Shown: one piece after another, positions 1 to 64,000 of the stretch
How positions within the stretch are numbered: the stretch's first letter is position 1
Layout of the letters: each line of letters starts with the position of its first letter
DNA from: Pseudomonadales bacterium
GTDB taxonomy: Bacteria; Pseudomonadota; Gammaproteobacteria; Pseudomonadales; Azotimanducaceae
Assembly (NCBI GenBank): GCA_028285415.1
Contig: JANQPF010000026.1
Location: 1-64,000 of the forward strand
DNA: 64,000 nt
Direction: 5' to 3'
Made by a program: the position numbers and the translations under genes
The notes under the pieces: generated by a model
Seen by the model: the letters and a program-made list of their open reading frames with translations, nothing else
Told to the model about the DNA's origin: nothing
The model's database searches: none

Positions 1-1230
1 GGGGCCTCCGTTGTCAGGCTCTACAGACTACTCGGCCCCGGCATCGTTTTCGCCGCCGCTGCGATTGGCGTTTCCCATCTCGTTCAGTCGACCCGGGCGG
101 GTGCAATATACGGCCTCGCCATGCTGCCTTTCCTGCTGGCAGCCTGCGTTGCTAAATACCCGAGCCTGCTTTTTGGCCTGCGTTACCCCGCCGCAACCGG
201 ACGCACGCTGCTCGCGAACTACCGGGATCAAGGACTCTGGGCCATCGGCGCCTACCTGCTGCTTGCGGTGTACGCCATGTGGTTCGTGCTGGCTGCCGTG
301 ACCGTGACAACGGCGGGCTTGCTACAGGCGCTCTTAGGCAGCCCGGACAACATTCTCGCAGCAAGCGCAGTGGTGTTGGCAATCGCGGCTGGCATCGTGC
401 TCGCCGGCAGGTATCAGGGTCTCGAGCACGTCTCCAAAATTCTCCTGGGACTGCTTGCCCTGTTGTTGCCAGTCGCCACGCTGCTTGTCATCCCGCAGGT
501 GGATTTCAGCGGCGGCGCATGGATGCTGCCGGCATTCGATCTCGCCACCGTGGCGTTCATCATTGCGCTCGCGGGATGGATGCCCATACCAATCGATGCG
601 TCCGTCATGTCCTCAGCCTGGGCGGCCAGCCGCAACGCACACCTCGGTGAGCAAACCAGCGTGGAAGATGCCGCAACCGACTTCAACGTCGGCTACGGTC
701 TTACAGTCGTTTTTGCAATCTGCTTCGTATTGCTCGGCGCCGGCGTTGTGCACGCCGAAGGCGGCGCGCTGCCGCAGGGAGCGGGACCTTTTGCAGCACT
801 CGTGATTGAGCTCTTCACGAGCCAGCTCGGGGCATGGTCGTATCCGCTGATTGCCGTAGTGGCATTTGTCACGATGTTCACCACGCTCCTGACGGTGCTC
901 GACGGTCAGATCAGAGTGCTCACACACGCGGGCGAGGTGCTGGGCCTGCGGACCGACAAACTGCATGCGCCCGGCGTGGTGCTTTTCTCCCTGGGCGGCC
1001 TGGGCGTGTTGGCGTTCCTCATGCAGGACTTCGCCACCTTCATCAACTTTGCGACCAGCCTGGGTTTCCTGCTCGCGCCGCTGATCGTGGTGCTCAATCA
1101 CCGCGCAATGTTCGGGGCAGACGTTCCCGAGGGGCTACGCCCCGGCGCAGGCATGCGCTGGTGGAGCATTCTCGGTGGCGCCGCACTCTGCGCAACGAGC
1201 GGCGTCTACTTTTTCATACAGCTTCAGTAG
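1..1230 (+). CDS. Nramp-related membrane transporter, 5' end cut by window
   Basis: The frame is open from base 1, so the N-terminus lies outside the window; the visible part is about 409 residues. It is a multi-spanning membrane protein with about ten hydrophobic segments. The first visible helix carries GPGIVFAAAAIGVSHLVQST, the TM1 arrangement of Nramp-family proteins, but with IGVSHLVQST where MntH-type metal transporters have the DPGN metal-binding motif. The second half has GWMPIPIDASVMSS where canonical members carry an MPH motif. It therefore belongs to the Nramp superfamily by overall pattern (family knowledge), but the substrate is unlikely to be the usual Mn2+/Fe2+ (inference). The next gene is convergent, 6 bp away. 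Confidence 0.8.
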   Translation, partial: GASVVRLYRLLGPGIVFAAAAIGVSHLVQSTRAGAIYGLAMLPFLLAACVAKYPSLLFGLRYPAATGRTLLANYRDQGLWAIGAYLLLAVYAMWFVLAAVTVTTAGLLQALLGSPDNILAASAVVLAIAAGIVLAGRYQGLEHVSKILLGLLALLLPVATLLVIPQVDFSGGAWMLPAFDLATVAFIIALAGWMPIPIDASVMSSAWAASRNAHLGEQTSVEDAATDFNVGYGLTVVFAICFVLLGAGVVHAEGGALPQGAGPFAALVIELFTSQLGAWSYPLIAVVAFVTMFTTLLTVLDGQIRVLTHAGEVLGLRTDKLHAPGVVLFSLGGLGVLAFLMQDFATFINFATSLGFLLAPLIVVLNHRAMFGADVPEGLRPGAGMRWWSILGGAALCATSGVYFFIQLQ

Positions 1231-1236
1231 AACTGT

Positions 1237-1689
1237 TCAGCTGGCTGTGGCGTTCGGTGTACCGAGCATGCGTACGAAAACATAGCCGCCGACGGCGCCT
1301 GCGAAACACTGTGACAAGAGCCCAACGGTCGTGCGGGTGACCGCCAGCGGGTGCGTCCCGGAGGCAACGAGATTGCCGAGCGCAAAGTCGACGGCGTAAA
1401 TCGCCACAAAACCCGCCAGCACGTAGCCGAGACTTCTGAGCTGGGGCACGAACCGAATGATGAGTGCCGCCACGCTGAAACCGAGCAGCAGCGCCACGCC
1501 GATGATCGGCAGGTACAGCGGCGCCATGCCGGCAAGGTCATGCAGTCCCGCCCCAACGCGGTCACCGAAGCTCACGCTGAGCCCCATTTCAACCAGATTG
1601 GCCAGGTTCAGCTGGGTATAGGAAATGACGGCCACCAGATACGCGACGATGACCGCCGCAACAAAAGCCAGCAAGTTTTTCAATGCCAC
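1237..1689 (-). CDS. Hypothetical four-helix membrane protein
   Basis: This 150-aa protein has four hydrophobic stretches, near residues 6-23, 55-78, 86-104 and 122-142, so an inner-membrane protein is likely. I recognise no catalytic motif or named family. It starts at ATG 1689, divergent from the sugar dehydrogenase gene that begins 55 bp away, and ends 6 bp from the Nramp-related gene that runs toward it. Composition and codon use match the GC-rich surroundings. The function is unknown. Confidence 0.65.
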   Translation of the reverse strand: MALKNLLAFVAAVIVAYLVAVISYTQLNLANLVEMGLSVSFGDRVGAGLHDLAGMAPLYLPIIGVALLLGFSVAALIIRFVPQLRSLGYVLAGFVAIYAVDFALGNLVASGTHPLAVTRTTVGLLSQCFAGAVGGYVFVRMLGTPNATAS

Positions 1690-1744
1690 CCCGGGAATCG
1701 ATTCGAGTTAATATAAAGCATCCACAGACTTGACCCGGATTGCA

Positions 1745-2833
1745 ATGAGCAACACCTCTTCACCGAGAATCGTCCTTGTCCTGACGCTGACCCTTATGGT
1801 GTCCAGCGCACATGCGATGGACTACAAAATCACACCGGTGGCAGAAGATCTCGACTTTCCCTGGAGCATCGCCTTCTTGCCCAACGGCGACCGTCTGGTC
1901 ACAGAGCTTTCCGGGCAGCTCCTTCGCATCGCAGCGGACGGAACCGTGAGCGAGCCCATTGCGAACGTCCCCGAAGTGTATTTCGCCGGACAGGGTGGTC
2001 TCTTCGACGTGCTGCCGGATCCGGAGTTCGAGACCAACCAGCTCATCTATCTATCCTTCTCTGCGGGTGATCAGGAAGCCAACGGTACAACGATCGTACG
2101 CGCCCGCCTGACGGGGGACACCCTCGAAGACAGTCAGGTCATCTATTCGGTTGCGCCCAAGAAGTACGCACCAATGCACTACGGCGGACGACTCGCCTGG
2201 CTGGATGACGGTACCCTGCTCCTGACCACCGGTGACGGTTTCGATTTCCGCGAAGCGGCGCAGGACACCGCGTCCAATCTGGGCAAAACCGTGCGATTGA
2301 ACAAAGACGGCACGCCAGCTGCCGACCATCCGATTGCAGACGCGCCCTACGTGTGGACCTACGGACATCGTAACCCCCAGGGACTGACCGTGGCCGGCGA
2401 CGGCACGGTATACCAGCATGAGCACGGCCCCCGCGGCGGGGATGAGGTGAACGTGCTGCGCGCCGGCGAGAACTACGGCTGGCCGGCCGTCACGTTCGGC
2501 ATGGACTACAACGGCGCGTACGTTTCACCGTTTACGGAATACGCAGGTATGACACAGCCCGATCACGTGTGGACGCCTTCGATAGGACCTTCCGGGCTCA
2601 TGATCTACGAAGGCGATATGTTCCCCGCATGGCAGGGTGACCTCTTTGCCGGCGCGCTCGTCGACAAGGAAGTTCGGCGTCTCGATATGGAGAACGGCGA
2701 GGTGGTCGACGAGACCCCCGTATTTGCAGAGATTGGCGAACGCATCCGGGACATCCGCGCAGCCCCCGACGGCAGCATTTACGTGCTGACCGACGGCTCC
2801 GCAGGTGACGTGCTGCGCATCACGGCTGAGTGA
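1745..2833 (+). CDS. PQQ-dependent sugar dehydrogenase (glucose/sorbosone dehydrogenase family), exported
   Basis: This 362-aa protein has a Sec signal peptide ending SSAHA before MDYKI and a six-bladed beta-propeller pattern. The start LDFPWSIAFLPNG, the central EHGPRGGDEVN and the C-terminal IRDIRAAPDGSIYVLTD are signatures of the soluble aldose sugar dehydrogenase (YliI/Asd) family, which oxidises sugars in the periplasm with PQQ (family knowledge). I prefer ATG 1745; an in-frame TTG at 1730 adds five residues but gives no better ribosome-binding site. The stop codon abuts the next gene, which suggests co-transcription. No PQQ biosynthesis gene is visible here. Confidence 0.88.
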   Translation: MSNTSSPRIVLVLTLTLMVSSAHAMDYKITPVAEDLDFPWSIAFLPNGDRLVTELSGQLLRIAADGTVSEPIANVPEVYFAGQGGLFDVLPDPEFETNQLIYLSFSAGDQEANGTTIVRARLTGDTLEDSQVIYSVAPKKYAPMHYGGRLAWLDDGTLLLTTGDGFDFREAAQDTASNLGKTVRLNKDGTPAADHPIADAPYVWTYGHRNPQGLTVAGDGTVYQHEHGPRGGDEVNVLRAGENYGWPAVTFGMDYNGAYVSPFTEYAGMTQPDHVWTPSIGPSGLMIYEGDMFPAWQGDLFAGALVDKEVRRLDMENGEVVDETPVFAEIGERIRDIRAAPDGSIYVLTDGSAGDVLRITAE

Positions 2834-2841
2834 GACACACC

Positions 2842-3816
2842 ATGCAGACAACACCAGGCGGCATCCGTATCTACGGCAATATCAAGCCGGAAGACGATTA
2901 CACCCACGAGCTCGGGCCCGAGTCGAACTTCAACGAGTCGGTGTACTTCAACTTCTTCGATCCGTCGCAGAACCGCGGCGGGTTCGTGCGCATCGGCAAT
3001 CGCGCCAACGAAGGGTATGCCGAGATGACGGTTATCGTCTGGAACGACGATGGCTCGGCGCTCTTCAACTATGCCAAGCCGGAAATTACCCACAACGACG
3101 CCTGGAACGCGGGCGGCCTCAACATCGACGTGCAGCGTCCGGCGGAGCTCGTCCGCACGCTGTATCAGGGGGACACCGTGCAGCTGGCCGACCCGCGGCA
3201 GATGAGCAATCCCGGCAAAGCGTTCAAGGAAAACCCTCACGTGGATCTGGAGATTGACCTCGCACACGAGGCCGTTGGCCCAATGTACGGCCATGTGGGC
3301 GAGCCTGGTGACGGCAACGAGTTTGCCCGGGCGCACACCGAGCAACACAGCCGCGTCCACGGGCATATCCGTGTCGGCCACGACGCCCCGGTGGCGTTCA
3401 GCGGCTGGGGACTCAGAGACCATTCCTGGGGGCCGCGCTACTGGCAGGCGACCCCCTCCTACCGTTGGATCACCGGCAACTTCGGCGACGATCTCGGCAT
3501 GATCATCCGTACCAACGGCGCGGGGGAAGGCGGCGGGCTCTTTCACGAAGGCCAGGATCTGGTGCGCATCACGTCTGCGACGCTGCACCCGGAGTACGAG
3601 CCGGACAGGAACTACCACAAGTCCCTCACCGCAGACCTCGAGCTGGAAGACGGCCGCAAGCGCCAGCTGACAGGCACGGTCATGGGCTACATTCCTCTGC
3701 GCAACCGCCGCGCCGGCACGCACACACACGTTGGCGAAGGCATGACGCGCTATGAGCTCGACGGCGAGCGGACGGGATACGGTTTGAGTGAGTTTCTCGA
3801 TCAGCCGGACGAATAG
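2842..3816 (+). CDS. DUF7064/hydroxyneurosporene synthase-like protein
   Basis: This 324-aa protein has no signal peptide or membrane helix. It contains GLRDHSWGPRYW near residue 194, the hallmark of the lipocalin-like group around CrtC/hydroxyneurosporene synthase and the DUF7064/7065 proteins, which are often found with lipid or steroid catabolism genes (family knowledge). ATG 2842 lies 8 bp after the sugar dehydrogenase stop; an upstream GTG at 2830 would overlap that stop and is also possible. The two genes probably form one transcript. The substrate is unknown, and no catalytic residue is firmly established for this branch. Confidence 0.7.
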   Translation: MQTTPGGIRIYGNIKPEDDYTHELGPESNFNESVYFNFFDPSQNRGGFVRIGNRANEGYAEMTVIVWNDDGSALFNYAKPEITHNDAWNAGGLNIDVQRPAELVRTLYQGDTVQLADPRQMSNPGKAFKENPHVDLEIDLAHEAVGPMYGHVGEPGDGNEFARAHTEQHSRVHGHIRVGHDAPVAFSGWGLRDHSWGPRYWQATPSYRWITGNFGDDLGMIIRTNGAGEGGGLFHEGQDLVRITSATLHPEYEPDRNYHKSLTADLELEDGRKRQLTGTVMGYIPLRNRRAGTHTHVGEGMTRYELDGERTGYGLSEFLDQPDE

Positions 3817-3884
3817 GACCCGCTTTCAAACTTTTGTCACCTGCGTCGGATCCAATAACGCTGAACCACACACAGGAAACCAAC

Positions 3885-4100
3885 ATGGCTGACCGCGACG
3901 TCGAAAAAAGCTACAGCGACAAAGAAACCATCAAAAAGCTGGAACGGCTGGTCGATTGCATGAAAACCGGCAAGCGTTACCAGATCCAGGTGGCCGGCAA
4001 ACGCATCTACGTGCCGGTGCATGCCGTCTTCTCCATTGAACATGAGATAGAAGGCAACAGCGAAGAGCTGGAGTTTCAGTTCCGCTGGGAAAACAACTGA
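3885..4100 (+). CDS. Amphi-Trp domain protein
   Basis: This 71-aa acidic protein begins MADRDVEKSYSDKETI and ends ELEFQFRWENN. The layout of a short N-terminal helix, central beta hairpin and terminal amphipathic strand with Trp is typical of the amphi-Trp domain family (recalled family knowledge). ATG 3885 is chosen because AGGAAA lies just upstream; a longer in-frame start at 3834 adds an unlikely segment. The cellular role of the family is not established. It is on the same strand as the preceding gene but separated by about 70 bp. Confidence 0.75.
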   Translation: MADRDVEKSYSDKETIKKLERLVDCMKTGKRYQIQVAGKRIYVPVHAVFSIEHEIEGNSEELEFQFRWENN

Positions 4101-4160
4101 CCCGAGGTCGAACCGGCTGTGAGGCAGACTTTCCGGGTCAGGCGCGGAGAGAATCGGCTT

Positions 4161-5366
4161 TCATCGGGCAACGATTCTGGCCCCGTCCGCCAGACCGATG
4201 CCGGGGTAGACGACGAACGCCTCTCCCGGCTCAATTCCGGAAAGGATTTGAGCAGATTCGTCATTGTTGATTCCAACCTCGACGCGACGCTTCAGCGCTC
4301 GGCCTTCTTCAACGACAAAAACGGTCCAATCTCCTTCGTCTCGAAATAGCGCCGTTAACGGCAGCGTCATGATGTCGTCCTCTTCCCAGAGAACGATACG
4401 TACATCAACCTGATAGCCATGCCCCAACGCTTGCCAGCTTTCGCGCGGGCTGGTGAGGTCGAGAATGACTTTCACGCGTTGCTCCTCGATACCCAACGCA
4501 GACGTCTTGGTAAATCCGAATGGTTCGACGCGACGGACACGCGCCATCAGCGGGCTCGCGCCACCCCAGTTCTCGACGATCGCGGCGCTTCCAACAGAGA
4601 CCTTTACAGCGTCCGTCGAAAGTAAGTCCACCTGAATTTCAAGGCGTTCCGGGTTGCCAACTTCGATCAATGCTTCACCGGCACTGACAAATCCTTCAGA
4701 TTCTCGAAGCACCCGCAGGATTTTTCCATCGATTGGTGAGTGGAGAGTCAAACAGACACACGTTTCGCGCTGCTGAGACATCTCTTCAGGAGACATCAGT
4801 CGCGATTGCAGCCGCTGCAACTCGTATCGGCGCACCTGCATATTTGCCTGCGCCACCCCGAGATCCGCCGCACGGGTCTCGAACGAACGCTCCGCGGCGT
4901 CCAGATCACGCTCCGAGAGCGTCCCCTTCACGGCCAACTCGCGCGAACGATCGAGCTCCGACTGCGCAAACTTCAATTCCGCTTCTGCTTTTTCAAGCTC
5001 TGCCTCTGCCAACGTCGCTGACGACAGCGCGGCATTCAACTGCGCTTCTGCTTCAGCTTCCGTCCGCGGATCGAGTAGCTGCGATTCTGTGGGTTCGAGT
5101 TCAGCGACTATCGTTTCCCCGGCGATGACCGGATCTCCGGGTTCAGCCTCGATCCGACGCAGGCGCCCCGCTGTCGGCGCCGAAACGACGAACACATCAA
5201 CTACCTGCGTCTCCCCTTCGTCGCCGACCGTCAAAGTCATGCGTTTTTTGGTGACAGTGTCCATGTCGACTGGCAGCGACCTTGGCCAGAAAGCGACAGC
5301 AAGCCCGCTGATGACAACCAGACCGATCAGCGTCCACAAGAACATACGTTTGTGCAGGGCATTCAT
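4161..5366 (-). CDS. HlyD-family periplasmic adaptor of an ABC efflux system
   Basis: This 401-aa protein has a single N-terminal membrane anchor (residues 11-29), a split lipoyl/barrel-sandwich domain (around 65-95 and 210-240), a long alpha-helical coiled coil rich in Ala/Glu/Leu between them (about 115-200), and beta-barrel/membrane-proximal domains after that. This is the membrane-fusion-protein layout. It starts 4 bp after the stop of the permease gene, so it is the third gene of a minus-strand operon of ATPase, permease and adaptor. By analogy to MacA/DevB-type systems it would link the inner-membrane ABC transporter to an outer-membrane channel. No TolC homologue is in the window, and the substrate is unknown. 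Confidence 0.88.
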   Translation of the reverse strand: MNALHKRMFLWTLIGLVVISGLAVAFWPRSLPVDMDTVTKKRMTLTVGDEGETQVVDVFVVSAPTAGRLRRIEAEPGDPVIAGETIVAELEPTESQLLDPRTEAEAEAQLNAALSSATLAEAELEKAEAELKFAQSELDRSRELAVKGTLSERDLDAAERSFETRAADLGVAQANMQVRRYELQRLQSRLMSPEEMSQQRETCVCLTLHSPIDGKILRVLRESEGFVSAGEALIEVGNPERLEIQVDLLSTDAVKVSVGSAAIVENWGGASPLMARVRRVEPFGFTKTSALGIEEQRVKVILDLTSPRESWQALGHGYQVDVRIVLWEEDDIMTLPLTALFRDEGDWTVFVVEEGRALKRRVEVGINNDESAQILSGIEPGEAFVVYPGIGLADGARIVAR

Positions 5367-5370
5367 TTCG

Positions 5371-7755
5371 CTACTCCCGGGTTTTCAATACAGAAATGAG
5401 GTCGAGTTTGTGGACCAAGCGGCGCATTGCGATCCCGGACGCGACGCTTGCGCCAAGCAATACGGCAACTGCAGTCCCGAAGGTTGACGGGGCGATCAGA
5501 AGCGGCAAACGCATCAATTCCGTTTGAAACCCACCGGCATTGACGAAAACTGCCGTCACCATCCAACCCAGAAGGCATCCTACGGGCAACGCGACACAAA
5601 CCAGGATCGTGGTTTCACCCAGAAGAATGTAGAGCGCATCGCGTCGCGAAAACCCGAGAACTCGGAGTGTCGCAAGCTCGCGGCCCCGCTCTGACAATGA
5701 GATACGCTGGGCGTTGTAAGTTACGCCGAAACCAAGCGCAAAAGAAAAAACGCTGAAGAAACCGACGAATATCATCATCGTATCGGCGACCGTCTGGTTG
5801 AAGTTTGAGACGGCGACCGATTTCACAGCGACGGTGGAAACCGCAGGTAGATTCTTCAACTGTTTGAGCAGCTCAACCTGCTGACTCTCGTCAATCTTCG
5901 CATTCACGTACTGCGTCACCGGTCGATCTTTCAACAGGCCATTCAGCGCGTCGATGTTCTGGTATGCGAGCATACCGACATAAGAGTCGTATACCTCGGC
6001 AACCTTGGCCATCACAACGGGCCGGCGACCCTCGAGTACCCGAACCTCAACTTCGTCACCAACTCTGAGCTCGAGCTTCTCCGCCAGTCTGGACGTCAAC
6101 ACCAGCCCATTGGGAGGAACCGGGATCTGCCCGCGTTGCACGTCGTAAATTTGCGTTAGCTTCGAATCCCGGATGACCCCCTGCAGTGAGCCACGGTGTC
6201 TTCGATGGCCTGAAACAAAGTCGGCGGGCACTATGCGCATGGGTTCCGCAGAAACAACCCCTGGCAGATGCAGAACTTCCTGAAGCACCACCGAAGACTT
6301 CGGTTCGTTAAAGCCGATGGCCAGGTCTTCGCGCTGCAGTTCGTCAAAATGTGTGCGCAGGATTTCATCTACGGCATCCGTGAAATAAAGCGAGAGGACC
6401 ATCATCGCAACCGCACCGGCAAATCCCATGATTGTGACAAGTGAGCGAACTGGCCAGCGCGATATCTGACGCACGATGATTCGAGTCGGCTCATCCAGCC
6501 AGGACATCACTTTTCCAAGCAGCACACCGTTGTTGCGGAACGAGGGTGGCTCCGGCGGATTCATCGCAACAATTGGGGCGAGACTCGCAGCTTTGCTCAC
6601 TGCTCGAGAAGTTGCGGCGAGCGCAACAGCCACGCTGACGAACGCGCCGAGCACGAATGCCATCGGACTCGGCTGGTATATCAACAAAGGTAAATTCAGG
6701 TTGCGGGCATATCCGTTAGTGCTGATCTGCCCAAGAATGGCGCCGAGTACCCAGCCTGCGAAGATCCCGGTCAGCGCCACGGCAACGACAAACTTGGCAT
6801 AGTGCCAGCCCACCTCACGGTTACTGTAGCCAAACGCTTTCATTAACCCTATTTCACTACGTTCGGTCGCTATGAGACGCGAAAGCACCGTGTTGGTAAG
6901 AAAAGCGGCAACGAGTAAGAAGATCGTCGGCAGAATCCGAGCGGAAGCTTTGTTCTGCTCGAGCTCGTTCTCCACAAACCACGCCGACGGATGGTCACTT
7001 CTGTCGCTCGCACCGATGCTGCCGTAAGGCGCCAGCAGGATATCCAACGCCTCAATGATCCGACGCGTATCCGCGCCGCGTACCACCGTCAAAGCGAGGT
7101 CGTTGAATGCGCCCTGGTAATCGAAAGCGGCCTCCAGTGCGCTTTGTCCCATCCACAGGATCCCGTAGCGCTTCTTGTCGGGTATTAACGCAAACGGACT
7201 CATCACATAGATGAACTCCGGCGATTGTGCGGTGCCGACGATGCGCAATCGCCGTTTGTTGCCGTTGATGATTGCTTCGATCATGTCACCTGGGATCAAA
7301 CCGTGAGCCACGGCAAACGCTTCGTTGATGACAACTTCATCTGGATTGTCCGCGGCGACCAAACGGCCACTTCTGAGAACCAGTCGGTTCAGCATCGGCT
7401 GCTCACCTTCAGGTATCGACACCAGCCGTCCCATCAAGGGCTCAGTGAATCCTTCCAGGTCGAGAATCGCCTGCTTGGAAATCCGCAATTGGATACTTTG
7501 CACGCCTGATATGGCCCGCAGTTGCGCTTCCATATGTCTGGGTGCGCGCTTGACCGTTGCAAACACGTCGCCGAAACGGTACCTCTCGTAGTACGCGTCG
7601 GTGGTGATTCTGAGCGCCTCGTGCGTAGAAAGAGACATGACAAGGAGGGCAACGCCGGAAGCAATTACGAACGCTATCGACAGTACCTGACCTTTGAGGC
7701 GCCAGAGATCGCGAAGCAGCTTCCGATCCAGCGCGCGTACCCTTCGAGCTACCAC
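5371..7755 (-). CDS. FtsX-type ABC transporter permease, two MacB-like halves
   Basis: This 794-aa inner-membrane protein has an N-terminal membrane helix (about 20-45) followed by a periplasmic domain. A three-helix FtsX core follows around residues 270-390, then a second anchor near 430-455, a second periplasmic domain, and a second FtsX core at about 660-780. The motifs [20 protein letters not shown] and [18 protein letters not shown] mark the conserved cytoplasmic coupling segments of each half. Its start overlaps the end of the ATPase gene by 7 bp, indicating translational coupling. It is likely the permease of an export or mechanotransmission complex with the HlyD-type adaptor. Confidence 0.9.
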
Positions 7756-8483
7756 TGCAGGTCTCGCGCTGCTTGCCGCGTGGAGTTCTCAACAATACGA
7801 GTGATCCGACCGTCTGCGAGATAGATCACTCTATCGGCCAGGCTCGCGGTCGCCGAATTGTGAGTGATGATGGCCGTTGTGGTGCCCAGTTCGCTGTTCA
7901 CCCGCTCGATAGCTTCGAGAACGACGATCCCCGTTTTACTATCCAACGCCCCTGTAGGTTCATCGCAGAGAAGCAGGGCCGGGCGTTTCGCGATCGCTCG
8001 GGCAATCGCCACCCGCTGCTGTTCTCCGCCCGAAAGCTGCGCGGGAAAGTGATCCACGCGCTCACCCAGTCCGACCAGCTCCAGCGCTTCAGCGGGATCG
8101 AGAGGATTTTTCGAAATCTCTGTCACCAGCGCAACGTTCTCCCGTGCGGTGAGGCTCGATATCAGGTTGTAAAACTGGAAAACAAATCCAACGTAGTCGC
8201 GTCTGTACCGGGTGAGCGCTGAATCAATCGTGGCGGTGATCTCTTCATCGTTAAAAAAGACCTGGCCACTGGTTGGCGCATCCAGACCGCCGAGAATATT
8301 GAGTAACGTTGATTTGCCGCTACCCGACGGACCCAGCATGACCACCATTTCGCCGCTGAAAAGGTCAAGGTCTACGGAATCCAGTGCGAATACCTGGACC
8401 TCCCCGGTTTGATAAACCTTCGTAAGTCCTCGTGCGCGCAGCGTGACTTCGGGTTGCGAGGGAGTTTTACTCGTTGAGTGCAT
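7749..8483 (-). CDS. ABC transporter ATP-binding protein (MacB/LolD class)
   Basis: This 244-aa ATPase has the Walker [11 protein letters not shown]-loop FQFYNL, signature LSGGEQQR, Walker [14 protein letters not shown] and switch histidine ITHN. The DEPTGALD form is typical of LolD/MacB/FtsE-like ATPases that pair with FtsX-type permeases, which matches the next gene. ATG 8483 is chosen because GGAG sits 6 nt upstream; the frame can be extended to 8516 but lacks a site there. It is the first gene of the three-gene efflux operon. Base composition of the operon is slightly lower in GC than the rest of the core. Confidence 0.92.
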
Positions 8484-8817
8484 GTCTTCTCCGTGGCTAG
8501 TCTGAAAACAGCACAAGACAGCGCAAACGCTTGAACGAACCTGTGAGAAATGTAGCGGGTGAGGAGACGAGTTCTATCAGGGGTTTCCGAAAGCTGAACT
8601 CTGACGTTCAGGTCGCTGGATATGGATAACCATGCGACATTAAAGAACCTGGAAGAAAAGGACTGTAACTAAATGTTTATAAAGAAAATTTGGTAGCCCC
8701 GGCAGCCAACATCTCCCTATATAAATCAGGGGGTTAGGAGCGGTTTCAAAGCTTCCCCACATCCCTGCCCTCATAGCAAGCACCTGTGAATGCAAGAACT
8801 ATCACAGGAGAATGAAC
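8484..8817. other. Intergenic region holding the island's left junction
   Basis: This stretch holds no convincing gene. From 8484 to about 8690 it is the upstream region of the efflux operon and becomes AT-rich near 8640-8690. The 15-bp tRNA fragment at 8691-8705 follows, then the presumed leader of the first island gene, with an AGGAG ribosome-binding site at 8806-8810. I see no strong promoter or terminator. Confidence 0.5.
8691..8705. repeat. attL-like 15-bp tRNA-Arg 3'-end fragment
   Basis: TGGTAGCCCCGGCAG is identical to the 3' terminal 15 nt (complement) of the tRNA-Arg gene at 22797-22871. The bases on each side differ from those at the tRNA, so identity stops exactly at 15 bp. There is no tRNA body here. 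It reads as the leftover half of an attachment site. Confidence 0.8.
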
Positions 8818-9143
8818 ATGAGAAAGTTATCCAAGCCCATCGAGGCGGACACTCAGTACGTTGTCCAGGACTCGAAGAAACAATCCATCACACCGCCCTT
8901 CTATCATCACGAGCTCGCGCAAGCCGGGATGCGGAAGCTGACCAAGGAGATCCCTGGATCGCTCGAGATCGGCACCGTCGAAGCACAGTCAGCTGGAACA
9001 TTCGCTGAAGCAGTGAGGTGCTCAGTCGCGAGAACCGCTGGCTGGAGGCATCGAAGCGCGACAAGAGCTACTTTGCTGGTCTCTGTTCGGGTTGGGCTTC
9101 TTTTCGCCCAGATAGTCTGAAAAAGGAGGTGCCTCATGTCTGA
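8818..9143 (+). pseudogene. First island gene, hypothetical, broken by a frameshift
   Basis: AGGAG lies 7 nt before ATG 8818. The reading MRKLSKPIEADTQYVVQDSK runs on to about residue 63 (GTFAE), then degenerates into an Arg/Val-rich, non-protein-like tail ending at 9120. One frame back, starting near 9009, the DNA reads SSEVLSRENRWLEASKRDKS and continues to a TGA at 9141-9143 that overlaps the next gene's ATG. Restoring one base near 9007-9009 (GAAGC to GAAAGC) gives a continuous protein of about 108 aa. No family is recognised. The break could be a real mutation or a sequencing error. Confidence 0.5.
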
Positions 9144-9780
9144 GCTGACCAAAGACGAATTGGACACCGCCAAAGCGGCAATGCAGCTCTCAAAGCTGCC
9201 TGATGAGCAGCGCGCGCAAATCGTCGAACTCATTGAGTCGGTCTTCAACGGAGACACCAAGGATTTCCATCTCACGGACAACGGAGCGCCGCGGGTCGCT
9301 CTGGCGAAGTACGAAGCATCCACTGCCCGGCTCAGCGCCGAGGAGTGTGCCGAAAGGCTTGAGCGGATGGAGATTCGCATTGCATTCGATATGACTCCAG
9401 ACGATTGCGATGGCTATATCGTTTCCAAAGGCTGGACTCTCAAGGGTCTGCGATACGAAGTCGCCCGTCAGATGTTCCTCGACAGCATCATGTACAGCGG
9501 AGAAGACACCAGACACCTTGGGAGGAGGTTAGCAATGCGTAACGAACGAGTGAACGCGGTTGAAGATCGGTGGACCGTCTGCAAATCCAAACTCGCTTTC
9601 GTAGCAGCGATTTGTAAAGTAGAGGCTCAGCACGTTTCGATGGCGAACAACCCCAATGAGGGTTTCCATGGCGATGCGGATGCTTTGTGGGGACGTCACT
9701 TTGTTCTCAAAGAGGTGTTCGATGAGATGACCGAGGCCATTGAGGGCGACATGCCAGAGCTTCAAGAGGTAAAGGCATGA
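9136..9780 (+). CDS. Hypothetical island protein
   Basis: This 214-aa soluble protein has a strong AAGGAGG-type ribosome-binding site before ATG 9136. It is mainly predicted helical with a charged N-terminal helix (ELTKDELDTAKAAMQ) and an acidic C-terminus. There is no signal peptide, membrane segment or recognisable catalytic motif. Its start overlaps the restored end of the upstream broken gene, and its stop overlaps the ATG of the next small gene (ATGA), so it belongs to a compact plus-strand operon. The function is unknown; the packing is phage- or satellite-like. Confidence 0.75.
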   Translation: MSELTKDELDTAKAAMQLSKLPDEQRAQIVELIESVFNGDTKDFHLTDNGAPRVALAKYEASTARLSAEECAERLERMEIRIAFDMTPDDCDGYIVSKGWTLKGLRYEVARQMFLDSIMYSGEDTRHLGRRLAMRNERVNAVEDRWTVCKSKLAFVAAICKVEAQHVSMANNPNEGFHGDADALWGRHFVLKEVFDEMTEAIEGDMPELQEVKA

Positions 9781-9959
9781 GCGGCGAACGATTAGAGCAA
9801 GATGATAATATCATCTTGCCTTCGAACCGATCGCTCCGCAGCAGAGGTGAAAATATAACCTCTGCCCACCGCAGACCGGTCCTGGCGCCACAACTCTACG
9901 CCATGAGCCGAGACCAACGTGCCCTACTCTACGGTTTGCTGCGCCGGCTCAATCAATGA
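9777..9959 (+). CDS. Small hypothetical protein, 60 aa, start coupled by ATGA
   Basis: The ATG overlaps the stop of the 214-aa gene in an ATGA, and its own TGA overlaps the ATG of a 42-aa gene. The product is basic, with the C-terminal half (VLAPQLYAMSRDQRALLYGL) looking the most protein-like. Two perfect inverted repeats (9797-9819 and 9841-9865) lie inside the first half, so part of this stretch may act as RNA or DNA structure rather than protein. No family is recognised. Confidence 0.45.
   Translation: MSGERLEQDDNIILPSNRSLRSRGENITSAHRRPVLAPQLYAMSRDQRALLYGLLRRLNQ
9797..9865. repeat. Two tandem perfect inverted repeats
   Basis: The first is GCAAGATGAT, loop AAT, then ATCATCTTGC (9797-9819). 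The second is GCAGAGGT, a nine-base loop, then ACCTCTGC (9841-9865). Both arms are perfect and neither is followed by a T-run. They could be mRNA hairpins regulating the downstream small genes, or operator sites. Confidence 0.55.
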
Positions 9960-10084
9960 TCCCTCTCCTCATAATCTGCTTCGCGTGGTACGGGCTGTAC
10001 TGCGCCTTCGGCTGGCCCGGGGTTCTCGTCGGGCTGGTTGTAGGATTTGTTGGTCTAGCTCGCAATCGTCACAACGCCCAGTAA
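9956..10084 (+). CDS. Tiny single-helix membrane protein, 42 aa
   Basis: ATG 9956 overlaps the stop of the preceding gene (ATGA). The product begins MIPLLIICFAWYGLYCAFGW, continues with a Gly/Val-rich hydrophobic stretch, and ends in a short basic tail (ARNRHNAQ). This fits a small membrane protein of one long or two short helices. The strict ATGA chain from the 214-aa gene supports translation. Its last 30 bp overlap the 3' end of the convergent gene at 10055-10444. The role is unknown; small membrane proteins of this size occur in phage-like operons. Confidence 0.5.
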   Translation: MIPLLIICFAWYGLYCAFGWPGVLVGLVVGFVGLARNRHNAQ

Positions 10085-10444
10085 TAAAACGAATCCAATA
10101 AGGTTGACGAAGGCCTTAGCCCAGAAGAAAGAGATGCTTGGATAGTTGATCCATGCTGGGGCCATGAAATCTGCATCTTCGCCAATGCCAGATTTTTCCT
10201 TCTGCCTGTGAAAGAGCCCCCACATGGCGCTAGCCGACACATAGTGAAGGAGGTCAGCCGCGAGAGCGATCACGAAGCAGGCCAAAGGAGCGACCAGGTT
10301 TTCCGGTAGGCTAATAGAACCAGATTTGTCAGCGGCGGCGAAAATCCAAACGACTGCGATTCCCGCGAATGCCAATTGTCGATTCACATCGCTCAACTTC
10401 CCGGTGTACCCGTAGTATTCCTCGCGGGCGTCCTTGAGCTTCAT
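10055..10444 (-). CDS. Hypothetical membrane protein with three helices
   Basis: This 129-aa protein has a charged N-terminal segment (MKLKDAREEYYGYTGKLSDV), hydrophobic stretches near residues 24-38, 48-66 and 107-126, and a cytoplasmic-looking loop (HRQKEKSGIGEDAD) between the second and third. No named family is recognised. ATG 10444 overlaps the stop of an upstream 49-aa gene (ATGA), so the two are translationally coupled on the minus strand. It is convergent with the small plus-strand gene ending at 10084. Confidence 0.6.
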   Translation of the reverse strand: MKLKDAREEYYGYTGKLSDVNRQLAFAGIAVVWIFAAADKSGSISLPENLVAPLACFVIALAADLLHYVSASAMWGLFHRQKEKSGIGEDADFMAPAWINYPSISFFWAKAFVNLIGFVLLLGVVTIAS

Positions 10445-10590
10445 TTTTTAGGCTTCTTGGGCCCACCGCTGTTCGTGTCACCCTTTCGGTCTACGGGAAA
10501 TTTGGCTCGATCATCTGATCCGGGCCGATGTGAACCAGGCCTGCCAGTCCGAGGTTCCTTACCACCGCTACTTCCCTTTCGAGAGGCCAT
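10441..10590 (-). CDS. Small basic protein, 49 aa, coupled to membrane protein
   Basis: The start is ATG 10590 with CGGAG six bases upstream. The product is rich in Gly, Lys, Arg, Pro and Ser (MASRKGSSGGKEPRTGRPGS, ending GGPKKPKK), probably disordered and strongly basic. The TGA stop overlaps the next gene's ATG. The ribosome-binding site and coupling support expression, although composition alone would be weak evidence. It may bind nucleic acid or act with the membrane protein; both are guesses. Confidence 0.5.
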   Translation of the reverse strand: MASRKGSSGGKEPRTGRPGSHRPGSDDRAKFPVDRKGDTNSGGPKKPKK

Positions 10591-10727
10591 TTAGACTCCG
10601 TTGAAGATAGATTTCACGATTCCTGCAATGATAGCCTAGAAGCCCCACGGGTGCCCGTCCTTCGGGATAACGACAAGATCGCGGCTTAAGAGTGGGGCTC
10701 CAGATTTGGCGGAGGTGTCTACTTCGT

Positions 10728-11665
10728 ATGTTGGTTTTTGTGCTCGGCGCTGGAGCATCCTTTGAGCTCGGCCTCCCAACGGGTGATGGGCTTAAAGTGA
10801 TATTGCCAATGCGCTGACCAGGGACGGCGCCAGCATGCGAGATACCTTGCTCCAGGAAACGATTTACAGATATTCCGGTCGATATTCTGACGCTGCTGAA
10901 ATTGTTGCCAGGGGCGTGCAAGGCGCACGATCGATCGACGAATTCCTCCAATCACATGCAGACAATCAAGAGGTCCAAGAGGTCGGTAAATGGGCGATTG
11001 CCAGCAAAATCATGGAAGCAGAACGAACTTCAAGATTGAATGGAGACAGTGGGAGTCTGTTCAAGAATGTCAGCGGCACCTGGTATGGCCAATTATTCCC
11101 GCTACTGGTGGGAGGAAAGAACAAACATGAGTTTGCCGAATCTTTGGCGAACGTAGGGTTTGTTGTATTTAACTACGACCGTTGCCTAGAGTGGTTTTTC
11201 GTTGTTGCGACGTCCAGCTACTTTAGCGTGGACTTTCGTGAAGCAGCTCAACTGGTCGGGAAACTAAAAGTCGTTCACCCGTACGGGCACCTTGGTAAGC
11301 TGGCGGACATAACGTACGGCCATCTCTCGCTAGACGTGAGTGCGGTGGCTAAGAACCTCAGGACTTACACCGAAACCACCGACAACGACGTTCAGGATGA
11401 ACTAGACCAGTTGATACATCGTGCGACGAAATTGGTGTTTCTTGGCTTCGCATACCATCAAATGAACATGCAGTTGATCAGCTACTCTCACAACCTCCAA
11501 ACGTCCAAAGACTGCTTTGGGACTGCAAGCGGGATGTCAGATCCCGATAGAGAGTATGTTCGCAACATGTTGTCAGACGAGTACGGGTGTCCAAGCCCTA
11601 ACGTCGCCAATTCAACCTGTTTCGAGTTCTTGCGCGACTACCAGCGTTCAATCTCGAGTGATTGA
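10728..11665 (+). pseudogene. SIR2-like domain protein, frameshifted near its start
   Basis: Reading from ATG 10728 gives MLVFVLGAGASFELGLPTG, the Rossmann-type nucleotide-binding start of SIR2-like proteins. The frame then stops at 10827. One frame back, from 10799, the DNA reads DIANALTRDGASMRDTLLQ and continues unbroken to 11665. One missing base near 10797-10799 explains the break; the restored protein is about 312 aa. Downstream, FVVFNYDRCLEWFF, VVHPYGHLG and KLVFLGFAYHQMNM match the rest of the SIR2-like fold. Proteins of this class often act in phage defence by consuming NAD+ (family knowledge), but activity here is unproven and a start at 10835 would lack the nucleotide-binding loop. 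Confidence 0.65.
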
Positions 11666-11873
11666 GCGCCAAGTGGTGCAGACTAGGAAGCTCTGCGAGC
11701 CAACAACACCGAAGAAACCTCGGAAACACTCATGTAGCGGCCACCCAGTGATGGGCGAATTCTTTCGAACTCACCAAGCATGCGCCGGTATATTCCCAAC
11801 GATGGCATATGGCTGTTGAGATCCCTGCCGGAAAAGACCTGCCACCGACCAAGTCCGGAGACGAAGAGGGTTC

Positions 11874-12509
11874 ATGAAGCAGATAAGTGAGGATGACCTT
11901 TTTGGATCAACAGAGCCTGTACAAAGCGGCGAAGTTTCCAAAGTAGACGAAGCTGAACCTCGGCGTGCAACAGATGAGAAGCTAAGCGCACTAGAGCTGT
12001 TGCAAGCTTGGGGATTAGACAAAACGTCAAACATCGAATCCAAGCATTCGGTGTTTCAGCTTCCGATCCGGTTCTTGGTTGCGGTGATCGGAAAAATGGG
12101 TTTTGCCATTTTTTTCTGGGTACTGACTCCCGGTGCATCTCAAGAAATACAACTCAACTTGGTCGAGAACTGGGACATTCAAATCGGGTTGGCTCCGATT
12201 TTCGCGATAGGTGTAATTCTCGGCCTTGCAATGGCTGCAACCTCAATCAGAGACCTGATGCGCCTTAAAGAGCACTCACAGATTCTCGGGTTAGCTGCTA
12301 ATGGTATTAAGAAGCTGCGTTCTAGGAATGGTGAGGAGTCTGAAGGCGCTTATCGGCTAATTTTTAGCATATCTAGTTGTTTGAACATGGACCGAGATCA
12401 AGATGTGCTAGATGAGAATTTCATTTTCATCGACCGACTTCACGCTTTTGTTCCGAGTGCTGCACGCTTAACTAACAAATTGGACGGTACGGCACAGGAG
12501 GAGTTATAA
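11874..12509 (+). CDS. Hypothetical two-helix membrane protein
   Basis: This 211-aa protein has an acidic, probably disordered N-terminal 60 residues, two membrane helices at about 67-85 and 102-123, and a soluble helical C-terminal domain (around 130-211) beginning RDLMRLKEHSQILGLAANG. No family is recognised. It begins about 200 bp after the SIR2-like gene on the same strand and is followed after 6 bp by a 78-aa gene, so these two probably form an operon. A membrane effector or partner of the SIR2-like protein is possible, but this rests on position only. Confidence 0.65.
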   Translation: MKQISEDDLFGSTEPVQSGEVSKVDEAEPRRATDEKLSALELLQAWGLDKTSNIESKHSVFQLPIRFLVAVIGKMGFAIFFWVLTPGASQEIQLNLVENWDIQIGLAPIFAIGVILGLAMAATSIRDLMRLKEHSQILGLAANGIKKLRSRNGEESEGAYRLIFSISSCLNMDRDQDVLDENFIFIDRLHAFVPSAARLTNKLDGTAQEEL

Positions 12510-12515
12510 GCAGTT

Positions 12516-12752
12516 TTGTTTGCGGAGAGCTGGGTCGCCAGCATGTCGCGTGGAATTGCGAGGTCCAAAGCAGAAAGAGTAATGATGAAAGTCGTGCAGG
12601 ACTCAGACGCGATGATCGACATTGCTCAGCTGGTTCGGCGCACCGCCATTGAGTGGAATGCTCTGACCGAACTCAAGGAAGTCGCCAGCAAAGTAGAGGA
12701 GGTAGCACCGAAAGTTGCGGCTAGTCTTTTACAGGCAAGAGCTTCGAGTTAG
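12516..12752 (+). CDS. Small helical hypothetical protein
   Basis: This 78-aa, mostly helical protein follows the two-helix membrane gene by 6 bp. An AGGAGGAG run at 12497-12503 precedes TTG 12516; ATG 12543 (MSRGIARSKAERVMMK) is the alternative start. The C-terminal half (LKEVASKVEEVAPKVAASLL) looks amphipathic and may form a coiled coil. No family is recognised. The gene ends directly at a 28-nt inverted repeat. Confidence 0.5.
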   Translation: MFAESWVASMSRGIARSKAERVMMKVVQDSDAMIDIAQLVRRTAIEWNALTELKEVASKVEEVAPKVAASLLQARASS

Positions 12753-12778
12753 TCGGCTAGATCGCGATCTAGTCGACT
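12751..12778. repeat. Near-perfect 28-nt inverted repeat with palindromic centre
   Basis: The central 16 bp CTAGATCGCGATCTAG (12757-12772) is a perfect palindrome. The outer AGTCG and CGACT arms extend it to 14 bp a side with one G/T mismatch. It begins on the stop codon of the 78-aa gene. It is not followed by a T-run, so it is a weak terminator candidate and may be a protein-binding or recombination site. Confidence 0.6.
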
Positions 12779-12854
12779 CAGATTGAAATGAAGTGGCAAA
12801 CGATCTCTCAGCCCCAGGTTACCCCGTTGGAGAGGAAAAGCCGCAAACGATAAG

Positions 12855-13190
12855 TTAGCTGCCTCCTTCAATTCGTACATTCGAGATTGTTTCGATGTTT
12901 GATGCATTACATGAACCCGTTCCGTGAATTGTTATGGATTTTCCCGACATCAGTGCAGCCAAAACAGCACTGAATTGCACTTCGCTCGTAATAGTGAAGC
13001 GGTCATGTGTGTTAGTGCTGCTGCATGGAGAGTCAGTGATATTCATGTTTAGAAACACTGTATTGTGGTGGTTGCCGATATCTGTGGCTTGTAGCAGCTC
13101 GATAGTCGCAGTATACGGGCCAGTAGCATGCACGCTAGATGCCCAGACTAGTGCGGTTAGTCCAACGCTAAACATATGCTTGTAGTACAT
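12855..13190 (-). CDS. Small exported Cys-containing protein, island family copy 1
   Basis: This 111-aa protein has a signal peptide ending SSVHA before TGPYT. The mature part follows a pattern shared with three other island genes: Cys, then a beta strand (RFTIT), then a helix (FSAVLAALMSG), then a strand (KSITIHG), Cys, and a final strand (ISNVRI). The two Cys probably form a disulfide in the periplasm or outside the cell. AGGAG lies about 10 nt before ATG 13190. The function is unknown; the family clusters round the RHS gene. Confidence 0.65.
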   Translation of the reverse strand: MYYKHMFSVGLTALVWASSVHATGPYTATIELLQATDIGNHHNTVFLNMNITDSPCSSTNTHDRFTITSEVQFSAVLAALMSGKSITIHGTGSCNASNIETISNVRIEGGS

Positions 13191-13264
13191 GGGACCATTC
13201 TCCTAGTGGTTAGCACCTTTCTCAGTAAACGAATCCGAGTCTCGGTCGACGACGCCTACTTTTA

Positions 13265-13501
13265 CTAGTTCGCCACGACACCTGTGGAAGATTTGACGAC
13301 CACTTCGACCAGGTCATTCAGTTCGGCGAGCAAATCGAACCCCGTCTGCTGCTCAATGAAGTCAAGTGTCGGCACATAGTTGTTGACTTGATCTCGAGAG
13401 TCTTCGTCTTGTGGCATCCAATACTTGATGGATTCGATTTTCACTGGATCGAACACGAACTCAAAGAATCGATCAGGTACCGGCTCGTCGAACGAGGACA
13501 T
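13265..13501 (-). pseudogene. C-terminal remnant of a DNA/RNA non-specific endonuclease
   Basis: Only about 78 residues are present. They begin MSSFDEPVPDRFFEFVFDPV and continue KIESIKYWMPQD, then NNYVPTLDFIEQQTGFDLLA. This resembles the last strands and helix of NUC1-type (DNA/RNA non-specific, EndA/NucA) nucleases, where the DFIEQQTG-type segment sits near the C-terminus (family knowledge). The catalytic DRGH region and the whole N-terminal half are missing, and an in-frame stop sits three codons upstream without a ribosome-binding site. The first 29 bp overlap the end of the neighbouring exported-protein gene. It is probably a displaced toxin tip or recombination debris. Confidence 0.55.
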
Positions 13502-13817
13502 CCCGAATCAAGGGAGCGCAAGCCGGTGACTGAGTATCTTCGACATATATCCTCACCTCGCGATCTGCAAAGTGCGCCGCAAGAACAGTAGAAACCAGTG
13601 CATCGTAGTTAGGGTGACTCAGGGCGATACTGAACCTTTTCCCACCATTGCAGGTGCTGATTGCGTTACTTTCGGTTTCATACGTAATTACGAAAGCTGT
13701 TTCTGTCGGGTAGACATATGTGAGATGCCCTTCGAGGTTTATCGTTCCCGCGTAACTGCTACCAACGAACAAAAGGGTCAGAACTGCTATTGTGGTCCTC
13801 ATGAGTTGTGCGTCCAT
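13473..13817 (-). CDS. Small exported Cys-containing protein, island family copy 2
   Basis: This 114-aa protein has a signal peptide ending VGSSYA before GTINL; ATG 13802 is an alternative start. The mature part shows the shared pattern: STCNGGKRFSIAL, then YDALVSTVLAAHFADREVRIY, then Cys in SPACAPLIRDVLV. It is closest to copy 3 at 21105-21461, with which it shares the Y-D-A-[LM]-x-S-x-[LV]-L-A-A segment. Its last codons overlap the nuclease remnant, so its C-terminus may have been altered by recombination. The function is unknown. Confidence 0.65.
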   Translation of the reverse strand: MDAQLMRTTIAVLTLLFVGSSYAGTINLEGHLTYVYPTETAFVITYETESNAISTCNGGKRFSIALSHPNYDALVSTVLAAHFADREVRIYVEDTQSPACAPLIRDVLVRRAGT

Positions 13818-13913
13818 TCTGTGAGTATCGAGCTACGAGAGTATCCTAATCGAAAAGTCACCGCCAACAACCTCCATCTAACGCGACTATGGCATAACTG
13901 ATTCGAGGTCCAA

Positions 13914-14102
13914 CTATTCCTCAGCCTCCGACTTTGCATCCGAAACAAGTTCCTCAACCCCCTTATTGCAAACCAGTTTTTCGTCCTTGATAACACACCC
14001 CTCCGGCAACGCTGGGGTTTCAGATTTGTAGTATTCTGAGTACTCACCTCCGTCCTCTTCCTCTTCCTCCTCCTCTTTCTCTTCTTCGGCAAAGGCTGTC
14101 AC
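13914..14102 (-). CDS. Possible small acidic protein or gene remnant
   Basis: This 62-aa reading frame from GTG 14102 has a long Glu-rich run near the start (low-complexity CTTCTTCC-type DNA at 14053-14090), then a more ordinary segment with two Cys (GCVIKDEKLVCNKGVEEL). No signal peptide is present, although the start resembles the end of one (TAFA-EEE), so the true N-terminus may have been lost. No ribosome-binding site is obvious. Low confidence as an expressed gene. Confidence 0.3.
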   Translation of the reverse strand: MTAFAEEEKEEEEEEEDGGEYSEYYKSETPALPEGCVIKDEKLVCNKGVEELVSDAKSEAEE

Positions 14103-14210
14103 TTGCTTTGGACGTGAAGTCCTTTTCTCTTAGCCCAGTCCAGGAGAATTGGGTCCAACATCTCATATCTCATTGGAAGGGGATTCCCGGTCCACGTACC
14201 TGAGATCTGT

Positions 14211-14855
14211 TTAGACTCCCCTTTCTAGGAGTTCTTCTTCAGCGAAAGAGCTAATTACGGAATCACTAGAGCTGGCAGCAAAAGCCAAGGGAGTTGAGTC
14301 TTGATCGCAGCTTCGTGCCGCTGCAACCACACCAAACACTCTAACGAGATCGTCTGCACTGTTTAGCGCCGCGACAATCTCATCAGGTTGGTCCACCGAC
14401 AGCAACCACCTAACCCGATCTTTTAGAGGATTGTCCAAGCTGTTTAATCCTGCGCTAAGCTGTTCCTCAGTTGCCCGTGAAACGAACCGCATTGCTTTCC
14501 ACTGGACCCCGCTGTCTGGATCGAGAACGAGTGCAACACTACGGGCGATCTCGACACTATGGGCGCCGCTCGCACAGAGTAGGATCGTGTCCAAAGCGAA
14601 GAAGCGAACATAAACTAATGGGTGATTGAGAAGACGCGACAAATCCTCAATTAGGGGGGCTGCCTTTTCTCCTAGCTCCGAAGCAATCCAAACCCCAGAC
14701 TTAACGGCGTTATCGTCCACGCTCCTCAAAAGTAGTCGGAGGTTGGAAACTGGAAAACCATGGTAAAACGCACTGAGTAGATCTCCGGCGATATCATAGT
14801 CTTCGCCTGCAAGCAGTCTTCGGACTAGCTCATCCCCGCTATGTGCCATAGCCAC
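14211..14855 (-). CDS. HEAT-repeat-like protein, putative immunity partner of the RHS toxin
   Basis: This 214-aa cytoplasmic protein is built of repeated helix pairs such as HPLVYVRFFALDTILL and KDRVRWLLSVDQPDEIVAAL, the look of a short HEAT/Armadillo solenoid. GTG 14855 overlaps the stop codon of the RHS gene, giving translational coupling; ATG 14849 is an alternative. Polymorphic toxin genes are typically followed at once by their immunity gene, and HEAT-type proteins occur among immunity proteins (family knowledge). The immunity role is therefore an inference from position and fold, not from recognised sequence identity. Confidence 0.6.
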   Translation of the reverse strand: MAMAHSGDELVRRLLAGEDYDIAGDLLSAFYHGFPVSNLRLLLRSVDDNAVKSGVWIASELGEKAAPLIEDLSRLLNHPLVYVRFFALDTILLCASGAHSVEIARSVALVLDPDSGVQWKAMRFVSRATEEQLSAGLNSLDNPLKDRVRWLLSVDQPDEIVAALNSADDLVRVFGVVAAARSCDQDSTPLAFAASSSDSVISSFAEEELLERGV

Positions 14856-17800
14856 TAGGATCCACTGAGGACTTTTTCGATCTGACGTAACAGTTGTTGC
14901 TCCTCCCGAATTCTGTTGCGATGTGGACCGTCTTCTCCCAAACGTATAGCCTCTTGATTCCTAGTGCGTATGCTTGTCCTGAGATCATCTCTCAATTCCT
15001 CTAGCTGCTCCCGCGTAGCGTTATTGGGGACGTAATCAGGAATCTCGCCATGGACCTTACCTGTCCGATCAAGTTTAAGGTCGTTAAGGTCTCCAATCGT
15101 ACCTCTTTGGTTGTTGCCAAATCTCTTAGAGCCACCGCCTCTGCTGCCCTTGAAAATGCCGACTCTTCTAAGGGCGATATCCCCGACTGCCCCAATCGCA
15201 ACGAGCACTTCACCATCTGAGATTGCTGCGGCAGAATCGTAAAAAGGGCCGGTGACATCGAAGTACTCAAACGCAATGTCCGAGTGATACATGAGAAACC
15301 CAAACCCAGTGCCTGACTCCCCGAGCGTTCCTCTGAGCTGATTCTGAAAATCCTCGAACTCCGATTGCGGGGGCAGATAGTCTTTGATGAGATCTTGGAA
15401 TCGGCGGCCAGCATACTCGTAGTCGGTAAACCACAACACTTGTCCCACGAAGTTAGGCAAGCTCGTGTCGTAACAGGGTGTTCTACGCACTTGCGGTTCA
15501 TACTGATCTTGTTCAAGAACTTCCGCACAGAATCCACTCGGATCAACAAAAGATAGTGGCGAGTTGAGCACATAAGCATAACGATTATAGCTTTGTGAGA
15601 AGCTCGGAGTCTGCACTAGTGGGTCTGCCTGAAGAAATCTCCCTAGCCGCGGGTCATAGATACGACCGTTCATATGAACCAGTTCTGCCCGATCCAATAG
15701 TTCGTGGTCAGTGAAACCCCGGCTTGTATTCAATTCAACATCGCCGAGAATCGCGCTGAAACCGGCAGCAGAAAGATCAGCATCCCATGACGACTCTCTC
15801 CTAGCACCAAACGCATCAAAGCTAGTACGATGCAAAACGGTCTGGGCTGAGGAGGTCACGACATCGACCGACCCAACGTTGTCCCTCAGAACGTATTCCG
15901 TGCTTGCGACTGCACCACCGCTGTTTGGTTCCCGCACCCTGTGGAGGACACTACTGGTTACTTGCAGTTTTCGGTACCTATCGGTCGCGACGTCATGAAT
16001 GGGTATTACCTCTTCATATGACCCATTGAGTAAATACACGGTCCAGCTAACCTTAGTAGTTGAACCATCTAACCAACTCGCTTTGCGCAGGAATCGATCC
16101 CCATCGGGGCCGTACCAAAATTCTTCCTCAGCTGCTGGGGAACTCGTTGAGCCCAACGTCACCGCTGTGGCTCTGTTTCCTGCGTCGAAACCGATGGATT
16201 TGTCGTTGGCGGTGCCAGCAGCATTGTACGAAGTGATGTTACCGTTGGCATCGTACCCGAACGTCGTTGAGACACCGCCGATCGTCGCACTTGTGAGCCG
16301 GTGCGGGTTTGTGTACTGGTATGAAGTGACATCTAAGTCGCCAGACTGATTGCTGGTCTTGGTCTCAAGATTTCCGAAGAGATCGTAGTCAAAGTCCAAC
16401 AACCGATTGCTTGCGGACTCCAACGAAGAATCAAGTCTGTTCAGAGCGTCGTAGTCAAACGTTTCTTGGAGATCCAGCGTTGGTCTCCGATCGATTCTCC
16501 GGTGAAGGTGTGAGTTCGATCGCCACTCGTACTCAAGATCTTGCACACTCGCTGGCAAAGATCCCGTGCCGGTCTGGATAGATGTTATTGCGCCGGTATC
16601 GCTGTCTACCCCATGCTGGATAATGAGACCGTTTCCTAATGTACGCCGTGTAGGTTGTCCAAACGCACTTAGTGAATCGACCTCGTCGACGACAAGCGAC
16701 CCTGACTTGACACGGGCAAGGTAGCCACCATCGTATTCATAGTCGAACGCCAAATTCCCCGGATAGGTTGTGTTGGTAAGCCTGCCGTTTGCGTACCCGT
16801 AGCTAATTGTCCGAGTTCCGTTGTCGGGAAATCCTGATAAGGATAAAGCGCTGGAAACCGAATCTAACAATCCATCGGAGCGATACACATACGTGTGTGT
16901 AATGCCGGGAGCAGCCGCGCTTCCGATTCTTCCATAGCCGTTGACTGGATCATAGGTCCACGAACGTGTAGACGCACAACTCGACGTACAATCTTCTCCC
17001 CGCTCGACCAAGCGGCCCAATAGGTCATACAAAAACTCCGTCGTTTGTCCTTTCGCGTCCGTGCTTTCTTTAAGTTCGCCAAGCGCGGTGAATTCAAAAC
17101 TCGTAGTACCCGAATTCGGCTCGACGATGGATTTTCGGTTCCCAGCGGCGTCATAGTTCATGTCCGCCACCTGAACATTGTTCACGCGCACCGTATCGAG
17201 AAAGCCGTGTGCCGTGTATGTGTAGGTCGTTTCAACCTCATCGGACGTTCCGTAGGCGTCTTGCGTCGTAGTAAGTTGACCAGCCGAGTTGAATACAGAG
17301 CGCTTCGTCTGCCATTCGTTAGGCGACACACCGGAAGTGACCACAACGTCTGAAACGAAAACAACATGATCCGCTCCCGATTGCGAGTAGCTTGTCTGAG
17401 TCCAACTCCCATCGGGGCGATCTTCCCGGACAAGCCGCCCCTGCTCTCCGTACGAATACACTACATAGGCGGGCGTACCGCCAACGCTGTAATACGGAAG
17501 AGATGATTGTTTCAACCGCCCCCACAAATCGTAGTGTCGCTCGATGCGCCGCCATCCATCCGCGTTATCAAACGCTTCGACTTCGTCTAAAAGAACCTCA
17601 CCTTCTGGGCCGAAATAGGTTCGTCGAGTTGGCTGAACAGTAACACCGTTGGCGACTGTAGTTTCAACTAGATACGCCGGTTCGCCCCAAGTAATTGGAT
17701 TGCATAGACTAGTATTGGAACAATTGGTACGGCTTATTGACGTGATGTCACCAGTCCCAGTCGTTGCGCTCGTTAATCGACCAAGATCATCGTAGTCCAG

Positions 17801-20569
17801 CGAGGCTGTCAATCCGTCAGGATTTGTTAGCGTTGTCGACAAACCAAACCGCAGATCAAAAGTTGAATCAGTGTCCCTGAGGTAGGGATCGGTCATCGTC
17901 TGCGGAAACCGGTTCCATTCAAAATCACTTTGACTGACACTCCGAGATGCAACATCGACTCCCGATACAGTATTCGCAGTTATCTGGCCTCTACCGTTTC
18001 GAGTTAGCGTCGAGGTCAGCTCAAGATCCAAATCGTTTGGGAAAGAAGTGGTCGAGTGTATGGAAGACTTGTTTCCATCCTTCGCGAACGTCTGAACAGC
18101 GGTAACTGGGCTGAGCGTTGGCGTGTCTGAGACTCTTTCTATCTGATCAACAAAACCGATAACCCAATTAGTCGTGTCATTGTTCAAGTTGGTACTGACG
18201 GCCTCACTCCGGACTTCCCCTTGCAGGGTTTTGGTTCCGGTATATGCGCCCCAATGACCAGTAATATCCGTGAACGTCCCCGTAGAGGATGAGCCGAACC
18301 TCGTGGTGACCTTCTCCTGCACAACATGGCCGTTCGTTCCGGACTGACAGGCCCCGCCACTCGAAAGTGAGGTCAAACAGAGTTCCCGCTCCACGAACCT
18401 AGTTGAAGAGACCAACCCGAATTCGTAGCGCGTATGCCACTCCTCTGCGACGTGAGGGATGTCGTTACCAAGGGTATAAAGGGTCGACAGTTTCCGCTGC
18501 GTACGAGAGAGTCTTACTGGACTACCCATGTGCTCGGTCGACTCGACTATCTGATCGACCCAAGGCATGCGACCCTGGTAGAGGTACGAGATTGCGTGTT
18601 TGCGATAAGTTGTGAGGTCGTGTGTTGTGTGCAACGAAAGAATGTCGTACATCGGGATGTCGTGTTGAGTACGCGACGTGGCGTAGAAACCCACGAATCC
18701 ATATCCACCACCAAACTCATACCGAGCATTCTCGTCATACAAAAATGTCGTTCGTCGCGGATTCAGCGACCCGTCAATCGGTGACCTTCGGTGCTCCTCA
18801 ACGACCATACGCCCTCGTGACGGCAGTGTTGTAGTTCCGAGTGCATAGATACTGCCGTTGTCTTGGCAAATGTCGCAGCCATCGAGCTCTAGCACGTGAG
18901 CCCCGAATCCAGGCAACAACTCGTAGTCCACCTCGTCCCAAAGCCCCAATCCATCATCGACCCGCGAGACGACATTGTTGAACTCAACCTCTGGTTCTGT
19001 CCCCGTGATCCAAGTCAGCTGAAGCGGTTCTGTGCAACTTAGGGAGGAGCCACTGATGTCGTACCCACAGTGTTGGACCTGCTCCAAGCGACGGTAGGTT
19101 GAAGTCGTATCAAGCTCTGTATCGAACCGATACAAAGCTACGTTCACCGGTCCCGAGCCTGAATCGATAGTTGTGAAGATGTGGTCAAGTGCAAAGGGTT
19201 GATTGAAAACGCCTGGGACATTTTCGAGCCCGAGATTTACCTCGGTGGTGTCCTCTCTCTCGATGTATCGAAATTGAATCTCAGCGCCGTCGTAGTGAAT
19301 GAAGTGTGGGACCGCAACGCCAGCACTGGGACGCGCAAGCCAGCGATACGTAATGACGTTACCGTAGTCGTCTGTGTCGCTTGCCAGTTTCCATGAATAT
19401 ACGACAGAGCTATTCGACGGCGAGACACGTTGACTACCATCAATGCCGTATACTTGGAGGCGGCCGTCTGGTAGGTAAACTTCGAAAGAGCGTGTTCCCG
19501 CCGAAATCGAACCCTGAGCAACAACTTTGACGCCGACGTTGTGGAGTACGGTGTAAACCGCGTTATCCGCCCAGTAGCTAGTCCCAGAGTCGAGTCTTAG
19601 GTCGTTGCCACCGAAACAGAGGTGATCAGTCGCGTCAAGCTCAAGCGCCCCACCCACGCCTCTACGACAACGACGAATCTCAGGTATTCCGGATATCCCC
19701 CACCCATAACCTAGTGAACTTGCTACTTTCGTGTCGTCAATCAGCTTTCGTCCACCTCCCGAGTTATACAACAGGGAAAGCTGGGGTTGATGGCCCGCAA
19801 CACCAGCGGGGACTCTAAGCGAAATCGCGGCAAGCGACTGCCCTCTGTCATCAACTCGGAACACATAGGGCAAAGCACCCGCAAGAGTTGCGGTAGAAGT
19901 CGTGGTTTCGGCAGCGAGTACAGCAGGGTCATCAAACTCGAACTGACCGGTTCCCGCGTTTTCAAAGACTGTAAATCCGCCAGTGATCCAAGAAACGGAG
20001 AAGTCGGCATACCCATCACCCGTCACGTCTGACATGGTCACGATGGCACTTGCCAGTGAAACGTCTTGTCCGTTGATCTCAGAGAATTGATCCAGGACAA
20101 CCGGTGCGACGCCTTGTGCAGTACCCGTGAGCAGCACCGACTGGTCGCCAAGCGCCAGACCCTGGACGAAAATGTCACTAGTGCCGTCGTTGTCGTAATC
20201 GCCGAATGACACACCCAAAGTCTGTGCGGTGAGCGTGCTCACATCAACACTGTTGTCCAAAACTGGAGAGTTAAACGAGCCCGTTGACGTGCCCGTCAGC
20301 AAATAGGATTCGTCCACCTGAACCGCAATAGGGGTAATCAGACCGATCCCCAAGAAAACCAAGTCAGGTTTACGCTTTAGGTAGATGTCTTCATGGCCGT
20401 CCGCGTTGACCAATCCGCGGTAAACCTCGTATTTACTGAACGAAAGCTCCTCGGCCACCACAAAGGGCGCGACCAGAAGTAGTGCGAGGGCCAAGGCGTG
20501 CATGAAACTGGGCCTGCTGTCGCTAGCTCTTTCTTCGAACGCTAAATTCATCTTTCTGAATCCCCTCAT
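14855..20569 (-). CDS. Large Sec-exported SpvB/RHS-repeat protein, polymorphic-toxin-like
   Basis: This 1904-aa protein starts at ATG 20569 with AGAGGA six bases upstream. It has a signal peptide (hydrophobic core about residues 23-38, cut after FVVA), then FG-GAP/VCBS-type repeats (GDYDNDGTSDIF, DVTGDGYADF). A SpvB-like domain around 240-300 follows (AISLRVPAGVAGHQPQLSLL). Many YD/RHS repeats run over about 900-1600, and the RHS core RIYDPRLGRFLQADP lies near 1635. The last 240 residues differ in character. They have a linker, then a tip of about 75 aa with HGEIPDYVP and HRNRIREEQQLLRQIEKV that I do not recognise but which sits where toxin domains occur. The shell presumably encloses the tip; the immunity gene follows. 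Confidence 0.88.
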   Translation of the reverse strand: MRGFRKMNLAFEERASDSRPSFMHALALALLLVAPFVVAEELSFSKYEVYRGLVNADGHEDIYLKRKPDLVFLGIGLITPIAVQVDESYLLTGTSTGSFNSPVLDNSVDVSTLTAQTLGVSFGDYDNDGTSDIFVQGLALGDQSVLLTGTAQGVAPVVLDQFSEINGQDVSLASAIVTMSDVTGDGYADFSVSWITGGFTVFENAGTGQFEFDDPAVLAAETTTSTATLAGALPYVFRVDDRGQSLAAISLRVPAGVAGHQPQLSLLYNSGGGRKLIDDTKVASSLGYGWGISGIPEIRRCRRGVGGALELDATDHLCFGGNDLRLDSGTSYWADNAVYTVLHNVGVKVVAQGSISAGTRSFEVYLPDGRLQVYGIDGSQRVSPSNSSVVYSWKLASDTDDYGNVITYRWLARPSAGVAVPHFIHYDGAEIQFRYIEREDTTEVNLGLENVPGVFNQPFALDHIFTTIDSGSGPVNVALYRFDTELDTTSTYRRLEQVQHCGYDISGSSLSCTEPLQLTWITGTEPEVEFNNVVSRVDDGLGLWDEVDYELLPGFGAHVLELDGCDICQDNGSIYALGTTTLPSRGRMVVEEHRRSPIDGSLNPRRTTFLYDENARYEFGGGYGFVGFYATSRTQHDIPMYDILSLHTTHDLTTYRKHAISYLYQGRMPWVDQIVESTEHMGSPVRLSRTQRKLSTLYTLGNDIPHVAEEWHTRYEFGLVSSTRFVERELCLTSLSSGGACQSGTNGHVVQEKVTTRFGSSSTGTFTDITGHWGAYTGTKTLQGEVRSEAVSTNLNNDTTNWVIGFVDQIERVSDTPTLSPVTAVQTFAKDGNKSSIHSTTSFPNDLDLELTSTLTRNGRGQITANTVSGVDVASRSVSQSDFEWNRFPQTMTDPYLRDTDSTFDLRFGLSTTLTNPDGLTASLDYDDLGRLTSATTGTGDITSISRTNCSNTSLCNPITWGEPAYLVETTVANGVTVQPTRRTYFGPEGEVLLDEVEAFDNADGWRRIERHYDLWGRLKQSSLPYYSVGGTPAYVVYSYGEQGRLVREDRPDGSWTQTSYSQSGADHVVFVSDVVVTSGVSPNEWQTKRSVFNSAGQLTTTQDAYGTSDEVETTYTYTAHGFLDTVRVNNVQVADMNYDAAGNRKSIVEPNSGTTSFEFTALGELKESTDAKGQTTEFLYDLLGRLVERGEDCTSSCASTRSWTYDPVNGYGRIGSAAAPGITHTYVYRSDGLLDSVSSALSLSGFPDNGTRTISYGYANGRLTNTTYPGNLAFDYEYDGGYLARVKSGSLVVDEVDSLSAFGQPTRRTLGNGLIIQHGVDSDTGAITSIQTGTGSLPASVQDLEYEWRSNSHLHRRIDRRPTLDLQETFDYDALNRLDSSLESASNRLLDFDYDLFGNLETKTSNQSGDLDVTSYQYTNPHRLTSATIGGVSTTFGYDANGNITSYNAAGTANDKSIGFDAGNRATAVTLGSTSSPAAEEEFWYGPDGDRFLRKASWLDGSTTKVSWTVYLLNGSYEEVIPIHDVATDRYRKLQVTSSVLHRVREPNSGGAVASTEYVLRDNVGSVDVVTSSAQTVLHRTSFDAFGARRESSWDADLSAAGFSAILGDVELNTSRGFTDHELLDRAELVHMNGRIYDPRLGRFLQADPLVQTPSFSQSYNRYAYVLNSPLSFVDPSGFCAEVLEQDQYEPQVRRTPCYDTSLPNFVGQVLWFTDYEYAGRRFQDLIKDYLPPQSEFEDFQNQLRGTLGESGTGFGFLMYHSDIAFEYFDVTGPFYDSAAAISDGEVLVAIGAVGDIALRRVGIFKGSRGGGSKRFGNNQRGTIGDLNDLKLDRTGKVHGEIPDYVPNNATREQLEELRDDLRTSIRTRNQEAIRLGEDGPHRNRIREEQQLLRQIEKVLSGS

Positions 20570-20597
20570 AGTTTTCCTCTCCGCGAGAAAACGCCCT

Positions 20598-20933
20598 TTA
20601 AAAGTACGTCTCCTGCAAGGCCAGGAAGTCCGCGTTGCAATCGTCGTTCGATGAATACGCCCTGAGCTTTCTACCTGAGGTATAGGCAGTTAGGGCAAGA
20701 CCCAAGAGTCTGTTTAAAGTTGCGTCGTCGTGCTGGCTATGCACTAACTTTGCCTCGAGATTGCAACCAGGGATGCTCTGATGCGTCGCACTGCTCTCGA
20801 AAGCTATTCGCGTTTCCTTTGTGGTAGCGAAGTGGTAAACCTTGATTCCTTTGACGAGGCCGAACGCAATGTTGTCTCCAGCTAAGGCAACACCGGGCAG
20901 CAATACCAAAATGGAAAGCGCTAAATATCTCAC
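20598..20933 (-). CDS. Small exported Cys-containing protein, island family copy 4
   Basis: This 111-aa protein is read from GTG 20933, chosen because AGGAAG lies 7 nt upstream and a signal peptide (RYLALSILVLLPGVALA) follows at once; the frame is open to 21029 without such support. The mature part has the family pattern: GCNLEAKLVH, then LNRLLGLALTAYTSGRKLRAY, then Cys. It is the most diverged copy. It ends 28 bp before the RHS start on the same strand, so the two are likely co-transcribed. Confidence 0.65.
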   Translation of the reverse strand: MRYLALSILVLLPGVALAGDNIAFGLVKGIKVYHFATTKETRIAFESSATHQSIPGCNLEAKLVHSQHDDATLNRLLGLALTAYTSGRKLRAYSSNDDCNADFLALQETYF

Positions 20934-21104
20934 GCCGTAACTTCCTGTTGTGCCCGATAACGAAAAACGTATCGGGCGTTTTGAATTCGTCTTTAGCACC
21001 GCAAAGCACCTGGACTCGAGGTCGCTCATGCCAGCATCTATCTAAACAATCGATTCCGTCGAGCTAGCATAAGATGCGCTCAACTCGCGACAGGGAACTC
21101 TTCC

Positions 21105-21461
21105 TCAAGGATCGGTAATCAGGCGACTCAGCTTGCAATAGGTACCAGAGGGTATGTCATTCGCAGTTACGCTAACCGTCTTGTCAGCATGCTGTGCGGC
21201 AAGCAACCCCGACAACATAGCGTCATAACCGTTAGTTCCATAAGATATCGATAGCCAAAAACTGTCCGAACAGCCAAAGCCAGGCTGTCCCGGCCCATTG
21301 GGTCGCGGATTAGTCCGTATGTAAATCAGGCCACTTTCGTAGATGGAGATAGCTTCCACTTTTACGTTATGGGTAGTGACCTCCGCCGAATGCGACTGTA
21401 ACGGAAGCATTGGGATGGCAAGAAAAGCGAGCCCCAGCAGGATTTTGTTGCGGTTTGTCAT
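21105..21461 (-). CDS. Small exported Cys-containing protein, island family copy 3
   Basis: This 118-aa protein has a signal peptide ending LQSHSA before EVTTH. The family pattern is clear: GFGCSDSFWLSIS, then YDAMLSGLLAAQHADKTVSVT, then Cys in TYCKLSRL. The layout of strand, helix and strand bracketed by two Cys suggests a small disulfide-bonded beta-rich domain. It lies in the minus-strand series leading into the RHS gene. The function is unknown; roles as a toxin accessory or surface adhesin domain are possible. Confidence 0.68.
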   Translation of the reverse strand: MTNRNKILLGLAFLAIPMLPLQSHSAEVTTHNVKVEAISIYESGLIYIRTNPRPNGPGQPGFGCSDSFWLSISYGTNGYDAMLSGLLAAQHADKTVSVTANDIPSGTYCKLSRLITDP

Positions 21462-21498
21462 ATCCAGTCAGTTCCTTGGTTCACTTGTTCGGGTAACG

Positions 21499-21858
21499 TT
21501 ACTCAACACACTCTTCGCGCTTTCTCTTGAAGAGGGCAGTCTGAGGCTTCAAGTGGTAAGTCCAGTCGCTGTTGAACGCTGCCCTCTGCTCTGTACTGAG
21601 ACCTGGCGGTGGAAGGAGTTGTGACTCGACCACTTCATGATTGCTCATCAGCTCCCATCCCCTGCCACCTAACGCATTCAGCGCATCGTTGAGCCCCCTC
21701 GCGGCGTCACTTCTCCTACGGGCGGTTCTAGTTAACGCTTCAGGGTCCTCCAAATTTACAATTCTGTAGTCCCACGTTTCTGTACACGTTTGAGCACTCG
21801 CAGCATTCGCCATAAGAAGGCTCGCAAAAAGCAAACCTAGACCGACAATTACTTTCAT
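21499..21858 (-). CDS. Exported DUF4177-like small protein
   Basis: This 119-aa protein has a clean signal peptide (ends ASAQ before TCTETWDY) and a CAGGGA ribosome-binding site. The core reads WDYRIVNLEDPEALTRTA, then LNALGGRGWELMSNHEVVES, and ends with TALFKRKREE. This is the W-x-Y ... LN-x-x-G-x-x-GWEL ... FKR pattern of DUF4177-type proteins (recalled family knowledge), here in an exported form. It is the first gene of the minus-strand series that ends with the RHS and putative immunity genes. Confidence 0.65.
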   Translation of the reverse strand: MKVIVGLGLLFASLLMANAASAQTCTETWDYRIVNLEDPEALTRTARRRSDAARGLNDALNALGGRGWELMSNHEVVESQLLPPPGLSTEQRAAFNSDWTYHLKPQTALFKRKREECVE

Positions 21859-22443
21859 ATTGAATCCCTGCCTAGCTATCGATATTGAGGCGATTGAATG
21901 CAGACATAGCGAACAAACCCTCTTGTGTGTTGAATCGGGAGGTCAGAAACCTCCCCGCTTGAGTTGTGAAGCACGGATGAATCTCTTTGCGCCAAGACCC
22001 GCTACCCCAATTTGCTAGTGAATCTCTTTTTCCGACCGACAATTACTATCAGCGGCGTGCCGAGCTAGTTTTAGCACGCGCATGGCCACAAGAGAGCGGT
22101 GACGCAAATTAATCAGAGAAACGGAAGAGTAAGTTCAGAGAAACGGAAGACCGCCTGGAGGTCAGCCTCTACGTGTCAAATGACTTGAAAATCTTTACCC
22201 GCGGTAAGCGGGCGGATGAGTGATCACTATGGTCCCTTGCCGACTCATGTTCGCCCCTTGACGTTGACTTGCACTAGATTCAGGCTCCAACCAGCAAACA
22301 CTTTGGCGCGGTAGTCCACCTTGACGGTCATCGCTTCAAGCATCTGACGCTGACTTAACGCGCTCCGCGATCAACGTACAACATCGGCACCGTGATTATG
22401 TAGGATTAGGGCGTATTGATAAGCAGGCGTGTTCGGAATCTTG
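21859..22443. other. Gene-poor AT-rich region with a 16-bp direct repeat
   Basis: I find no supported gene here. A 16-bp sequence TCAGAGAAACGGAAGA occurs at 22113-22128 and again at 22135-22150, 22 bp apart. The region presumably carries the promoter for the minus-strand gene starting at 21858. No terminator, RNA gene or integrase remnant is recognisable. Confidence 0.5.
22113..22150. repeat. Pair of 16-bp direct repeats
   Basis: TCAGAGAAACGGAAGA is repeated exactly with a 22-bp period (22113-22128, 22135-22150). A period of two helical turns would place both on one DNA face. Paired sites for an excisionase or regulator near an attachment site are possible but unproven. Confidence 0.55.
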
Positions 22444-22764
22444 ATGGATCAGTACTGTTTTCTCGTCGAAGAATTCAAGGAAAACTGGGCGTACATTCGA
22501 CACATAGAGCTATTGCGGCACCGCATGTACCAGCTCTATCTCACGATTACCGCGGCTGTGGTAACAGCGACTGTGGCGATCCTAAACTTGGCAAAACCCG
22601 CTGACAATGCGCGCGTGGTTTTGTCGATTCCGATAGAAGCTGAAAACGCAATTGTTTACGTATCCTGTTTTATATCGGCTTACGGATATTTACTTTGCGC
22701 TTTCGTACTGCGACAGAAACACAGCTACGAACGGTACCGGCATTTTAATCCTGTGATGCTGCTG

Positions 22765-22787
22765 AAAGGGCCCCGCCGGCGAGGGGC
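22765..22787 (-). terminator. Possible terminator downstream of tRNA-Arg(CCT)
   Basis: On the minus strand, GCCCC, an eight-base loop and GGGGC (22787-22770) are followed by CCTTTC. The stem is strong but the T-run is only three bases. It lies about 10 nt past the CCA end of the tRNA, where a terminator would be expected. Confidence 0.35.
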
Positions 22788-22796
22788 GACGAGAAG

Positions 22797-22811
22797 TGGT
22801 AGCCCCGGCAG
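22797..22811. repeat. attR-like 15-bp repeat inside tRNA-Arg 3' end
   Basis: This is the same 15 bp as at 8691-8705. Here it forms the 3' strand of the T-stem and acceptor stem plus the encoded CCA of the tRNA, so integration left the tRNA functional. Confidence 0.8.
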
Positions 22812-22871
22812 GAATCGAACCTGCATCTACCGCTTAGGAGGCGGTCGTTCTATCCATTGAACTACGAGGCC
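22797..22871 (-). tRNA. tRNA-Arg (anticodon CCT)
   Basis: The cloverleaf is complete: acceptor GGCCTCG pairs with CGGGGCT (with G-U pairs), the anticodon arm is CCGCCTCCTAAGCGG with anticodon CCT, the T-arm is GCAGGTTCGATTCCTGC, and CCA is encoded. The D-arm GTTCAATGGATAGAAC is typical. The gene lies 9 bp downstream of the molybdopterin oxidoreductase gene on the same strand. Its 3' end is the integration target of the adjacent island. Confidence 0.95.
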
Positions 22872-22880
22872 GGAGACCGG

Positions 22881-25121
22881 CTATGTTACCCCGTCGTATC
22901 GCTCGACCTCTACCAGACACGTGTTAGCGCTCGGACCTTGAGCGAGCCTTGATGTACCCACGTCACCCGTCAGCACGTTGGGATTGCCGTTCAGCTCGAG
23001 CGTCTGGTCTTGCGGTTTGAACCACGCGCCCGTCGGCAGGAGAACCACGTCTTCGCGCATGTCATCTGCCAGACGGAGCCCGGCCAGACATGCCCCGCGC
23101 TCGTTGAAAACTCTCACCACGTCTCCGGCCTCGAGCCCCCTGGCGCCCGCGGCCGTGGGATGCATGGTCAACGGTTCCCGGCCGGCAATTTTTCCGTCCT
23201 GACTGTAGTTCGCATGGTCGAGCTGACTGTGTAACCGCCGTTCCGGCTGCGGGCTCAAAAGATGCAGCGGGTAGCGTTCGCTGCCCTGCCCGCCCAGGCG
23301 TTCGAACGGTTCCAGCCAGCTGGCGTGCCCGGGGCAGTCTGCGTAGCCGAATTCGGCAATCGCCTCCGAAAAGAGCTCAATTTTGCCGGAGGGGGTGTGC
23401 AACCGGTTGGCTTCGGGATCTTCGCGGAAGGCGCCGAGAAACACCGGACGTTCGTTGAGGTCCGGAATTCGATGCATTCCTTTCTCCCAGAAATCATCGA
23501 ACGCGGGCAGCGCAAAACCCTGACTTTCGGCGCGTTCCGCCGACTCTTCCCACATCTCGCGAATCCACGCCCGCTCGGATTTGCCTTCGGCAAACGCGTC
23601 GAGCACGCCGAGCTCAGCTGCCAGCGCTTTGAAAATCTCGTGGTCGGATCGGGCGTCGTGCTGCGGCGGCAGCGCCTGGCGCATGGCGTGCGCATAGGGG
23701 TCGTGGCTCGAGGCGCAGACGTCTTCGCGTTCGAGGGCCGTGGTGGCGGGAAAGACGATGTCCGCCCACTGTGCAGTAGGCGTCCACCAGGGCTCGTTGA
23801 CGATGACGGTGGCAGGTCTGCGCCAGGCTTCAACCAGACGGTTGAGATCCTGATGATGATGGAACGGATTGCCGCCGGCCCAGTAGATGAGCTCAACGTC
23901 CGGAAACGTAATCTGCCTGCCGTCGTAGTCGATGGTAGCGCCCGGGTGCAGCAGCATATCGGCAATGCGCGCAACGGGGATGGCAAAGCCGGTTGGATTC
24001 CGCCCTTTGTGGAACGGTGCCCAGTTGAAGCGCCGCCAGTGACTGCCGACAAAGCCTTCCGCGCCATAGCCGAAACCGAAACCGCCGCCGGGCAGACCCA
24101 CCTGGCCCAACATGGCTGCCAACGTCACTGTCATCCAGTACGGCTGCTCACCGTGATGCGCTCGCTGCAGGGACCAGGCTGCGGTGACGAAGGTCCGTTT
24201 TGCGGCACAGCGGTGTGCCAGTGACGCGATGATATCCGCGGGCACGTCGCAGACCGCGCTAGCCCATTCGGGGGTTTTAGGCTGACCGTCCGGCTCGCCC
24301 ATGAGGTATGCGCGGACCTGCGCGTACCCGACACAGTGGCTGGCGAGAAAATCCCGATCGGCGAGACCTTCAGATTCGAGAACGTATGCCATGCCGAGCA
24401 TGAGCGCCACATCCGTGCCGGGTCTGCACGACAGCCACTCGCCCTGCACCCAATCCGGCATGTCCTCTGCCGTCGGCCCAACGTTCACAATCTCGATGTC
24501 CCGCGCTACCGCATCGCGCAGCCCCACCTCACTTTGATGCTCCGTAATGCCGCCGTACGCCACCTGCGTGTTTCTGAGTGGCAGACCGCCAAAGGCAATC
24601 ACAAGCTCCGTATGCTGAGCGAGCTCCTGCCAGGTCGTCTGTTCGAGCTCAATCTGCGACCAGGGTGCAACCACGTGCGGCAGGATGACCTGGGCGGCGG
24701 CCGTGCTGTACGAGTTCATCGCCCGGGTGGCGCCGCCGAGCAGGTTCAGAAACCGGTGCAGCTGCGACTGCGCATGGTGGAATCTGCCCGCGCTTGCCCA
24801 CCCGTACGAGCCGGCGAAGATCGACGTATTGCCTTTCTCTTCGATGACGCGCTTCAGCTCCCCTGCGGCCATCTCGGTCGCTTCGTCCCAGGGTACGTCG
24901 ACAAACTCGTCTACGCCGCGCTGCCGCCGATCGCGGCTTTCCAGCCAGCCGCGGCGGACCGCGGGTCGCCGGATACGGGCTTTATGCTGCACGCCATCGA
25001 GCAGACTGCGGCCTATGGCGGAAGGATAAGGATCTTCGGGGATGCCTTGTACGTCCGTGATGGCGCCGTTTTCCACGGTGACATCGTAGACTCCCCATTG
25101 CGTGGCGGTGCGGTACTGCAT
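22881..25121 (-). CDS. Molybdopterin oxidoreductase, DMSO/TMAO/biotin-sulfoxide reductase type
   Basis: This 746-aa protein has the DMSO-reductase-family fold. FAGSYGWASAGRFHHAQSQL sits near residue 110, the Mo-ligand region SYSTAAAQVILPHV (Ser type) near 140, the cofactor-domain motif YWAGGNPFHHHQDLNRL near 405, and the C-terminal domain ends SANTCLVEVERYD. No N-terminal Cys cluster for an Fe-S centre is present, and no twin-arginine signal is visible, so it looks like the cytoplasmic BisC-like branch (inference). ATG 25121 begins MQYRTATQWGVYDV; the frame runs to 25400 but the extra part crosses the divergent neighbour's promoter and is not family-like. Substrate not determined. Confidence 0.88.
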   Translation of the reverse strand: MQYRTATQWGVYDVTVENGAITDVQGIPEDPYPSAIGRSLLDGVQHKARIRRPAVRRGWLESRDRRQRGVDEFVDVPWDEATEMAAGELKRVIEEKGNTSIFAGSYGWASAGRFHHAQSQLHRFLNLLGGATRAMNSYSTAAAQVILPHVVAPWSQIELEQTTWQELAQHTELVIAFGGLPLRNTQVAYGGITEHQSEVGLRDAVARDIEIVNVGPTAEDMPDWVQGEWLSCRPGTDVALMLGMAYVLESEGLADRDFLASHCVGYAQVRAYLMGEPDGQPKTPEWASAVCDVPADIIASLAHRCAAKRTFVTAAWSLQRAHHGEQPYWMTVTLAAMLGQVGLPGGGFGFGYGAEGFVGSHWRRFNWAPFHKGRNPTGFAIPVARIADMLLHPGATIDYDGRQITFPDVELIYWAGGNPFHHHQDLNRLVEAWRRPATVIVNEPWWTPTAQWADIVFPATTALEREDVCASSHDPYAHAMRQALPPQHDARSDHEIFKALAAELGVLDAFAEGKSERAWIREMWEESAERAESQGFALPAFDDFWEKGMHRIPDLNERPVFLGAFREDPEANRLHTPSGKIELFSEAIAEFGYADCPGHASWLEPFERLGGQGSERYPLHLLSPQPERRLHSQLDHANYSQDGKIAGREPLTMHPTAAGARGLEAGDVVRVFNERGACLAGLRLADDMREDVVLLPTGAWFKPQDQTLELNGNPNVLTGDVGTSRLAQGPSANTCLVEVERYDGVT

Positions 25122-25200
25122 CTCGTGCGTTTGCCTTCCTGAAACGAGAGAGGCAGAGTAGAGAAAAGTGCCTTGCTGCGCTACACGAGGAGAGGTGGAG

Positions 25201-25977
25201 ATGAAGCTCGGGACCCGCACCGCCGTTGCCGTGGTGCTGTTTGCCGTTGCCGGCACCGCATCAGCCGCAGACATGCTGCCCGCGCGTATCGGTGAACACG
25301 ACACCTCTCTCGCCAACACCATCAAATTCCCCGACGTTGACGGCGACTTCACCTTGTATCTGCGGTGTGAGGCCAAGGTCCTGCCCGCTGGATCAATCAA
25401 CGAGCTGGGCTGCTACAGCGACGAGAAGATCGACCTGCCCTTCTACCGTGCGGTTAACCTGGCCGCAGAAAATGCCACCGTTACACCCGCTTCCGTCGAC
25501 GGTGAGAACGTTGGCGTACTCATGTTGTTTTCAGTGATCTTTCGACAACAGGGAGACGAACGCGTCATTGCTGTGGTGCCGAATCATGGAACCAACGCCA
25601 GATCGATCGGCCTGTCTTACGTTGCACCGCAGCGTTACGGGCGCACCAGCATGTATACGCCGCGCACGGAGCTTGGCCTCTTGTGGATTGATGCGGAAAT
25701 GACTGCCAGTGGCAAGGCGCGGGACATCAAGTATCTGGACACCGAGTGGACGAACACGGAGACGAAGCGCTATGCCCGCAGCTATATCAAAGATGGGATG
25801 TTCATCCCGGGTTTTCTCGATGGCGAAGCAACCACCATGCGTTTCGTCAAACCCATCTTCGGCCATAGAAACGGCTTCATGTGGTTGAAAGACGACAGCA
25901 AGTGCGGCAATTCGACGCTCTCCTGTGACGAGCGTTCGAGCCGGACCGGTAAACCCCGCTACGTGTTCGACGACTGA
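25201..25977 (+). CDS. Periplasmic hypothetical protein
   Basis: This 258-aa protein starts at ATG 25201 behind a GAGGTGGAG site. The signal peptide ends GTASA before ADMLP. The mature part is predicted beta-rich, with Cys pairs (RCEAKV ... LGCYSDEK and KCGNSTLSCDE) that may be disulfides. No family is recognised. It diverges from the molybdopterin oxidoreductase gene, 79 bp away, and overlaps the convergent amidohydrolase gene by 19 bp. The function is unknown. Confidence 0.65.
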   Translation: MKLGTRTAVAVVLFAVAGTASAADMLPARIGEHDTSLANTIKFPDVDGDFTLYLRCEAKVLPAGSINELGCYSDEKIDLPFYRAVNLAAENATVTPASVDGENVGVLMLFSVIFRQQGDERVIAVVPNHGTNARSIGLSYVAPQRYGRTSMYTPRTELGLLWIDAEMTASGKARDIKYLDTEWTNTETKRYARSYIKDGMFIPGFLDGEATTMRFVKPIFGHRNGFMWLKDDSKCGNSTLSCDERSSRTGKPRYVFDD

Positions 25978-27179
25978 GCGTAGCGCTCGGGGATGTCGAA
26001 TTTGAAAATGCGGGCGCTGTTCAGCCCGAGAACTTTCGCCCGCTCTTCTTCGTTCAACATCGCCATGGTGCGCTCTATCGCCTGGGCAGAATGCGGCCAG
26101 GTGCCTTCATGGTGCGGAAAATCGTTCGCCCACAGAAAATTGTCCACCAGGCCGTATTCCCGCGCGAGATCGAGCCCTACTTTGTCTTCCTGGAATGACG
26201 CAAAACCGTTCGTCTTGAAATACTCGCTGGGCAGCCGGTCGAGCTTGGGGCGTCGCCACATGTGGTGTTTTTTGTAAGCTTCGTCGAGCGCCTGCAGCGC
26301 CCAGGCCACCCAACCGATGCCTGCCTCGATGGTGCCGAACATGAGCTTCGGAAAACGGTCGAGCACCCCCGACGCGCAGAGGTTGGCAATGGGCTCCATC
26401 GTCGGTGCAAGCGAGTGGACGGCGTAGTTGATCACCGCCCCGCCGTTACCGCGGGACGTCCGTGGATCGCGGCCCGTGGAGACGTGAAAGGTCATCGGTA
26501 GATCGACGTCCTGAATACATGCCCACAGCGGATCGAACTCGGGCAGGTTGTAGTTCAGGTCCTCGTGATTGGGTGAACCCCATACGGGTTTGCAGGGTAG
26601 CGACAGGCCACGGAAGCCGAGCTTCGCGCAGCGCTCAATCTCGGCAATTGCGCCCTCGATGTCGGCCGCCGCAACGCACGCCATTGGACTCAGAACGTGG
26701 TTGTACGGCCCGTACGTTTCCCACGCCCAGTCGTTCCAGGCGCGGCACATCATCTGCGAAAACTCTGCATCCGGTGTGGCCCAGATCGTGAGACCGAGGT
26801 TCGGGAACAGGATTTCCGCATCCACGCCGTCGAGCGCAAGGTCCGCGGCACGCTGGGCAGGATCGCGACCAGATGCATTGCGCAGCGCGTCCTCACCCTC
26901 GAATTTGATATTGCGGATCTTGAGCGGCCGGAAGCCTTCGGTCTTCTGGAACTGATCACCCTTGTCGTCCACCGTCACGCCGGGCAGACGCGACCAATAA
27001 GTTTCGGGCAGGCGTACTTTCCAGAGGTCTTTGGGTTCCTGCACGTGACCGTCGGCGGACACCATGTAGTACTTGTTGGCGGCATCCGGATACGGGCTTT
27101 TTACCCAGTCTTTGCTGCTACCGGTGCTTTCCAGTCGCCAGGCGTTATTCTCATCCGGCGCAGGTATCGACTCGCTCAT
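25959..27179 (-). CDS. Amidohydrolase family 2 (ACMSD-like) metal-dependent hydrolase
   Basis: This 406-aa protein has MVSADGHVQEPKDLW near residue 37, the modified HxH-type start of the amidohydrolase-2 group. It also has GVDAEILFPNLGLTIWA and CAKLGFRGLSLPCKP, a conserved MTFHVSTG, and the C-terminal NFLWANDFPHHEGTWPHS with the catalytic Asp. The family catalyses metal-dependent decarboxylation or hydrolysis of aromatic and other cyclic acids (family knowledge). ATG 27179 is the likely start. Neighbouring catabolic genes fit, but the substrate is unknown. Confidence 0.88.
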   Translation of the reverse strand: MSESIPAPDENNAWRLESTGSSKDWVKSPYPDAANKYYMVSADGHVQEPKDLWKVRLPETYWSRLPGVTVDDKGDQFQKTEGFRPLKIRNIKFEGEDALRNASGRDPAQRAADLALDGVDAEILFPNLGLTIWATPDAEFSQMMCRAWNDWAWETYGPYNHVLSPMACVAAADIEGAIAEIERCAKLGFRGLSLPCKPVWGSPNHEDLNYNLPEFDPLWACIQDVDLPMTFHVSTGRDPRTSRGNGGAVINYAVHSLAPTMEPIANLCASGVLDRFPKLMFGTIEAGIGWVAWALQALDEAYKKHHMWRRPKLDRLPSEYFKTNGFASFQEDKVGLDLAREYGLVDNFLWANDFPHHEGTWPHSAQAIERTMAMLNEEERAKVLGLNSARIFKFDIPERYAQSSNT

Positions 27180-27250
27180 TCCCTCTCTCCCAGAACCAAA
27201 CGGCTTCAGGGTAAGCGGCGGCAGTAGAGATTACAAATCGGCGCGCAGGC

Positions 27251-30190
27251 TCAGCTTCCCAACCGGTAGCGGAGCTTGACGATGAGCTGCTCACCCACCG
27301 GTTGATCGTAGGCGTCGCGGAAGAGATCGTCGAAACTTGCGTTGGTCACCGTGTCGGAGCCGTTCAACGTATAGACGACCGAAAGCTCCGACAGCGGTGC
27401 AATCTCCCACCGATAGCGAAGCTGCAGATTGAGGCGTGAGATGGCGAAGTCGTCTGTCGGACCGGGCGGCTTCGCCACTTCTTCCAGTTCGTCCACCCGC
27501 TGCGGTACGAGGTAAAAGTCCTGTTCCTCGGCGCGGATACCAACCCACTGTGCGGAGAAGCGCAACTGCTGCTTGGCGGAGAGGAAATAATCGAGGTTTA
27601 CCCGCGGCCGCCACTCCCTGGATTCGAAGGTAGTGAAGTTGCGGTCTTCCTGCCACAAGAGCCAGCCGTCCCGGCGCTGGAACTGCGCGCTGGCACTCAA
27701 GTTGATCTGATCGACCGGACGCCAAACGACGCCCAACTCGCCGAGCATCTTTTCACCGCCGACTTCCTCGCCTTCGTGGTTGACCAGCAGGTGATAGCTC
27801 AGGCGCTTGGAGGTGTCGGTGCGATACAGGACCGAGGCCCCATGACGGCCTTCGATGACGTACGTGCCGTTGTCCCGGCTGTTGCGGTCTTCCTCTCGCT
27901 CTGGAGAGTACGAGAGGTCGAACTCGATCTTGTCGCGATTGAGCAGGTCCAACTCCAGGTTGCCGCCAACGCCCTGCCCGGTGTCGTAGCCGTCACCGTT
28001 GACCTCGGCGTACCCCCAGCCGTTCAACTCCGCCTTACGCACCCAGGAGAGGTCTGAGCGCTGATAGTTCGCGTTCAGCGACACGCTCGTTGCATCGTTG
28101 CGCCGCAGAAATCCCAGCGTGTTGATCTCCAACTTGTCGTCGTAGTGGGAAATGCCGCCGCGCAGGTTGAGACCGCGCCGCACGGTATAACCCACATCCA
28201 CGAAGCCGCCGCTGCCCACACCCGTGCCGTCGACGTCGGAACGGATGAGCTGTCCGTCGACTTTCCAGTCACCCCCGTTGGTCTGGTAGTGATAATCGAG
28301 TGCCTGTACGGCAGCGTCCTCCACGGGGTGCGCGGCATAAGTTGTCATCATGCCGAGCGCCCGGTAGTCACCGTTCCCCGCTTTGTCTTCGTAAAGAAAA
28401 CGCGCCACACCGTAATCGCTGCCGTCCTGGTAGTAGTTGATGTCATCCACGTCGAACTTGATTTCGTCCTCGGCGGCACCCAGCAGGCCGTAGCGCACCT
28501 TTCCGAGCTGCCCGACAACTTTGACGGCGCCAATGAGCTCCGTCGGCTGGCCGAGCTCCCGCAACGGCACCGTGACGTCGTCCGGCACGTCGGGCTCGAA
28601 CGGCCTGCCGCCAATGCGCCGCGTGTTGAGCACCGTCGTGGGATCGCCCCCGCGCGACTTAGCCCGCGGCGTTGCGTTGAAAACCTCAATGCCCTCCTGG
28701 AAAAAGAGGCGCTTTTCAGGGAAAAAGGCTTCAAACGCGGTGAGGTTCACGATGACATCGTCACTTTCAACGGTGCCGAAGTCCGGGTTCAGCGTGGCAG
28801 TCACCTGGAAATTCGTCGATGGCCGCCAGAAGATGTCAGCGCCCATTTTCGGGTCGGTAAAGTCCTCGACTTCATCCTGCGTGACCGATGCGTACGGGAA
28901 CACCGACCACTGCTGCTTCGGATTCACCTGATTGAGCACAAGAGGCTGCAGCGCCGACATGAAAAGCGGCTGGGTAAAAGGTAGCGCGGGTACCGCATAG
29001 CGTTCGTCGAGATACGCCACCTTGCGGGACGCATAGGCATTGACGCGGCGCACGCCACTCTCCTGAGGCATCGCCAGCTGGGACCACGGCAGGAAAATCT
29101 CGGCGTTCCAGCCTTTGGCGGTGACCTCAGTGCCGCCATACCAGGCCCCGTCCCAGTCGCCGCTGAACTGCCTTTCGGGAAGCACGGTGCCGTCCACCTG
29201 ATTGCCGCCGAGCGCCAGATTCACCCAGTAGCCATAGCGGCCCTCGCCGGAAGTGTCGATGGTGACGCCCACGTTGTCGCGGTTGAGCCGGCCTTCGTCG
29301 CGTCCCGAGAAAACGCGCACGAGGGTCTCCGGGGGTTGCTCCATCTCGAACGAGGCATACAAACCCCGCTCGGTGTAGAACATCTTCACCAGAGTATGGT
29401 GGCGTGGCACCTCACCCGTGTCCGGGTCGACCACGCGAAACATGTCCACGCCCGGGAACCGACCCCACACATCTTCGTCGAGCTTGCCGTCGACACGCAT
29501 GTCGACCTGAGATTCTGAGTAGCGGTTGAGGGTAATGGGTTCGCCAACGTTGAGATCGAGAATCAGTTGGCTGGGCGGATCGGCGGGTTCGAGGGGGGCT
29601 TCGACGGGCAGCGCGACTGTCATGGCCCTCGGTGGCGGCCGATCCGGCGGTAACACAAAGGCGTCGCGACGCAGCTTGTTGAGCTTGTACCCTTCCGGCG
29701 CATCCTCCACGAGCTCAGGCACTTCTTCGCGCTTCTTAATGAGATCAGCCTCGTCTTCACTCGGCGGCTCATCCTGGAACGTGCGGGTGGGCAGCGGATC
29801 GTCAAAGCTGTCGTCGAAGAGGTATTCCTCTTCGAACCCAAGGTCGTCTTCCGTGCTGAAGGTTGCGCCGACAAAAGCGCTTTCGTCGGCGGACCAGATC
29901 CAGGCCGTTGCAAAGCCGGCGGCCTGCGCGGACAGCAGTCTGTCTTCAGCCAGATCCCGGGTCATGTAAGGCCCCGTTGCGATCCGATAGTAGTACCCGT
30001 TAGCGGTGGACGCGCCGATGACTGCCAGACGTTCGCTCAGCTTGTCCGACGCCTCCGCCATGGCCCGATCGGCATCGTCGGGGTCCGCGTAGCTCGAAAT
30101 TGATACCCAGTACTGCCGTTCGGCAAACGCCGGTGAGACAGCACCGAAGCCGAGCAGAATGACCAGCAGCAGGGTAGGCGCACGCGTCAT
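27251..30190 (-). CDS. Exported SPOR-like/CBM9-like/DUF5916 outer-membrane-type protein
   Basis: This 979-aa protein has a signal peptide ending SPAFA. Residues 25-105 (YWVSISSYADPDDADRAM to GFATAWIW) look like a SPOR domain, the murein-binding fold. An acidic linker follows, then a CBM9-like domain (VDGKLDEDVWGRFPG, about 230-400). The DUF5916 region carries NPDFGTVESDDVIVNL and FFPEKRLFFQEGIEVF. The rest is strand-rich with alternating hydrophobic residues to the end (KLRYRLG), consistent with an outer-membrane beta barrel. A peptidoglycan-binding domain in front of DUF5916 is unusual to my knowledge. The function is unknown. Confidence 0.8.
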   Translation of the reverse strand: MTRAPTLLLVILLGFGAVSPAFAERQYWVSISSYADPDDADRAMAEASDKLSERLAVIGASTANGYYYRIATGPYMTRDLAEDRLLSAQAAGFATAWIWSADESAFVGATFSTEDDLGFEEEYLFDDSFDDPLPTRTFQDEPPSEDEADLIKKREEVPELVEDAPEGYKLNKLRRDAFVLPPDRPPPRAMTVALPVEAPLEPADPPSQLILDLNVGEPITLNRYSESQVDMRVDGKLDEDVWGRFPGVDMFRVVDPDTGEVPRHHTLVKMFYTERGLYASFEMEQPPETLVRVFSGRDEGRLNRDNVGVTIDTSGEGRYGYWVNLALGGNQVDGTVLPERQFSGDWDGAWYGGTEVTAKGWNAEIFLPWSQLAMPQESGVRRVNAYASRKVAYLDERYAVPALPFTQPLFMSALQPLVLNQVNPKQQWSVFPYASVTQDEVEDFTDPKMGADIFWRPSTNFQVTATLNPDFGTVESDDVIVNLTAFEAFFPEKRLFFQEGIEVFNATPRAKSRGGDPTTVLNTRRIGGRPFEPDVPDDVTVPLRELGQPTELIGAVKVVGQLGKVRYGLLGAAEDEIKFDVDDINYYQDGSDYGVARFLYEDKAGNGDYRALGMMTTYAAHPVEDAAVQALDYHYQTNGGDWKVDGQLIRSDVDGTGVGSGGFVDVGYTVRRGLNLRGGISHYDDKLEINTLGFLRRNDATSVSLNANYQRSDLSWVRKAELNGWGYAEVNGDGYDTGQGVGGNLELDLLNRDKIEFDLSYSPEREEDRNSRDNGTYVIEGRHGASVLYRTDTSKRLSYHLLVNHEGEEVGGEKMLGELGVVWRPVDQINLSASAQFQRRDGWLLWQEDRNFTTFESREWRPRVNLDYFLSAKQQLRFSAQWVGIRAEEQDFYLVPQRVDELEEVAKPPGPTDDFAISRLNLQLRYRWEIAPLSELSVVYTLNGSDTVTNASFDDLFRDAYDQPVGEQLIVKLRYRLGS

Positions 30191-30301
30191 GAGCGAAAGA
30201 TGGACCCCAGGGGAAGAAACTTAACTATCTTAGCAGTCCTCTCGTCACAACGCCACGCAGCGCTGAGGTTCACGCTCTAAGTGATTGTCACAAAGGCAGT
30301 T

Positions 30302-31444
30302 TTACGTGCCGGAAGTGAAGAGAATCATGATCCCAGCGGCCACCGCGGAGCCAATGACCCCAGCCACGTTCGGCCCCATGGCGTGCATGAGCAGGAAATT
30401 CTGCGGGTTGGCTTCGAGCCCTACCCGGTTGGCGACGCGTGCCGCCATCGGCACCGCGGAGACCCCCGCAGCGCCTATGAGCGGGTTGATGGGTGTGCTC
30501 GACAGCGCGTTCATCAGTTTGGCCATGAGCACGCCGCTGGCCGTACCGATACCAAAGGCGACCATCCCGAGCAGCAGAATGCCGATGGTGCTCGACGTGA
30601 GGAAAACGTCCGCCTGCAGCTTGGAGCCCACCGCGAGCCCGAGGAAAATGGTGACGATGTTGATGAGCGCGTTCTGCGTCGTGTCGGAAAGTCGATCGAC
30701 GACGCCGCACTCGCGCATGAGATTGCCGAACGCAAACATGCCGAGGAGCGGTGCCGCGGAAGGCAGCAGCAGCGCGATGAGGAGCAGGAGCAGCAGCGGG
30801 AACACAATCTTCTCGAGCTTGCTGACCTCACGCAGCTGGGTCATGGCGATGGCGCGCTCTTTTTCAGTGGTGAGGGCCTTCATGATGGGTGGCTGGATGA
30901 TGGGCACCAGCGCCATGTAGGAATAGGCCGCCACCGCAATGGCGCCCAGCAGCTCCGGCGCAAGCCTTCCGGCAACGTAGATTGCCGTGGGCCCGTCCGC
31001 ACCGCCAATGATGGCAATTGCGGCCGCTTCCTTGAGCGAAAAGTCCATGCCCAGACCCGGAATCAGCGATAGACCCAAGGCGCCCAGCAGCGTCGCGAAG
31101 ATACCAAACTGGGCGGCGGCACCGAGGAAGAGCGTCCGCGGATTAGCCAGCAGCGGGCCAAAATCCGTCATTGCACCGACGCCCATGAAGATGATCAGTG
31201 GGAAGGCGCCGGTTTCGATGCCAACCAGATAGACCAGGTGCAGGAGTCCGTCGCCGGTGGCAATCTCAACGCCGGGGATGTTGCTCAGAATGCCGCCAAA
31301 GCCGATCGTCACGAGGAGCAGCGGCTCGAACTTTTTGGCAACCGCAAGGTACAGAAGCAGCAGCCCGACCCCAATCATCACGAGCTGGCCGAGGCTGATC
31401 TGATAAAGCCCCGACGCCTGCCACAGCTGCAGAATCTGCTCCAT
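30302..31444 (-). CDS. oadB: Sodium-translocating decarboxylase beta subunit
   Basis: This 380-aa integral membrane protein has about nine helices. The conserved [20 protein letters not shown] and [20 protein letters not shown] regions contain the Asp residues of the sodium path in OadB/GcdB/MmdB proteins (family knowledge). It is the last gene of an oadGAB operon on the minus strand, starting 6 bp after oadA ends. In the complex it couples decarboxylation of carboxybiotin to outward sodium pumping across the inner membrane. Confidence 0.93.
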
Positions 31445-31450
31445 TCAGGG

Positions 31451-33238
31451 TCAGCTCAAAGTGAGGAGCGTATCGCCGACTGCCACCGCATCCCCTTCGG
31501 CAACCGTGACCTGTCCCACCACGCCGGCGCGCGGGGCACTGATCTCAGTTTCCATTTTCATGGCTTCGAGCACGAGCACGGTTTCACCTTCGGCCACCTG
31601 CTGGCCGGGCTGAACCAACACTTTGAATACGTTGCCCGCAAGCGCTGCGGTGAGGGGATCACCCCCCGGCGTTGCTGCCGCTGCGGGTGTAGCCGAGGGC
31701 GCCGCTGCGGCAGATACCGGCGCGGCAGCGGTCACGTCGCCCCCCTCGCTCACTTCAACCACATAGCGCTTGCCGTTGACTGCCACCGTATAAACCGACG
31801 GGCCTTCTCCGCTTGCTACCGGTGTCGGCGCCGCCGCAGATGCTGGCGTTTCGCCGGTGGGTATCGGCTCGAACGCGTCGGGATTGTTGCGGTTGGCGAG
31901 AAACTTGAGGCCCACTTGCGGAAAGAGCGCGTAGGTCAACACGTCGTCGATTTCAGCCTCGGCAACCTGCACGTTCTGCTCACTGGCGAGACCGCGAAAT
32001 TCCGTGGTCAGCGCATCGAGCTCGTCCTCGAGGAGATCCGCGGGACGGCAGGTGATGGGCTCTGCGCCTTCCAGCACTTTTGCCTGGAGCGCGGCGTCGA
32101 GCGGCGCCGGGGTTGCGCCATACTCCCCCTTCAGCACGCCGGCCGTTTCTCTGGTGACGTTCTTGTAGCGCTCGCCCATCAGCACGTTGATGACTGACTG
32201 AGTCCCCACAATCTGTGACGTGGGGGTCACGAGCGGTATGAAACCAAGCTCTTCGCGCACTTTGGGAATCTCAGCCAGTACGTCGTCCAACTTGTCACTC
32301 GCGTTCTGCTCGCGAAGCTGATTTTCCAGATTGGTCAACATGCCGCCGGGGACCTGCGCCACGAGGATGCGGGAGTCCACGCCGCGCAGGGTGCCTTCAA
32401 ACTGCGCGTACTTTTTGCGTACCTCGCGGAAATAGGCCGCAATCTCCTCCAGGAGAATGATGTCGAGGCCGGTGTCGCGCTCAGTGCCTTCGAGGATTGC
32501 AACGAGAGATTCCGTCGCCGAGTGTCCATAGGTCATGCTGATCGACGAGATGGAGGTGTCGACGTTGTCGATGCCGGCTTCGATGGCTTTCAGATAGGTG
32601 CTCGTCGACATGCCGGTGGTTGCGTGGCATTGCATGTGGATCGGGATGTCGAGGCTGGTTTTCAGACGGCTGACGAGCTCGTGGGCAATGTATGGCTTCA
32701 GAAGTCCTGCCATATCTTTGATGCAGAGACTGTGCGCGCCCATGTCTTCGACCTGCTTAGCGAGATCAACCCACAGGTCGATCGTGTGCACCGGTGAGAC
32801 CGTATAGGAAATGGTGCCCTGGGCGTGCTTGTCGACGGCAAGCGTAGCCTCGATAGCGGTGCTGAGGTTTCGCATGTCGTTCATGGCATCGAAGATACGG
32901 AAGACATCCACGCCGTTGACCGCAGCACGTTCGACAAACTTACGCACGACGTCATCAGCATAGTGACGGTAGCCGAGGATGTTCTGTCCACGAAACAGCA
33001 TCTGTTGCGGGGTATTGGGCATCGCCGCTTTCAGGAGCCGGATGCGCTCCCACGGATCTTCGCCCAGATAGCGGATACACGCGTCGAACGTGGCCCCGCC
33101 CCAGGACTCGAGGGACCAGAATCCCACCTGGTCGAGTTTCGGCGCAATGGGCAGCATGTCCTCGACACGCATGCGGGTGGCCAGAATGCTCTGGTGCGCG
33201 TCGCGCAGGATGACATCGGTGATTCCCAGCTTGGACAT
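31451..33238 (-). CDS. oadA: Oxaloacetate decarboxylase alpha subunit with biotin carrier domain
   Basis: This 595-aa protein begins with a carboxyltransferase TIM barrel ([46 protein letters not shown]) of the pyruvate-carboxylase/OadA type. After an Ala/Pro-rich linker (about 480-525) it ends with a biotinyl domain containing [14 protein letters not shown]; the Lys of AMKM is the biotin site. Length and order match OadA. It transfers CO2 from oxaloacetate to biotin before the beta subunit decarboxylates it. It sits between oadG (8 bp upstream) and oadB. Confidence 0.93.
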
Positions 33239-33246
33239 CAGATCCT

Positions 33247-33477
33247 CTACTTCTTGTTCCGGTGCGCATGCACCGCTGCGGCAATGACAGCGAGTTCTTC
33301 CGCGGAGAGCTCAGCAGCAACTGCCGGAGGTGGCGGTGAAATCCGCAACACGATCCGCGACATCAGCGTCGTCGCGACCACCAGCAACGTCAGAAAAACA
33401 AACACGGTGCCCATGCCCACCAGCATGAGCTCAATACCAGCCGTCATCAGGCTATCCACAAAACGCCCGCTCGCCAC
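33247..33477 (-). CDS. oadG: Oxaloacetate decarboxylase gamma subunit
   Basis: This 76-aa protein has one N-terminal membrane helix ([20 protein letters not shown]) and a short tail with Pro-rich (ISPPPPAV) and Ala/Glu-rich segments ending AVHAHRNKK. This matches OadG, which stabilises the alpha-beta complex and binds the metal through its C-terminal tail. It is the first gene of the oadGAB operon and starts 37 bp from the end of the EamA gene on the same strand. Confidence 0.88.
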
Positions 33478-33513
33478 TTTTCAAGGGACGGCAAGTATAC
33501 ACAGACTTCGACG

Positions 33514-34374
33514 TTAACTACGCAGCGCAACGAAGCCGCCGACAATGACCGCTACGCCGCCAACCCATACGGTCCAGGCGGGCACCTCGTTCCAGAAGAC
33601 GTAGCCGGCAAGACTGATCCAGATGAGCGCCGTGTACTCGAACGGTGCAACCACACCGGCGGCTGCAAACCGGTAGGCTAATGCCGCAAACCAGTGCGCA
33701 AGCGCGCTGCCGAGCGCCGTCATGGCGAAGAGCGCCCAGTCCCACGCCACAACCGGCACGACAAACTCACCCCACACCCAGACCAGGGCGATGAGAAGGC
33801 TCACCGGATAGGTATAGAAGGTCAGAACCGGAGTGGATACCTTCGTTGCCAGCTGGCGGTTGCTGATGGACAAGAGCGCCCAGCAGACCGCGCTGCCGAG
33901 AATGGCGAGGATCGCCGGTTCAACCGCCAGCGTGTCCGGACGGATGACAAAGAGGACACCGGCAAAACCCAACAGCACGCCAACCACCCTGCCCGGGCTT
34001 AGATGCTCACCCAGGAGCGGTCGCGCCAGAAGAACAATGAGCACCGGGCCGATATAGGCGAGCATCAGCGCGGTGACGAGCGGCACCGTGATCAGCCCGT
34101 AAAAGAAGCCGAAGTTCGCACCGGCAGTCAGCAGTCCGCGCCAGAGCTGCCAACCCATGCCGGCGCCGGCGAGTGCCTTGAGTCCAACCTGGTGCCAGAC
34201 CAGAACGAGCACCAGCGGGATGGCAATGGCGCTGCGGAGAAACACAATCTGCGCCGTGCTGTAGGTCGGCGCGAGCGCTTTGACGGAAATGTCGATCGAC
34301 GCGCCAGCGAGCATGGCCGCGCACATGCAGAGCGCACCCAGGACAACTTGGTTCTGCTGATCTGCCGCACTCAC
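33514..34374 (-). CDS. EamA/DMT-family transporter
   Basis: This 286-aa protein has ten membrane helices arranged as two EamA repeats. GTG 34374 is chosen because GGGAG lies six bases upstream. The frame can be read back to 34578, but that extension (including GAPERIRTSNPRFRRPVP) is the antisense of tRNA-Arg(ACG) and is not real. Members export metabolites or amino acids, or act as RarD/YddG-like exchangers (family knowledge); the substrate here is unknown. It diverges from the tRNA-Arg transcription unit. Confidence 0.87.
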   Translation of the reverse strand: MSAADQQNQVVLGALCMCAAMLAGASIDISVKALAPTYSTAQIVFLRSAIAIPLVLVLVWHQVGLKALAGAGMGWQLWRGLLTAGANFGFFYGLITVPLVTALMLAYIGPVLIVLLARPLLGEHLSPGRVVGVLLGFAGVLFVIRPDTLAVEPAILAILGSAVCWALLSISNRQLATKVSTPVLTFYTYPVSLLIALVWVWGEFVVPVVAWDWALFAMTALGSALAHWFAALAYRFAAAGVVAPFEYTALIWISLAGYVFWNEVPAWTVWVGGVAVIVGGFVALRS

Positions 34375-34421
34375 TGCGGTCTCCCGGCCCAAACGGAGGC
34401 GCATGATAGACAGATTAGAGG

Positions 34422-34450
34422 TTGAGGTCAGACGCTTTCTTCCAGATAAT
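34422..34450 (+). promoter_or_regulatory. Sigma-70 promoter of tRNA-Arg(ACG)
   Basis: TTGAGG (34422-34427), a 17-bp spacer and GATAAT (34445-34450) match the sigma-70 consensus. The start would lie about 7 nt before the tRNA. The segment after the -10 box (ACGCGCCC) is GC-rich, as in stringently controlled stable-RNA promoters. Confidence 0.75.
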
Positions 34451-34463
34451 ACGCGCCCTTCAC

Positions 34464-34540
34464 GCACCCGTGGCCAAACTGGATAAGGCACCGGTCTACG
34501 AAACCGGGGATTAGAGGTTCGAATCCTCTCGGGTGCGCCA
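34464..34540 (+). tRNA. tRNA-Arg (anticodon ACG)
   Basis: This 77-nt cloverleaf has acceptor GCACCCG pairing with CGGGTGC, anticodon stem CCGGT/ACCGG with loop CTACGAA (anticodon ACG), T-arm AGAGGTTCGAATCCTCT, discriminator G and encoded CCA. The ACG anticodon would be deaminated to ICG to read CGU/CGC/CGA. A sigma-70 promoter precedes it and a perfect hairpin terminator follows. Confidence 0.95.
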
Positions 34541-34543
34541 TGC

Positions 34544-34580
34544 AAATGAAAAGGGCCCGCTAAGCGGGCCCTTTTCATTT
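34544..34580 (+). terminator. Perfect 17-bp hairpin terminator after tRNA-Arg(ACG)
   Basis: The two arms (34544-34560 and 34564-34580) are perfectly complementary with a three-base TAA loop. The core is GGGCCCGC/GCGGGCCC with flanking A-tract and T-tract, so it can work in both directions. Confidence 0.9.
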
Positions 34581-34593
34581 ACACAGTGCTCTC

Positions 34594-34729
34594 GAGGGTC
34601 CGATGAGACCCTCCCGGTTCGACCCGAAGCGCCCCAGGCGCGTAGGGAACGAGCACGGTGGCAACGCCACCGCGCGCAGCCCGCAGGGTGAGCATCGCGC
34701 GAGTAGCGCGATACTCATAATCCTCTCGG
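34594..34729 (+). ncRNA. Post-tRNA structured repeat, copy A
   Basis: A run of hairpins lies just after the tRNA-Arg terminator. First is GAGGGTC/GACCCTC. The conserved core (34616-34729) then starts GGTTCGACCCG and contains GCGCCCCAGGCGC, GTAGGGAACGAGCACG, GGTGGCAACGCCACC, GCCCGCAGGG and TGAGCATCGCGC/GCGCGATACTCA. It ends AATCCTCTCGG, identical to 11 nt of the adjacent tRNA-Arg T-arm. Copy B at 38840-38977 has the same layout with paired base changes in two stems. It may be an RNA, a mobile repeat or both. Confidence 0.6.
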
Positions 34730-34827
34730 CTACCCGCTCAACACCCCAGCAACTATCGCTCCTTCAGTTGTAGGACCTCGCAGCCACAGCAACCCAAACA
34801 ATGCCTTACCCCGTGTAAACTACCCCC

Positions 34828-35007
34828 ATGAACGACAACCCCTTCGACAACGACGACCTCAACCCCCACGGCCTCCCCGACGAGGAAAAAGGCAACTTTC
34901 ACGGCTGGCGCCTTCTCGGTGTCATCTTCATCGTGGTCGTCGTCCTGGGGCTGATCTCCGCCGCCGTCGACATCATCGTCATCGGCCCGCTGGAAGGCAG
35001 AATCTAA
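34828..35007 (+). CDS. Small single-helix membrane protein, 59 aa
   Basis: ATG 34828 begins MNDNPFDNDDLNPHGLPDEE, an acidic cytoplasmic segment, followed by one membrane helix (about residues 28-48, rich in Val/Ile) and a short tail ending LEGRI. Codon use fits the core genome. The last four bases overlap the convergent LLM oxidoreductase gene. There is no strong ribosome-binding site, and the family is unrecognised. It is likely real because of its coherent protein character. Confidence 0.55.
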   Translation: MNDNPFDNDDLNPHGLPDEEKGNFHGWRLLGVIFIVVVVLGLISAAVDIIVIGPLEGRI

Positions 35008-36095
35008 CCTGCCGACTGTCGCTCGGCGTCCCGCGCCGCGACCTTTTCCCGGATTGCCGGAATCAGCTCCCTGCCGTACTCGACGGTGTCGTTGAACGGA
35101 TCAAAGCCGCGGATGAGCACGCCACTGATGCCCAGGTCGTAGTACTTCGCAATGGCTTCAGCCACCTGGTCCGGCGTCCCGACCAGCGCGGTCGTGTTGC
35201 CGCTGCCTCCCGCGGCTGCCGCCAGCGGTACCCAGAGGCGCTCGTCCTGCACTTCACCGTCCTCAATGAGGCGGGACAGCCGCCGCGCCGTCTCAGCCTC
35301 CGGCGTTCTCGCTCTGAGCTTGTCCGGCTCCCTGCCCTGCTGCACGCCGGCAAGAATCTGCTGCGCTTTGTCCCAGGCGGCACCCTCCGTATCCGCAATG
35401 ATTGGCCTGAAGGAGACGTTGAACTTCAGCTTGCGCTGGTGGGTTGCCGCTACGCCGTTCAGGCGCGCCATCAGCTGTGCCACATTGGCGCGCGGTTCAC
35501 CGAAGAGTGCGTAGGTGTCGCAGTGTTTTGCGCCGACCGGGATGGCCGCTTCCGACACGCCGCCAAACCAGAGCGGCACGTGCGGGTCCTGTACGCCACG
35601 GACCTCTGAACTGGCTTTGCGGACCTGGTAAAACTCGCCGTCGAAATCGAATGGAGAATCGCTGGTCCACACTTTGCGCATGATGCTCAGATACTCGTCG
35701 GTGCGGCGATAGCGTTCGTCGTGGCCGAGAAAGTCTCCGTCCCGTCGCTGGTCCGCGTCCACGCCGCCGGTGATGATGTGCAGCCACAGCCGCCCGCCGA
35801 TCAGATTGTCGAGGGTTGCCACGCGCCGCGCCGCCTGCGTGGGGGCCGCAAAGCCAGGTCGATGCGCCAGCAATATCTTCAGGTGCTCAGTCTGATACGC
35901 CGCGTGTTGCGCAATCAAAAAACCATCGGCGGAGCTCGAGCTGTGACCGATCAGGATGGCGTCGAACCCCGAGTTCTCGTGCGCCTGTGCAAACCCGGTG
36001 ATGTAACCGGCGTCAACGCCGCCGCCGACGATGTGCACCGTAGAGGCGGAACTCGGCGGGGCCACGCCAATCATGCCGAGTATGTTGATAGGCAT
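35004..36095 (-). CDS. LLM-class flavin-dependent oxidoreductase (SsuD-like)
   Basis: This 363-aa protein has the bacterial-luciferase TIM barrel: FAQAHENSGFDAILIGHSSS near residue 39, RVATLDNLIGGRLWLHIITG near 95, and GTPDQVAEAIAKYYDLGISG near the end. Members use FMNH2 and O2, for example to desulfonate alkanesulfonates or oxidise aldehydes (family knowledge). ATG 36095 is chosen because GGGAGG lies upstream; the frame extends to 36179 without support. It is on the same strand as the RyR/TrkA gene, 22 bp downstream of it. Confidence 0.88.
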   Translation of the reverse strand: MPINILGMIGVAPPSSASTVHIVGGGVDAGYITGFAQAHENSGFDAILIGHSSSSADGFLIAQHAAYQTEHLKILLAHRPGFAAPTQAARRVATLDNLIGGRLWLHIITGGVDADQRRDGDFLGHDERYRRTDEYLSIMRKVWTSDSPFDFDGEFYQVRKASSEVRGVQDPHVPLWFGGVSEAAIPVGAKHCDTYALFGEPRANVAQLMARLNGVAATHQRKLKFNVSFRPIIADTEGAAWDKAQQILAGVQQGREPDKLRARTPEAETARRLSRLIEDGEVQDERLWVPLAAAAGGSGNTTALVGTPDQVAEAIAKYYDLGISGVLIRGFDPFNDTVEYGRELIPAIREKVAARDAERQSAG

Positions 36096-36117
36096 AGGTT
36101 TCCTCCCTGCCGCGGCG

Positions 36118-38520
36118 TTAGCCCGCGGATTCCTCACGTGTGTCGATGCCGGCACGCTGCCCGGACGGGTCTTCGCCACCGGGTATCGAGACGACCCGCG
36201 GTCGTGTCATTTCCGTCGGTGCAAAAAAATGGCCGCTGAAGGCAAACTCCGGCGGCACCCCACCCTCTTCCCGCCAGCGGACAACGTCACCGGTACCCCC
36301 AATGCCGCGCGCGTCTTTGCCATCCCACACGGCGATGAGCTCGTGGGAACGACTCACGATGTAGGCCCCAGCCAGAGCGTATTGCCGCGCTCGCGCCATC
36401 TCGCCTTCCGCGTCATCCCGTTCGAGAAGCTGTGCGCCACCGAAGCGCAGCGGCATCTCAAAGTACAGACTGGCACGGCCGACAAACCGCTGAAACTCCT
36501 CGTTCGACTCTTCGTTGCTGAGATCATCAGCGTGGCCAAACGAGCGCTTGTAGATTTCATACGGCAGGGGTAGTGCCACGATGAGCGATGCGTTCAGCGT
36601 GTCCAGCGCAAGGTCGGCCACCAGTCGATCGCTGCCGTCCGCCAACGCGGACAACACCGCAAAGTCTGCACCAGGGTGCTGATAGGCGATCTTTTTCAGC
36701 TGCTCGTGGACCTGGCGCTCGACGTAGGCTTTGTGTTTGATCAGCCGGTGCGCGCGGTGTCCCGTGATGCCGATGATGATTTGCTTGGAAATGCCAAGGT
36801 CCAGCTTTTCGGCGAGTAGATTCGGTAGCTCCCGCACGGAAGCCAGGTCATAAGCCCGCTCCTGTGCGCTCGAATCCGCCCAGCGCTTCAAGCCCGGGTG
36901 CACCCGCGCGAGGTCGCTGCGGTATTCCGCGTAGCGCCAGCCCAGCGATGCCTTTTCGGCGTTCCAACGGTTCTTTTCGATCCGTGCGAGGCGTTCGATT
37001 TCAGCATCCTCGAACGCAAAGTTGATGTGCTTGCGTACCAGCCGGTATCCGCCGGCGCGAAGCTTGGTCGGAATGTGATCAGCGAGTGCCCGGCTGTCGT
37101 TGCGGAACATCTCCGGCAGCTGCCCCCAGGGTCGGTGAGAGGCTTGAGCCACGTCGTGCTGCGCGACTTCCTCGAGGTATTTTTCATGCAGCGCAATCGC
37201 CAGCTGATCAAGATGCTCGTTGATGACCCGGTCCACACGCATTAGCTGTTCGACGGTGCCAAACGGAAACAAGCCGTCGGGGATCTCCGGATTGCCGCGC
37301 CCCGACTCCACCAGCTGCGCCAGTCCCCGGGAGTTGCGCAGGGCGACAAACACCGGTGCGTTGGGTACTGCCGCCAGCAGGGTCAGCTGTCGAAACGCCA
37401 GCGCCAGACTCATGTTGTCCGCATCGCTTTCGAGACAGGTCACAATCATCGTTGCGTCCTGCAGATTCAGCTCCGCGAGGTCGCGGCGGATGAATTCCGG
37501 AGCGAGTTCGGTGCGTCTGAACCGCACCTCAGCGGCCAGCGCCATCTGCGGACACTGCTGCGCAAACAGCTCCGCTTCGCTGTCCGCGTCCGGATCGAGC
37601 ACGGTGACTATGAGCGGTTGATCGTTGCCGTAGTGCGCTTGCTTGAGTGCGGTAGAGACAATGTGCTTACCCAGGTGGCCATAGCCCACTACGACAATAT
37701 GCACGCCAGCAAAACCGAGCGCGTCCGCGTACACGTCAGGAAGGTAGTCCCTAAAAAGCGTACGCGCCGCCTGCTCGTCCAGATTGAAGAACCGGACCTC
37801 CATGCGTTGCGGATGCTCGAAAAACTTGGGGTAAGACTCGAGGCGGCTGCCGAGCTGCATGTCAGTGACCTGCAGAATCACCTTCAGCGGTGGTCTACTG
37901 GCAGCGCGCGCGGTCTCCACCACTTCCTGGATACGCAACGACAGCTCGACGTTGTCGTCGTCGACGTTGATGAAAGAAATCAGACATCGAGCGCGATGGA
38001 TGCGAGCCCGGCGCAGAAGTTCACCCTGTTTCCCGTCACCGAGTAACACAGGAACGAACATGGCACGACAGGCGGCAAGGTGTGGGTTTGTCGTATCGCG
38101 TTCGAGCACCACTACCCTGAGCCTGCGGCGCCGGCAGCTGTGAATGAGCACCATGGCGGCGTCTGATAAGCCGACGATCACCACGTGGTCCTGATACAGA
38201 CGCACGCGCATATTGATGAAGCCGGTCCAGATGCCCTCAGCGAAGAGCAGGATGAGCGAAGTGACGGTGATGACCGGGGCCAGAAACCGGGCAATTTCGA
38301 GCGCCAGCGGCAGCCGCTCGTAGCCGGCGGTCCAGTCACCTTCAGCGGCGAAAAGCTGCACCACCCTGTAGACATAGTCCGCGGGTTGGGCAAGAAAACC
38401 GTCGGGATCGAGCTGGTACGCGCCGTAGATACCCAGGCCGAATATGACGCCCAGGGCTATCAAGATGAAACGGCCGCGATTCACCGACAAGGCGCGCTCT
38501 CCCCTACGAAGCAAAGCCAT
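36118..38520 (-). CDS. TrkA-N / RyR / SLOG-like fusion membrane protein
   Basis: This 800-aa protein has two N-terminal membrane helices (about 18-36 and 75-95). Two Rossmann TrkA-N (RCK) domains follow, with VVIVGLSDAAMVLIHSC near 108 and GVHIVVVGYGHLGKHIVSTA near 272. An RyR domain lies around 510-565 (ASLGWRYAEYRSDLARVHPG). The C-terminal part starts IIIGITGHRAHRL and contains FAVLSALADGSDRLVADLAL, a DprA/SLOG-type nucleotide-sensor look. ATG 38520 is the start; further upstream the frame is only antisense of tRNA-Ser and SRP RNA. The architecture suggests a ligand-gated ion channel or stress sensor (inference). Confidence 0.75.
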   Translation of the reverse strand: MALLRRGERALSVNRGRFILIALGVIFGLGIYGAYQLDPDGFLAQPADYVYRVVQLFAAEGDWTAGYERLPLALEIARFLAPVITVTSLILLFAEGIWTGFINMRVRLYQDHVVIVGLSDAAMVLIHSCRRRRLRVVVLERDTTNPHLAACRAMFVPVLLGDGKQGELLRRARIHRARCLISFINVDDDNVELSLRIQEVVETARAASRPPLKVILQVTDMQLGSRLESYPKFFEHPQRMEVRFFNLDEQAARTLFRDYLPDVYADALGFAGVHIVVVGYGHLGKHIVSTALKQAHYGNDQPLIVTVLDPDADSEAELFAQQCPQMALAAEVRFRRTELAPEFIRRDLAELNLQDATMIVTCLESDADNMSLALAFRQLTLLAAVPNAPVFVALRNSRGLAQLVESGRGNPEIPDGLFPFGTVEQLMRVDRVINEHLDQLAIALHEKYLEEVAQHDVAQASHRPWGQLPEMFRNDSRALADHIPTKLRAGGYRLVRKHINFAFEDAEIERLARIEKNRWNAEKASLGWRYAEYRSDLARVHPGLKRWADSSAQERAYDLASVRELPNLLAEKLDLGISKQIIIGITGHRAHRLIKHKAYVERQVHEQLKKIAYQHPGADFAVLSALADGSDRLVADLALDTLNASLIVALPLPYEIYKRSFGHADDLSNEESNEEFQRFVGRASLYFEMPLRFGGAQLLERDDAEGEMARARQYALAGAYIVSRSHELIAVWDGKDARGIGGTGDVVRWREEGGVPPEFAFSGHFFAPTEMTRPRVVSIPGGEDPSGQRAGIDTREESAG

Positions 38521-38591
38521 TGTAACTTGGTTTTCGTGCCGCGCATTCGGTATTAATCCAAAAGCAATTCCGCTAGCATACGCGGCCCTAT

Positions 38592-38705
<114 letters not shown>

Positions 38706-38707
38706 CG

Positions 38708-38795
38708 GAGAGGTGTCCGAGCGGTCGAAGGAGCACGCCTGGAAAGTGTGTATAGGTAACCCCTATCGAGGGTTCGAATCCCTCCCTCTCCGCCA
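38708..38795 (+). tRNA. tRNA-Ser (anticodon GGA)
   Basis: This 88-nt class II tRNA has acceptor GGAGAGG pairing with CCTCTCC, a D-arm with GAGCGGTCGAAGG, anticodon loop CTGGAAA (GGA), a long variable arm (TATAGG/CCCTAT region), T-arm GAGGGTTCGAATCCCTC and encoded CCA. It follows the SRP RNA by 2 nt and is followed immediately by a strong hairpin. Confidence 0.95.
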
Positions 38796-38832
38796 AATTT
38801 GAGAGCGGCCCGTTCGGGCCACTCTCAAATTT
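38795..38832 (+). terminator. Long hairpin terminator after tRNA-Ser
   Basis: The arm AAATTTGAGAG-C-GGCCCG, a TT loop and CGGGCC-A-CTCTCAAATTT form an almost perfect stem of about 18 bp with one mismatch. It starts on the last A of the tRNA CCA and ends in TTT. Confidence 0.88.
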
Positions 38833-38839
38833 ACCGCAG

Positions 38840-38977
38840 AGGGAGGAAACTGATTCGCCCCTCCGGGTTCGACCCGCAGCGCCTCAGGCGCGAAGGGAAC
38901 GAGCACGGCAGCAAGCTGCCGCGCGCAGCCCGCAGGGCGACGATCGCGCGAGAAGCGCGACCGTCGTAATCCCTCCC
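38840..38977 (+). ncRNA. Post-tRNA structured repeat, copy B
   Basis: This copy lies 7 nt after the tRNA-Ser terminator. A GGAGG/CCTCC hairpin comes first. The core (38866-38977) then begins GGTTCGACCCG and has GCGCCTCAGGCGC, GAAGGGAACGAGCACG, GGCAGCAAGCTGCC, GCCCGCAGGGC and CGACGATCGCGC/GCGCGACCGTCG. It ends AATCCCTCCCT, identical to 11 nt of the neighbouring tRNA-Ser. Compared with copy A, paired stem positions change together (GGTGGC/GCCACC to GGCAGC/GCTGCC; TGAG/CTCA to CGACG/CGTCG), which supports selection on RNA structure. Confidence 0.6.
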
Positions 38978-39038
38978 TTCCCGAATCACCCAACCTCCTT
39001 CCATCCACCAACAACCCCTCCCCAACTCCAACACCTCC

Positions 39039-39074
39039 CCCCACACACCCCACACACCCCACACACCCCACACA
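39039..39074. repeat. Four tandem 9-bp units CCCCACACA
   Basis: CCCCACACA is repeated exactly four times (39039-39074) in a C/A-rich stretch upstream of the lipoprotein gene. It is probably a replication-slippage microsatellite; an effect on promoter spacing is possible but not shown. Confidence 0.7.
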
Positions 39075-39197
39075 AACCCACGAACGTCAAATTGCTTCAT
39101 CACCCGCAGACACAATTGCGTAATAGTACGTAACAGCGTTCGCAACAATTATCAGGCAGAATAGGCACCTCACCCCGACCAACAACAGGTTCAATTC

Positions 39198-39482
39198 ATG
39201 CTCAGAACTTTCGTTATCTTCATTACCATTGCCATTCTCGGCGGTTGCGCATCGTCTTCAGCGACCACCGATCGTCTCGATGCCCTGGAGCGTCAGCTTG
39301 GCGATGTGCAACGCACGGCGGATCAGGCGCTGGAAACAGCCAGAGAAGCACGCAGCGCAGCGGCAGGCGCTTCGGACTCGGCCTCTGAAGCACAGAGACT
39401 GGCACGGCAGGCGCTCGACGCTGCCAACGAAGCATCCGAGCGCGCCATGCGCATCGGCGAAGAGTGCTGTAACGGCAAGTAA
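39198..39482 (+). CDS. Lpp/OprI-type alanine-zipper outer-membrane lipoprotein
   Basis: This 94-aa protein has a lipoprotein signal with lipobox LGGC (Cys near residue 17) followed by SSSATT. A continuous heptad coiled coil rich in Ala follows (LDALERQLGDVQRTADQALE, LARQALDAANEASERAM). It ends in Lys, the residue that Lpp uses for covalent attachment to peptidoglycan (family knowledge). Length and composition resemble OprI. The unusual ECC just before the end could add a disulfide. The next gene, convergent, encodes an L,D-transpeptidase, the enzyme class that makes this attachment. Confidence 0.8.
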   Translation: MLRTFVIFITIAILGGCASSSATTDRLDALERQLGDVQRTADQALETAREARSAAAGASDSASEAQRLARQALDAANEASERAMRIGEECCNGK

Positions 39483-39507
39483 GCCTTGAGGACCCGCGCC
39501 CGTGATC

Positions 39508-40425
39508 TCACCGGGTCACGGGTGTGGGGATTCCGGTCCCGGCCCGCGCAATCTGCAGAACCCGGTCCCAATCGACATCGGCTGGACGGTCACGCGTCGC
39601 CTGCAACAGCTGACGCACGGCATCGGTATACGATGACGTTGTCGTGTGCGCCTCGAGATACAGGATCCCATCACGCCAGCCGGCTTTGAACGGCTGCTTC
39701 ACCACCTGCACCGGCGTCCCGTTGGGTACCGCCCGTACCAGGGCTTGAATGTCATCGTCATACATTCGTATGCACCCCGATGAGACCCTCCGACCCACCC
39801 CTATCGGTTGGTTCGTGCCGTGGATGAAGTACCCGGCCCGGGCCAGCTGGATGGCCAGGCTGCCGAGCGGGTTGTCCGGTCCTGGCGGCACGACGCGCGC
39901 CAGTTCTTCACCGTTTTCCGCATGCCGGGCAAGGACCGACTCCGGCGGATACCACGTTGGATTTTCGAGCTTGGCAACCGTCTGTGTTTTCATGACGGGC
40001 GTTTCGCGACCCTCACTGCCGATGCCAATCGGGTACACCGAAACGAGCGCTTCTTGCGGATCGAAGTAATACAGGCGCAGTTCGCTGAGATTGATGACAA
40101 TGCCGTTGCGCGGCGCATCCGGCAGCAACATCGACGTGGGCAAAACAACGTCGGCCCCGGTGCCCGGCAGCCAGGCGTCGACGTCCGGATTGGCACGGAG
40201 CAGCGCGTCGTAGCCGACCCCTTCTTCCCGTGCGATCGTGGCAAACGTATCCTCGTAGTGCGTGACACGATTGCGCACTTCTCCCAGCACGATGTCCTGC
40301 TCCACCTGCAGCTGGAACACGATGGCATGCGCCGCCGGACCCAGGACGGCAACACAGAGTGCAGCCATGATCGCGAGGGCCCGGGGCCCCATCGATGGTG
40401 ACAATTGTGTATGCGTTGATGTCAT
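39508..40425 (-). CDS. Periplasmic L,D-transpeptidase (ErfK/YbiS type)
   Basis: This 305-aa exported protein has a signal peptide ending GPAAHA, a short LysM-like segment (DTFATIAREEGVGYDALLRA), and a YkuD catalytic domain with HGTNQPIGVGRRVSSGCIRM near its end, where His and the Cys of SGCIRM are catalytic. Such enzymes cross-link peptidoglycan or attach Lpp to it (family knowledge). ATG 40425 is preferred because AGGAAG is 9 nt upstream; ATG 40446 is the alternative. It is convergent with the Lpp-like gene, 25 bp apart. Confidence 0.9.
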   Translation of the reverse strand: MTSTHTQLSPSMGPRALAIMAALCVAVLGPAAHAIVFQLQVEQDIVLGEVRNRVTHYEDTFATIAREEGVGYDALLRANPDVDAWLPGTGADVVLPTSMLLPDAPRNGIVINLSELRLYYFDPQEALVSVYPIGIGSEGRETPVMKTQTVAKLENPTWYPPESVLARHAENGEELARVVPPGPDNPLGSLAIQLARAGYFIHGTNQPIGVGRRVSSGCIRMYDDDIQALVRAVPNGTPVQVVKQPFKAGWRDGILYLEAHTTTSSYTDAVRQLLQATRDRPADVDWDRVLQIARAGTGIPTPVTR

Positions 40426-40495
40426 AGCGGCCAGCTTCCTGCCCATAGCGTGAAAGTCAAGAACGTCGCGGTTCTGCGCACCGCCACGTTACACT

Positions 40496-40765
40496 GTGAT
40501 CACGGGTATGCAAGACTGGCGTTCGATGAGCAAGCACAAACAAAAACTCCGCCGTTTTCTGAGCCGGGTCAATCGCGCCGTCACCGAGGTAGGCATTGAG
40601 CACTTCGACGACGACCGCGACTGGGATGCGCGGGTGAAGCTGCCGGAATGGCAGCTGGCCAGGCTGAAAGCGCGTCACGAGGCACGCCTCGCCAAAGGGC
40701 GTTTGTCGCCACCTTCATCGCCACCTTCGTCGCCACCTTCGTCGCCACAGAAGAAACCCGACTGA
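40496..40765 (+). CDS. Small basic hypothetical protein with SPP repeats
   Basis: The frame of up to 89 aa starts at GTG 40496; ATG 40508 or 40526 (MSKHKQKLRRFLSRVNRAVT) are equally plausible. The protein is basic and helical with a tail made of three SPPS units from a 12-bp tandem DNA repeat (40706-40741), then QKKPD. No family is recognised. It diverges from the L,D-transpeptidase gene and is convergent with the GNAT gene. Confidence 0.5.
   Translation: MITGMQDWRSMSKHKQKLRRFLSRVNRAVTEVGIEHFDDDRDWDARVKLPEWQLARLKARHEARLAKGRLSPPSSPPSSPPSSPQKKPD
40706..40741. repeat. Three tandem 12-bp units in a coding region
   Basis: TCGCCACCTTC plus A or G is repeated three times in frame, encoding SPPS units. 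The 12-bp period keeps the frame when copy number changes, so the protein tail length may vary between strains. Confidence 0.7.
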
Positions 40766-40805
40766 TCCGTTCGATACCCGCGCCGGTGTCACCAGGCGCG
40801 CGAGG

Positions 40806-41228
40806 TTAATCGTCGCTCAGTTTCTTGGCCAGATGGTATTGCGTGTGCCCGGCTGGAAAACCCTCACAGGCGCCGTACACCCGATAGCCCAGGCGCTCGT
40901 AAAACCCGCGCGCTTCAAACTCGAACGTGCTGAGGCGCGCACTGTCGCAGCCCTGTCTGCGGGCCAGCGTTTCCGCCTGCTCTACCAGGCGACGGCCGAG
41001 ACCAAGACCCCGGTCGATCTCCCGCACCCAGAGAGTGCCAATCTGCAGCCACTCCCAGACCATATCTCCGGTCACGCCGCCAACCACCTCACCTTCCTCA
41101 TTGCGCGCAACGAGAGCAAATTCCCGAGTCTTGCGCGGACCGGTGACGGCATCGGCGAACTCCAGCAGACCCGCCTCGACCGTCCGGATGGCTTCCGTAC
41201 TCGGCGCATCGTCGAAGATATAGCGCAT
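40806..41228 (-). CDS. GNAT-family N-acetyltransferase
   Basis: This 140-aa protein shows the GNAT core: a beta strand LWVREIDRGLGLGRRLVEQA with the acetyl-CoA-binding R-x-x-G-x-G/L region, then ARRQGCDSARLSTFEFEARG and FYERLGYRVYGACEGF. ATG 41228 is chosen because GGGAG lies 7 nt upstream; the frame can be extended to 41300 without support. The substrate is unknown. It is divergent from the selenoprotein candidate, 171 bp away. Confidence 0.87.
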   Translation of the reverse strand: MRYIFDDAPSTEAIRTVEAGLLEFADAVTGPRKTREFALVARNEEGEVVGGVTGDMVWEWLQIGTLWVREIDRGLGLGRRLVEQAETLARRQGCDSARLSTFEFEARGFYERLGYRVYGACEGFPAGHTQYHLAKKLSDD

Positions 41229-41399
41229 GTTGAGCTCCCGCGATGTTGGTTCAGCCGGGAGTGTAGACCATCGTCCAGCTTCCGGTCGCCGGGATTTCAC
41301 CCCTACTCTTCACTGGCGCTTCACCTGCTATCGGTACCGTGGCGACTCTGGCACGATAGGGTGCAAACGCGAGCAATGGCGAGCAAACGGGAGCAAACC

Positions 41400-42494
41400 A
41401 TGACCATAGTACTGACTGAAACCTCGAACAGTGAATGCGTGGCAGCGCCTTCGACAACCGACCTGTGGCTCGACGCCGACGCAGTCACCGCGGCGACCGG
41501 TTGGACGCTGAAACCCGAAGGCTTCTGCAAGGACGACATCTGCGTTCCGACGCCCGCGGACGCCGAAAACTACGTTGCCGATGGCAAAGTGAACGTCGCA
41601 AGCTTCTGGCGCCTCATGGACAGGCCAGCCGCGGCCAGCAAAGACGGTGACGTCTGGTTTCTTGGCGAAGGCGCTACCGAGCGCAACGACGCGCTCTTGA
41701 GCCTCGAAGCGCCGGACTTCACCCTGCCCGATTTCTCCGGCAAGTTGCATTCCCTGACTGATTTTCGTCGCCAGCGCGTACTGCTCATCACGTGGGCGTC
41801 GTGGTGAGGATGCCGTCATGACCTGCCAGGTTGGCAGGCACTCTACGAGACGGTCAAAGACGAAGACTTCATCATCGTATCCGTGGCGATGGACGCGGAT
41901 GTCGAGGCTGCGCGTCCGTGGGTGGCAGAAGCATCACCCACTTTCATCACGCTCATCGATCAAAACCACCTGCTGTCGTCCCTCTATAACATGGTGAACG
42001 TACCTCAGGCGGTATGGATCGACGAGCAGGGTCGCGTGGTCCGCCCGACGGAAACCGGTGGTTCTATCGACATCCTGCGCGAATTCGATCCAGAAGCCGG
42101 CGCGTTCAAGCCTGAAGCCATGGCGCGTGCCGGTGCTGCCAAAGCGCTCTACATGGAGGCAGTCGAGGACTGGGCCCGGAACGGCGCCGATAGCCGCTTC
42201 GCGTACGATCCCGATGCCGCCCGCCAGCGCGTCTCCCGGCAAACGCCGGAAACCATGCTCGCCCACGCCAAGTTTCAGCTTGGGCGACATCTTGCGTCCC
42301 TGGGGCGCGTCGTTGAGGCGGAAGCGCTTTTTACCGAATGCCGCGAGCTGCATCCGGATTCGTGGAACATCTTTCGCGAAACCACGGAAAAAATGGATAC
42401 GGGCATTGCTGCGGGTGAGGCGTTCTGGGGCAAGGTCATGGGGCTTGGCGAAAAACAGTACTACGCGTCAATTGACATGGACGGTATGCCCTGA
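41400..42494 (+). CDS. Thioredoxin-like (ResA/AhpC-TSA) protein with predicted selenocysteine
   Basis: From ATG 41400 (GGGAG seven bases upstream) the frame runs to 42494 except for one TGA at 41805-41807, giving 364 aa with position 136 read as selenocysteine. Up to the TGA it encodes a domain with FCKDDICVP and then APDFTLPDFSGKLHSLTDFR and VLLITWASW. Right after the TGA it continues GCRHDLPGWQALYETV, FIIVSVAMD, LIDQNHLLSSLYNMVNVPQA and VWIDEQGRVVRP, all normal for a thioredoxin fold. The TGA replaces the active-site Cys, giving W-A-S-W-U-G-C-R. A SECIS-like hairpin starts 14 nt after it. It is likely a cytoplasmic thiol or peroxide redox enzyme. Confidence 0.82.
41805..41838 (+). promoter_or_regulatory. 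UGA selenocysteine codon with bacterial SECIS-like hairpin
   Basis: After the UGA (41805-41807) and a 14-nt spacer comes CCTGCC, loop AGGTT, GGCAGG (41822-41838), a perfect 6-bp stem. The loop holds the G-U dinucleotide that SelB recognises in bacterial SECIS elements. The distance from UGA to loop (about 21 nt) is within the range known for such elements, as in fdhF. Confidence 0.78.
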
Positions 42495-42593
42495 AGCCCG
42501 GCCGCTGGCGACAAGACCCGCCCGGCAACATTTTGACGAGCATCTATACTGAAATCAGGCTAATGCAATCTGGGCGCGGCAGCGCTTCTTGCC

Positions 42594-43283
42594 ATGGAAT
42601 GGTCCGTATTTGCAGTTCTACAGATGTTCATCATCACCGTTGGTGTGAGCGTCGCGCTGTGGCTGCGCATACGCGCCGTCAACCAGCAGAACGCTGAGCT
42701 GCGTGCGCAATTCGACGATCTGGAGACGACGCAGGAAGAAGCGACCGCGGCACCGGAGGCCTGGCTTCAGGCACAGCTCGCGGCGCTTGCCCCAGATGAC
42801 CCGACCGCCGCCGTGCGCAGGGTTGTGCTCGAGCAGACGCTCAACCCGGCCGACGATTTCCCCGAGCGCCTCAGCCAGGCGGTTGCGGCGGCCGGGCTCG
42901 TTCCGGAGCTCGACGCCGACGGCACTGATCTGCAGGCGCAGATTGCAGCGCTGGAAACAGAGCTTGCCGCTTCCCGGGAAGGTCAGAGCACGGAGCACGC
43001 CGAAGAACTCAAAGCGCTGCTGCAGCAGTTTACGCGCGACAGCCGCGAGATGATGGCGTGCATTCAGACGCTCGAATCGGAAAACGCAGAGCTGCGCGAG
43101 CTGCTCGGCGACAAGGCGCCACCTATCGCATCGCCGCCCGCCGAGGCCGAACCTTCATCATCACCTGCTGCAGAGACCGAACCGGCCGATAGTGTGAGCG
43201 AGCCCGATGCGGCTGAGCTGCTGACTGCGGAGACGGCGTCCGGCAGTGAAGACGAGGCACCCGAAGCCGAAACAGCCGCCTGA
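42594..43283 (+). CDS. Membrane-anchored coiled-coil protein, hypothetical
   Basis: This 229-aa protein has one N-terminal membrane helix (about residues 5-24), a coiled-coil region (AVNQQNAELRAQFDDLETTQ and later LQAQIAALETELAASREGQS, MACIQTLESENAELRELLGD), and an acidic Pro/Ala/Glu-rich disordered tail. No family is recognised. It lies 100 bp after the selenoprotein candidate on the same strand and 2 bp before the acyltransferase gene, so it may be co-transcribed with the latter. Confidence 0.65.
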   Translation: MEWSVFAVLQMFIITVGVSVALWLRIRAVNQQNAELRAQFDDLETTQEEATAAPEAWLQAQLAALAPDDPTAAVRRVVLEQTLNPADDFPERLSQAVAAAGLVPELDADGTDLQAQIAALETELAASREGQSTEHAEELKALLQQFTRDSREMMACIQTLESENAELRELLGDKAPPIASPPAEAEPSSSPAAETEPADSVSEPDAAELLTAETASGSEDEAPEAETAA

Positions 43284-43285
43284 GG

Positions 43286-44077
43286 TTGCGGTGCGCTTGC
43301 CAGCAGGGCGCTCTGTCTGTAAAGCTGGGAAAACACTCTCACGCCCGTACCGCTTTGCGACACGATCACCGCCCCTACGCGCTCAAGCGTTTTCTCAACG
43401 TCATCGAAAACGCGTGGATCCGTCACTTCGTCTCACCCCAGCTGGAAGGTCTGGGATCCGGCAGCCTCATCATGAAACCGTGGTATCTGCATCTGCACGG
43501 AGCTGGCATCCACTTCGGCGATGCCGTTCACGTCATTACCTCGCGCGATAGGACCGTGCGCCTGACGACCTGGCAACACGAGAACGGCGCTGGCGAGATA
43601 CACGTGCACGATCATGCGCTCCTCTGTCCCGGCGTGCGTATCGACGCAGCCAGCAGCGTCATCGTCGGCCGCGGTACGATGCTTGCCGCCGGAGCTTATC
43701 TGACCGATGCCGACTGGCACGGCATTTATGAGCGCGCGAAACCCATCGGCGAGACCCGGCCGATTGTCCTCGGCGAGAACGTGTGGATTGGTGACGGCGC
43801 TATCGTCTGCAAGGGCGTTGAAATTGGCGACAACACCATCATCGGCGCGGGTGCGGTAGTGACCAAATCCATGCCCGCAAACGTGATCGCCGCGGGCAAT
43901 CCGGCCGCCGTCGTCAGAACGCTCGACGAGGGCCGTAGCTACGTGACCCGCAGCGATCTACTTGCCGATCATGACAAGCTAACCCACGACATAGAGCTGC
44001 TGGATCGAGCTCTGCGCAAGGACAATTCCTGGTGGGGTTGGCTGCGCTCGCTTCTGGCGCCGCGCAGGGACGACTGA
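43286..44077 (+). CDS. Hexapeptide-repeat (LbH) acyltransferase
   Basis: This protein of up to 263 aa has a left-handed beta-helix core. Hexapeptide turns run from ALLCPGVRIDAASSVIVGRG through AAGAYLTDADWHGIYERAKP to ENVWIGDGAIVCKGVEIGDN and IIGAGAVVTKSMPANVIAAG. The His in DADWHG is a plausible catalytic residue. Members move acetyl or acyl groups onto sugars or other small molecules (family knowledge). The start is uncertain: TTG 43286 gives the full frame, but the family-like part begins only near YALKRFLNVIENAW. It follows the coiled-coil gene by 2 bp and converges on queF. Confidence 0.82.
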   Translation: MRCACQQGALSVKLGKHSHARTALRHDHRPYALKRFLNVIENAWIRHFVSPQLEGLGSGSLIMKPWYLHLHGAGIHFGDAVHVITSRDRTVRLTTWQHENGAGEIHVHDHALLCPGVRIDAASSVIVGRGTMLAAGAYLTDADWHGIYERAKPIGETRPIVLGENVWIGDGAIVCKGVEIGDNTIIGAGAVVTKSMPANVIAAGNPAAVVRTLDEGRSYVTRSDLLADHDKLTHDIELLDRALRKDNSWWGWLRSLLAPRRDD

Positions 44078-44078
44078 G

Positions 44079-44924
44079 TTATTGGCGCGGCAGCCGACAG
44101 AGCGGCGCGCTGTCTTCGTGCGTTGAGCGAAACGGATTGATGTCCAGCCCGCCGCGACGCTGGAAACGACCGTATACGCTCAGCTGGCGCGGCCGGCAGG
44201 TGTGCAGGATGTCGAGATAGATCTGCTCAATGGTGGTCTCGTGGAAAGCCTGATGATTGCGGTAAGAGATGAGGTACTTCAGCAATCCATCGCGCGCGAG
44301 GGGCGCACCTTGATATTCCACCAGCACCGACGCCCAGTCGGGCTGCCCGGTCACCGGACAGAGACTTCTGAAGAGGTGCGTGTAGAGGGTCTCGTGCACC
44401 ACGTGTTCGGTTGCTCCTGGATCTTCCACGGAAAGGAGCAATGGATCGCGCTCGTAGGTATTGGTGCGAACGTCCAAATCGTCGAGGCAAACGCCGGAGA
44501 ACTGATGCACGGGCAGCTCGAGCTGGACCAGATCGAGAAGCTCGAGCATCACCGGACCGCGGTAAGCCAGCGTGAGGTCCTGGTCGAGGGTTTTCAGCAC
44601 CTCGGTGTGGCTCTCGAACTTGGTCATCGAAAAACTGTTGAGATAGAGCTTCAGCGATTTGCTCTCGACAATTGCCCGTGAGTGACACGGTACGTGCAGG
44701 CGCAGACCGGTCACCTGAGGTTTACCGTCGGTGTTCAGCCACGAGAACTCATAACCGGTCCAGAGATCTTCGCCTTTGCATTCACTCACCTCGACGCCGG
44801 CCTTCGCACGGGCGACCGCACGGTCCATCGAGTGCAGCAGCGACGGCGTATAGGTTGACGGATAATCGCTCGTCTGGCCGAGCGGGCCTTCATCCAGCGT
44901 GGTCATGGAGGGCGAATTGCTCAT
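44079..44924 (-). CDS. queF: NADPH-dependent 7-cyano-7-deazaguanine (preQ0) reductase
   Basis: This 281-aa protein has the bimodular length of the E. coli-type QueF. The NADPH-binding motif is ESKSLKLYLNSFSMTKF, the catalytic Cys lies in SLCPVTGQPDWASVLVEYQG, and the second module has LISYRNHQAFHETTIEQIY. It reduces preQ0 to preQ1 in queuosine biosynthesis for tRNA (established family function). It converges on the acyltransferase gene and has no other queuosine genes nearby. Confidence 0.95.
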   Translation of the reverse strand: MSNSPSMTTLDEGPLGQTSDYPSTYTPSLLHSMDRAVARAKAGVEVSECKGEDLWTGYEFSWLNTDGKPQVTGLRLHVPCHSRAIVESKSLKLYLNSFSMTKFESHTEVLKTLDQDLTLAYRGPVMLELLDLVQLELPVHQFSGVCLDDLDVRTNTYERDPLLLSVEDPGATEHVVHETLYTHLFRSLCPVTGQPDWASVLVEYQGAPLARDGLLKYLISYRNHQAFHETTIEQIYLDILHTCRPRQLSVYGRFQRRGGLDINPFRSTHEDSAPLCRLPRQ

Positions 44925-45025
44925 ACGCTCAAAATCTACTACATGCGCACCTGCACTCTACCAAAGCGCCCTGCAAGGGCCATCGCAGCCCGATGAACGG
45001 TAGCGAAACCGGCGCAGTTGGCATG

Positions 45026-45418
45026 CTATTGCAGATTTTTCTGTAAAGCTTGTTGCAAGACTTCCACCGCTTGAGAGGCGCGTCCGGTTTCGTTCAACGC
45101 ATCGGCCAGCATGAGACTCGCGGCGTTGCGGACCACCGGACTTTTGGTTTTGTCCACCACGTCGCGCAGTATCTTGATGGCCTCGGCGCGATCGCCGCGC
45201 TGCTTGTAGATCTCTTCGATTTTCTGCAGCTGCAGGATGGCGCTCTTGTCAGGGTCGCTTGCCACCTCGTGGATATCGCCGATGATGCCGTAGTAACCCT
45301 GCATGACGGCCATGAATTGCTGCATGCGTTCGAGCTCCGGCTCCTCGGCGGCGTGAACCGCACCGAGGGGCAGACAAAGCGTGAGTATCAGTACGGTTCT
45401 GCGAAGGTATGAGCGCAT
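45026..45418 (-). CDS. Exported TPR-like small protein
   Basis: This 130-aa protein has a signal peptide ending GAVHA before AEEPE. The mature part is entirely helical with TPR-like pairs (LQKIEEIYKQRGDRAEAIKI and LMLADALNETGRASQAVEVL). It is the third gene of a minus-strand series after an ECF sigma factor and a small membrane protein, so it may be part of that regulatory unit or a target of it. No precise family is assigned. Confidence 0.65.
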   Translation of the reverse strand: MRSYLRRTVLILTLCLPLGAVHAAEEPELERMQQFMAVMQGYYGIIGDIHEVASDPDKSAILQLQKIEEIYKQRGDRAEAIKILRDVVDKTKSPVVRNAASLMLADALNETGRASQAVEVLQQALQKNLQ

Positions 45419-45439
45419 CTCGTTCTCCTTGGAATCATT

Positions 45440-45784
45440 TCAGAAAGTGGTTGGAATCGACGGGGCGGGCGGCAACGTCGGCACCCTTGTGACCCCGCTC
45501 AAGTCTGGTTTTGCAGGCAGGCTGAGGCGGGAAACGCTCAGCTGCCCCAGCTCACCGGTGTAGGCGGTGACCGCTGCGGGTGATGGGAGGGTTTGCACCC
45601 TCTCGTCGCCCTGGTCCCGGGGCACGAAAAGCGCTGCCGCCGCAACGAGCACGAACGACGCCATGGCCGCAGCAGGCGCAAACGATCCGGGTTTCGCGCG
45701 TGTCTGGTAGTCACCGACGAGCTCAGCGCCTAGCGCAGCCGGGGCACGCATGCGTTGATAGTCTTTGCGTAAATTTTTACTCAT
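45440..45784 (-). CDS. Single-helix membrane protein, putative anti-sigma partner
   Basis: This 114-aa protein has an N-terminal cytoplasmic segment of about 35 residues, one membrane helix (about 36-53), and a Pro/Ser-rich periplasmic tail (LPSPAAVTAYTGELGQ ... PTLPPAPSIPTTF). Its ATG overlaps the TGA of the sigma factor gene (45781-45784). Position and layout suggest an anti-sigma factor, but the N-terminal domain is too short for a clear zinc-binding ZAS domain and lacks its Cys/His motif. The role is inferred from position. Confidence 0.6.
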   Translation of the reverse strand: MSKNLRKDYQRMRAPAALGAELVGDYQTRAKPGSFAPAAAMASFVLVAAAALFVPRDQGDERVQTLPSPAAVTAYTGELGQLSVSRLSLPAKPDLSGVTRVPTLPPAPSIPTTF

Positions 45785-46338
45785 CGTTCCTCAATCTGTT
45801 CCTTGTCTATGCCCCAGGCCTCGAGCAGTGTGCGCAGATTTGCGCTCGCCTTGGCGAGATGCGCTTTGACCGTGCCTTCCCGGCAGCCCATGACCGCTGC
45901 CGTATCGCGCACTGACAGCTCCTCCAGCAGACGCAGTACCACCACGTCTCTCTGCCGTGCAGGCAGTGCCGCCAGCGCCTGGTTCAGGTAGGCCGGCAGG
46001 TCTGCTTCGCGTACGTCCGCCGCCGGTAGCTCGGCAACGGCGTCGGCATCGGTACCACGCGGCTGGCGCCGGTTGAGCTCCAGACAAACGTTCCTGCACA
46101 CCCGGATCAGCCAGGTTGACGGTGCCGCCCGGAAACGGAACTGGCCGAGGCCGGTGTAGCTGCGTAAGAACGCCTCCTGCACCGCATCCTGCGCGAGCTC
46201 GCGATCGCCAAGCCAGACGCTTGCGAGTCGGTACAGGCGATCTCGATGGCGTTCGCTGAAGAGCGCAAACGCCGCATCGTCACCCCGCTGAAAGCGCCTC
46301 ACCAATTCTTTGTCCGAGTGATTCCGCATTAACATCAA
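45781..46338 (-). CDS. ECF-family RNA polymerase sigma factor
   Basis: This 185-aa protein has region 2 (VRRFQRGDDAAFALFSERHR, then DRELAQDAVQEAFLRSYTGL and FRAAPSTWLIRVCRNVCLEL) and region 4 (LPARQRDVVVLRLLEELSVR, then DTAAVMGCREGTVKAHLAKA, the -35 helix-turn-helix). This is the SigE/RpoE-like ECF layout. It overlaps the downstream putative anti-sigma gene by an ATGA. The regulon is unknown. Confidence 0.92.
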   Translation of the reverse strand: MMLMRNHSDKELVRRFQRGDDAAFALFSERHRDRLYRLASVWLGDRELAQDAVQEAFLRSYTGLGQFRFRAAPSTWLIRVCRNVCLELNRRQPRGTDADAVAELPAADVREADLPAYLNQALAALPARQRDVVVLRLLEELSVRDTAAVMGCREGTVKAHLAKASANLRTLLEAWGIDKEQIEER

Positions 46339-46413
46339 TAACTTAGGGAGCCTCGCCGCAGCGGATCCTCAAGTATTAGTGCAGCCGCGTGCATAAAGGT
46401 TTACTCTGCCGCG

Positions 46414-47832
46414 TTGTCGTATCACCGGGTCTTGCACTTGATCGAGCAAATCGAGACTGTCGCTACCACCATCGCGGAATGGGCCTGGGGTCCCTGGCTC
46501 CTGGTGCTCCTGCTGGGCGGTGGTCTCATGTTTCTGGTGCGCTCCCGGTTCATCCCATACCGCTATCTCGGTCATGCCCTGGATCTCATTCGCGGAAAGT
46601 TTGACGACGAACACGATCCCGGGCAAATCAGTCATTCGAGAGCGCTGTCCGCCGCCCTCGCGGGCACCATTGGCATGGGCAATATTGCCGGCGTGGCGCT
46701 GGCGATTGCCATTGGCGGACCCGGGGCCATCTTCTGGATGTGGATGACGGCCATCGTCGGTATGGCAACGAAGTTTTTTACCTGCTCGCTTGCGGTCATG
46801 TATCGGGGCAAGGATTCGAACGGCGACCTGCAGGGTGGGCCCATGTACGTCATTCGCGAAGCCTTACCCCGCAAGATGCACTTTCTGGCGTATCTCTTTG
46901 CCATCGTCGGGCTGATCGGCTGCCTCCCGGCTTTGCAGAGTAACCAGCTGGTACAAATTTTTCGCGACCTGGTCTTCATTGAATACGGCTGGCTGGCGAC
47001 GGGGGCTGACCCCTTCTATTTCAACCTCGGTAGCGGCTTCGTGCTGGCCACCGTCACGGCGCTGGTCGTCTTCGGCGGCATCACCCGGATTGCGAGGGTG
47101 GCCGTTGCCCTGGTCCCGAGCATGTCGCTGCTTTACGTCGGTTCCGCGGTGCTCGCCATCGTCATGCACTACGAGCAGGTTCCGGCGGCGCTGGGGATCA
47201 TCTTCTACGACGCGTTCACCGGCGAGGCGGTTGCCGGGGGCGGACTGCTCGCAATGATTCTGTACGGCGTACAGCGAGGGGCGTACAGCAACGAAGCCGG
47301 CATGGGCACCGAGTCACTTGCACACGGCGCCGCCCGCACTTCCGAACCCATCCGTGAAGGACTCGTCGCGATGCTGGGACCGGCCATCGACACGCTTCTC
47401 ATCTGTACCGCAACCGCCATCATGATTCTGGTCTCAGGCGTCTGGCAGAACGGCGATGCCACCGGCGTCACGCTCACCGCCGCAGCGTTCAGCACGCTGA
47501 TGGGACCGCTGGGTACCGTCATCGTGTTTGTCTGCGTCCTGTGTTTCGCCAGCACAACGGTGTTCACCTACTCGTTCTACGGCGCGCAGTGCACCTCATT
47601 TCTCTTTGGCGCGCCCAACAAACGTATTTATCTTTTCGTCTACGTCAGCTTCATTCTCGTCGCCTCGGTCATTTCCATCGACGCGGCGGTCAGCATCATC
47701 GATGCGAGTTTTGCGCTCATGGCAATCCCCACCATGGTGAGCGCAATCTGGCTGGCGCCCAGGGTCATCACGGCGGCTGATGACTACTTTGCGCGCCTGC
47801 GCAGCAACACGAAAGAAGCCACAACGCGCTAA
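46414..47832 (+). CDS. Sodium:alanine/glycine symporter (AGCS family)
   Basis: This 472-aa protein has about eleven membrane helices. The conserved AGCS segments include LSAALAGTIGMGNIAGVALA, GGPGAIFWMWMTAIVGMATK, GDLQGGPMYVIREAL and GAYSNEAGMGTESLAHGAA. Members import alanine, glycine or related amino acids with Na+ (family knowledge), which would fit a sodium-using cell with an Oad pump. The frame opens at TTG 46414; internal TTG codons at 46432 and 46438 are possible starts. Confidence 0.9.
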   Translation: MSYHRVLHLIEQIETVATTIAEWAWGPWLLVLLLGGGLMFLVRSRFIPYRYLGHALDLIRGKFDDEHDPGQISHSRALSAALAGTIGMGNIAGVALAIAIGGPGAIFWMWMTAIVGMATKFFTCSLAVMYRGKDSNGDLQGGPMYVIREALPRKMHFLAYLFAIVGLIGCLPALQSNQLVQIFRDLVFIEYGWLATGADPFYFNLGSGFVLATVTALVVFGGITRIARVAVALVPSMSLLYVGSAVLAIVMHYEQVPAALGIIFYDAFTGEAVAGGGLLAMILYGVQRGAYSNEAGMGTESLAHGAARTSEPIREGLVAMLGPAIDTLLICTATAIMILVSGVWQNGDATGVTLTAAAFSTLMGPLGTVIVFVCVLCFASTTVFTYSFYGAQCTSFLFGAPNKRIYLFVYVSFILVASVISIDAAVSIIDASFALMAIPTMVSAIWLAPRVITAADDYFARLRSNTKEATTR

Positions 47833-47841
47833 GCTAAGGGC

Positions 47842-50301
47842 ATGGCTTCTTCCCAGGATACAATGACAACCCAGAACGGCTGGCTGAGCGACTATCAGGT
47901 TCCGGCGGACGCCTGGGACGAGCTGGGCCGCGGCTCGCCAGCGCCGCACTGGGCGCGAATCCTCGACTACTTCGCCCGTGACGGAGAGCTGAGCGATGCA
48001 CCTCAGCCTGAGCATCTGCGCGCAGAAATGCTGGTCAGGGATCTGGACGTGGAGCGGCCCACGCGCCTCGACCCCCTGCCTTTTGTCATCGATTCCGGCG
48101 AATGGCAACAGCTGGAGAACGGTCTCACCCAGCGAGCAACCCTGCTGAATCACATCATTGCGGATCTCTACGGCCGCCGCACGCTCTTGAGCCCCGCGGG
48201 TTTGCCGCCCGCCCTCGTGTTCGGTAACCCGCGCTATCTGCTGCCCATGGTCGGCTCGCAGCCGCGCGCGGATACGTACCTGAACCTGGTGGCGTTCGAC
48301 GTTGGCCGCTCAGCCGACGGGCAATGGCGGGTGCTGGCAGACTGGACCGAGGCGCCCGAAGGCCTCGGCATGTGTCTCGAAAATCGGGTCTTGTCCGGGC
48401 AGGCGCTGCCGGAGATCTTTCAACAGGCAAACACGCAGCGGCTGGCCGCCTTCTACCGGGGTTTTGCACAGCACCTGTCCGGGCGTGCGCTCGAGATCAT
48501 CGCTGACGGTATCACCGTGACCTTGAGTCCCGGGCCGGACCATCCGAGCTACTTCGAGCACGCCTATCTCGGACAGTATTTTGGTTTCCCGGTGGTGGAA
48601 GGCGCGGACCTCACGGTACGCGGCGATACGCTGCAGCTGAAGACACTCGAGGGATTGAAGCCCGTGGGCAGCGTGATTCGTCACACCGCCGGACATCTCT
48701 GTGATCAACTCTACCTGCGGGCAGACACCCGCGACGGTGTGCCGGGTCTTGCCAACATCAGCCGTTCGGGTGCGGTGCACATTGCCAACGCCCTGGGCGC
48801 CGGTGTGCTGGAAAACGACGCTTTCATGAGCTTTCTCCCCGGGCTTGCCCAGACGCTGCTCGGACAGGATCTCATCCTGCCGAGCCTGGCTACCTGGTGG
48901 TGCGGTCAGGCAGAAGAAGCCGCGTACGTCGAGGCACACGCGCAATCATTGCACGTGGGCCCGGCGTTCGCCCGTCCGGAGCTCTTTGCCGGTCGGATCG
49001 AGTCGTATTCGCAGGCGGCAAGCTTCGATGCCCCGGCGCCGTTTCAACAGGTTGGGCGGGAGCTGATTCGCGCGTCACACACGCCGTACATCAACGGCGA
49101 CGGCAAGCTCGCGGCGGGGCCGACGGTGCTGCGTCTCTTTGTTGGTATGACCGATGCCGGTTATTGCCTCATGCCGGGCGGCATAGCGCGTGTGCAGACG
49201 CCGGACGGGGAAATTGCCAAAGACATCTGGGTCAGCGCTGACGCCGTGACGCAGGTACCCAGCGTGGCGGGTAGCGTTGCCGCGACCGGCGCGCGACGCC
49301 GCTCGGACCGCGACCTGCCGAGCCGCACGGCGGATGACCTCTTCTGGCTGGGCCGGTATCTCGAGCGCTGTGAAGGCGCCATCCGCACCTATCGATGCCT
49401 CTTGAGCCACATCACGGAAGGCTCGACGGAGGACCAGCTGCTCGTGCTGCAGACGGTGGGGCAGCTGCTCGTGGACCTCGATATGCTCTCACCCGCACAA
49501 GCGCGCCAGCTGGCTCGGGTTGATGCCGAACAGATACTCGCGCGCCAGTGGTGGTCAATGCTCTTCAACCCGGAAAGCAGCGACGGCCTTTTCCGCCTCC
49601 TCGACAACATTCACCGTCTGGCAAGCCAGGTCCGCGAGCGCCTGTCCGGTGATGCCTGGCGCATGTTCAAGCGACTGTCCGAAACGCCCCACGAACAGCG
49701 TTGGCGCCTGAACAACGTCAGCGAAGCACTGCAGCTCATGGACCAGTTCATTGAGCGCCTTTCGGGCTTGAACGGACAGATCCAGGAGAACATGACCCGC
49801 AGCTACGGCTGGCGGCTGCTCGAGCTCGGCCGACGCCTGGAACGCGGCCAGTTTGGTCTCACCGTGCTGGACGCGCTGGTGCAGCAGGCTTCGAGCAGCA
49901 CCTACCTCTATCTCCTCCTGGATCTGTCCGACAGCACGATCACCTATCGGGCGCGGTATCAGAGCACGCCGGTCCTCGAAAACCTGCTGCATCTGCTCCT
50001 CCTGGATGACTCCAATCCGCGCAGCATGGTCTATCAGATTCAGCGCCTGCAGCGGGTCATGGCTGACATGCCGCTCGAGCAGCAGCAGGAAGGACTGAGC
50101 GACGCACAGCGCATTCTGCTGGTGGCCTATCATGAGCTCCTGCTGTCTGAGCCCGAGAAGCTTGCGAACGTCATTTCGAAAGCCGGTAACCGCACGCAGC
50201 TCAGGCGCGTGCTGACCCGGCTGGGCAATACCCTTTCATCCCTGTCCGAGCAGGTGACCGAAACCTACTTCGCCCACACGGACAGTGAGCGCAGGCTGTG
50301 A
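47842..50301 (+). CDS. Circularly permuted ATP-grasp fused to alpha-E domain
   Basis: This 819-aa fusion has a circularly permuted type 2 ATP-grasp domain in the first 480 residues (LNHIIADLYGRRTLLSPAGL, TYLNLVAFDVGRSADGQWRV, ISRSGAVHIANALGAGVLEN, LPGGIARVQ-like end). An alpha-E (DUF403) helical domain follows from about 490 (SRTADDLFWLGRYLERCEGA to EPEKLANVISKAGNR). ATP-grasp, alpha-E and transglutaminase-like genes occur together in a widespread bacterial system thought to make and process a peptide modification (family knowledge; product unknown). The transglutaminase gene overlaps its end by a GTGA. Confidence 0.9.
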   Translation: MASSQDTMTTQNGWLSDYQVPADAWDELGRGSPAPHWARILDYFARDGELSDAPQPEHLRAEMLVRDLDVERPTRLDPLPFVIDSGEWQQLENGLTQRATLLNHIIADLYGRRTLLSPAGLPPALVFGNPRYLLPMVGSQPRADTYLNLVAFDVGRSADGQWRVLADWTEAPEGLGMCLENRVLSGQALPEIFQQANTQRLAAFYRGFAQHLSGRALEIIADGITVTLSPGPDHPSYFEHAYLGQYFGFPVVEGADLTVRGDTLQLKTLEGLKPVGSVIRHTAGHLCDQLYLRADTRDGVPGLANISRSGAVHIANALGAGVLENDAFMSFLPGLAQTLLGQDLILPSLATWWCGQAEEAAYVEAHAQSLHVGPAFARPELFAGRIESYSQAASFDAPAPFQQVGRELIRASHTPYINGDGKLAAGPTVLRLFVGMTDAGYCLMPGGIARVQTPDGEIAKDIWVSADAVTQVPSVAGSVAATGARRRSDRDLPSRTADDLFWLGRYLERCEGAIRTYRCLLSHITEGSTEDQLLVLQTVGQLLVDLDMLSPAQARQLARVDAEQILARQWWSMLFNPESSDGLFRLLDNIHRLASQVRERLSGDAWRMFKRLSETPHEQRWRLNNVSEALQLMDQFIERLSGLNGQIQENMTRSYGWRLLELGRRLERGQFGLTVLDALVQQASSSTYLYLLLDLSDSTITYRARYQSTPVLENLLHLLLLDDSNPRSMVYQIQRLQRVMADMPLEQQQEGLSDAQRILLVAYHELLLSEPEKLANVISKAGNRTQLRRVLTRLGNTLSSLSEQVTETYFAHTDSERRL

Positions 50302-51176
50302 AGTACCGGGTTCAGCACAACACGGAGTTCGACTACGGCCTGCCGGTCATCGCCGCTCAGCAGGTCCTGCGTCTGAAACCTCGTGAGATGCCGGGGCGCC
50401 AGAGCCTGCTCAAACACAGCATGTCGCTCTCCTCGCCGGGCACGGAAATCCGCGAAAGCAACGATTACTTCGGTAACGCCGTCCACGAGGTGCGGCTGCA
50501 TTCGCGTCATGAGACGCTGGCAATTCAGTCCGAGTGCGAGGTGGATGTGACGTCCGGGGACGAGATTCTGCTCGATCTCTCCCCCAGCTGGGACAGCGTG
50601 GCGGGTATGCTTGCCCTGCCCCACACGCCGGAACTCTGGCACGCGGCTCAGTTCTGTTTTCCGTCCCCACACGTCGACGTCAGCGCCGCCGCAGAGTTTG
50701 CCGCGCAATTTGCCCATCCCGGCACGCCGCTCCTGCGGCTTGCGCTCGATATCAACAGCTACATTCACCGCGAATTCAAGTACACCGGCGGAGTGACCGA
50801 CGTGTATACGGAAGTCGGCAACGTGCTGAACAACCGCATGGGGGTCTGCCAGGACTTTGCCCACGTGGCCATTGCTGCCCTGCGCGCGCTGGGCCTTGCG
50901 GCTCGCTACGTCAGCGGGTACATCTTGAGCCAGACGGATGAAGACCTGCCGACGTTGATCGGCGCAGAAGCATCGCACGCGTGGATCGCCGTTTTCTGCC
51001 CAGAGTTCGGCTGGGTCGATTTCGATCCGACCAACGACCAGATCACTTCGGACCAGCACATTACGTTAGGCTGGGGCCGAGACTACGCTGACGTTGCACC
51101 CACCCGGGGTTCAATCCTCGGTGGCGGCCAGCAGTCGCTGAACGTTGAGGTCCGCGTCCGCCGCATCCAGAATTAG
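50298..51176 (+). CDS. Transglutaminase-like cysteine protease family protein
   Basis: This 292-aa protein starts at GTG 50298, overlapping the stop of the ATP-grasp gene. The N-terminal domain (KYRVQHNTEFDYGLPVIAAQ) is the beta domain typical of bacterial transglutaminase-like proteins. The catalytic Cys lies in NRMGVCQDFAHVAIAALRAL, the His in EASHAWIAVF and the Asp in VDFDPTNDQ, so the triad is complete. It probably acts with the ATP-grasp/alpha-E protein on the same peptide substrate. It is more likely a protease or peptidase than a cross-linker, as for most bacterial members. Confidence 0.92.
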   Translation: MKYRVQHNTEFDYGLPVIAAQQVLRLKPREMPGRQSLLKHSMSLSSPGTEIRESNDYFGNAVHEVRLHSRHETLAIQSECEVDVTSGDEILLDLSPSWDSVAGMLALPHTPELWHAAQFCFPSPHVDVSAAAEFAAQFAHPGTPLLRLALDINSYIHREFKYTGGVTDVYTEVGNVLNNRMGVCQDFAHVAIAALRALGLAARYVSGYILSQTDEDLPTLIGAEASHAWIAVFCPEFGWVDFDPTNDQITSDQHITLGWGRDYADVAPTRGSILGGGQQSLNVEVRVRRIQN

Positions 51177-51205
51177 AGCCAAGTGGGATCAGGGGGACCA
51201 TAGAG

Positions 51206-53137
51206 ATGACGTATACACCTTTGAGCGGCGCCGCTGCGCAACCCAAGCCGGCAACGGAGCATACGCGGGCGGCCAATCAGCGGGTGCTCGAATCGCTGCC
51301 GTTTACCAATCGGCGCAGCTTCGAAGATGCGGCCCGAGGCTTCATCGCAACCCTGGATCCGCTGACCATCAGTCGCAGCAACGGCCGCGCCGCTTACGAC
51401 CTCTCCCAGTTCGGTTTTCTCGCGGACGACGCGCCGGACACGGTCAACCCGAGCCTGTGGCGCCAGGCTCAGCTGAACGCGCAGCATCATGGGTTGTTCG
51501 AAGTGACGGATGGTCTCTACCAGGTGCGTTCCTTCGATATCGCCAATATGACGCTCATCCGTGGTGATCGCGGCTGGGTGATCGTGGACCCCTTGACGTG
51601 CTCCGAAGCCGCCCGTGCAGCGCTGGACCTGGCCAATGCACAGCTTGGCGAACGTCCGGTCACCGGCGTTCTCATCACCCACAGCCACGTCGATCACTTT
51701 GCGGGCATTCTCGGGGTTGTTGATCCGGCAGACGTCAGCAGCGGTAAAGTCCCGGTCATCGCGCCGGAGCACTTCGTAGACGAGGCGCTCAACGAAAACG
51801 TCCTCGCCGGCAACGTGATGGGCCGGCGCGCCACCTATATGTACGGCAATCTGCTTTCTCCGGGACCAGAGGGGTTTGTCAGCACCGGCCTCGGCGCGGC
51901 GCTGGCGATGGGATCCACCGGCTTCCTGGTGCCGAATGACATCATCGAGTCAACGGGTGAAAAACGCACGGTCGATGGCATAGAGATCGAGTTTCAGATG
52001 ACGCCCGGCACGGAAGCTCCGGCTGAGTTCGTTTTCTATCTGCCCCAGTTCAAAGCGCTGTGCATGGCGGAGATCACATCACATCATCTGCACAACGTAT
52101 ATACGCTGCGCGGCGCGCAGGTGCGCGATGCCCTGGCGTGGTCACAGCAGATCAACGAGAGCATTGATCTCTTCGGGGATCGTCTCGAGATCGAGTTTGC
52201 CAGCCACCACTGGCCAATCTGGGGACGCGAAGCGGCCGTGACTTACCTGGAGAAGCAGCGCGACCTCTACAAGTACCTCCACGATCAGACGCTCAGACTG
52301 GCCAATCAGGGGTATACCAAGGAGGAGCTGGCGGAAAAAATTGATCTGCCCGATGCGCTGGGACAAGAGTTCTACAGCCGCGGCTACTATGGCAGCGTGC
52401 ATCACAATGTGCGCGGCGTATATGTGAAATACCTCGGGTATTTCGACGGTAATCCAGCATCGCTGCACCCGCTACCACCGACTGAGGTTGGCCGCCGCTA
52501 CGTCGACGCCATGGGCGGCAAAGACCGGGTCGTCGACATCGCCCGCATGAGTTTTGCAGAGGGGGACTATCGCTGGGTGGCTGAACTCCTCAACCACATC
52601 ATGATGATTGACCCCGAACATACCGACGCCCGTGCGCTGCTGGCGGATACGCTCGAGCAGATGGGCTACCAGGCGGAGTCGGCACCATGGCGGAATTTCT
52701 ATTTGTGTGGCGCATTGGAACTTCGCGAAGGTTTACCGGGACCCGGCGCAAATACCGGCGCCAGCGAGGGTATTGCACAGGGTATGCCTCTGGACAATCT
52801 CTTCAACCTGATGGCTGTACGCCTCAACGCGGACAAAGTCGAGGGGATGAGCCTGCAAATCAACCTCGCCTTTACGGACGGCACGCCATGGCTTCTGCAG
52901 ATCGATAACAGCGTACTCAACGCGTTTGTCGACAGACAGGTGGAAGCGCCCGATGCCACCCTCGAGGTCTCCAGCCTCCAGTTCAAACGCCTGATGCTGG
53001 GATTGACGGACGCCGCCACGCTTATCGACGGCGGGGAGCTCAGCATCAGCGGTGATGCGACCGCGCTGATCAATCTGGGCACCCTGTTCGACGTCTTTCC
53101 GCGCCGATTTCCGATCGTTACTCAGCGGCAGGCTTGA
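51206..53137 (+). CDS. SdsA-type alkyl sulfatase, metallo-beta-lactamase fold
   Basis: This 643-aa protein has the metallo-beta-lactamase motif THSHVDHFAGI near residue 157 and the second metal-site region MAEITSHHLHNVYTLRGAQ. A dimerisation domain follows (GRRYVDAMGGKDRVVDIARM, NHIMMIDPEHTDARALLADT), and a C-terminal SCP2-like domain ends the protein. This is the layout of SdsA1-type alkyl sulfatases, which release sulfate from alkyl sulfates (family knowledge). No signal peptide is evident, unlike the exported Pseudomonas enzyme, so it may act in the cytoplasm. It overlaps the convergent TRAP permease gene by 20 bp. Confidence 0.92.
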   Translation: MTYTPLSGAAAQPKPATEHTRAANQRVLESLPFTNRRSFEDAARGFIATLDPLTISRSNGRAAYDLSQFGFLADDAPDTVNPSLWRQAQLNAQHHGLFEVTDGLYQVRSFDIANMTLIRGDRGWVIVDPLTCSEAARAALDLANAQLGERPVTGVLITHSHVDHFAGILGVVDPADVSSGKVPVIAPEHFVDEALNENVLAGNVMGRRATYMYGNLLSPGPEGFVSTGLGAALAMGSTGFLVPNDIIESTGEKRTVDGIEIEFQMTPGTEAPAEFVFYLPQFKALCMAEITSHHLHNVYTLRGAQVRDALAWSQQINESIDLFGDRLEIEFASHHWPIWGREAAVTYLEKQRDLYKYLHDQTLRLANQGYTKEELAEKIDLPDALGQEFYSRGYYGSVHHNVRGVYVKYLGYFDGNPASLHPLPPTEVGRRYVDAMGGKDRVVDIARMSFAEGDYRWVAELLNHIMMIDPEHTDARALLADTLEQMGYQAESAPWRNFYLCGALELREGLPGPGANTGASEGIAQGMPLDNLFNLMAVRLNADKVEGMSLQINLAFTDGTPWLLQIDNSVLNAFVDRQVEAPDATLEVSSLQFKRLMLGLTDAATLIDGGELSISGDATALINLGTLFDVFPRRFPIVTQRQA

Positions 53138-55025
53138 GCGCAGCCGCACGCACATAAGCCAGCACGGCGGCGGCGACGACAATCCCGCCAATCAGGTGGA
53201 CGTGATTGGCCGGTCCGGCAGGAAACGCAACGTCCAGGTCTGGAAGCGCTATTGCAAGCCCGGCGAATGCAAGCAACACACGCATCCACAGAGCGCTGAG
53301 GCGGCCGAATCCGGGCAGATAACCCTGCAACGCTCCCGCCATGAGCCAGACGCCGACAACTGCTTCCACAATCGCCTGCGCGGTTGCTGTCCACTCGCCT
53401 TCCAGAATGAAGCTCGGCTCCAGCACAAATACGAACGGGATGATGTAGATGAGGGTGCCGAGACGCATCGCGGAAAAACCCGTTGCCAGCGGACTGGCCC
53501 CGGCAATGGACGCGGCAGCGTAGGCACCCAGCGCCACGGGTGGCGTTATGTAGGAGAGCATCGCCCAGTAGAGAATGAATAGATGAGCGCTCAACGGCAG
53601 CAGGTCCTGACCGACCAGTGCAGGTGCGAGAACAACCGCGAGGAAGATATACGCTGCGGTCACCGTCATGCCGATGCCAAGCACAAAGCTCGTGAGGGCG
53701 CCCATCAGAAGCAGCAAACCGAGACTATCGCCGGCAAGACCGAGGAGATCGTTGACCAAGGTGCCGCTCAAACCCGTCAACGACAATGCGCCAACGATCA
53801 GGCCCACGCCGCCGAGAATGACAACCAGCTCGACGAGCAGCCTCCCTGCGCCTTCGAGTAGCCGGACAAAGCCTTCACGATCGAGGCGGTGCGCCCGTGA
53901 AAACTGATTGAGCACAATCAGCGCCGCCGTTGCGTAGTACGGTGCGAGGGCTTCACGTTTGAGCACCACAAGGAGAAAAACCAGGAGCCCGAAGGCGCCG
54001 AGATAAAACCAGCCATCCGCCAGCGTTTCTCGCACTGAAGGTAGATCCTCATCCCGGGACCCGGCGAGGCCTTCGCGTCCGGCGTAGGCGTCTATCTGGA
54101 CGAAAAGACTGAAGAAGTACAACAAGGCCGGCAACGCAGCAGCAATAGCGACGTCAATGTAAGGCACTTCCAGCAGGGTTGCCATGATGAACGCCGTTGA
54201 ACCCATGATGGGTGGCAACAGCACGCCTCCGGTTGACGCGCACGCCTCAACGCCGCCCGCAACGTTGCCTTTCATCCCCGCGCGCTGCATGGCGGGAATG
54301 GTCATCTGGCCAGTGGTCAGCACGTTGGTCACCACGCTGCCGCTCATCGATCCCATGAGCCCGCTGGAAACAATGGCAACCTTGGCCGGGCCACCTCTCT
54401 GTCTGCCGAGCACGGCAAACGCCAGATTCAGGAAGAACTGGCCGCCGCCGGTGTGCTGCAGCACCACGCCAAAAAGTACAAAGCCGATGACCAGATTTGC
54501 AAAAGCCTGAAACGGCAGTCCAAACATGCTCTCGGTGGAAAGCGCGTGATACGCAGCGGTCTCCTGCCAGGTGGCGGGCAGACCGTTCAGGGGCCCCGGC
54601 ATATGACCGGTATACAGAGGCAGCAACGAGAAAAGCCCCGCAATGATGCACAGGGCCATGCCTCCCGCGCGCCGTAGCGCTTCGAGGAGGATGAGCCATA
54701 TCGAGACCGCGCAGTAGACCACCCAGTCCGGTGCGCCGAATTCCCAGGCCTCGTCGAGCGCCGTCAGGGCGTTCAGGGAGAATACGGACATCAACACGAA
54801 CGACGCGAGCGCCAGCGGATAGTCGATCCACGGGCGGGTCGGGTAGATGAGAAACGCCACCGGCAACAACAGCGCAAAAAGCGCGTAGTAGTACTGAGAG
54901 TCGATGACGATGATGGCAGACAGCCATTGCCGGTCGCCAATCAGACGCAGCGTATCCATCGCCAGCACTATGGCCAGCACGGCAATGACCGCAATGAAAA
55001 CGGATAACAGACGCGGCGTTTTCAA
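53118..55025 (-). CDS. Fused TRAP transporter permease (DctQM type)
   Basis: This 635-aa integral membrane protein has about sixteen to seventeen helices: an N-terminal DctQ-like four-helix part (residues 1-170) followed by the large DctM part. The segment VSSGLMGSMSGSVVTNVLTT with GVEACASTGGVLLPPIMGST is the conserved TRAP large-subunit signature. TRAP systems of the TAXI class use such fused permeases. The solute-binding gene lies just upstream on the same strand, 3 bp away. Transport is driven by an ion gradient, often Na+. Confidence 0.93.
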   Translation of the reverse strand: MKTPRLLSVFIAVIAVLAIVLAMDTLRLIGDRQWLSAIIVIDSQYYYALFALLLPVAFLIYPTRPWIDYPLALASFVLMSVFSLNALTALDEAWEFGAPDWVVYCAVSIWLILLEALRRAGGMALCIIAGLFSLLPLYTGHMPGPLNGLPATWQETAAYHALSTESMFGLPFQAFANLVIGFVLFGVVLQHTGGGQFFLNLAFAVLGRQRGGPAKVAIVSSGLMGSMSGSVVTNVLTTGQMTIPAMQRAGMKGNVAGGVEACASTGGVLLPPIMGSTAFIMATLLEVPYIDVAIAAALPALLYFFSLFVQIDAYAGREGLAGSRDEDLPSVRETLADGWFYLGAFGLLVFLLVVLKREALAPYYATAALIVLNQFSRAHRLDREGFVRLLEGAGRLLVELVVILGGVGLIVGALSLTGLSGTLVNDLLGLAGDSLGLLLLMGALTSFVLGIGMTVTAAYIFLAVVLAPALVGQDLLPLSAHLFILYWAMLSYITPPVALGAYAAASIAGASPLATGFSAMRLGTLIYIIPFVFVLEPSFILEGEWTATAQAIVEAVVGVWLMAGALQGYLPGFGRLSALWMRVLLAFAGLAIALPDLDVAFPAGPANHVHLIGGIVVAAAVLAYVRAAALKPAAE

Positions 55026-55028
55026 GCG

Positions 55029-56273
55029 CTATTCCGGCTGTACCCAGATCGGCTCGAAACCGTTCGCCTCGAGCGCTGCCGCACGTGACGCGTACCAGGT
55101 GGCCACCCATTCGTCCCGCGGGACGCCCGACGCTTTGTGTTTGCGCCAGGCGGCTGCAAGCACTTCCTGGCGGCGAATCAGAGTCTGGTTGTGGGCTTCC
55201 GTTTCTGCATCCCACAAGCCGAGAGATTTGAAATAGGCAACCGACCCGGCGTGGTACGGCACGGACCAGCGCAGAATCTGCCGCTCCACCGCCCAGCCGA
55301 TTGCCCCGGGATCGGCGTTCTTGAACTCGTCATAGTGGGTGTGGATGACCTGAGTGAGGTTCTTGACTTCAGCGGCATCGCGCTCCGGCAGCGTAATCAG
55401 GAGCGGATAGGGATAGGTAGCGCCTTCGTGCGGGTTGGCTTCGGAAATTCCGGCGCCGCGGGTTGCCATGTGCGGCGTGAAGAACGGCACCACAGCGGCA
55501 ATTCGCTCCCAGCAGCCGGCATCGTCGTGAGGTGCCGGTGGCCAGTAGATGCCGCGCGGTGAAGCCTCGAGCTTGCGCGTCGGCCCGGAGACGGTTGTTG
55601 CATATGCCGCGTCGACCTGACCGTTCACGACGCCCGTCCACATGGCGCCGTAGCCGGGAAACTCCACCCGCTCTACGTCGTCCCAGGTCAGGCCGCCACA
55701 GGCGAGGAACGCCGTGGTCGGGACGTTGAGCGCCGGGGCGCCGCGCACGAACGGCACCCGCTTACCGCGGAGATCCGCATAGGTTTTGATGCCCAGGTCC
55801 GCGGCAACGCCCAACGCCTGATTACTGTCGCCGTAGGACATCATGACAATACGCAGCGGCAGCGGCCCCCAGCGCGGTTCCGCAAACTGAAACACGCCCT
55901 CCTGTGCAAAGTACGTGGCGATCCCGTTGGCAGAATATTGCACGCGATTTTTCACGAGCGGCATGAGACGCGAGACGTCGTTTTTGCCGGGTACCACCCG
56001 CAGGTTGACCCCATAGTGATCTTTGAGGACCTTGCCGATGGCAACCGCCTGGTTGTAGCCGGTTGTGCCGAGGTTGTAGGCGCTCCAGGCCATGGTCCGC
56101 CCGAAGTCCGGCGCCTCCGCGGACGCTGCCGCGGTCAGCAGCCACCCACTCAGCACCGCAAGCCAGCTTGATCTCCGCACAAATGCCGCCCGTTCAGAAT
56201 GAGGGTATGCAATGTAGGGATTCGGCTTCAGGCGGTCAAACCCGGGGCAGACCGACGCGCGGGGTTGAGACAT
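55029..56273 (-). CDS. TAXI-family TRAP solute-binding protein
   Basis: This 414-aa protein has an exported start: a hydrophobic stretch ends TAAASA before EAPDFGRTM. The TAXI pattern is present as MAWSAYNLGTTGYNQAVAIG, GKNDVSRLMPLVKNRVQYSA, DLRGKRVPFVRGAPALNVPT and FPGYGAMWTGVVNGQVDAAY. ATG 56273 gives a long N-terminal extension; GTG 56180 would place the signal peptide at the start and may be the true one. It captures the periplasmic substrate for the adjacent fused permease. Substrate unknown; the neighbours suggest an organic acid from lipid or ester breakdown. Confidence 0.88.
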   Translation of the reverse strand: MSQPRASVCPGFDRLKPNPYIAYPHSERAAFVRRSSWLAVLSGWLLTAAASAEAPDFGRTMAWSAYNLGTTGYNQAVAIGKVLKDHYGVNLRVVPGKNDVSRLMPLVKNRVQYSANGIATYFAQEGVFQFAEPRWGPLPLRIVMMSYGDSNQALGVAADLGIKTYADLRGKRVPFVRGAPALNVPTTAFLACGGLTWDDVERVEFPGYGAMWTGVVNGQVDAAYATTVSGPTRKLEASPRGIYWPPAPHDDAGCWERIAAVVPFFTPHMATRGAGISEANPHEGATYPYPLLITLPERDAAEVKNLTQVIHTHYDEFKNADPGAIGWAVERQILRWSVPYHAGSVAYFKSLGLWDAETEAHNQTLIRRQEVLAAAWRKHKASGVPRDEWVATWYASRAAALEANGFEPIWVQPE

Positions 56274-56311
56274 AATGATCGCGCAGACAGTCGCAGATGG
56301 GAGCGCGTTTC

Positions 56312-57790
56312 ATGGCCGATAGAATCACCGTAGACACCCGATACGGGCCCGTTATCGGCCGCGACAAGGAAGGGGTTTGCCTCTTTGCCGGCGTGCCCTA
56401 TGCCGCACCGCCCGTGGAATCCCTGCGCTTCAAACCCCCGCAACCCCCCACCCCATGGACCGAACCGCGCGAGGCGTTGAAGTTCGGACCGGCGGCCCCT
56501 CAGGTGCCGAGCGGCGGAATGACCGATTCCGCGCAGGTCCGGTGGAGCGAAGACTGCCTCACGCTGAACGTCCAGACGCCGGCATGCGACGACGCGGGTC
56601 GCGCCGTGATGGTCTGGATTCACGGCGGCGGCTATCGCACCGGTCAAAGTTCGATCCCGTGGTACAACGGTGCGCGATTTGCGGCCAACGGTGACGTGGT
56701 GGTCGTATCCATCAACTATCGTCTGGGTGCTTTCGGCTTTGCGGATTTGAGCCACCTTGGACCCGAATACGCGCTTTCGAGCGTCAGCGGCACGCTCGAT
56801 CAGATAGCGGCGCTGCGCTGGGTGGCGGAAAACATTGCCGCGTTTGGCGGTGATCCCGGGCGCGTAACGATCGCCGGTGAGTCAGCGGGCGGTTTCAGCG
56901 TCTCGACGCTTTTGGGATGCAAAGCCGCACAGGGTCTCTTCCAGCAAGCCATCCCGCAGAGCGGCGGTGCACATCACACGCTGCCCGAAGCAGCCAGCAA
57001 AGCCGTATCGGAGTATTTTCTGGAGCAGCTCGGTGTCCGGGATGCTGTCGGTTTGAGCGCCGTCGCCGTCGACGACGTTCTCGAGGCACAGATGGCAACC
57101 ATCAAACACTTCGAACGCGGTGCCGGCGTCATGACGGATCTCGGGGTGGCCGTCGGTCCCTTCTACCCGGCACACGGCAATACGCTGCTGCCGGAATCAC
57201 CGCTCGCCGCCATCAAAACCGGCGTTGGCGCTGACGTTGCCCTGCTCACGGGCAGCAATGCTGATGAAACCACTCTCTGGGGTTACGGTGACGTCGACGA
57301 GGAGAAGCTGCAGCGCATTGCCAGCGGACTGGGGGCTGCGGGAGTGCTGGAGACCTATCGCAACAACCGTCCTCACGCGGACCCTGAAAAACTCGTGGTA
57401 GCTCTAACGTCGGATCACATGTTTCGCGTCCCGGCGATACGGCTGGCTGAGGCGCGCGCTGCACACACCGACGCCACGTGGATGTATCTTTTCGCCTGGC
57501 CGTCACGCGCGTTCGAAGGCCGCCTGGGAGCAACCCACGCACTGGAAATACCGTTTGCGTTCGACAACCTCGATCGCGCGGGCGTTGACCTTTTCATTGG
57601 CCCCGGAGAAGTGCCACAGCACGTCGCCGACAACATGCACGCAGCGTGGACGCGATTCATCAAGGACGGTAATCCGGGCTGGAAAACCTACAGTCTGGAC
57701 ACACGCTCGACCATGGTCTTCGACGACACGTCCGTGAGCGTTGACGACCCTGCGGGTGAGGAGCGCCAGGCATGGGAGGGAATTCGCTGA
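56312..57790 (+). CDS. Type-B carboxylesterase/lipase
   Basis: This 492-aa alpha/beta hydrolase has the oxyanion-hole region MVWIHGGGYRTGQSS, the nucleophile elbow TIAGESAGGFS (Ser near residue 195), the acid residue in LLTGSNADETTLWGYG and the His region ATHALEIPFAFDN. These mark the type-B carboxylesterase family. ATG 56312 is preferred because GGGAG lies upstream; ATG 56297 is an alternative. No signal peptide is seen. It is divergent from the TRAP genes and followed after about 20 bp by an MFS exporter. Confidence 0.9.
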   Translation: MADRITVDTRYGPVIGRDKEGVCLFAGVPYAAPPVESLRFKPPQPPTPWTEPREALKFGPAAPQVPSGGMTDSAQVRWSEDCLTLNVQTPACDDAGRAVMVWIHGGGYRTGQSSIPWYNGARFAANGDVVVVSINYRLGAFGFADLSHLGPEYALSSVSGTLDQIAALRWVAENIAAFGGDPGRVTIAGESAGGFSVSTLLGCKAAQGLFQQAIPQSGGAHHTLPEAASKAVSEYFLEQLGVRDAVGLSAVAVDDVLEAQMATIKHFERGAGVMTDLGVAVGPFYPAHGNTLLPESPLAAIKTGVGADVALLTGSNADETTLWGYGDVDEEKLQRIASGLGAAGVLETYRNNRPHADPEKLVVALTSDHMFRVPAIRLAEARAAHTDATWMYLFAWPSRAFEGRLGATHALEIPFAFDNLDRAGVDLFIGPGEVPQHVADNMHAAWTRFIKDGNPGWKTYSLDTRSTMVFDDTSVSVDDPAGEERQAWEGIR

Positions 57791-57811
57791 GCGGCCTGCC
57801 GATGACCCCCT

Positions 57812-59029
57812 GTGAATAGAGGCTTGCGCTGGTACCTGACAGGTACCGCCCTCTTCCTTATTCCCGGTGGGGTGCAGATAGTTCTATACCCATGGCTCGT
57901 TGCGGTATACCTCAACGAATCGCCAACCCGGGTTGGCCTTGCCCAGATGGCCTCGCAGTTGCCCATGCTGCTTTTCATCCTCTGGGGTGGCTGGCTGGGC
58001 GATCGCGTCGACCAGCGCCGGCTGCTGATTACGCTCAACTGCCTCATGGTGATACCACCGCTGGTCGTGGCAACCCTGTTCAGCGCAGGGGTGTTCAACT
58101 ACACCATTCTATTCTGCTGGGCGCTGGTTGGTGGCACGTTCGCCGCGTTTGTTCAGCCTGCCCGGGATGCCCTTCTGAACCGCGTCGCCGGAAGCGACAT
58201 ACAGCGGGTAGTCACCATGTCCATCGGCGTCCAGTTCGGCGTACAGATTCTCGGTTTCAGCCTGGGCTCTACCGCAGACGTCATCGGACCGCCGGTGCTC
58301 CTGATCATCATGGCCTGCTTCATGTTGAGCGCCGCCATCGCAACGTCCCGTATCCCCATTCTTCCGGAGATGCCGAAGCAGGCGCCTCAGCATCCGTTAT
58401 CCGCGATCGCCGAGGGTATACGCCTGGCTTGGCGGGATGACGCGATCCGCCCCGCCATTGGTCAGACGTTTTCAGTCGGTATTTTCTTCGCGGGCGCTTA
58501 CATGGTGCTGCTGCCGTTGATGGTCCGCGATCTCTATGGTGGCGGCTCGGCGGACATCGCCGGGACTTTCGCCGCCAACATGGCCGGCACCGTCGTTGTG
58601 ACGCTCATCCTGATGCGCCTGGGACGCGTTGCGAGACCCGGCCGCGCACTTCTCATCGGCGCGGTGATCAGCTCGACGGTTCTATCCCTGCTTTTGTTCG
58701 AGCTGCCGCAGTGGGCGTTTTATGTGGTCATTTTCATGTGGGGCTGCTGCGGCGGAATCAGCATGACAATGTCGCGCACGATCGTACAGGAGGCCGCAGT
58801 TGCGACTCATCGCGCGCGCGTCATGTCCGTCTATTCCCTGGGCCTCATGGGCGGCATGCCCATCGGCAGCTTTACTCTGGGTGTTGTTACGGAATACGTA
58901 GGCGTGCGCAACGCGGTCTGGGTGCCTGTCATCGGCATGCTGCTGATTTTGATCTATTTACGCTTGCGCACGGACCTCTGGCACGTGCAAAGTGCACTGC
59001 AACCCATCGAAGAACCCGTAGCCAGTTAA
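57812..59029 (+). CDS. MFS transporter (MFS_3/EntS-like)
   Basis: This 405-aa protein has twelve membrane helices. The loop after helix 2, GGWLGDRVDQRRLLI, is the MFS motif A, and PARDALLNRVAGSDIQRVVT is typical of the EntS-like group. GTG 57812 is the start (NRGLRWYLTGTALFLIPGG). Its TAA overlaps the ATG of the next gene. Likely an exporter or importer of small hydrophobic molecules; substrate unknown. Confidence 0.9.
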   Translation: MNRGLRWYLTGTALFLIPGGVQIVLYPWLVAVYLNESPTRVGLAQMASQLPMLLFILWGGWLGDRVDQRRLLITLNCLMVIPPLVVATLFSAGVFNYTILFCWALVGGTFAAFVQPARDALLNRVAGSDIQRVVTMSIGVQFGVQILGFSLGSTADVIGPPVLLIIMACFMLSAAIATSRIPILPEMPKQAPQHPLSAIAEGIRLAWRDDAIRPAIGQTFSVGIFFAGAYMVLLPLMVRDLYGGGSADIAGTFAANMAGTVVVTLILMRLGRVARPGRALLIGAVISSTVLSLLLFELPQWAFYVVIFMWGCCGGISMTMSRTIVQEAAVATHRARVMSVYSLGLMGGMPIGSFTLGVVTEYVGVRNAVWVPVIGMLLILIYLRLRTDLWHVQSALQPIEEPVAS

Positions 59030-59526
59030 TGCCGCAATCGAATTCATTCCGATCGTTGATTCTGCTCACGGTAGCAATGCTCACCGTTGCCTGCGGCAAC
59101 GATCCCGCTCCAGCTGCGCAGGAACCTCCCGCTGAGCGTGAAATGCCCCCCGGCTTTCTTGACGAGCCGCCGCCAGGTCCCGTATCAGCGACCACGGTCT
59201 TCTCCGGTGCCGTGCTCCTGGCGGAGGAAACGCAGAGCGACGCCGTGGTGGTCGTGCAAAACGGACGCCTGCTCGGAGCCGGAATGCGTGGCGCCGTCGA
59301 GATGCCCAACGATTCTGTGGGCCTGGACATGAGAAATCGCTGGATTGTGCCGGGCAGGCAGGCCGATCTGGAGACCGGCAATTTACCGAATCTGGAACAC
59401 TGGCGGGTGGGCGCACCTGCAAATCTGTTGATCCTCGACGCTGACCCTCGTGACGGCCAGGCAACCGGTGACAACCTCGTTGGGGTGGTCATCGACGGCG
59501 AAATCCGCCTGTTCACCGATTCTTAG
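59029..59526 (+). CDS. Lipoprotein resembling an amidohydrolase without its catalytic barrel
   Basis: This 165-aa protein starts at ATG 59029, overlapping the MFS stop. A lipoprotein signal with lipobox TVAC precedes Gly-Asn-Asp. The middle reads like the N-terminal half of the amidohydrolase composite domain (SATTVFSGAVLLAEETQSDA, MRNRWIVPG). It then jumps directly to the C-terminal half (WRVGAPANLLILDADPRDGQ, VVIDGEI). The metal-binding HxH and the whole TIM barrel of about 300 residues are missing. Either the gene lost its core by deletion or it is a stand-alone composite domain with a binding role. Confidence 0.6.
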   Translation: MPQSNSFRSLILLTVAMLTVACGNDPAPAAQEPPAEREMPPGFLDEPPPGPVSATTVFSGAVLLAEETQSDAVVVVQNGRLLGAGMRGAVEMPNDSVGLDMRNRWIVPGRQADLETGNLPNLEHWRVGAPANLLILDADPRDGQATGDNLVGVVIDGEIRLFTDS

Positions 59527-60599
59527 ACCAGAAATTCGTCGCCGCCGAGGTCGAGCGCATGACGGGCATGCCGTTGCGCCATGGCCGTGAACATCTGATC
59601 ACCACGTTCGGTGCGCTGCACGAGCATGGACGCAATCACGGTCACACCAAATCCGGCAAACACGCCGCGCCGATAGGCGTGCCAGCACTCGTCCCAGTCG
59701 AAGTCGTCCACGCCGGCCGCGACCAGACGTTCATGATAGCCGCGCACGATGCGCCCCTCTTCAAGCGCGCGAACCTCCGGCAGCAGCCCGGCGCCGAGGA
59801 AATAGGCAACGTCGTTGAGCGGCGGGCCAAGCGTAATGCTCTGCCAGTCAACCACCGTCACCTGATAGGCGTCCGCGGTGTGCGCAATCATCAGATTGTC
59901 CAGCCGGTAGTCGACGTGGACCAGACTGAACGTTTGCGGGAAGTCGGCAAAGAGCGGCGCGCCCGGCGCCTCGGCGACGCGCGCAATGATTGCCGCTTCG
60001 TCTTTGCCCAGCCCATGGGCGTAGCGATCGAGAAACCCCGGCAGCTGCGCGGCATACATGTCGCGTAACGCATCCCGGGCACCGGCATCAGGATCCCGCA
60101 GCCACTTCAAGTCGTGCAGCTCCTCGTCACACCAGCTTGGCGCGTGCAGGCCAACCAGCTCGTTGACCGCAGCTGCGGCTACCGCCGGCGTACACCCCGC
60201 AAGCTGGTCACCCTGCACCGCCGGCGCCAGATCTTCCATCAGCACGACAAAATCCGGGCCCTCACCATCAATCTCTGCGCAATAACAACGCGGCGTACGG
60301 ATGCCGAGCCGCGGCTGCAGCTCACGGTAAAAGGACACTTCCTTCAGGAAATTCTGCAGCGCCACCCCGGTCGCGCGACTGACAGGATCGTCGGAGGGGA
60401 ATTTGCCGATCAGGGTCTTAGGCCCGGATGATCCCTCAGCGTATTCGAAGGTGTAGCGCAGGCATTTACCAATCTGACCCGTGCCAATCTGCTCGGCCCG
60501 AAAGTCGACAACCTGCGAATCGTATCCGGCGCGCCTGAGCTGAGCGGTCAGCCACTCGGGGCTGACCTCGTTTGCGGTCGGAAACTCAGACCCGGTCAC
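59523..60599 (-). CDS. APH/ecdysteroid-kinase-like phosphotransferase
   Basis: This 358-aa protein has a kinase-like fold: an N-lobe with KTLIGKFPSDDPVSR and hinge FVVLMEDLAP, the catalytic loop SLVHVDYRLDNLMI and the metal-binding Asp in VTVVDWQSITLGPPLND. This pattern is the ecdysteroid-kinase-like/DUF1679 branch of APH-type kinases, often near lipid and steroid catabolism genes (family knowledge). Its start overlaps the end of the P450 gene by 4 bp, so the two are coupled. Confidence 0.87.
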   Translation of the reverse strand: MTGSEFPTANEVSPEWLTAQLRRAGYDSQVVDFRAEQIGTGQIGKCLRYTFEYAEGSSGPKTLIGKFPSDDPVSRATGVALQNFLKEVSFYRELQPRLGIRTPRCYCAEIDGEGPDFVVLMEDLAPAVQGDQLAGCTPAVAAAAVNELVGLHAPSWCDEELHDLKWLRDPDAGARDALRDMYAAQLPGFLDRYAHGLGKDEAAIIARVAEAPGAPLFADFPQTFSLVHVDYRLDNLMIAHTADAYQVTVVDWQSITLGPPLNDVAYFLGAGLLPEVRALEEGRIVRGYHERLVAAGVDDFDWDECWHAYRRGVFAGFGVTVIASMLVQRTERGDQMFTAMAQRHARHALDLGGDEFLV

Positions 60600-61858
60600 T
60601 GCCGAGCATGCAGCTTGACCGGCAGATAGGTGTACCCCTTTACGAACACCGAGGGGCTGCGCTGTGGCTCACCAACCACCTCAACCTCATGAAAACGCTT
60701 CAAGATCTCTTCCCACAGCACGCGGAGCTGCATCTCCGCCAGGCGGTTGCCCATGCAGCGGTGAATGCCAAACCCGAAGGACAAATGGTGACGCGGGCGC
60801 GCGCGATCGATGATGAACGCGTCCGGGTTGTCGATGGCTTCCGGATCCCGATTGCCGGAGACATACCACATGACAACCTTGTCACCCGCCTTGATGGTCT
60901 TGCCTCTGAGCTCGACATCCTGAGTTGCACGGCGGCGCATGTGTGACAGCGGTGTCTGCCAGCGGATGATCTCAGGGACCATGGTTTTGACCAAGCTGTG
61001 GTCGGCCCGGAGCTTGTCGTACTCAGCAGGGTTCTGATTCAACGCCAGCACCCCCCCGCTGATGGAGTTTCGCGTGGTGTCGTTACCGCCAACGATGAGC
61101 AGGATCAGATTGCCGAGAAACTCCATCGGCTGCATGTCTTTGGTCTCTCTGCCATGGGCCAGCATCGAGATCAGATCGTTGCCGGGTTCCTGATCTTTCC
61201 GTTCGTTCCAGAGACGCGTGAAGTATTCGAGACATTCGAGCAGCACGGCGCGGCGTTCCTCCATGCTGACCCCCGCTTCCGGACCTGCCGTCGCCGTATC
61301 GGACCAGTAGGTGAGCTTGCGCCGTTCGGCAAACGGAAAGTCGAACAGCGTGGCCAGCATTTGAGTCGTCAGCTCAATGGAGACGTTGTCCACCCAGTCG
61401 AACTCCTCCCCGATCGGGAGCGAATCAAGAATTTTCCCGGCGCGTTCGCGGATGACGCTCTCGAGCACGGCGAGATTGCGCGGTGCAACCACCGGCGTGA
61501 CGGTCGCCCGCTGCACATCGTGCTTCGGCGGGTCCATGGCAATGAACATGGGCGTTTGAAACTCCGCCGCACGCTCTTCCATGGATTTGAGCGGTCCGAT
61601 GGTGATACCACCTTCGGAAGAAAAAAGATCATGGTTGGAATCGACGAACATGATGTCGTCGAACTTGGTGATGGACCAGTACGGGCCGTAGTCACTGTCT
61701 TCCAGGAAGTGCACGGGATCTTCGTTGCGCAGGCGCTCGAAATAGCCCCACAGCGCATCGTTTTGAAAGATGTCGACTTTCGCAGGATCCAGCGTCTCCA
61801 GTGGAAGGCTGTACGGATCCGGCACCAGTGGGTTTTTGTCCTGCAACACGCTACTCAT
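60596..61858 (-). CDS. Cytochrome P450
   Basis: This 420-aa soluble P450 has the I-helix motif LIVGGNDTTRNSISGG, the ExxR region within MVPEIIRWQTPLSHMRR, and the heme-binding loop HLSFGFGIHRCMGNRLAE with the Cys ligand. The layout resembles bacterial class I P450s of the CYP125/CYP142-like or terpene/alkane-hydroxylating groups (inference). A ferredoxin partner is not in the window. It is translationally coupled to the APH-type kinase, so the kinase may act on the hydroxylated product. Confidence 0.93.
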   Translation of the reverse strand: MSSVLQDKNPLVPDPYSLPLETLDPAKVDIFQNDALWGYFERLRNEDPVHFLEDSDYGPYWSITKFDDIMFVDSNHDLFSSEGGITIGPLKSMEERAAEFQTPMFIAMDPPKHDVQRATVTPVVAPRNLAVLESVIRERAGKILDSLPIGEEFDWVDNVSIELTTQMLATLFDFPFAERRKLTYWSDTATAGPEAGVSMEERRAVLLECLEYFTRLWNERKDQEPGNDLISMLAHGRETKDMQPMEFLGNLILLIVGGNDTTRNSISGGVLALNQNPAEYDKLRADHSLVKTMVPEIIRWQTPLSHMRRRATQDVELRGKTIKAGDKVVMWYVSGNRDPEAIDNPDAFIIDRARPRHHLSFGFGIHRCMGNRLAEMQLRVLWEEILKRFHEVEVVGEPQRSPSVFVKGYTYLPVKLHARQ

Positions 61859-61909
61859 GCCACGCTCCTGAAGGTTCGGCTACAAACGCTCGATGGTAGC
61901 ACAACTCCA

Positions 61910-63436
61910 CTAGCCGCCCTCTGCGCTATCCATCAACGCGACAAGACGCCGATCGAACTCCGGCGGCAGGCGCGTGAGACCGGCTGTATGCGCCGCCACG
62001 GCCGCCTCGATCTCTGCAAGCACGTCCGGTTGCTGTGCCGCGACGTTGAATCGTTCGGACGGATCGTCAAGCAGATGATAGAGCTCCGGCACGTCGTGCT
62101 CGGTGCGTTCCGGCGGCTGCCGGTAAGCACCTTCGGTAATGAAGTGCGCCTTCCACTGTCCCAGACGATAGGCGTACAGCGTGCCGTTGCGGTAGTACGG
62201 CATTTCCCGTCGCGGGCTTTCGAGATTCTGCAGCAACACCGGCGAGAGATCGTAGCCGTCCACGCCCGCATTGCTGTCCACTCCCGCCAGCAGGGTCAGG
62301 GTCACATAGAGGTCCAGCGTTGAACCGAGCTCGCTGACCACCCCCGGCGCAAGCCGCCCGGGCCAGGAAAAAATGGCGGGCACCCGCACGCCGCCCTCGA
62401 AGGTTGTGCCTTTGCCGTGCCGCAGGAGTCCGGCGCGACCGCCTTCGGTACGCATGGTGAGCCAGGGTCCGTTGTCGCTTGTGAAGAGCACCAGCGTATT
62501 GTCGAGCTTGCCCAGCTCGGTGAGCGCTTTGACAATTTCTCCCACGCTCCAGTCGAGCTCCTCGATGACGTCGCCGTAACGACCGCCGAGGCTTCTCTCC
62601 GTGAACGCATCGCTACGGAACAGCGGCGTATGCGGCATGGTGTAGGGGAGGTAAACGAAAAACGGCGCATCGCCGGAGGCTTGCATGAATTCGATGGCGG
62701 CCTCCGTGTAGCGCCGGGTCAGAGTTCGCTGATCGGCAGGACGCTCGATCGTCTCGTCGGCAAACCCGTCATCCGTACGTTTGCTGGCATACAGGGGAAC
62801 GTTCCAATACTCGAGCTTCGGCGCGGCGTAGCGCTCGGCGCGCACGCTCATCGCCGCCGCCATCCCGTCGTTATCTCCGCTGAGGGAAATGGCCATCAGA
62901 TCATCGAAATCTGGCTGGCCAACGTCGTCCATGTCGTTCGAATACGGCAGACCTAGCCACTCATCAAAACCGTGACGCGTCGGCCAGGCGGCGTTAGCGT
63001 CACCCAGATGCCACTTGCCGAAAATACCGGTGCGATACCCCTGCGCGCTGAGCGTTTCGGCAAGGGTGGTTTCGCGGTCCGGGAAACCGCCAGGATCGTT
63101 CGGGAAGTAAACGCCGATACGCTCTCCGTAGAGCCCTGTCCGAACCGGCAGGCGGCCGGTGAGAAGGGCCCCGCGACTCGGCGAGCACACGGGGGAAGCG
63201 ACGTAGAAGTCCGTCCAGCGCTGACCTGCCGCGGCAAGCGCGTCCAGGTGCGGCGTGCGATTGTAGGGATGACCATAGCTGCCGAGATCGCCGTAGCCGA
63301 GATCATCGGCAAAGAGAACAACAAAGTTCGGCCGCGGTTCGACCGCCGCCGCTGGGGCCGCAGCCTCTTCCGCTGTATTTCCCCCACAACCGGCAGCCGC
63401 CACCGCCAGCCAGACAAGAACCGTCCACGTACGCAT
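61910..63436 (-). CDS. Formylglycine-dependent sulfatase, lipoprotein
   Basis: This 508-aa protein has a lipoprotein signal with lipobox AAGC near residue 17. The sulfatase core follows: NFVVLFADDLGYGDLGSYG with metal Asp residues, VCSPSRGALLTGR with the CxPSR formylglycine site, GKWHLGD and LFTSDNGPW. It is of the arylsulfatase/alkaline-phosphatase superfamily and would cleave sulfate esters outside the inner membrane. The Cys-type site needs a formylglycine-generating enzyme, not seen here. It lies about 50 bp upstream of the P450 gene on the same strand. Confidence 0.93.
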   Translation of the reverse strand: MRTWTVLVWLAVAAAGCGGNTAEEAAAPAAAVEPRPNFVVLFADDLGYGDLGSYGHPYNRTPHLDALAAAGQRWTDFYVASPVCSPSRGALLTGRLPVRTGLYGERIGVYFPNDPGGFPDRETTLAETLSAQGYRTGIFGKWHLGDANAAWPTRHGFDEWLGLPYSNDMDDVGQPDFDDLMAISLSGDNDGMAAAMSVRAERYAAPKLEYWNVPLYASKRTDDGFADETIERPADQRTLTRRYTEAAIEFMQASGDAPFFVYLPYTMPHTPLFRSDAFTERSLGGRYGDVIEELDWSVGEIVKALTELGKLDNTLVLFTSDNGPWLTMRTEGGRAGLLRHGKGTTFEGGVRVPAIFSWPGRLAPGVVSELGSTLDLYVTLTLLAGVDSNAGVDGYDLSPVLLQNLESPRREMPYYRNGTLYAYRLGQWKAHFITEGAYRQPPERTEHDVPELYHLLDDPSERFNVAAQQPDVLAEIEAAVAAHTAGLTRLPPEFDRRLVALMDSAEGG

Positions 63437-63504
63437 ATCTACCCCTGCCCTCTGCCAGCGCTCAATATGGCTTAGAATGATCTCTTTTTACCAGGCAGGT
63501 CGCT

Positions 63505-64000
63505 ATGGTATTGGAAGGCATTACCGTGCTCGACTTCACCCGGGTGGTCGCGGGTCCTGCGTGTACGCGCACGTTGAGCGACTACGGCGCTGAGGTGCTG
63601 AAGATTGAACCCCCGGAAGGTGACCTCATGCGCCGCGGGGTGCCGAAAGCGAACGGCGTGGCGCTCGGCTACGCGCAGCAGAACGCCGGCAAGCATCATC
63701 TCTGCATCAACCTTGCGCTGCCTGCCGGGCAGGCGCTGGCACGCGACCTTGCCGCCACTGCTGACGTCATCGTGGAAAACTATCGGCCCGGTGTCGCCGC
63801 CAGACTAGGCATCGGTTTCGACGACATTGCCGCCGTCAATCCAGGAGTTGTCTACTGCTCCATTACGGGCTATGGACAGGATGGGCCTGCAGCGCACCGT
63901 CGTGCGTACGCGCCCGTGATTCATGCTGAACTCGGGCTGCTCCATCAGAACGCCATCGAGCGTGGAACCAATCCGATGCCCGAGGCGGTGTCACACGTGG
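63505..64000 (+). CDS. CaiB/BaiF family III CoA-transferase, 3' end outside the window
   Basis: From ATG 63505 (AGG site upstream) the frame stays open to the end of the window, giving 165 residues. MVLEGITVLDFTRVVAGPAC, DYGAEVLKIEPPEGDLMRRG, DVIVENYRPGVAARLGIGFD and YCSITGYGQDGP are the signatures of class III CoA-transferases (CaiB/BaiF/alpha-methylacyl-CoA racemase group). The catalytic Asp region just after these is only partly visible. It is divergent from the sulfatase gene. It would activate or racemise carboxylic acids in catabolism. Confidence 0.92.
   Translation, partial: MVLEGITVLDFTRVVAGPACTRTLSDYGAEVLKIEPPEGDLMRRGVPKANGVALGYAQQNAGKHHLCINLALPAGQALARDLAATADVIVENYRPGVAARLGIGFDDIAAVNPGVVYCSITGYGQDGPAAHRRAYAPVIHAELGLLHQNAIERGTNPMPEAVSHV

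Follow-up and report, generated by a model that had tools for sequence, protein, structure and literature searches.

A probable selenocysteine-containing redoxin with an N-terminal C-x4-C domain in a Pseudomonadales bacterium

A gene in the window (the whole 64,000-nt stretch of DNA analysed here) contains an in-frame TGA that, judging from the sequence, is very probably read as selenocysteine (Sec). The explanation that best accounts for the data, and in which we have high confidence, is that it encodes a bacterial selenoprotein, probably located in the cytosol, of the WAxxUGC (UGC-containing redoxin) kind. Incorporation of selenium at residue 136 was inferred from computed TGA conservation, selenocysteine machinery, synonymous constraint, fold and invariant cysteines. 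Since the family is already catalogued, the gene represents a new, probably unannotated instance rather than a new family, and it belongs to a clade lying under the cut-off of the NCBIfam profile NF041054. The first-pass annotation, made from the window's letters, had proposed a probable new selenoprotein; the selenocysteine part of that claim stands as very probable, but only the instance is new.

Features of the selenoprotein gene and its product (positions in the window)
Feature	Positions	Strand	Basis
Shine-Dalgarno-like GGGAG, 6 nt upstream of ATG (putative)	41389..41393	+	read from sequence
Selenoprotein gene (probable), ATG to TGA stop, 364 codons/aa, Sec = residue 136	41400..42494	+	translation
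N-terminal domain, residues 1-98, alpha/beta model	41400..41693	+	no Pfam match over cut-off; structure model
Cys43, first Cys of invariant C-x4-C	41526..41528	+	28/28 aligned rows
Cys48, second Cys of invariant C-x4-C	41541..41543	+	28/28 aligned rows
AhpC-TSA/redoxin (thioredoxin-fold) domain, residues 103-214	41706..42041	+	
In-frame TGA, codon 136, very probably read as Sec136	41805..41807	+	TGA 57/60 distinct loci, TGC 3/60
Cys138, partner of Sec136 in U-G-C	41811..41813	+	28/28 aligned rows
Candidate SECIS hairpin CCTGCC / AGGTT / GGCAGG	41822..41838	+	fold; synonymous constraint; base pattern altered in 3 Cys forms
Pro202 of conserved NVPQ loop	42003..42005	+	N200, V201, P202, Q203 invariant in 28 rows
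C-terminal helical, TPR-like region, ~residues 238-347	42111..42440	+	model helices; TPR_14 E 0.0015, under cut-off

Codon 136, its homologues and the selenocysteine machinery

Translation confirmed the earlier report of a single in-frame TGA at the active-site position: codon 136 is the sole internal stop of the frame, in the context LITWASW-[TGA]-GCRHDLPGW, and occupies the first redox position of a thioredoxin-fold protein (WASW-[TGA]-GC). Another 228 sense codons come after it, and the frame then closes with a normal stop, also TGA. Homologues can be aligned from roughly the same start through to the end of the product. The open reading frame listing cuts the gene into pieces at 40833-41807 and 41883-42494, the splitting that had been anticipated for standard gene callers. 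Two pieces are also what a pseudogene would leave if a nonsense mutation truncated its product at residue 135, but the frame is open beyond the TGA in both the window gene and the fetched homologues, and the residues downstream are strongly conserved, making such decay extremely improbable.

In 97 related genomes, 52 matches were listed at E <= 2.0e-30: 48 with an internal TGA, three of which also hold TAA or TAG, and 4 free of stops. A scan of a genome collection gave 33 loci. The codon equivalent to 136 was examined in 63 loci (30 of the 52 related-genome matches and the 33 collection loci, with 3 duplicates) and was TGA in 60 and TGC in 3, or 57 and 3 of 60 after deduplication, the window's locus included. 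Homologues with cysteine at this position, as suggested by the first-pass annotation, therefore exist, and the 60 loci hold only TGA or TGC. Gly-Cys follows the codon in all 60; the centre is thus U-G-C or C-G-C and lacks one residue relative to C-x-x-C. In the 60-row tree the Cys forms occupy three places, with L025 on a long branch, a scatter that fits repeated exchange of Sec and Cys. Wider samples of the class (274 genomes) and phylum (398 genomes), searched at E 1e-40, held the family in one further genome each beyond the window's own (G219 and G524, respectively). Both have TGA at the codon and selA, and G524 is a single contig. The window's genome also carries a second family gene (L086, G000:C23:17873-18907), 40% identical, with TGA at the same codon and placed in a deep separate clade.

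The TGC of three homologues would accord with a sequencing or assembly error, the codon really being the TGC or TGT of an ordinary Cys redoxin. Since TGA recurs in 57 of the 60 distinct loci and in separate assemblies, one a single contig, and synonymous constraint is found directly past it, such an error is very unlikely.

The window forms the first 64 kb of contig C34 in an assembly of 5.97 Mb and 34 contigs (completeness 99%, contamination 3.2%). That assembly was found to contain all of selA, selB, selC and selD, whose absence had been named in advance as an argument against selenocysteine. Scores were 523.4 bits for selA (cut-off 268), 408.8 for selB (cut-off 242), 271 for selD (cut-off 125) and 73.6 for selC (gathering 47), which ARAGORN reports as tRNA-SeC with anticodon TCA; selC, selB and selA adjoin one another on contig C4. 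Among 14 control genomes the cut-offs were passed by selC in 5, selB in 2, selD in 2 and selA in 1. Since the tRNA-Sec model is the least specific alone, the selC call leans on anticodon and position as well. Close to the host selC lies an open reading frame whose translation appears by eye to be tyrosine-integrase-like (L017:2229-3488, on G000:C4), as if an element had integrated at the tRNA-Sec gene.

Across the 97 related genomes, selB exceeded its cut-off in 28 of the 32 whose family gene bears a TGA versus 25 of the 65 others, the Fisher test on these counts treating related sequences as independent. In the second set, 33 genomes from the collection scan (three apparently also present in the first), selB passed its cut-off in 31 of 32 TGA genomes but not in the sole Cys genome (L083/G129). 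Selenocysteine machinery and the TGA form of the gene thus occur together across genomes. Four TGA genomes (G009, G031, G032 and G057) gave neither selB nor selC over cut-off. In G057 part of selA runs up to a contig edge; no selA match was obtained in the remaining three (82-96% complete, 90-520 contigs), for which fragmented assembly is the only explanation available. The few TGA genomes lacking a selB match over cut-off could suggest that UGA is decoded as another residue (e.g. Trp or Cys) without SelB. This is given little probability, however, as TGA doubles as the normal stop of the same gene, Cys is the only replacement among the 60 loci, and the host genome has the full Sec set.

Genomes with Cys forms were also inspected. 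G089 has two family genes without an internal stop, the one checked having TGC (L030), and yielded no selB over cut-off and no selA match. G129 has a tRNA-Sec match of 47.6 bits, barely above the threshold of 47, and neither selA nor selB over cut-off. G043 has selB, a Cys form (L025) and a TGA-containing family gene on another contig (G043:C387:13014-13931), offering a natural comparison between Sec and Cys forms in one genome.

Synonymous constraint on a hairpin downstream of the TGA

The 6-bp hairpin with loop AGGTT that had been noted 14 nt past the TGA was recovered in both sequence and predicted fold, the latter adding an A-U pair that closes a GGU loop. The bacterial SECIS has been outlined as a stem-loop that closely follows the TGA and has a G in its small apical loop (PMC1088965), features that the hairpin possesses. 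Its folding energy was not significant against shuffled sequences (z -0.72 for 41805-41850 and -1.03 for 41795-41870), and a search of Rfam at E values up to 10 gave no match over 41700-42000. When the nine codons were compared with synonymous recodings of themselves, z averaged -1.03 in the 55 TGA rows, -0.10 in 385 control windows taken from the same genes and -0.19 in the three Cys rows; only 6 of the 55 TGA rows reach 0.05 singly. Two Cys rows, L025 (z -1.93, passing 0.05) and L083 (z 0.00), form irregular hairpins; their energies, -6.7 and -6.4 kcal/mol, overlap with those of the weaker TGA rows. L030 barely folds.

Codon choice within the hairpin was compared with that elsewhere. Proline is encoded by CCA or CCC in 35 of 36 cases (407 of 916 elsewhere), serine by TCA or TCC in 20 of 20 (236 of 960), glycine by GGT in 15 of 16 (302 of 1275) and valine by GTG or GTT in 53 of 53 (730 of 1250), counts from related rows that the Fisher test treats as independent. 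The lowest three synonymous entropies of 222 residue-columns (55 rows) are those of the hairpin's V144, G144 and P143, and the lowest eight include five columns of the hairpin, in a rank test that takes related sequences and neighbouring columns as independent. None of the three Cys rows keeps the codon pattern seen in the TGA rows.

Covariation was assessed for the 6 pairs in 56 distinct rows with 500 shuffles. Change on both sides was seen in 2 of 6 pairs, a result equalled by 228 of 500 shuffles. The observed pairing of 89.6% was reached by none of the 500 and the covariation score by 5, both measures being responsive to relatedness, and sliding the register by +1 gave a higher covariation score (0.199 versus 0.157). 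RNAalifold kept 4 pairs, none with change on both sides. Weak two-sided covariation is expected because the 3′ arm of the hairpin covers an invariant Trp codon. With energy not significant and covariation weak, the SECIS claim rests on synonymous constraint, which supports the earlier description of the hairpin as SECIS-like, although folding energy alone would not identify a SECIS. Conservation, in the form of TGA at 57 of 60 loci together with this constraint, lifts the hairpin above chance. In the WSSW clade and L050 (L032, L034, L036, L037, L040, L041 and L043-L050), the lower stem of most predicted hairpins contains a bulged base, and the SECIS register there accordingly differs from that of the window.

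Relation to known families and gene context

The first-pass annotation had mentioned a ResA-like WAxxUGC group with Sec and Cys forms, and this group exists as NF041054 (WAxxUGC_long, ResA-like WAxxUGC motif-containing protein). The window protein matches the profile over nearly its full length (residues 22-357 to profile positions 6-351 of 354) and has the motif as WASW-U-GC; both TGA and Cys homologues match. Its score of 270.8 bits is, however, below the curated cut-off of 300, as are those of its clade relatives L022 (271.8), L024 (283.5), L055 (277.8) and L059 (291.4), so that all five scanned members of the clade fall short; L030, L039 and L042, in another clade of the tree, score 440-538 bits. 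Related selenoproteins appear in a 2008 GOS study as 'Prx-like (UGC-containing)' (pfam00578; the entry in its sequence column is 46; PMC2398784), in a 2022 review as 'UGC-containing Prx-like protein', listed with an accession (PMC9312934), and in a 2026 review as 'UGC-containing TlpA disulfide reductase family protein' (PMC13188914). Compared by domain and motif description, the window protein fits among these published UGC-containing selenoproteins in having Pfam00578 and the U-G-C motif; an N-terminal C-x4-C domain is not mentioned in the relevant parts of these sources. Literature searches by family names and motif, not aimed at biochemistry, found no functional study of the UGC-containing/WAxxUGC family and no literature on the names 'WAxxUGC' or 'NF041054'.

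Gene context was investigated by comparing 14 other window genes (35004-50301) with loci L021-L083, reaching about 1.5 kb beyond the gene for L021-L050, where L021 is the window's own stretch, and up to 4 kb for L051-L083. A luciferase-like gene at 35004 had weak matches in L022 and L052 (the same stretch), L042, L054 and L061, and a small gene at 40496 had one 40-residue match (L022/L052). No conserved neighbourhood pointing to a substrate was found within the flanks compared; context gives no function. Elsewhere in the window, a bacterial small SRP RNA followed by tRNA-Ser(GGA) occupies 38601-38795. The minus-strand open reading frame listed at 36118-38796 overlaps both and so probably starts further downstream than the listing gives.

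Domain architecture and proposed function

The redoxin domain matches PF00578 with 55 bits (cut-off 26), and the protein's best sequence and fold matches are proteins of the ResA/TlpA/DsbE type. Pro202 is presumably the cis-proline of the thioredoxin fold. The protein has a ResA-type thioredoxin-like fold but differs from ResA/TlpA/DsbE oxidoreductases in its Sec-x-Cys centre, U-G-C being one residue shorter than their Cys-x-x-Cys, and in its extra N- and C-terminal regions. It also differs in having no N-terminal anchor or signal visible by eye: the N-terminus, MTIVLTETSN..., has no hydrophobic stretch that can be seen in this way, and a cytosolic location is probable.

On this sequence and fold evidence the protein is most likely a thiol/selenol oxidoreductase. 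SelB carrying Sec-tRNA with the TCA anticodon would be recruited by the hairpin, and selenocysteine would be inserted at position 136 during translation. The folded protein would present a thioredoxin/ResA-like domain centred on Sec-Gly-Cys. The active-site helix would begin with Sec136, which would most likely attack a substrate disulfide or peroxide, and Cys138 may resolve the intermediate as a selenenylsulfide. Either an external thiol system or the invariant Cys43/Cys48 pair in the N-terminal domain would then reduce it again. The direction of the reaction and these roles of Cys138 and Cys43/Cys48 are putative. The substrate may be a disulfide or a peroxide; fold and sequence favour a thiol-disulfide oxidoreductase. 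A selenium-dependent, peroxiredoxin-like peroxidase is a possible but less favoured function, since the best sequence and fold matches are of the ResA/TlpA/DsbE type and TWASWUGC, inspected by eye, lacks PxxxT/SxxC, the active-site signature of peroxiredoxins (AhpC/TSA, BCP).

The N-terminal domain, modelled alone, gave a confident alpha/beta structure (pLDDT 90.6, with 56 for the last ten residues); neither a Pfam match over cut-off for residues 1-98 nor a clear PDB match to the model was found. C-x4-C was found in 61 of 63 loci, the remaining two (L076 and L077) starting at a contig end. When a profile of the domain was run against 58 genomes, all 26 matches lay inside family genes with an internal TGA (gene lists compared by eye), an indication, though no proof, that the domain works together with the Sec centre. 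CXC and UxC centres are more oxidising. A tentative reading, which we hold to be somewhat doubtful, is a two-centre architecture not described before. In this reading the N-terminal domain has no recognised fold, bears a C-x4-C dithiol, occurs only fused to a Sec-Gly-Cys redoxin and might pass electrons to it within one polypeptide, so that the selenol relay would be self-contained and its Sec-x-Cys centre unusually strained and oxidising.

Since open reading frame calling halves the gene and the scanned clade members score under the curated cut-off, the clade is probably mis-annotated. The alignment of the family clearly illustrates how synonymous constraint can mark a SECIS. New here is the N-terminal domain with its invariant C-x4-C, which has no Pfam or clear PDB match and was found only in family genes (26 of 26 matches, 58 genomes). 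Together, the invariant redox residues C43, C48, U136 and C138 offer a testable mechanism for a family that the sources cited, in their relevant parts, describe from sequence only.
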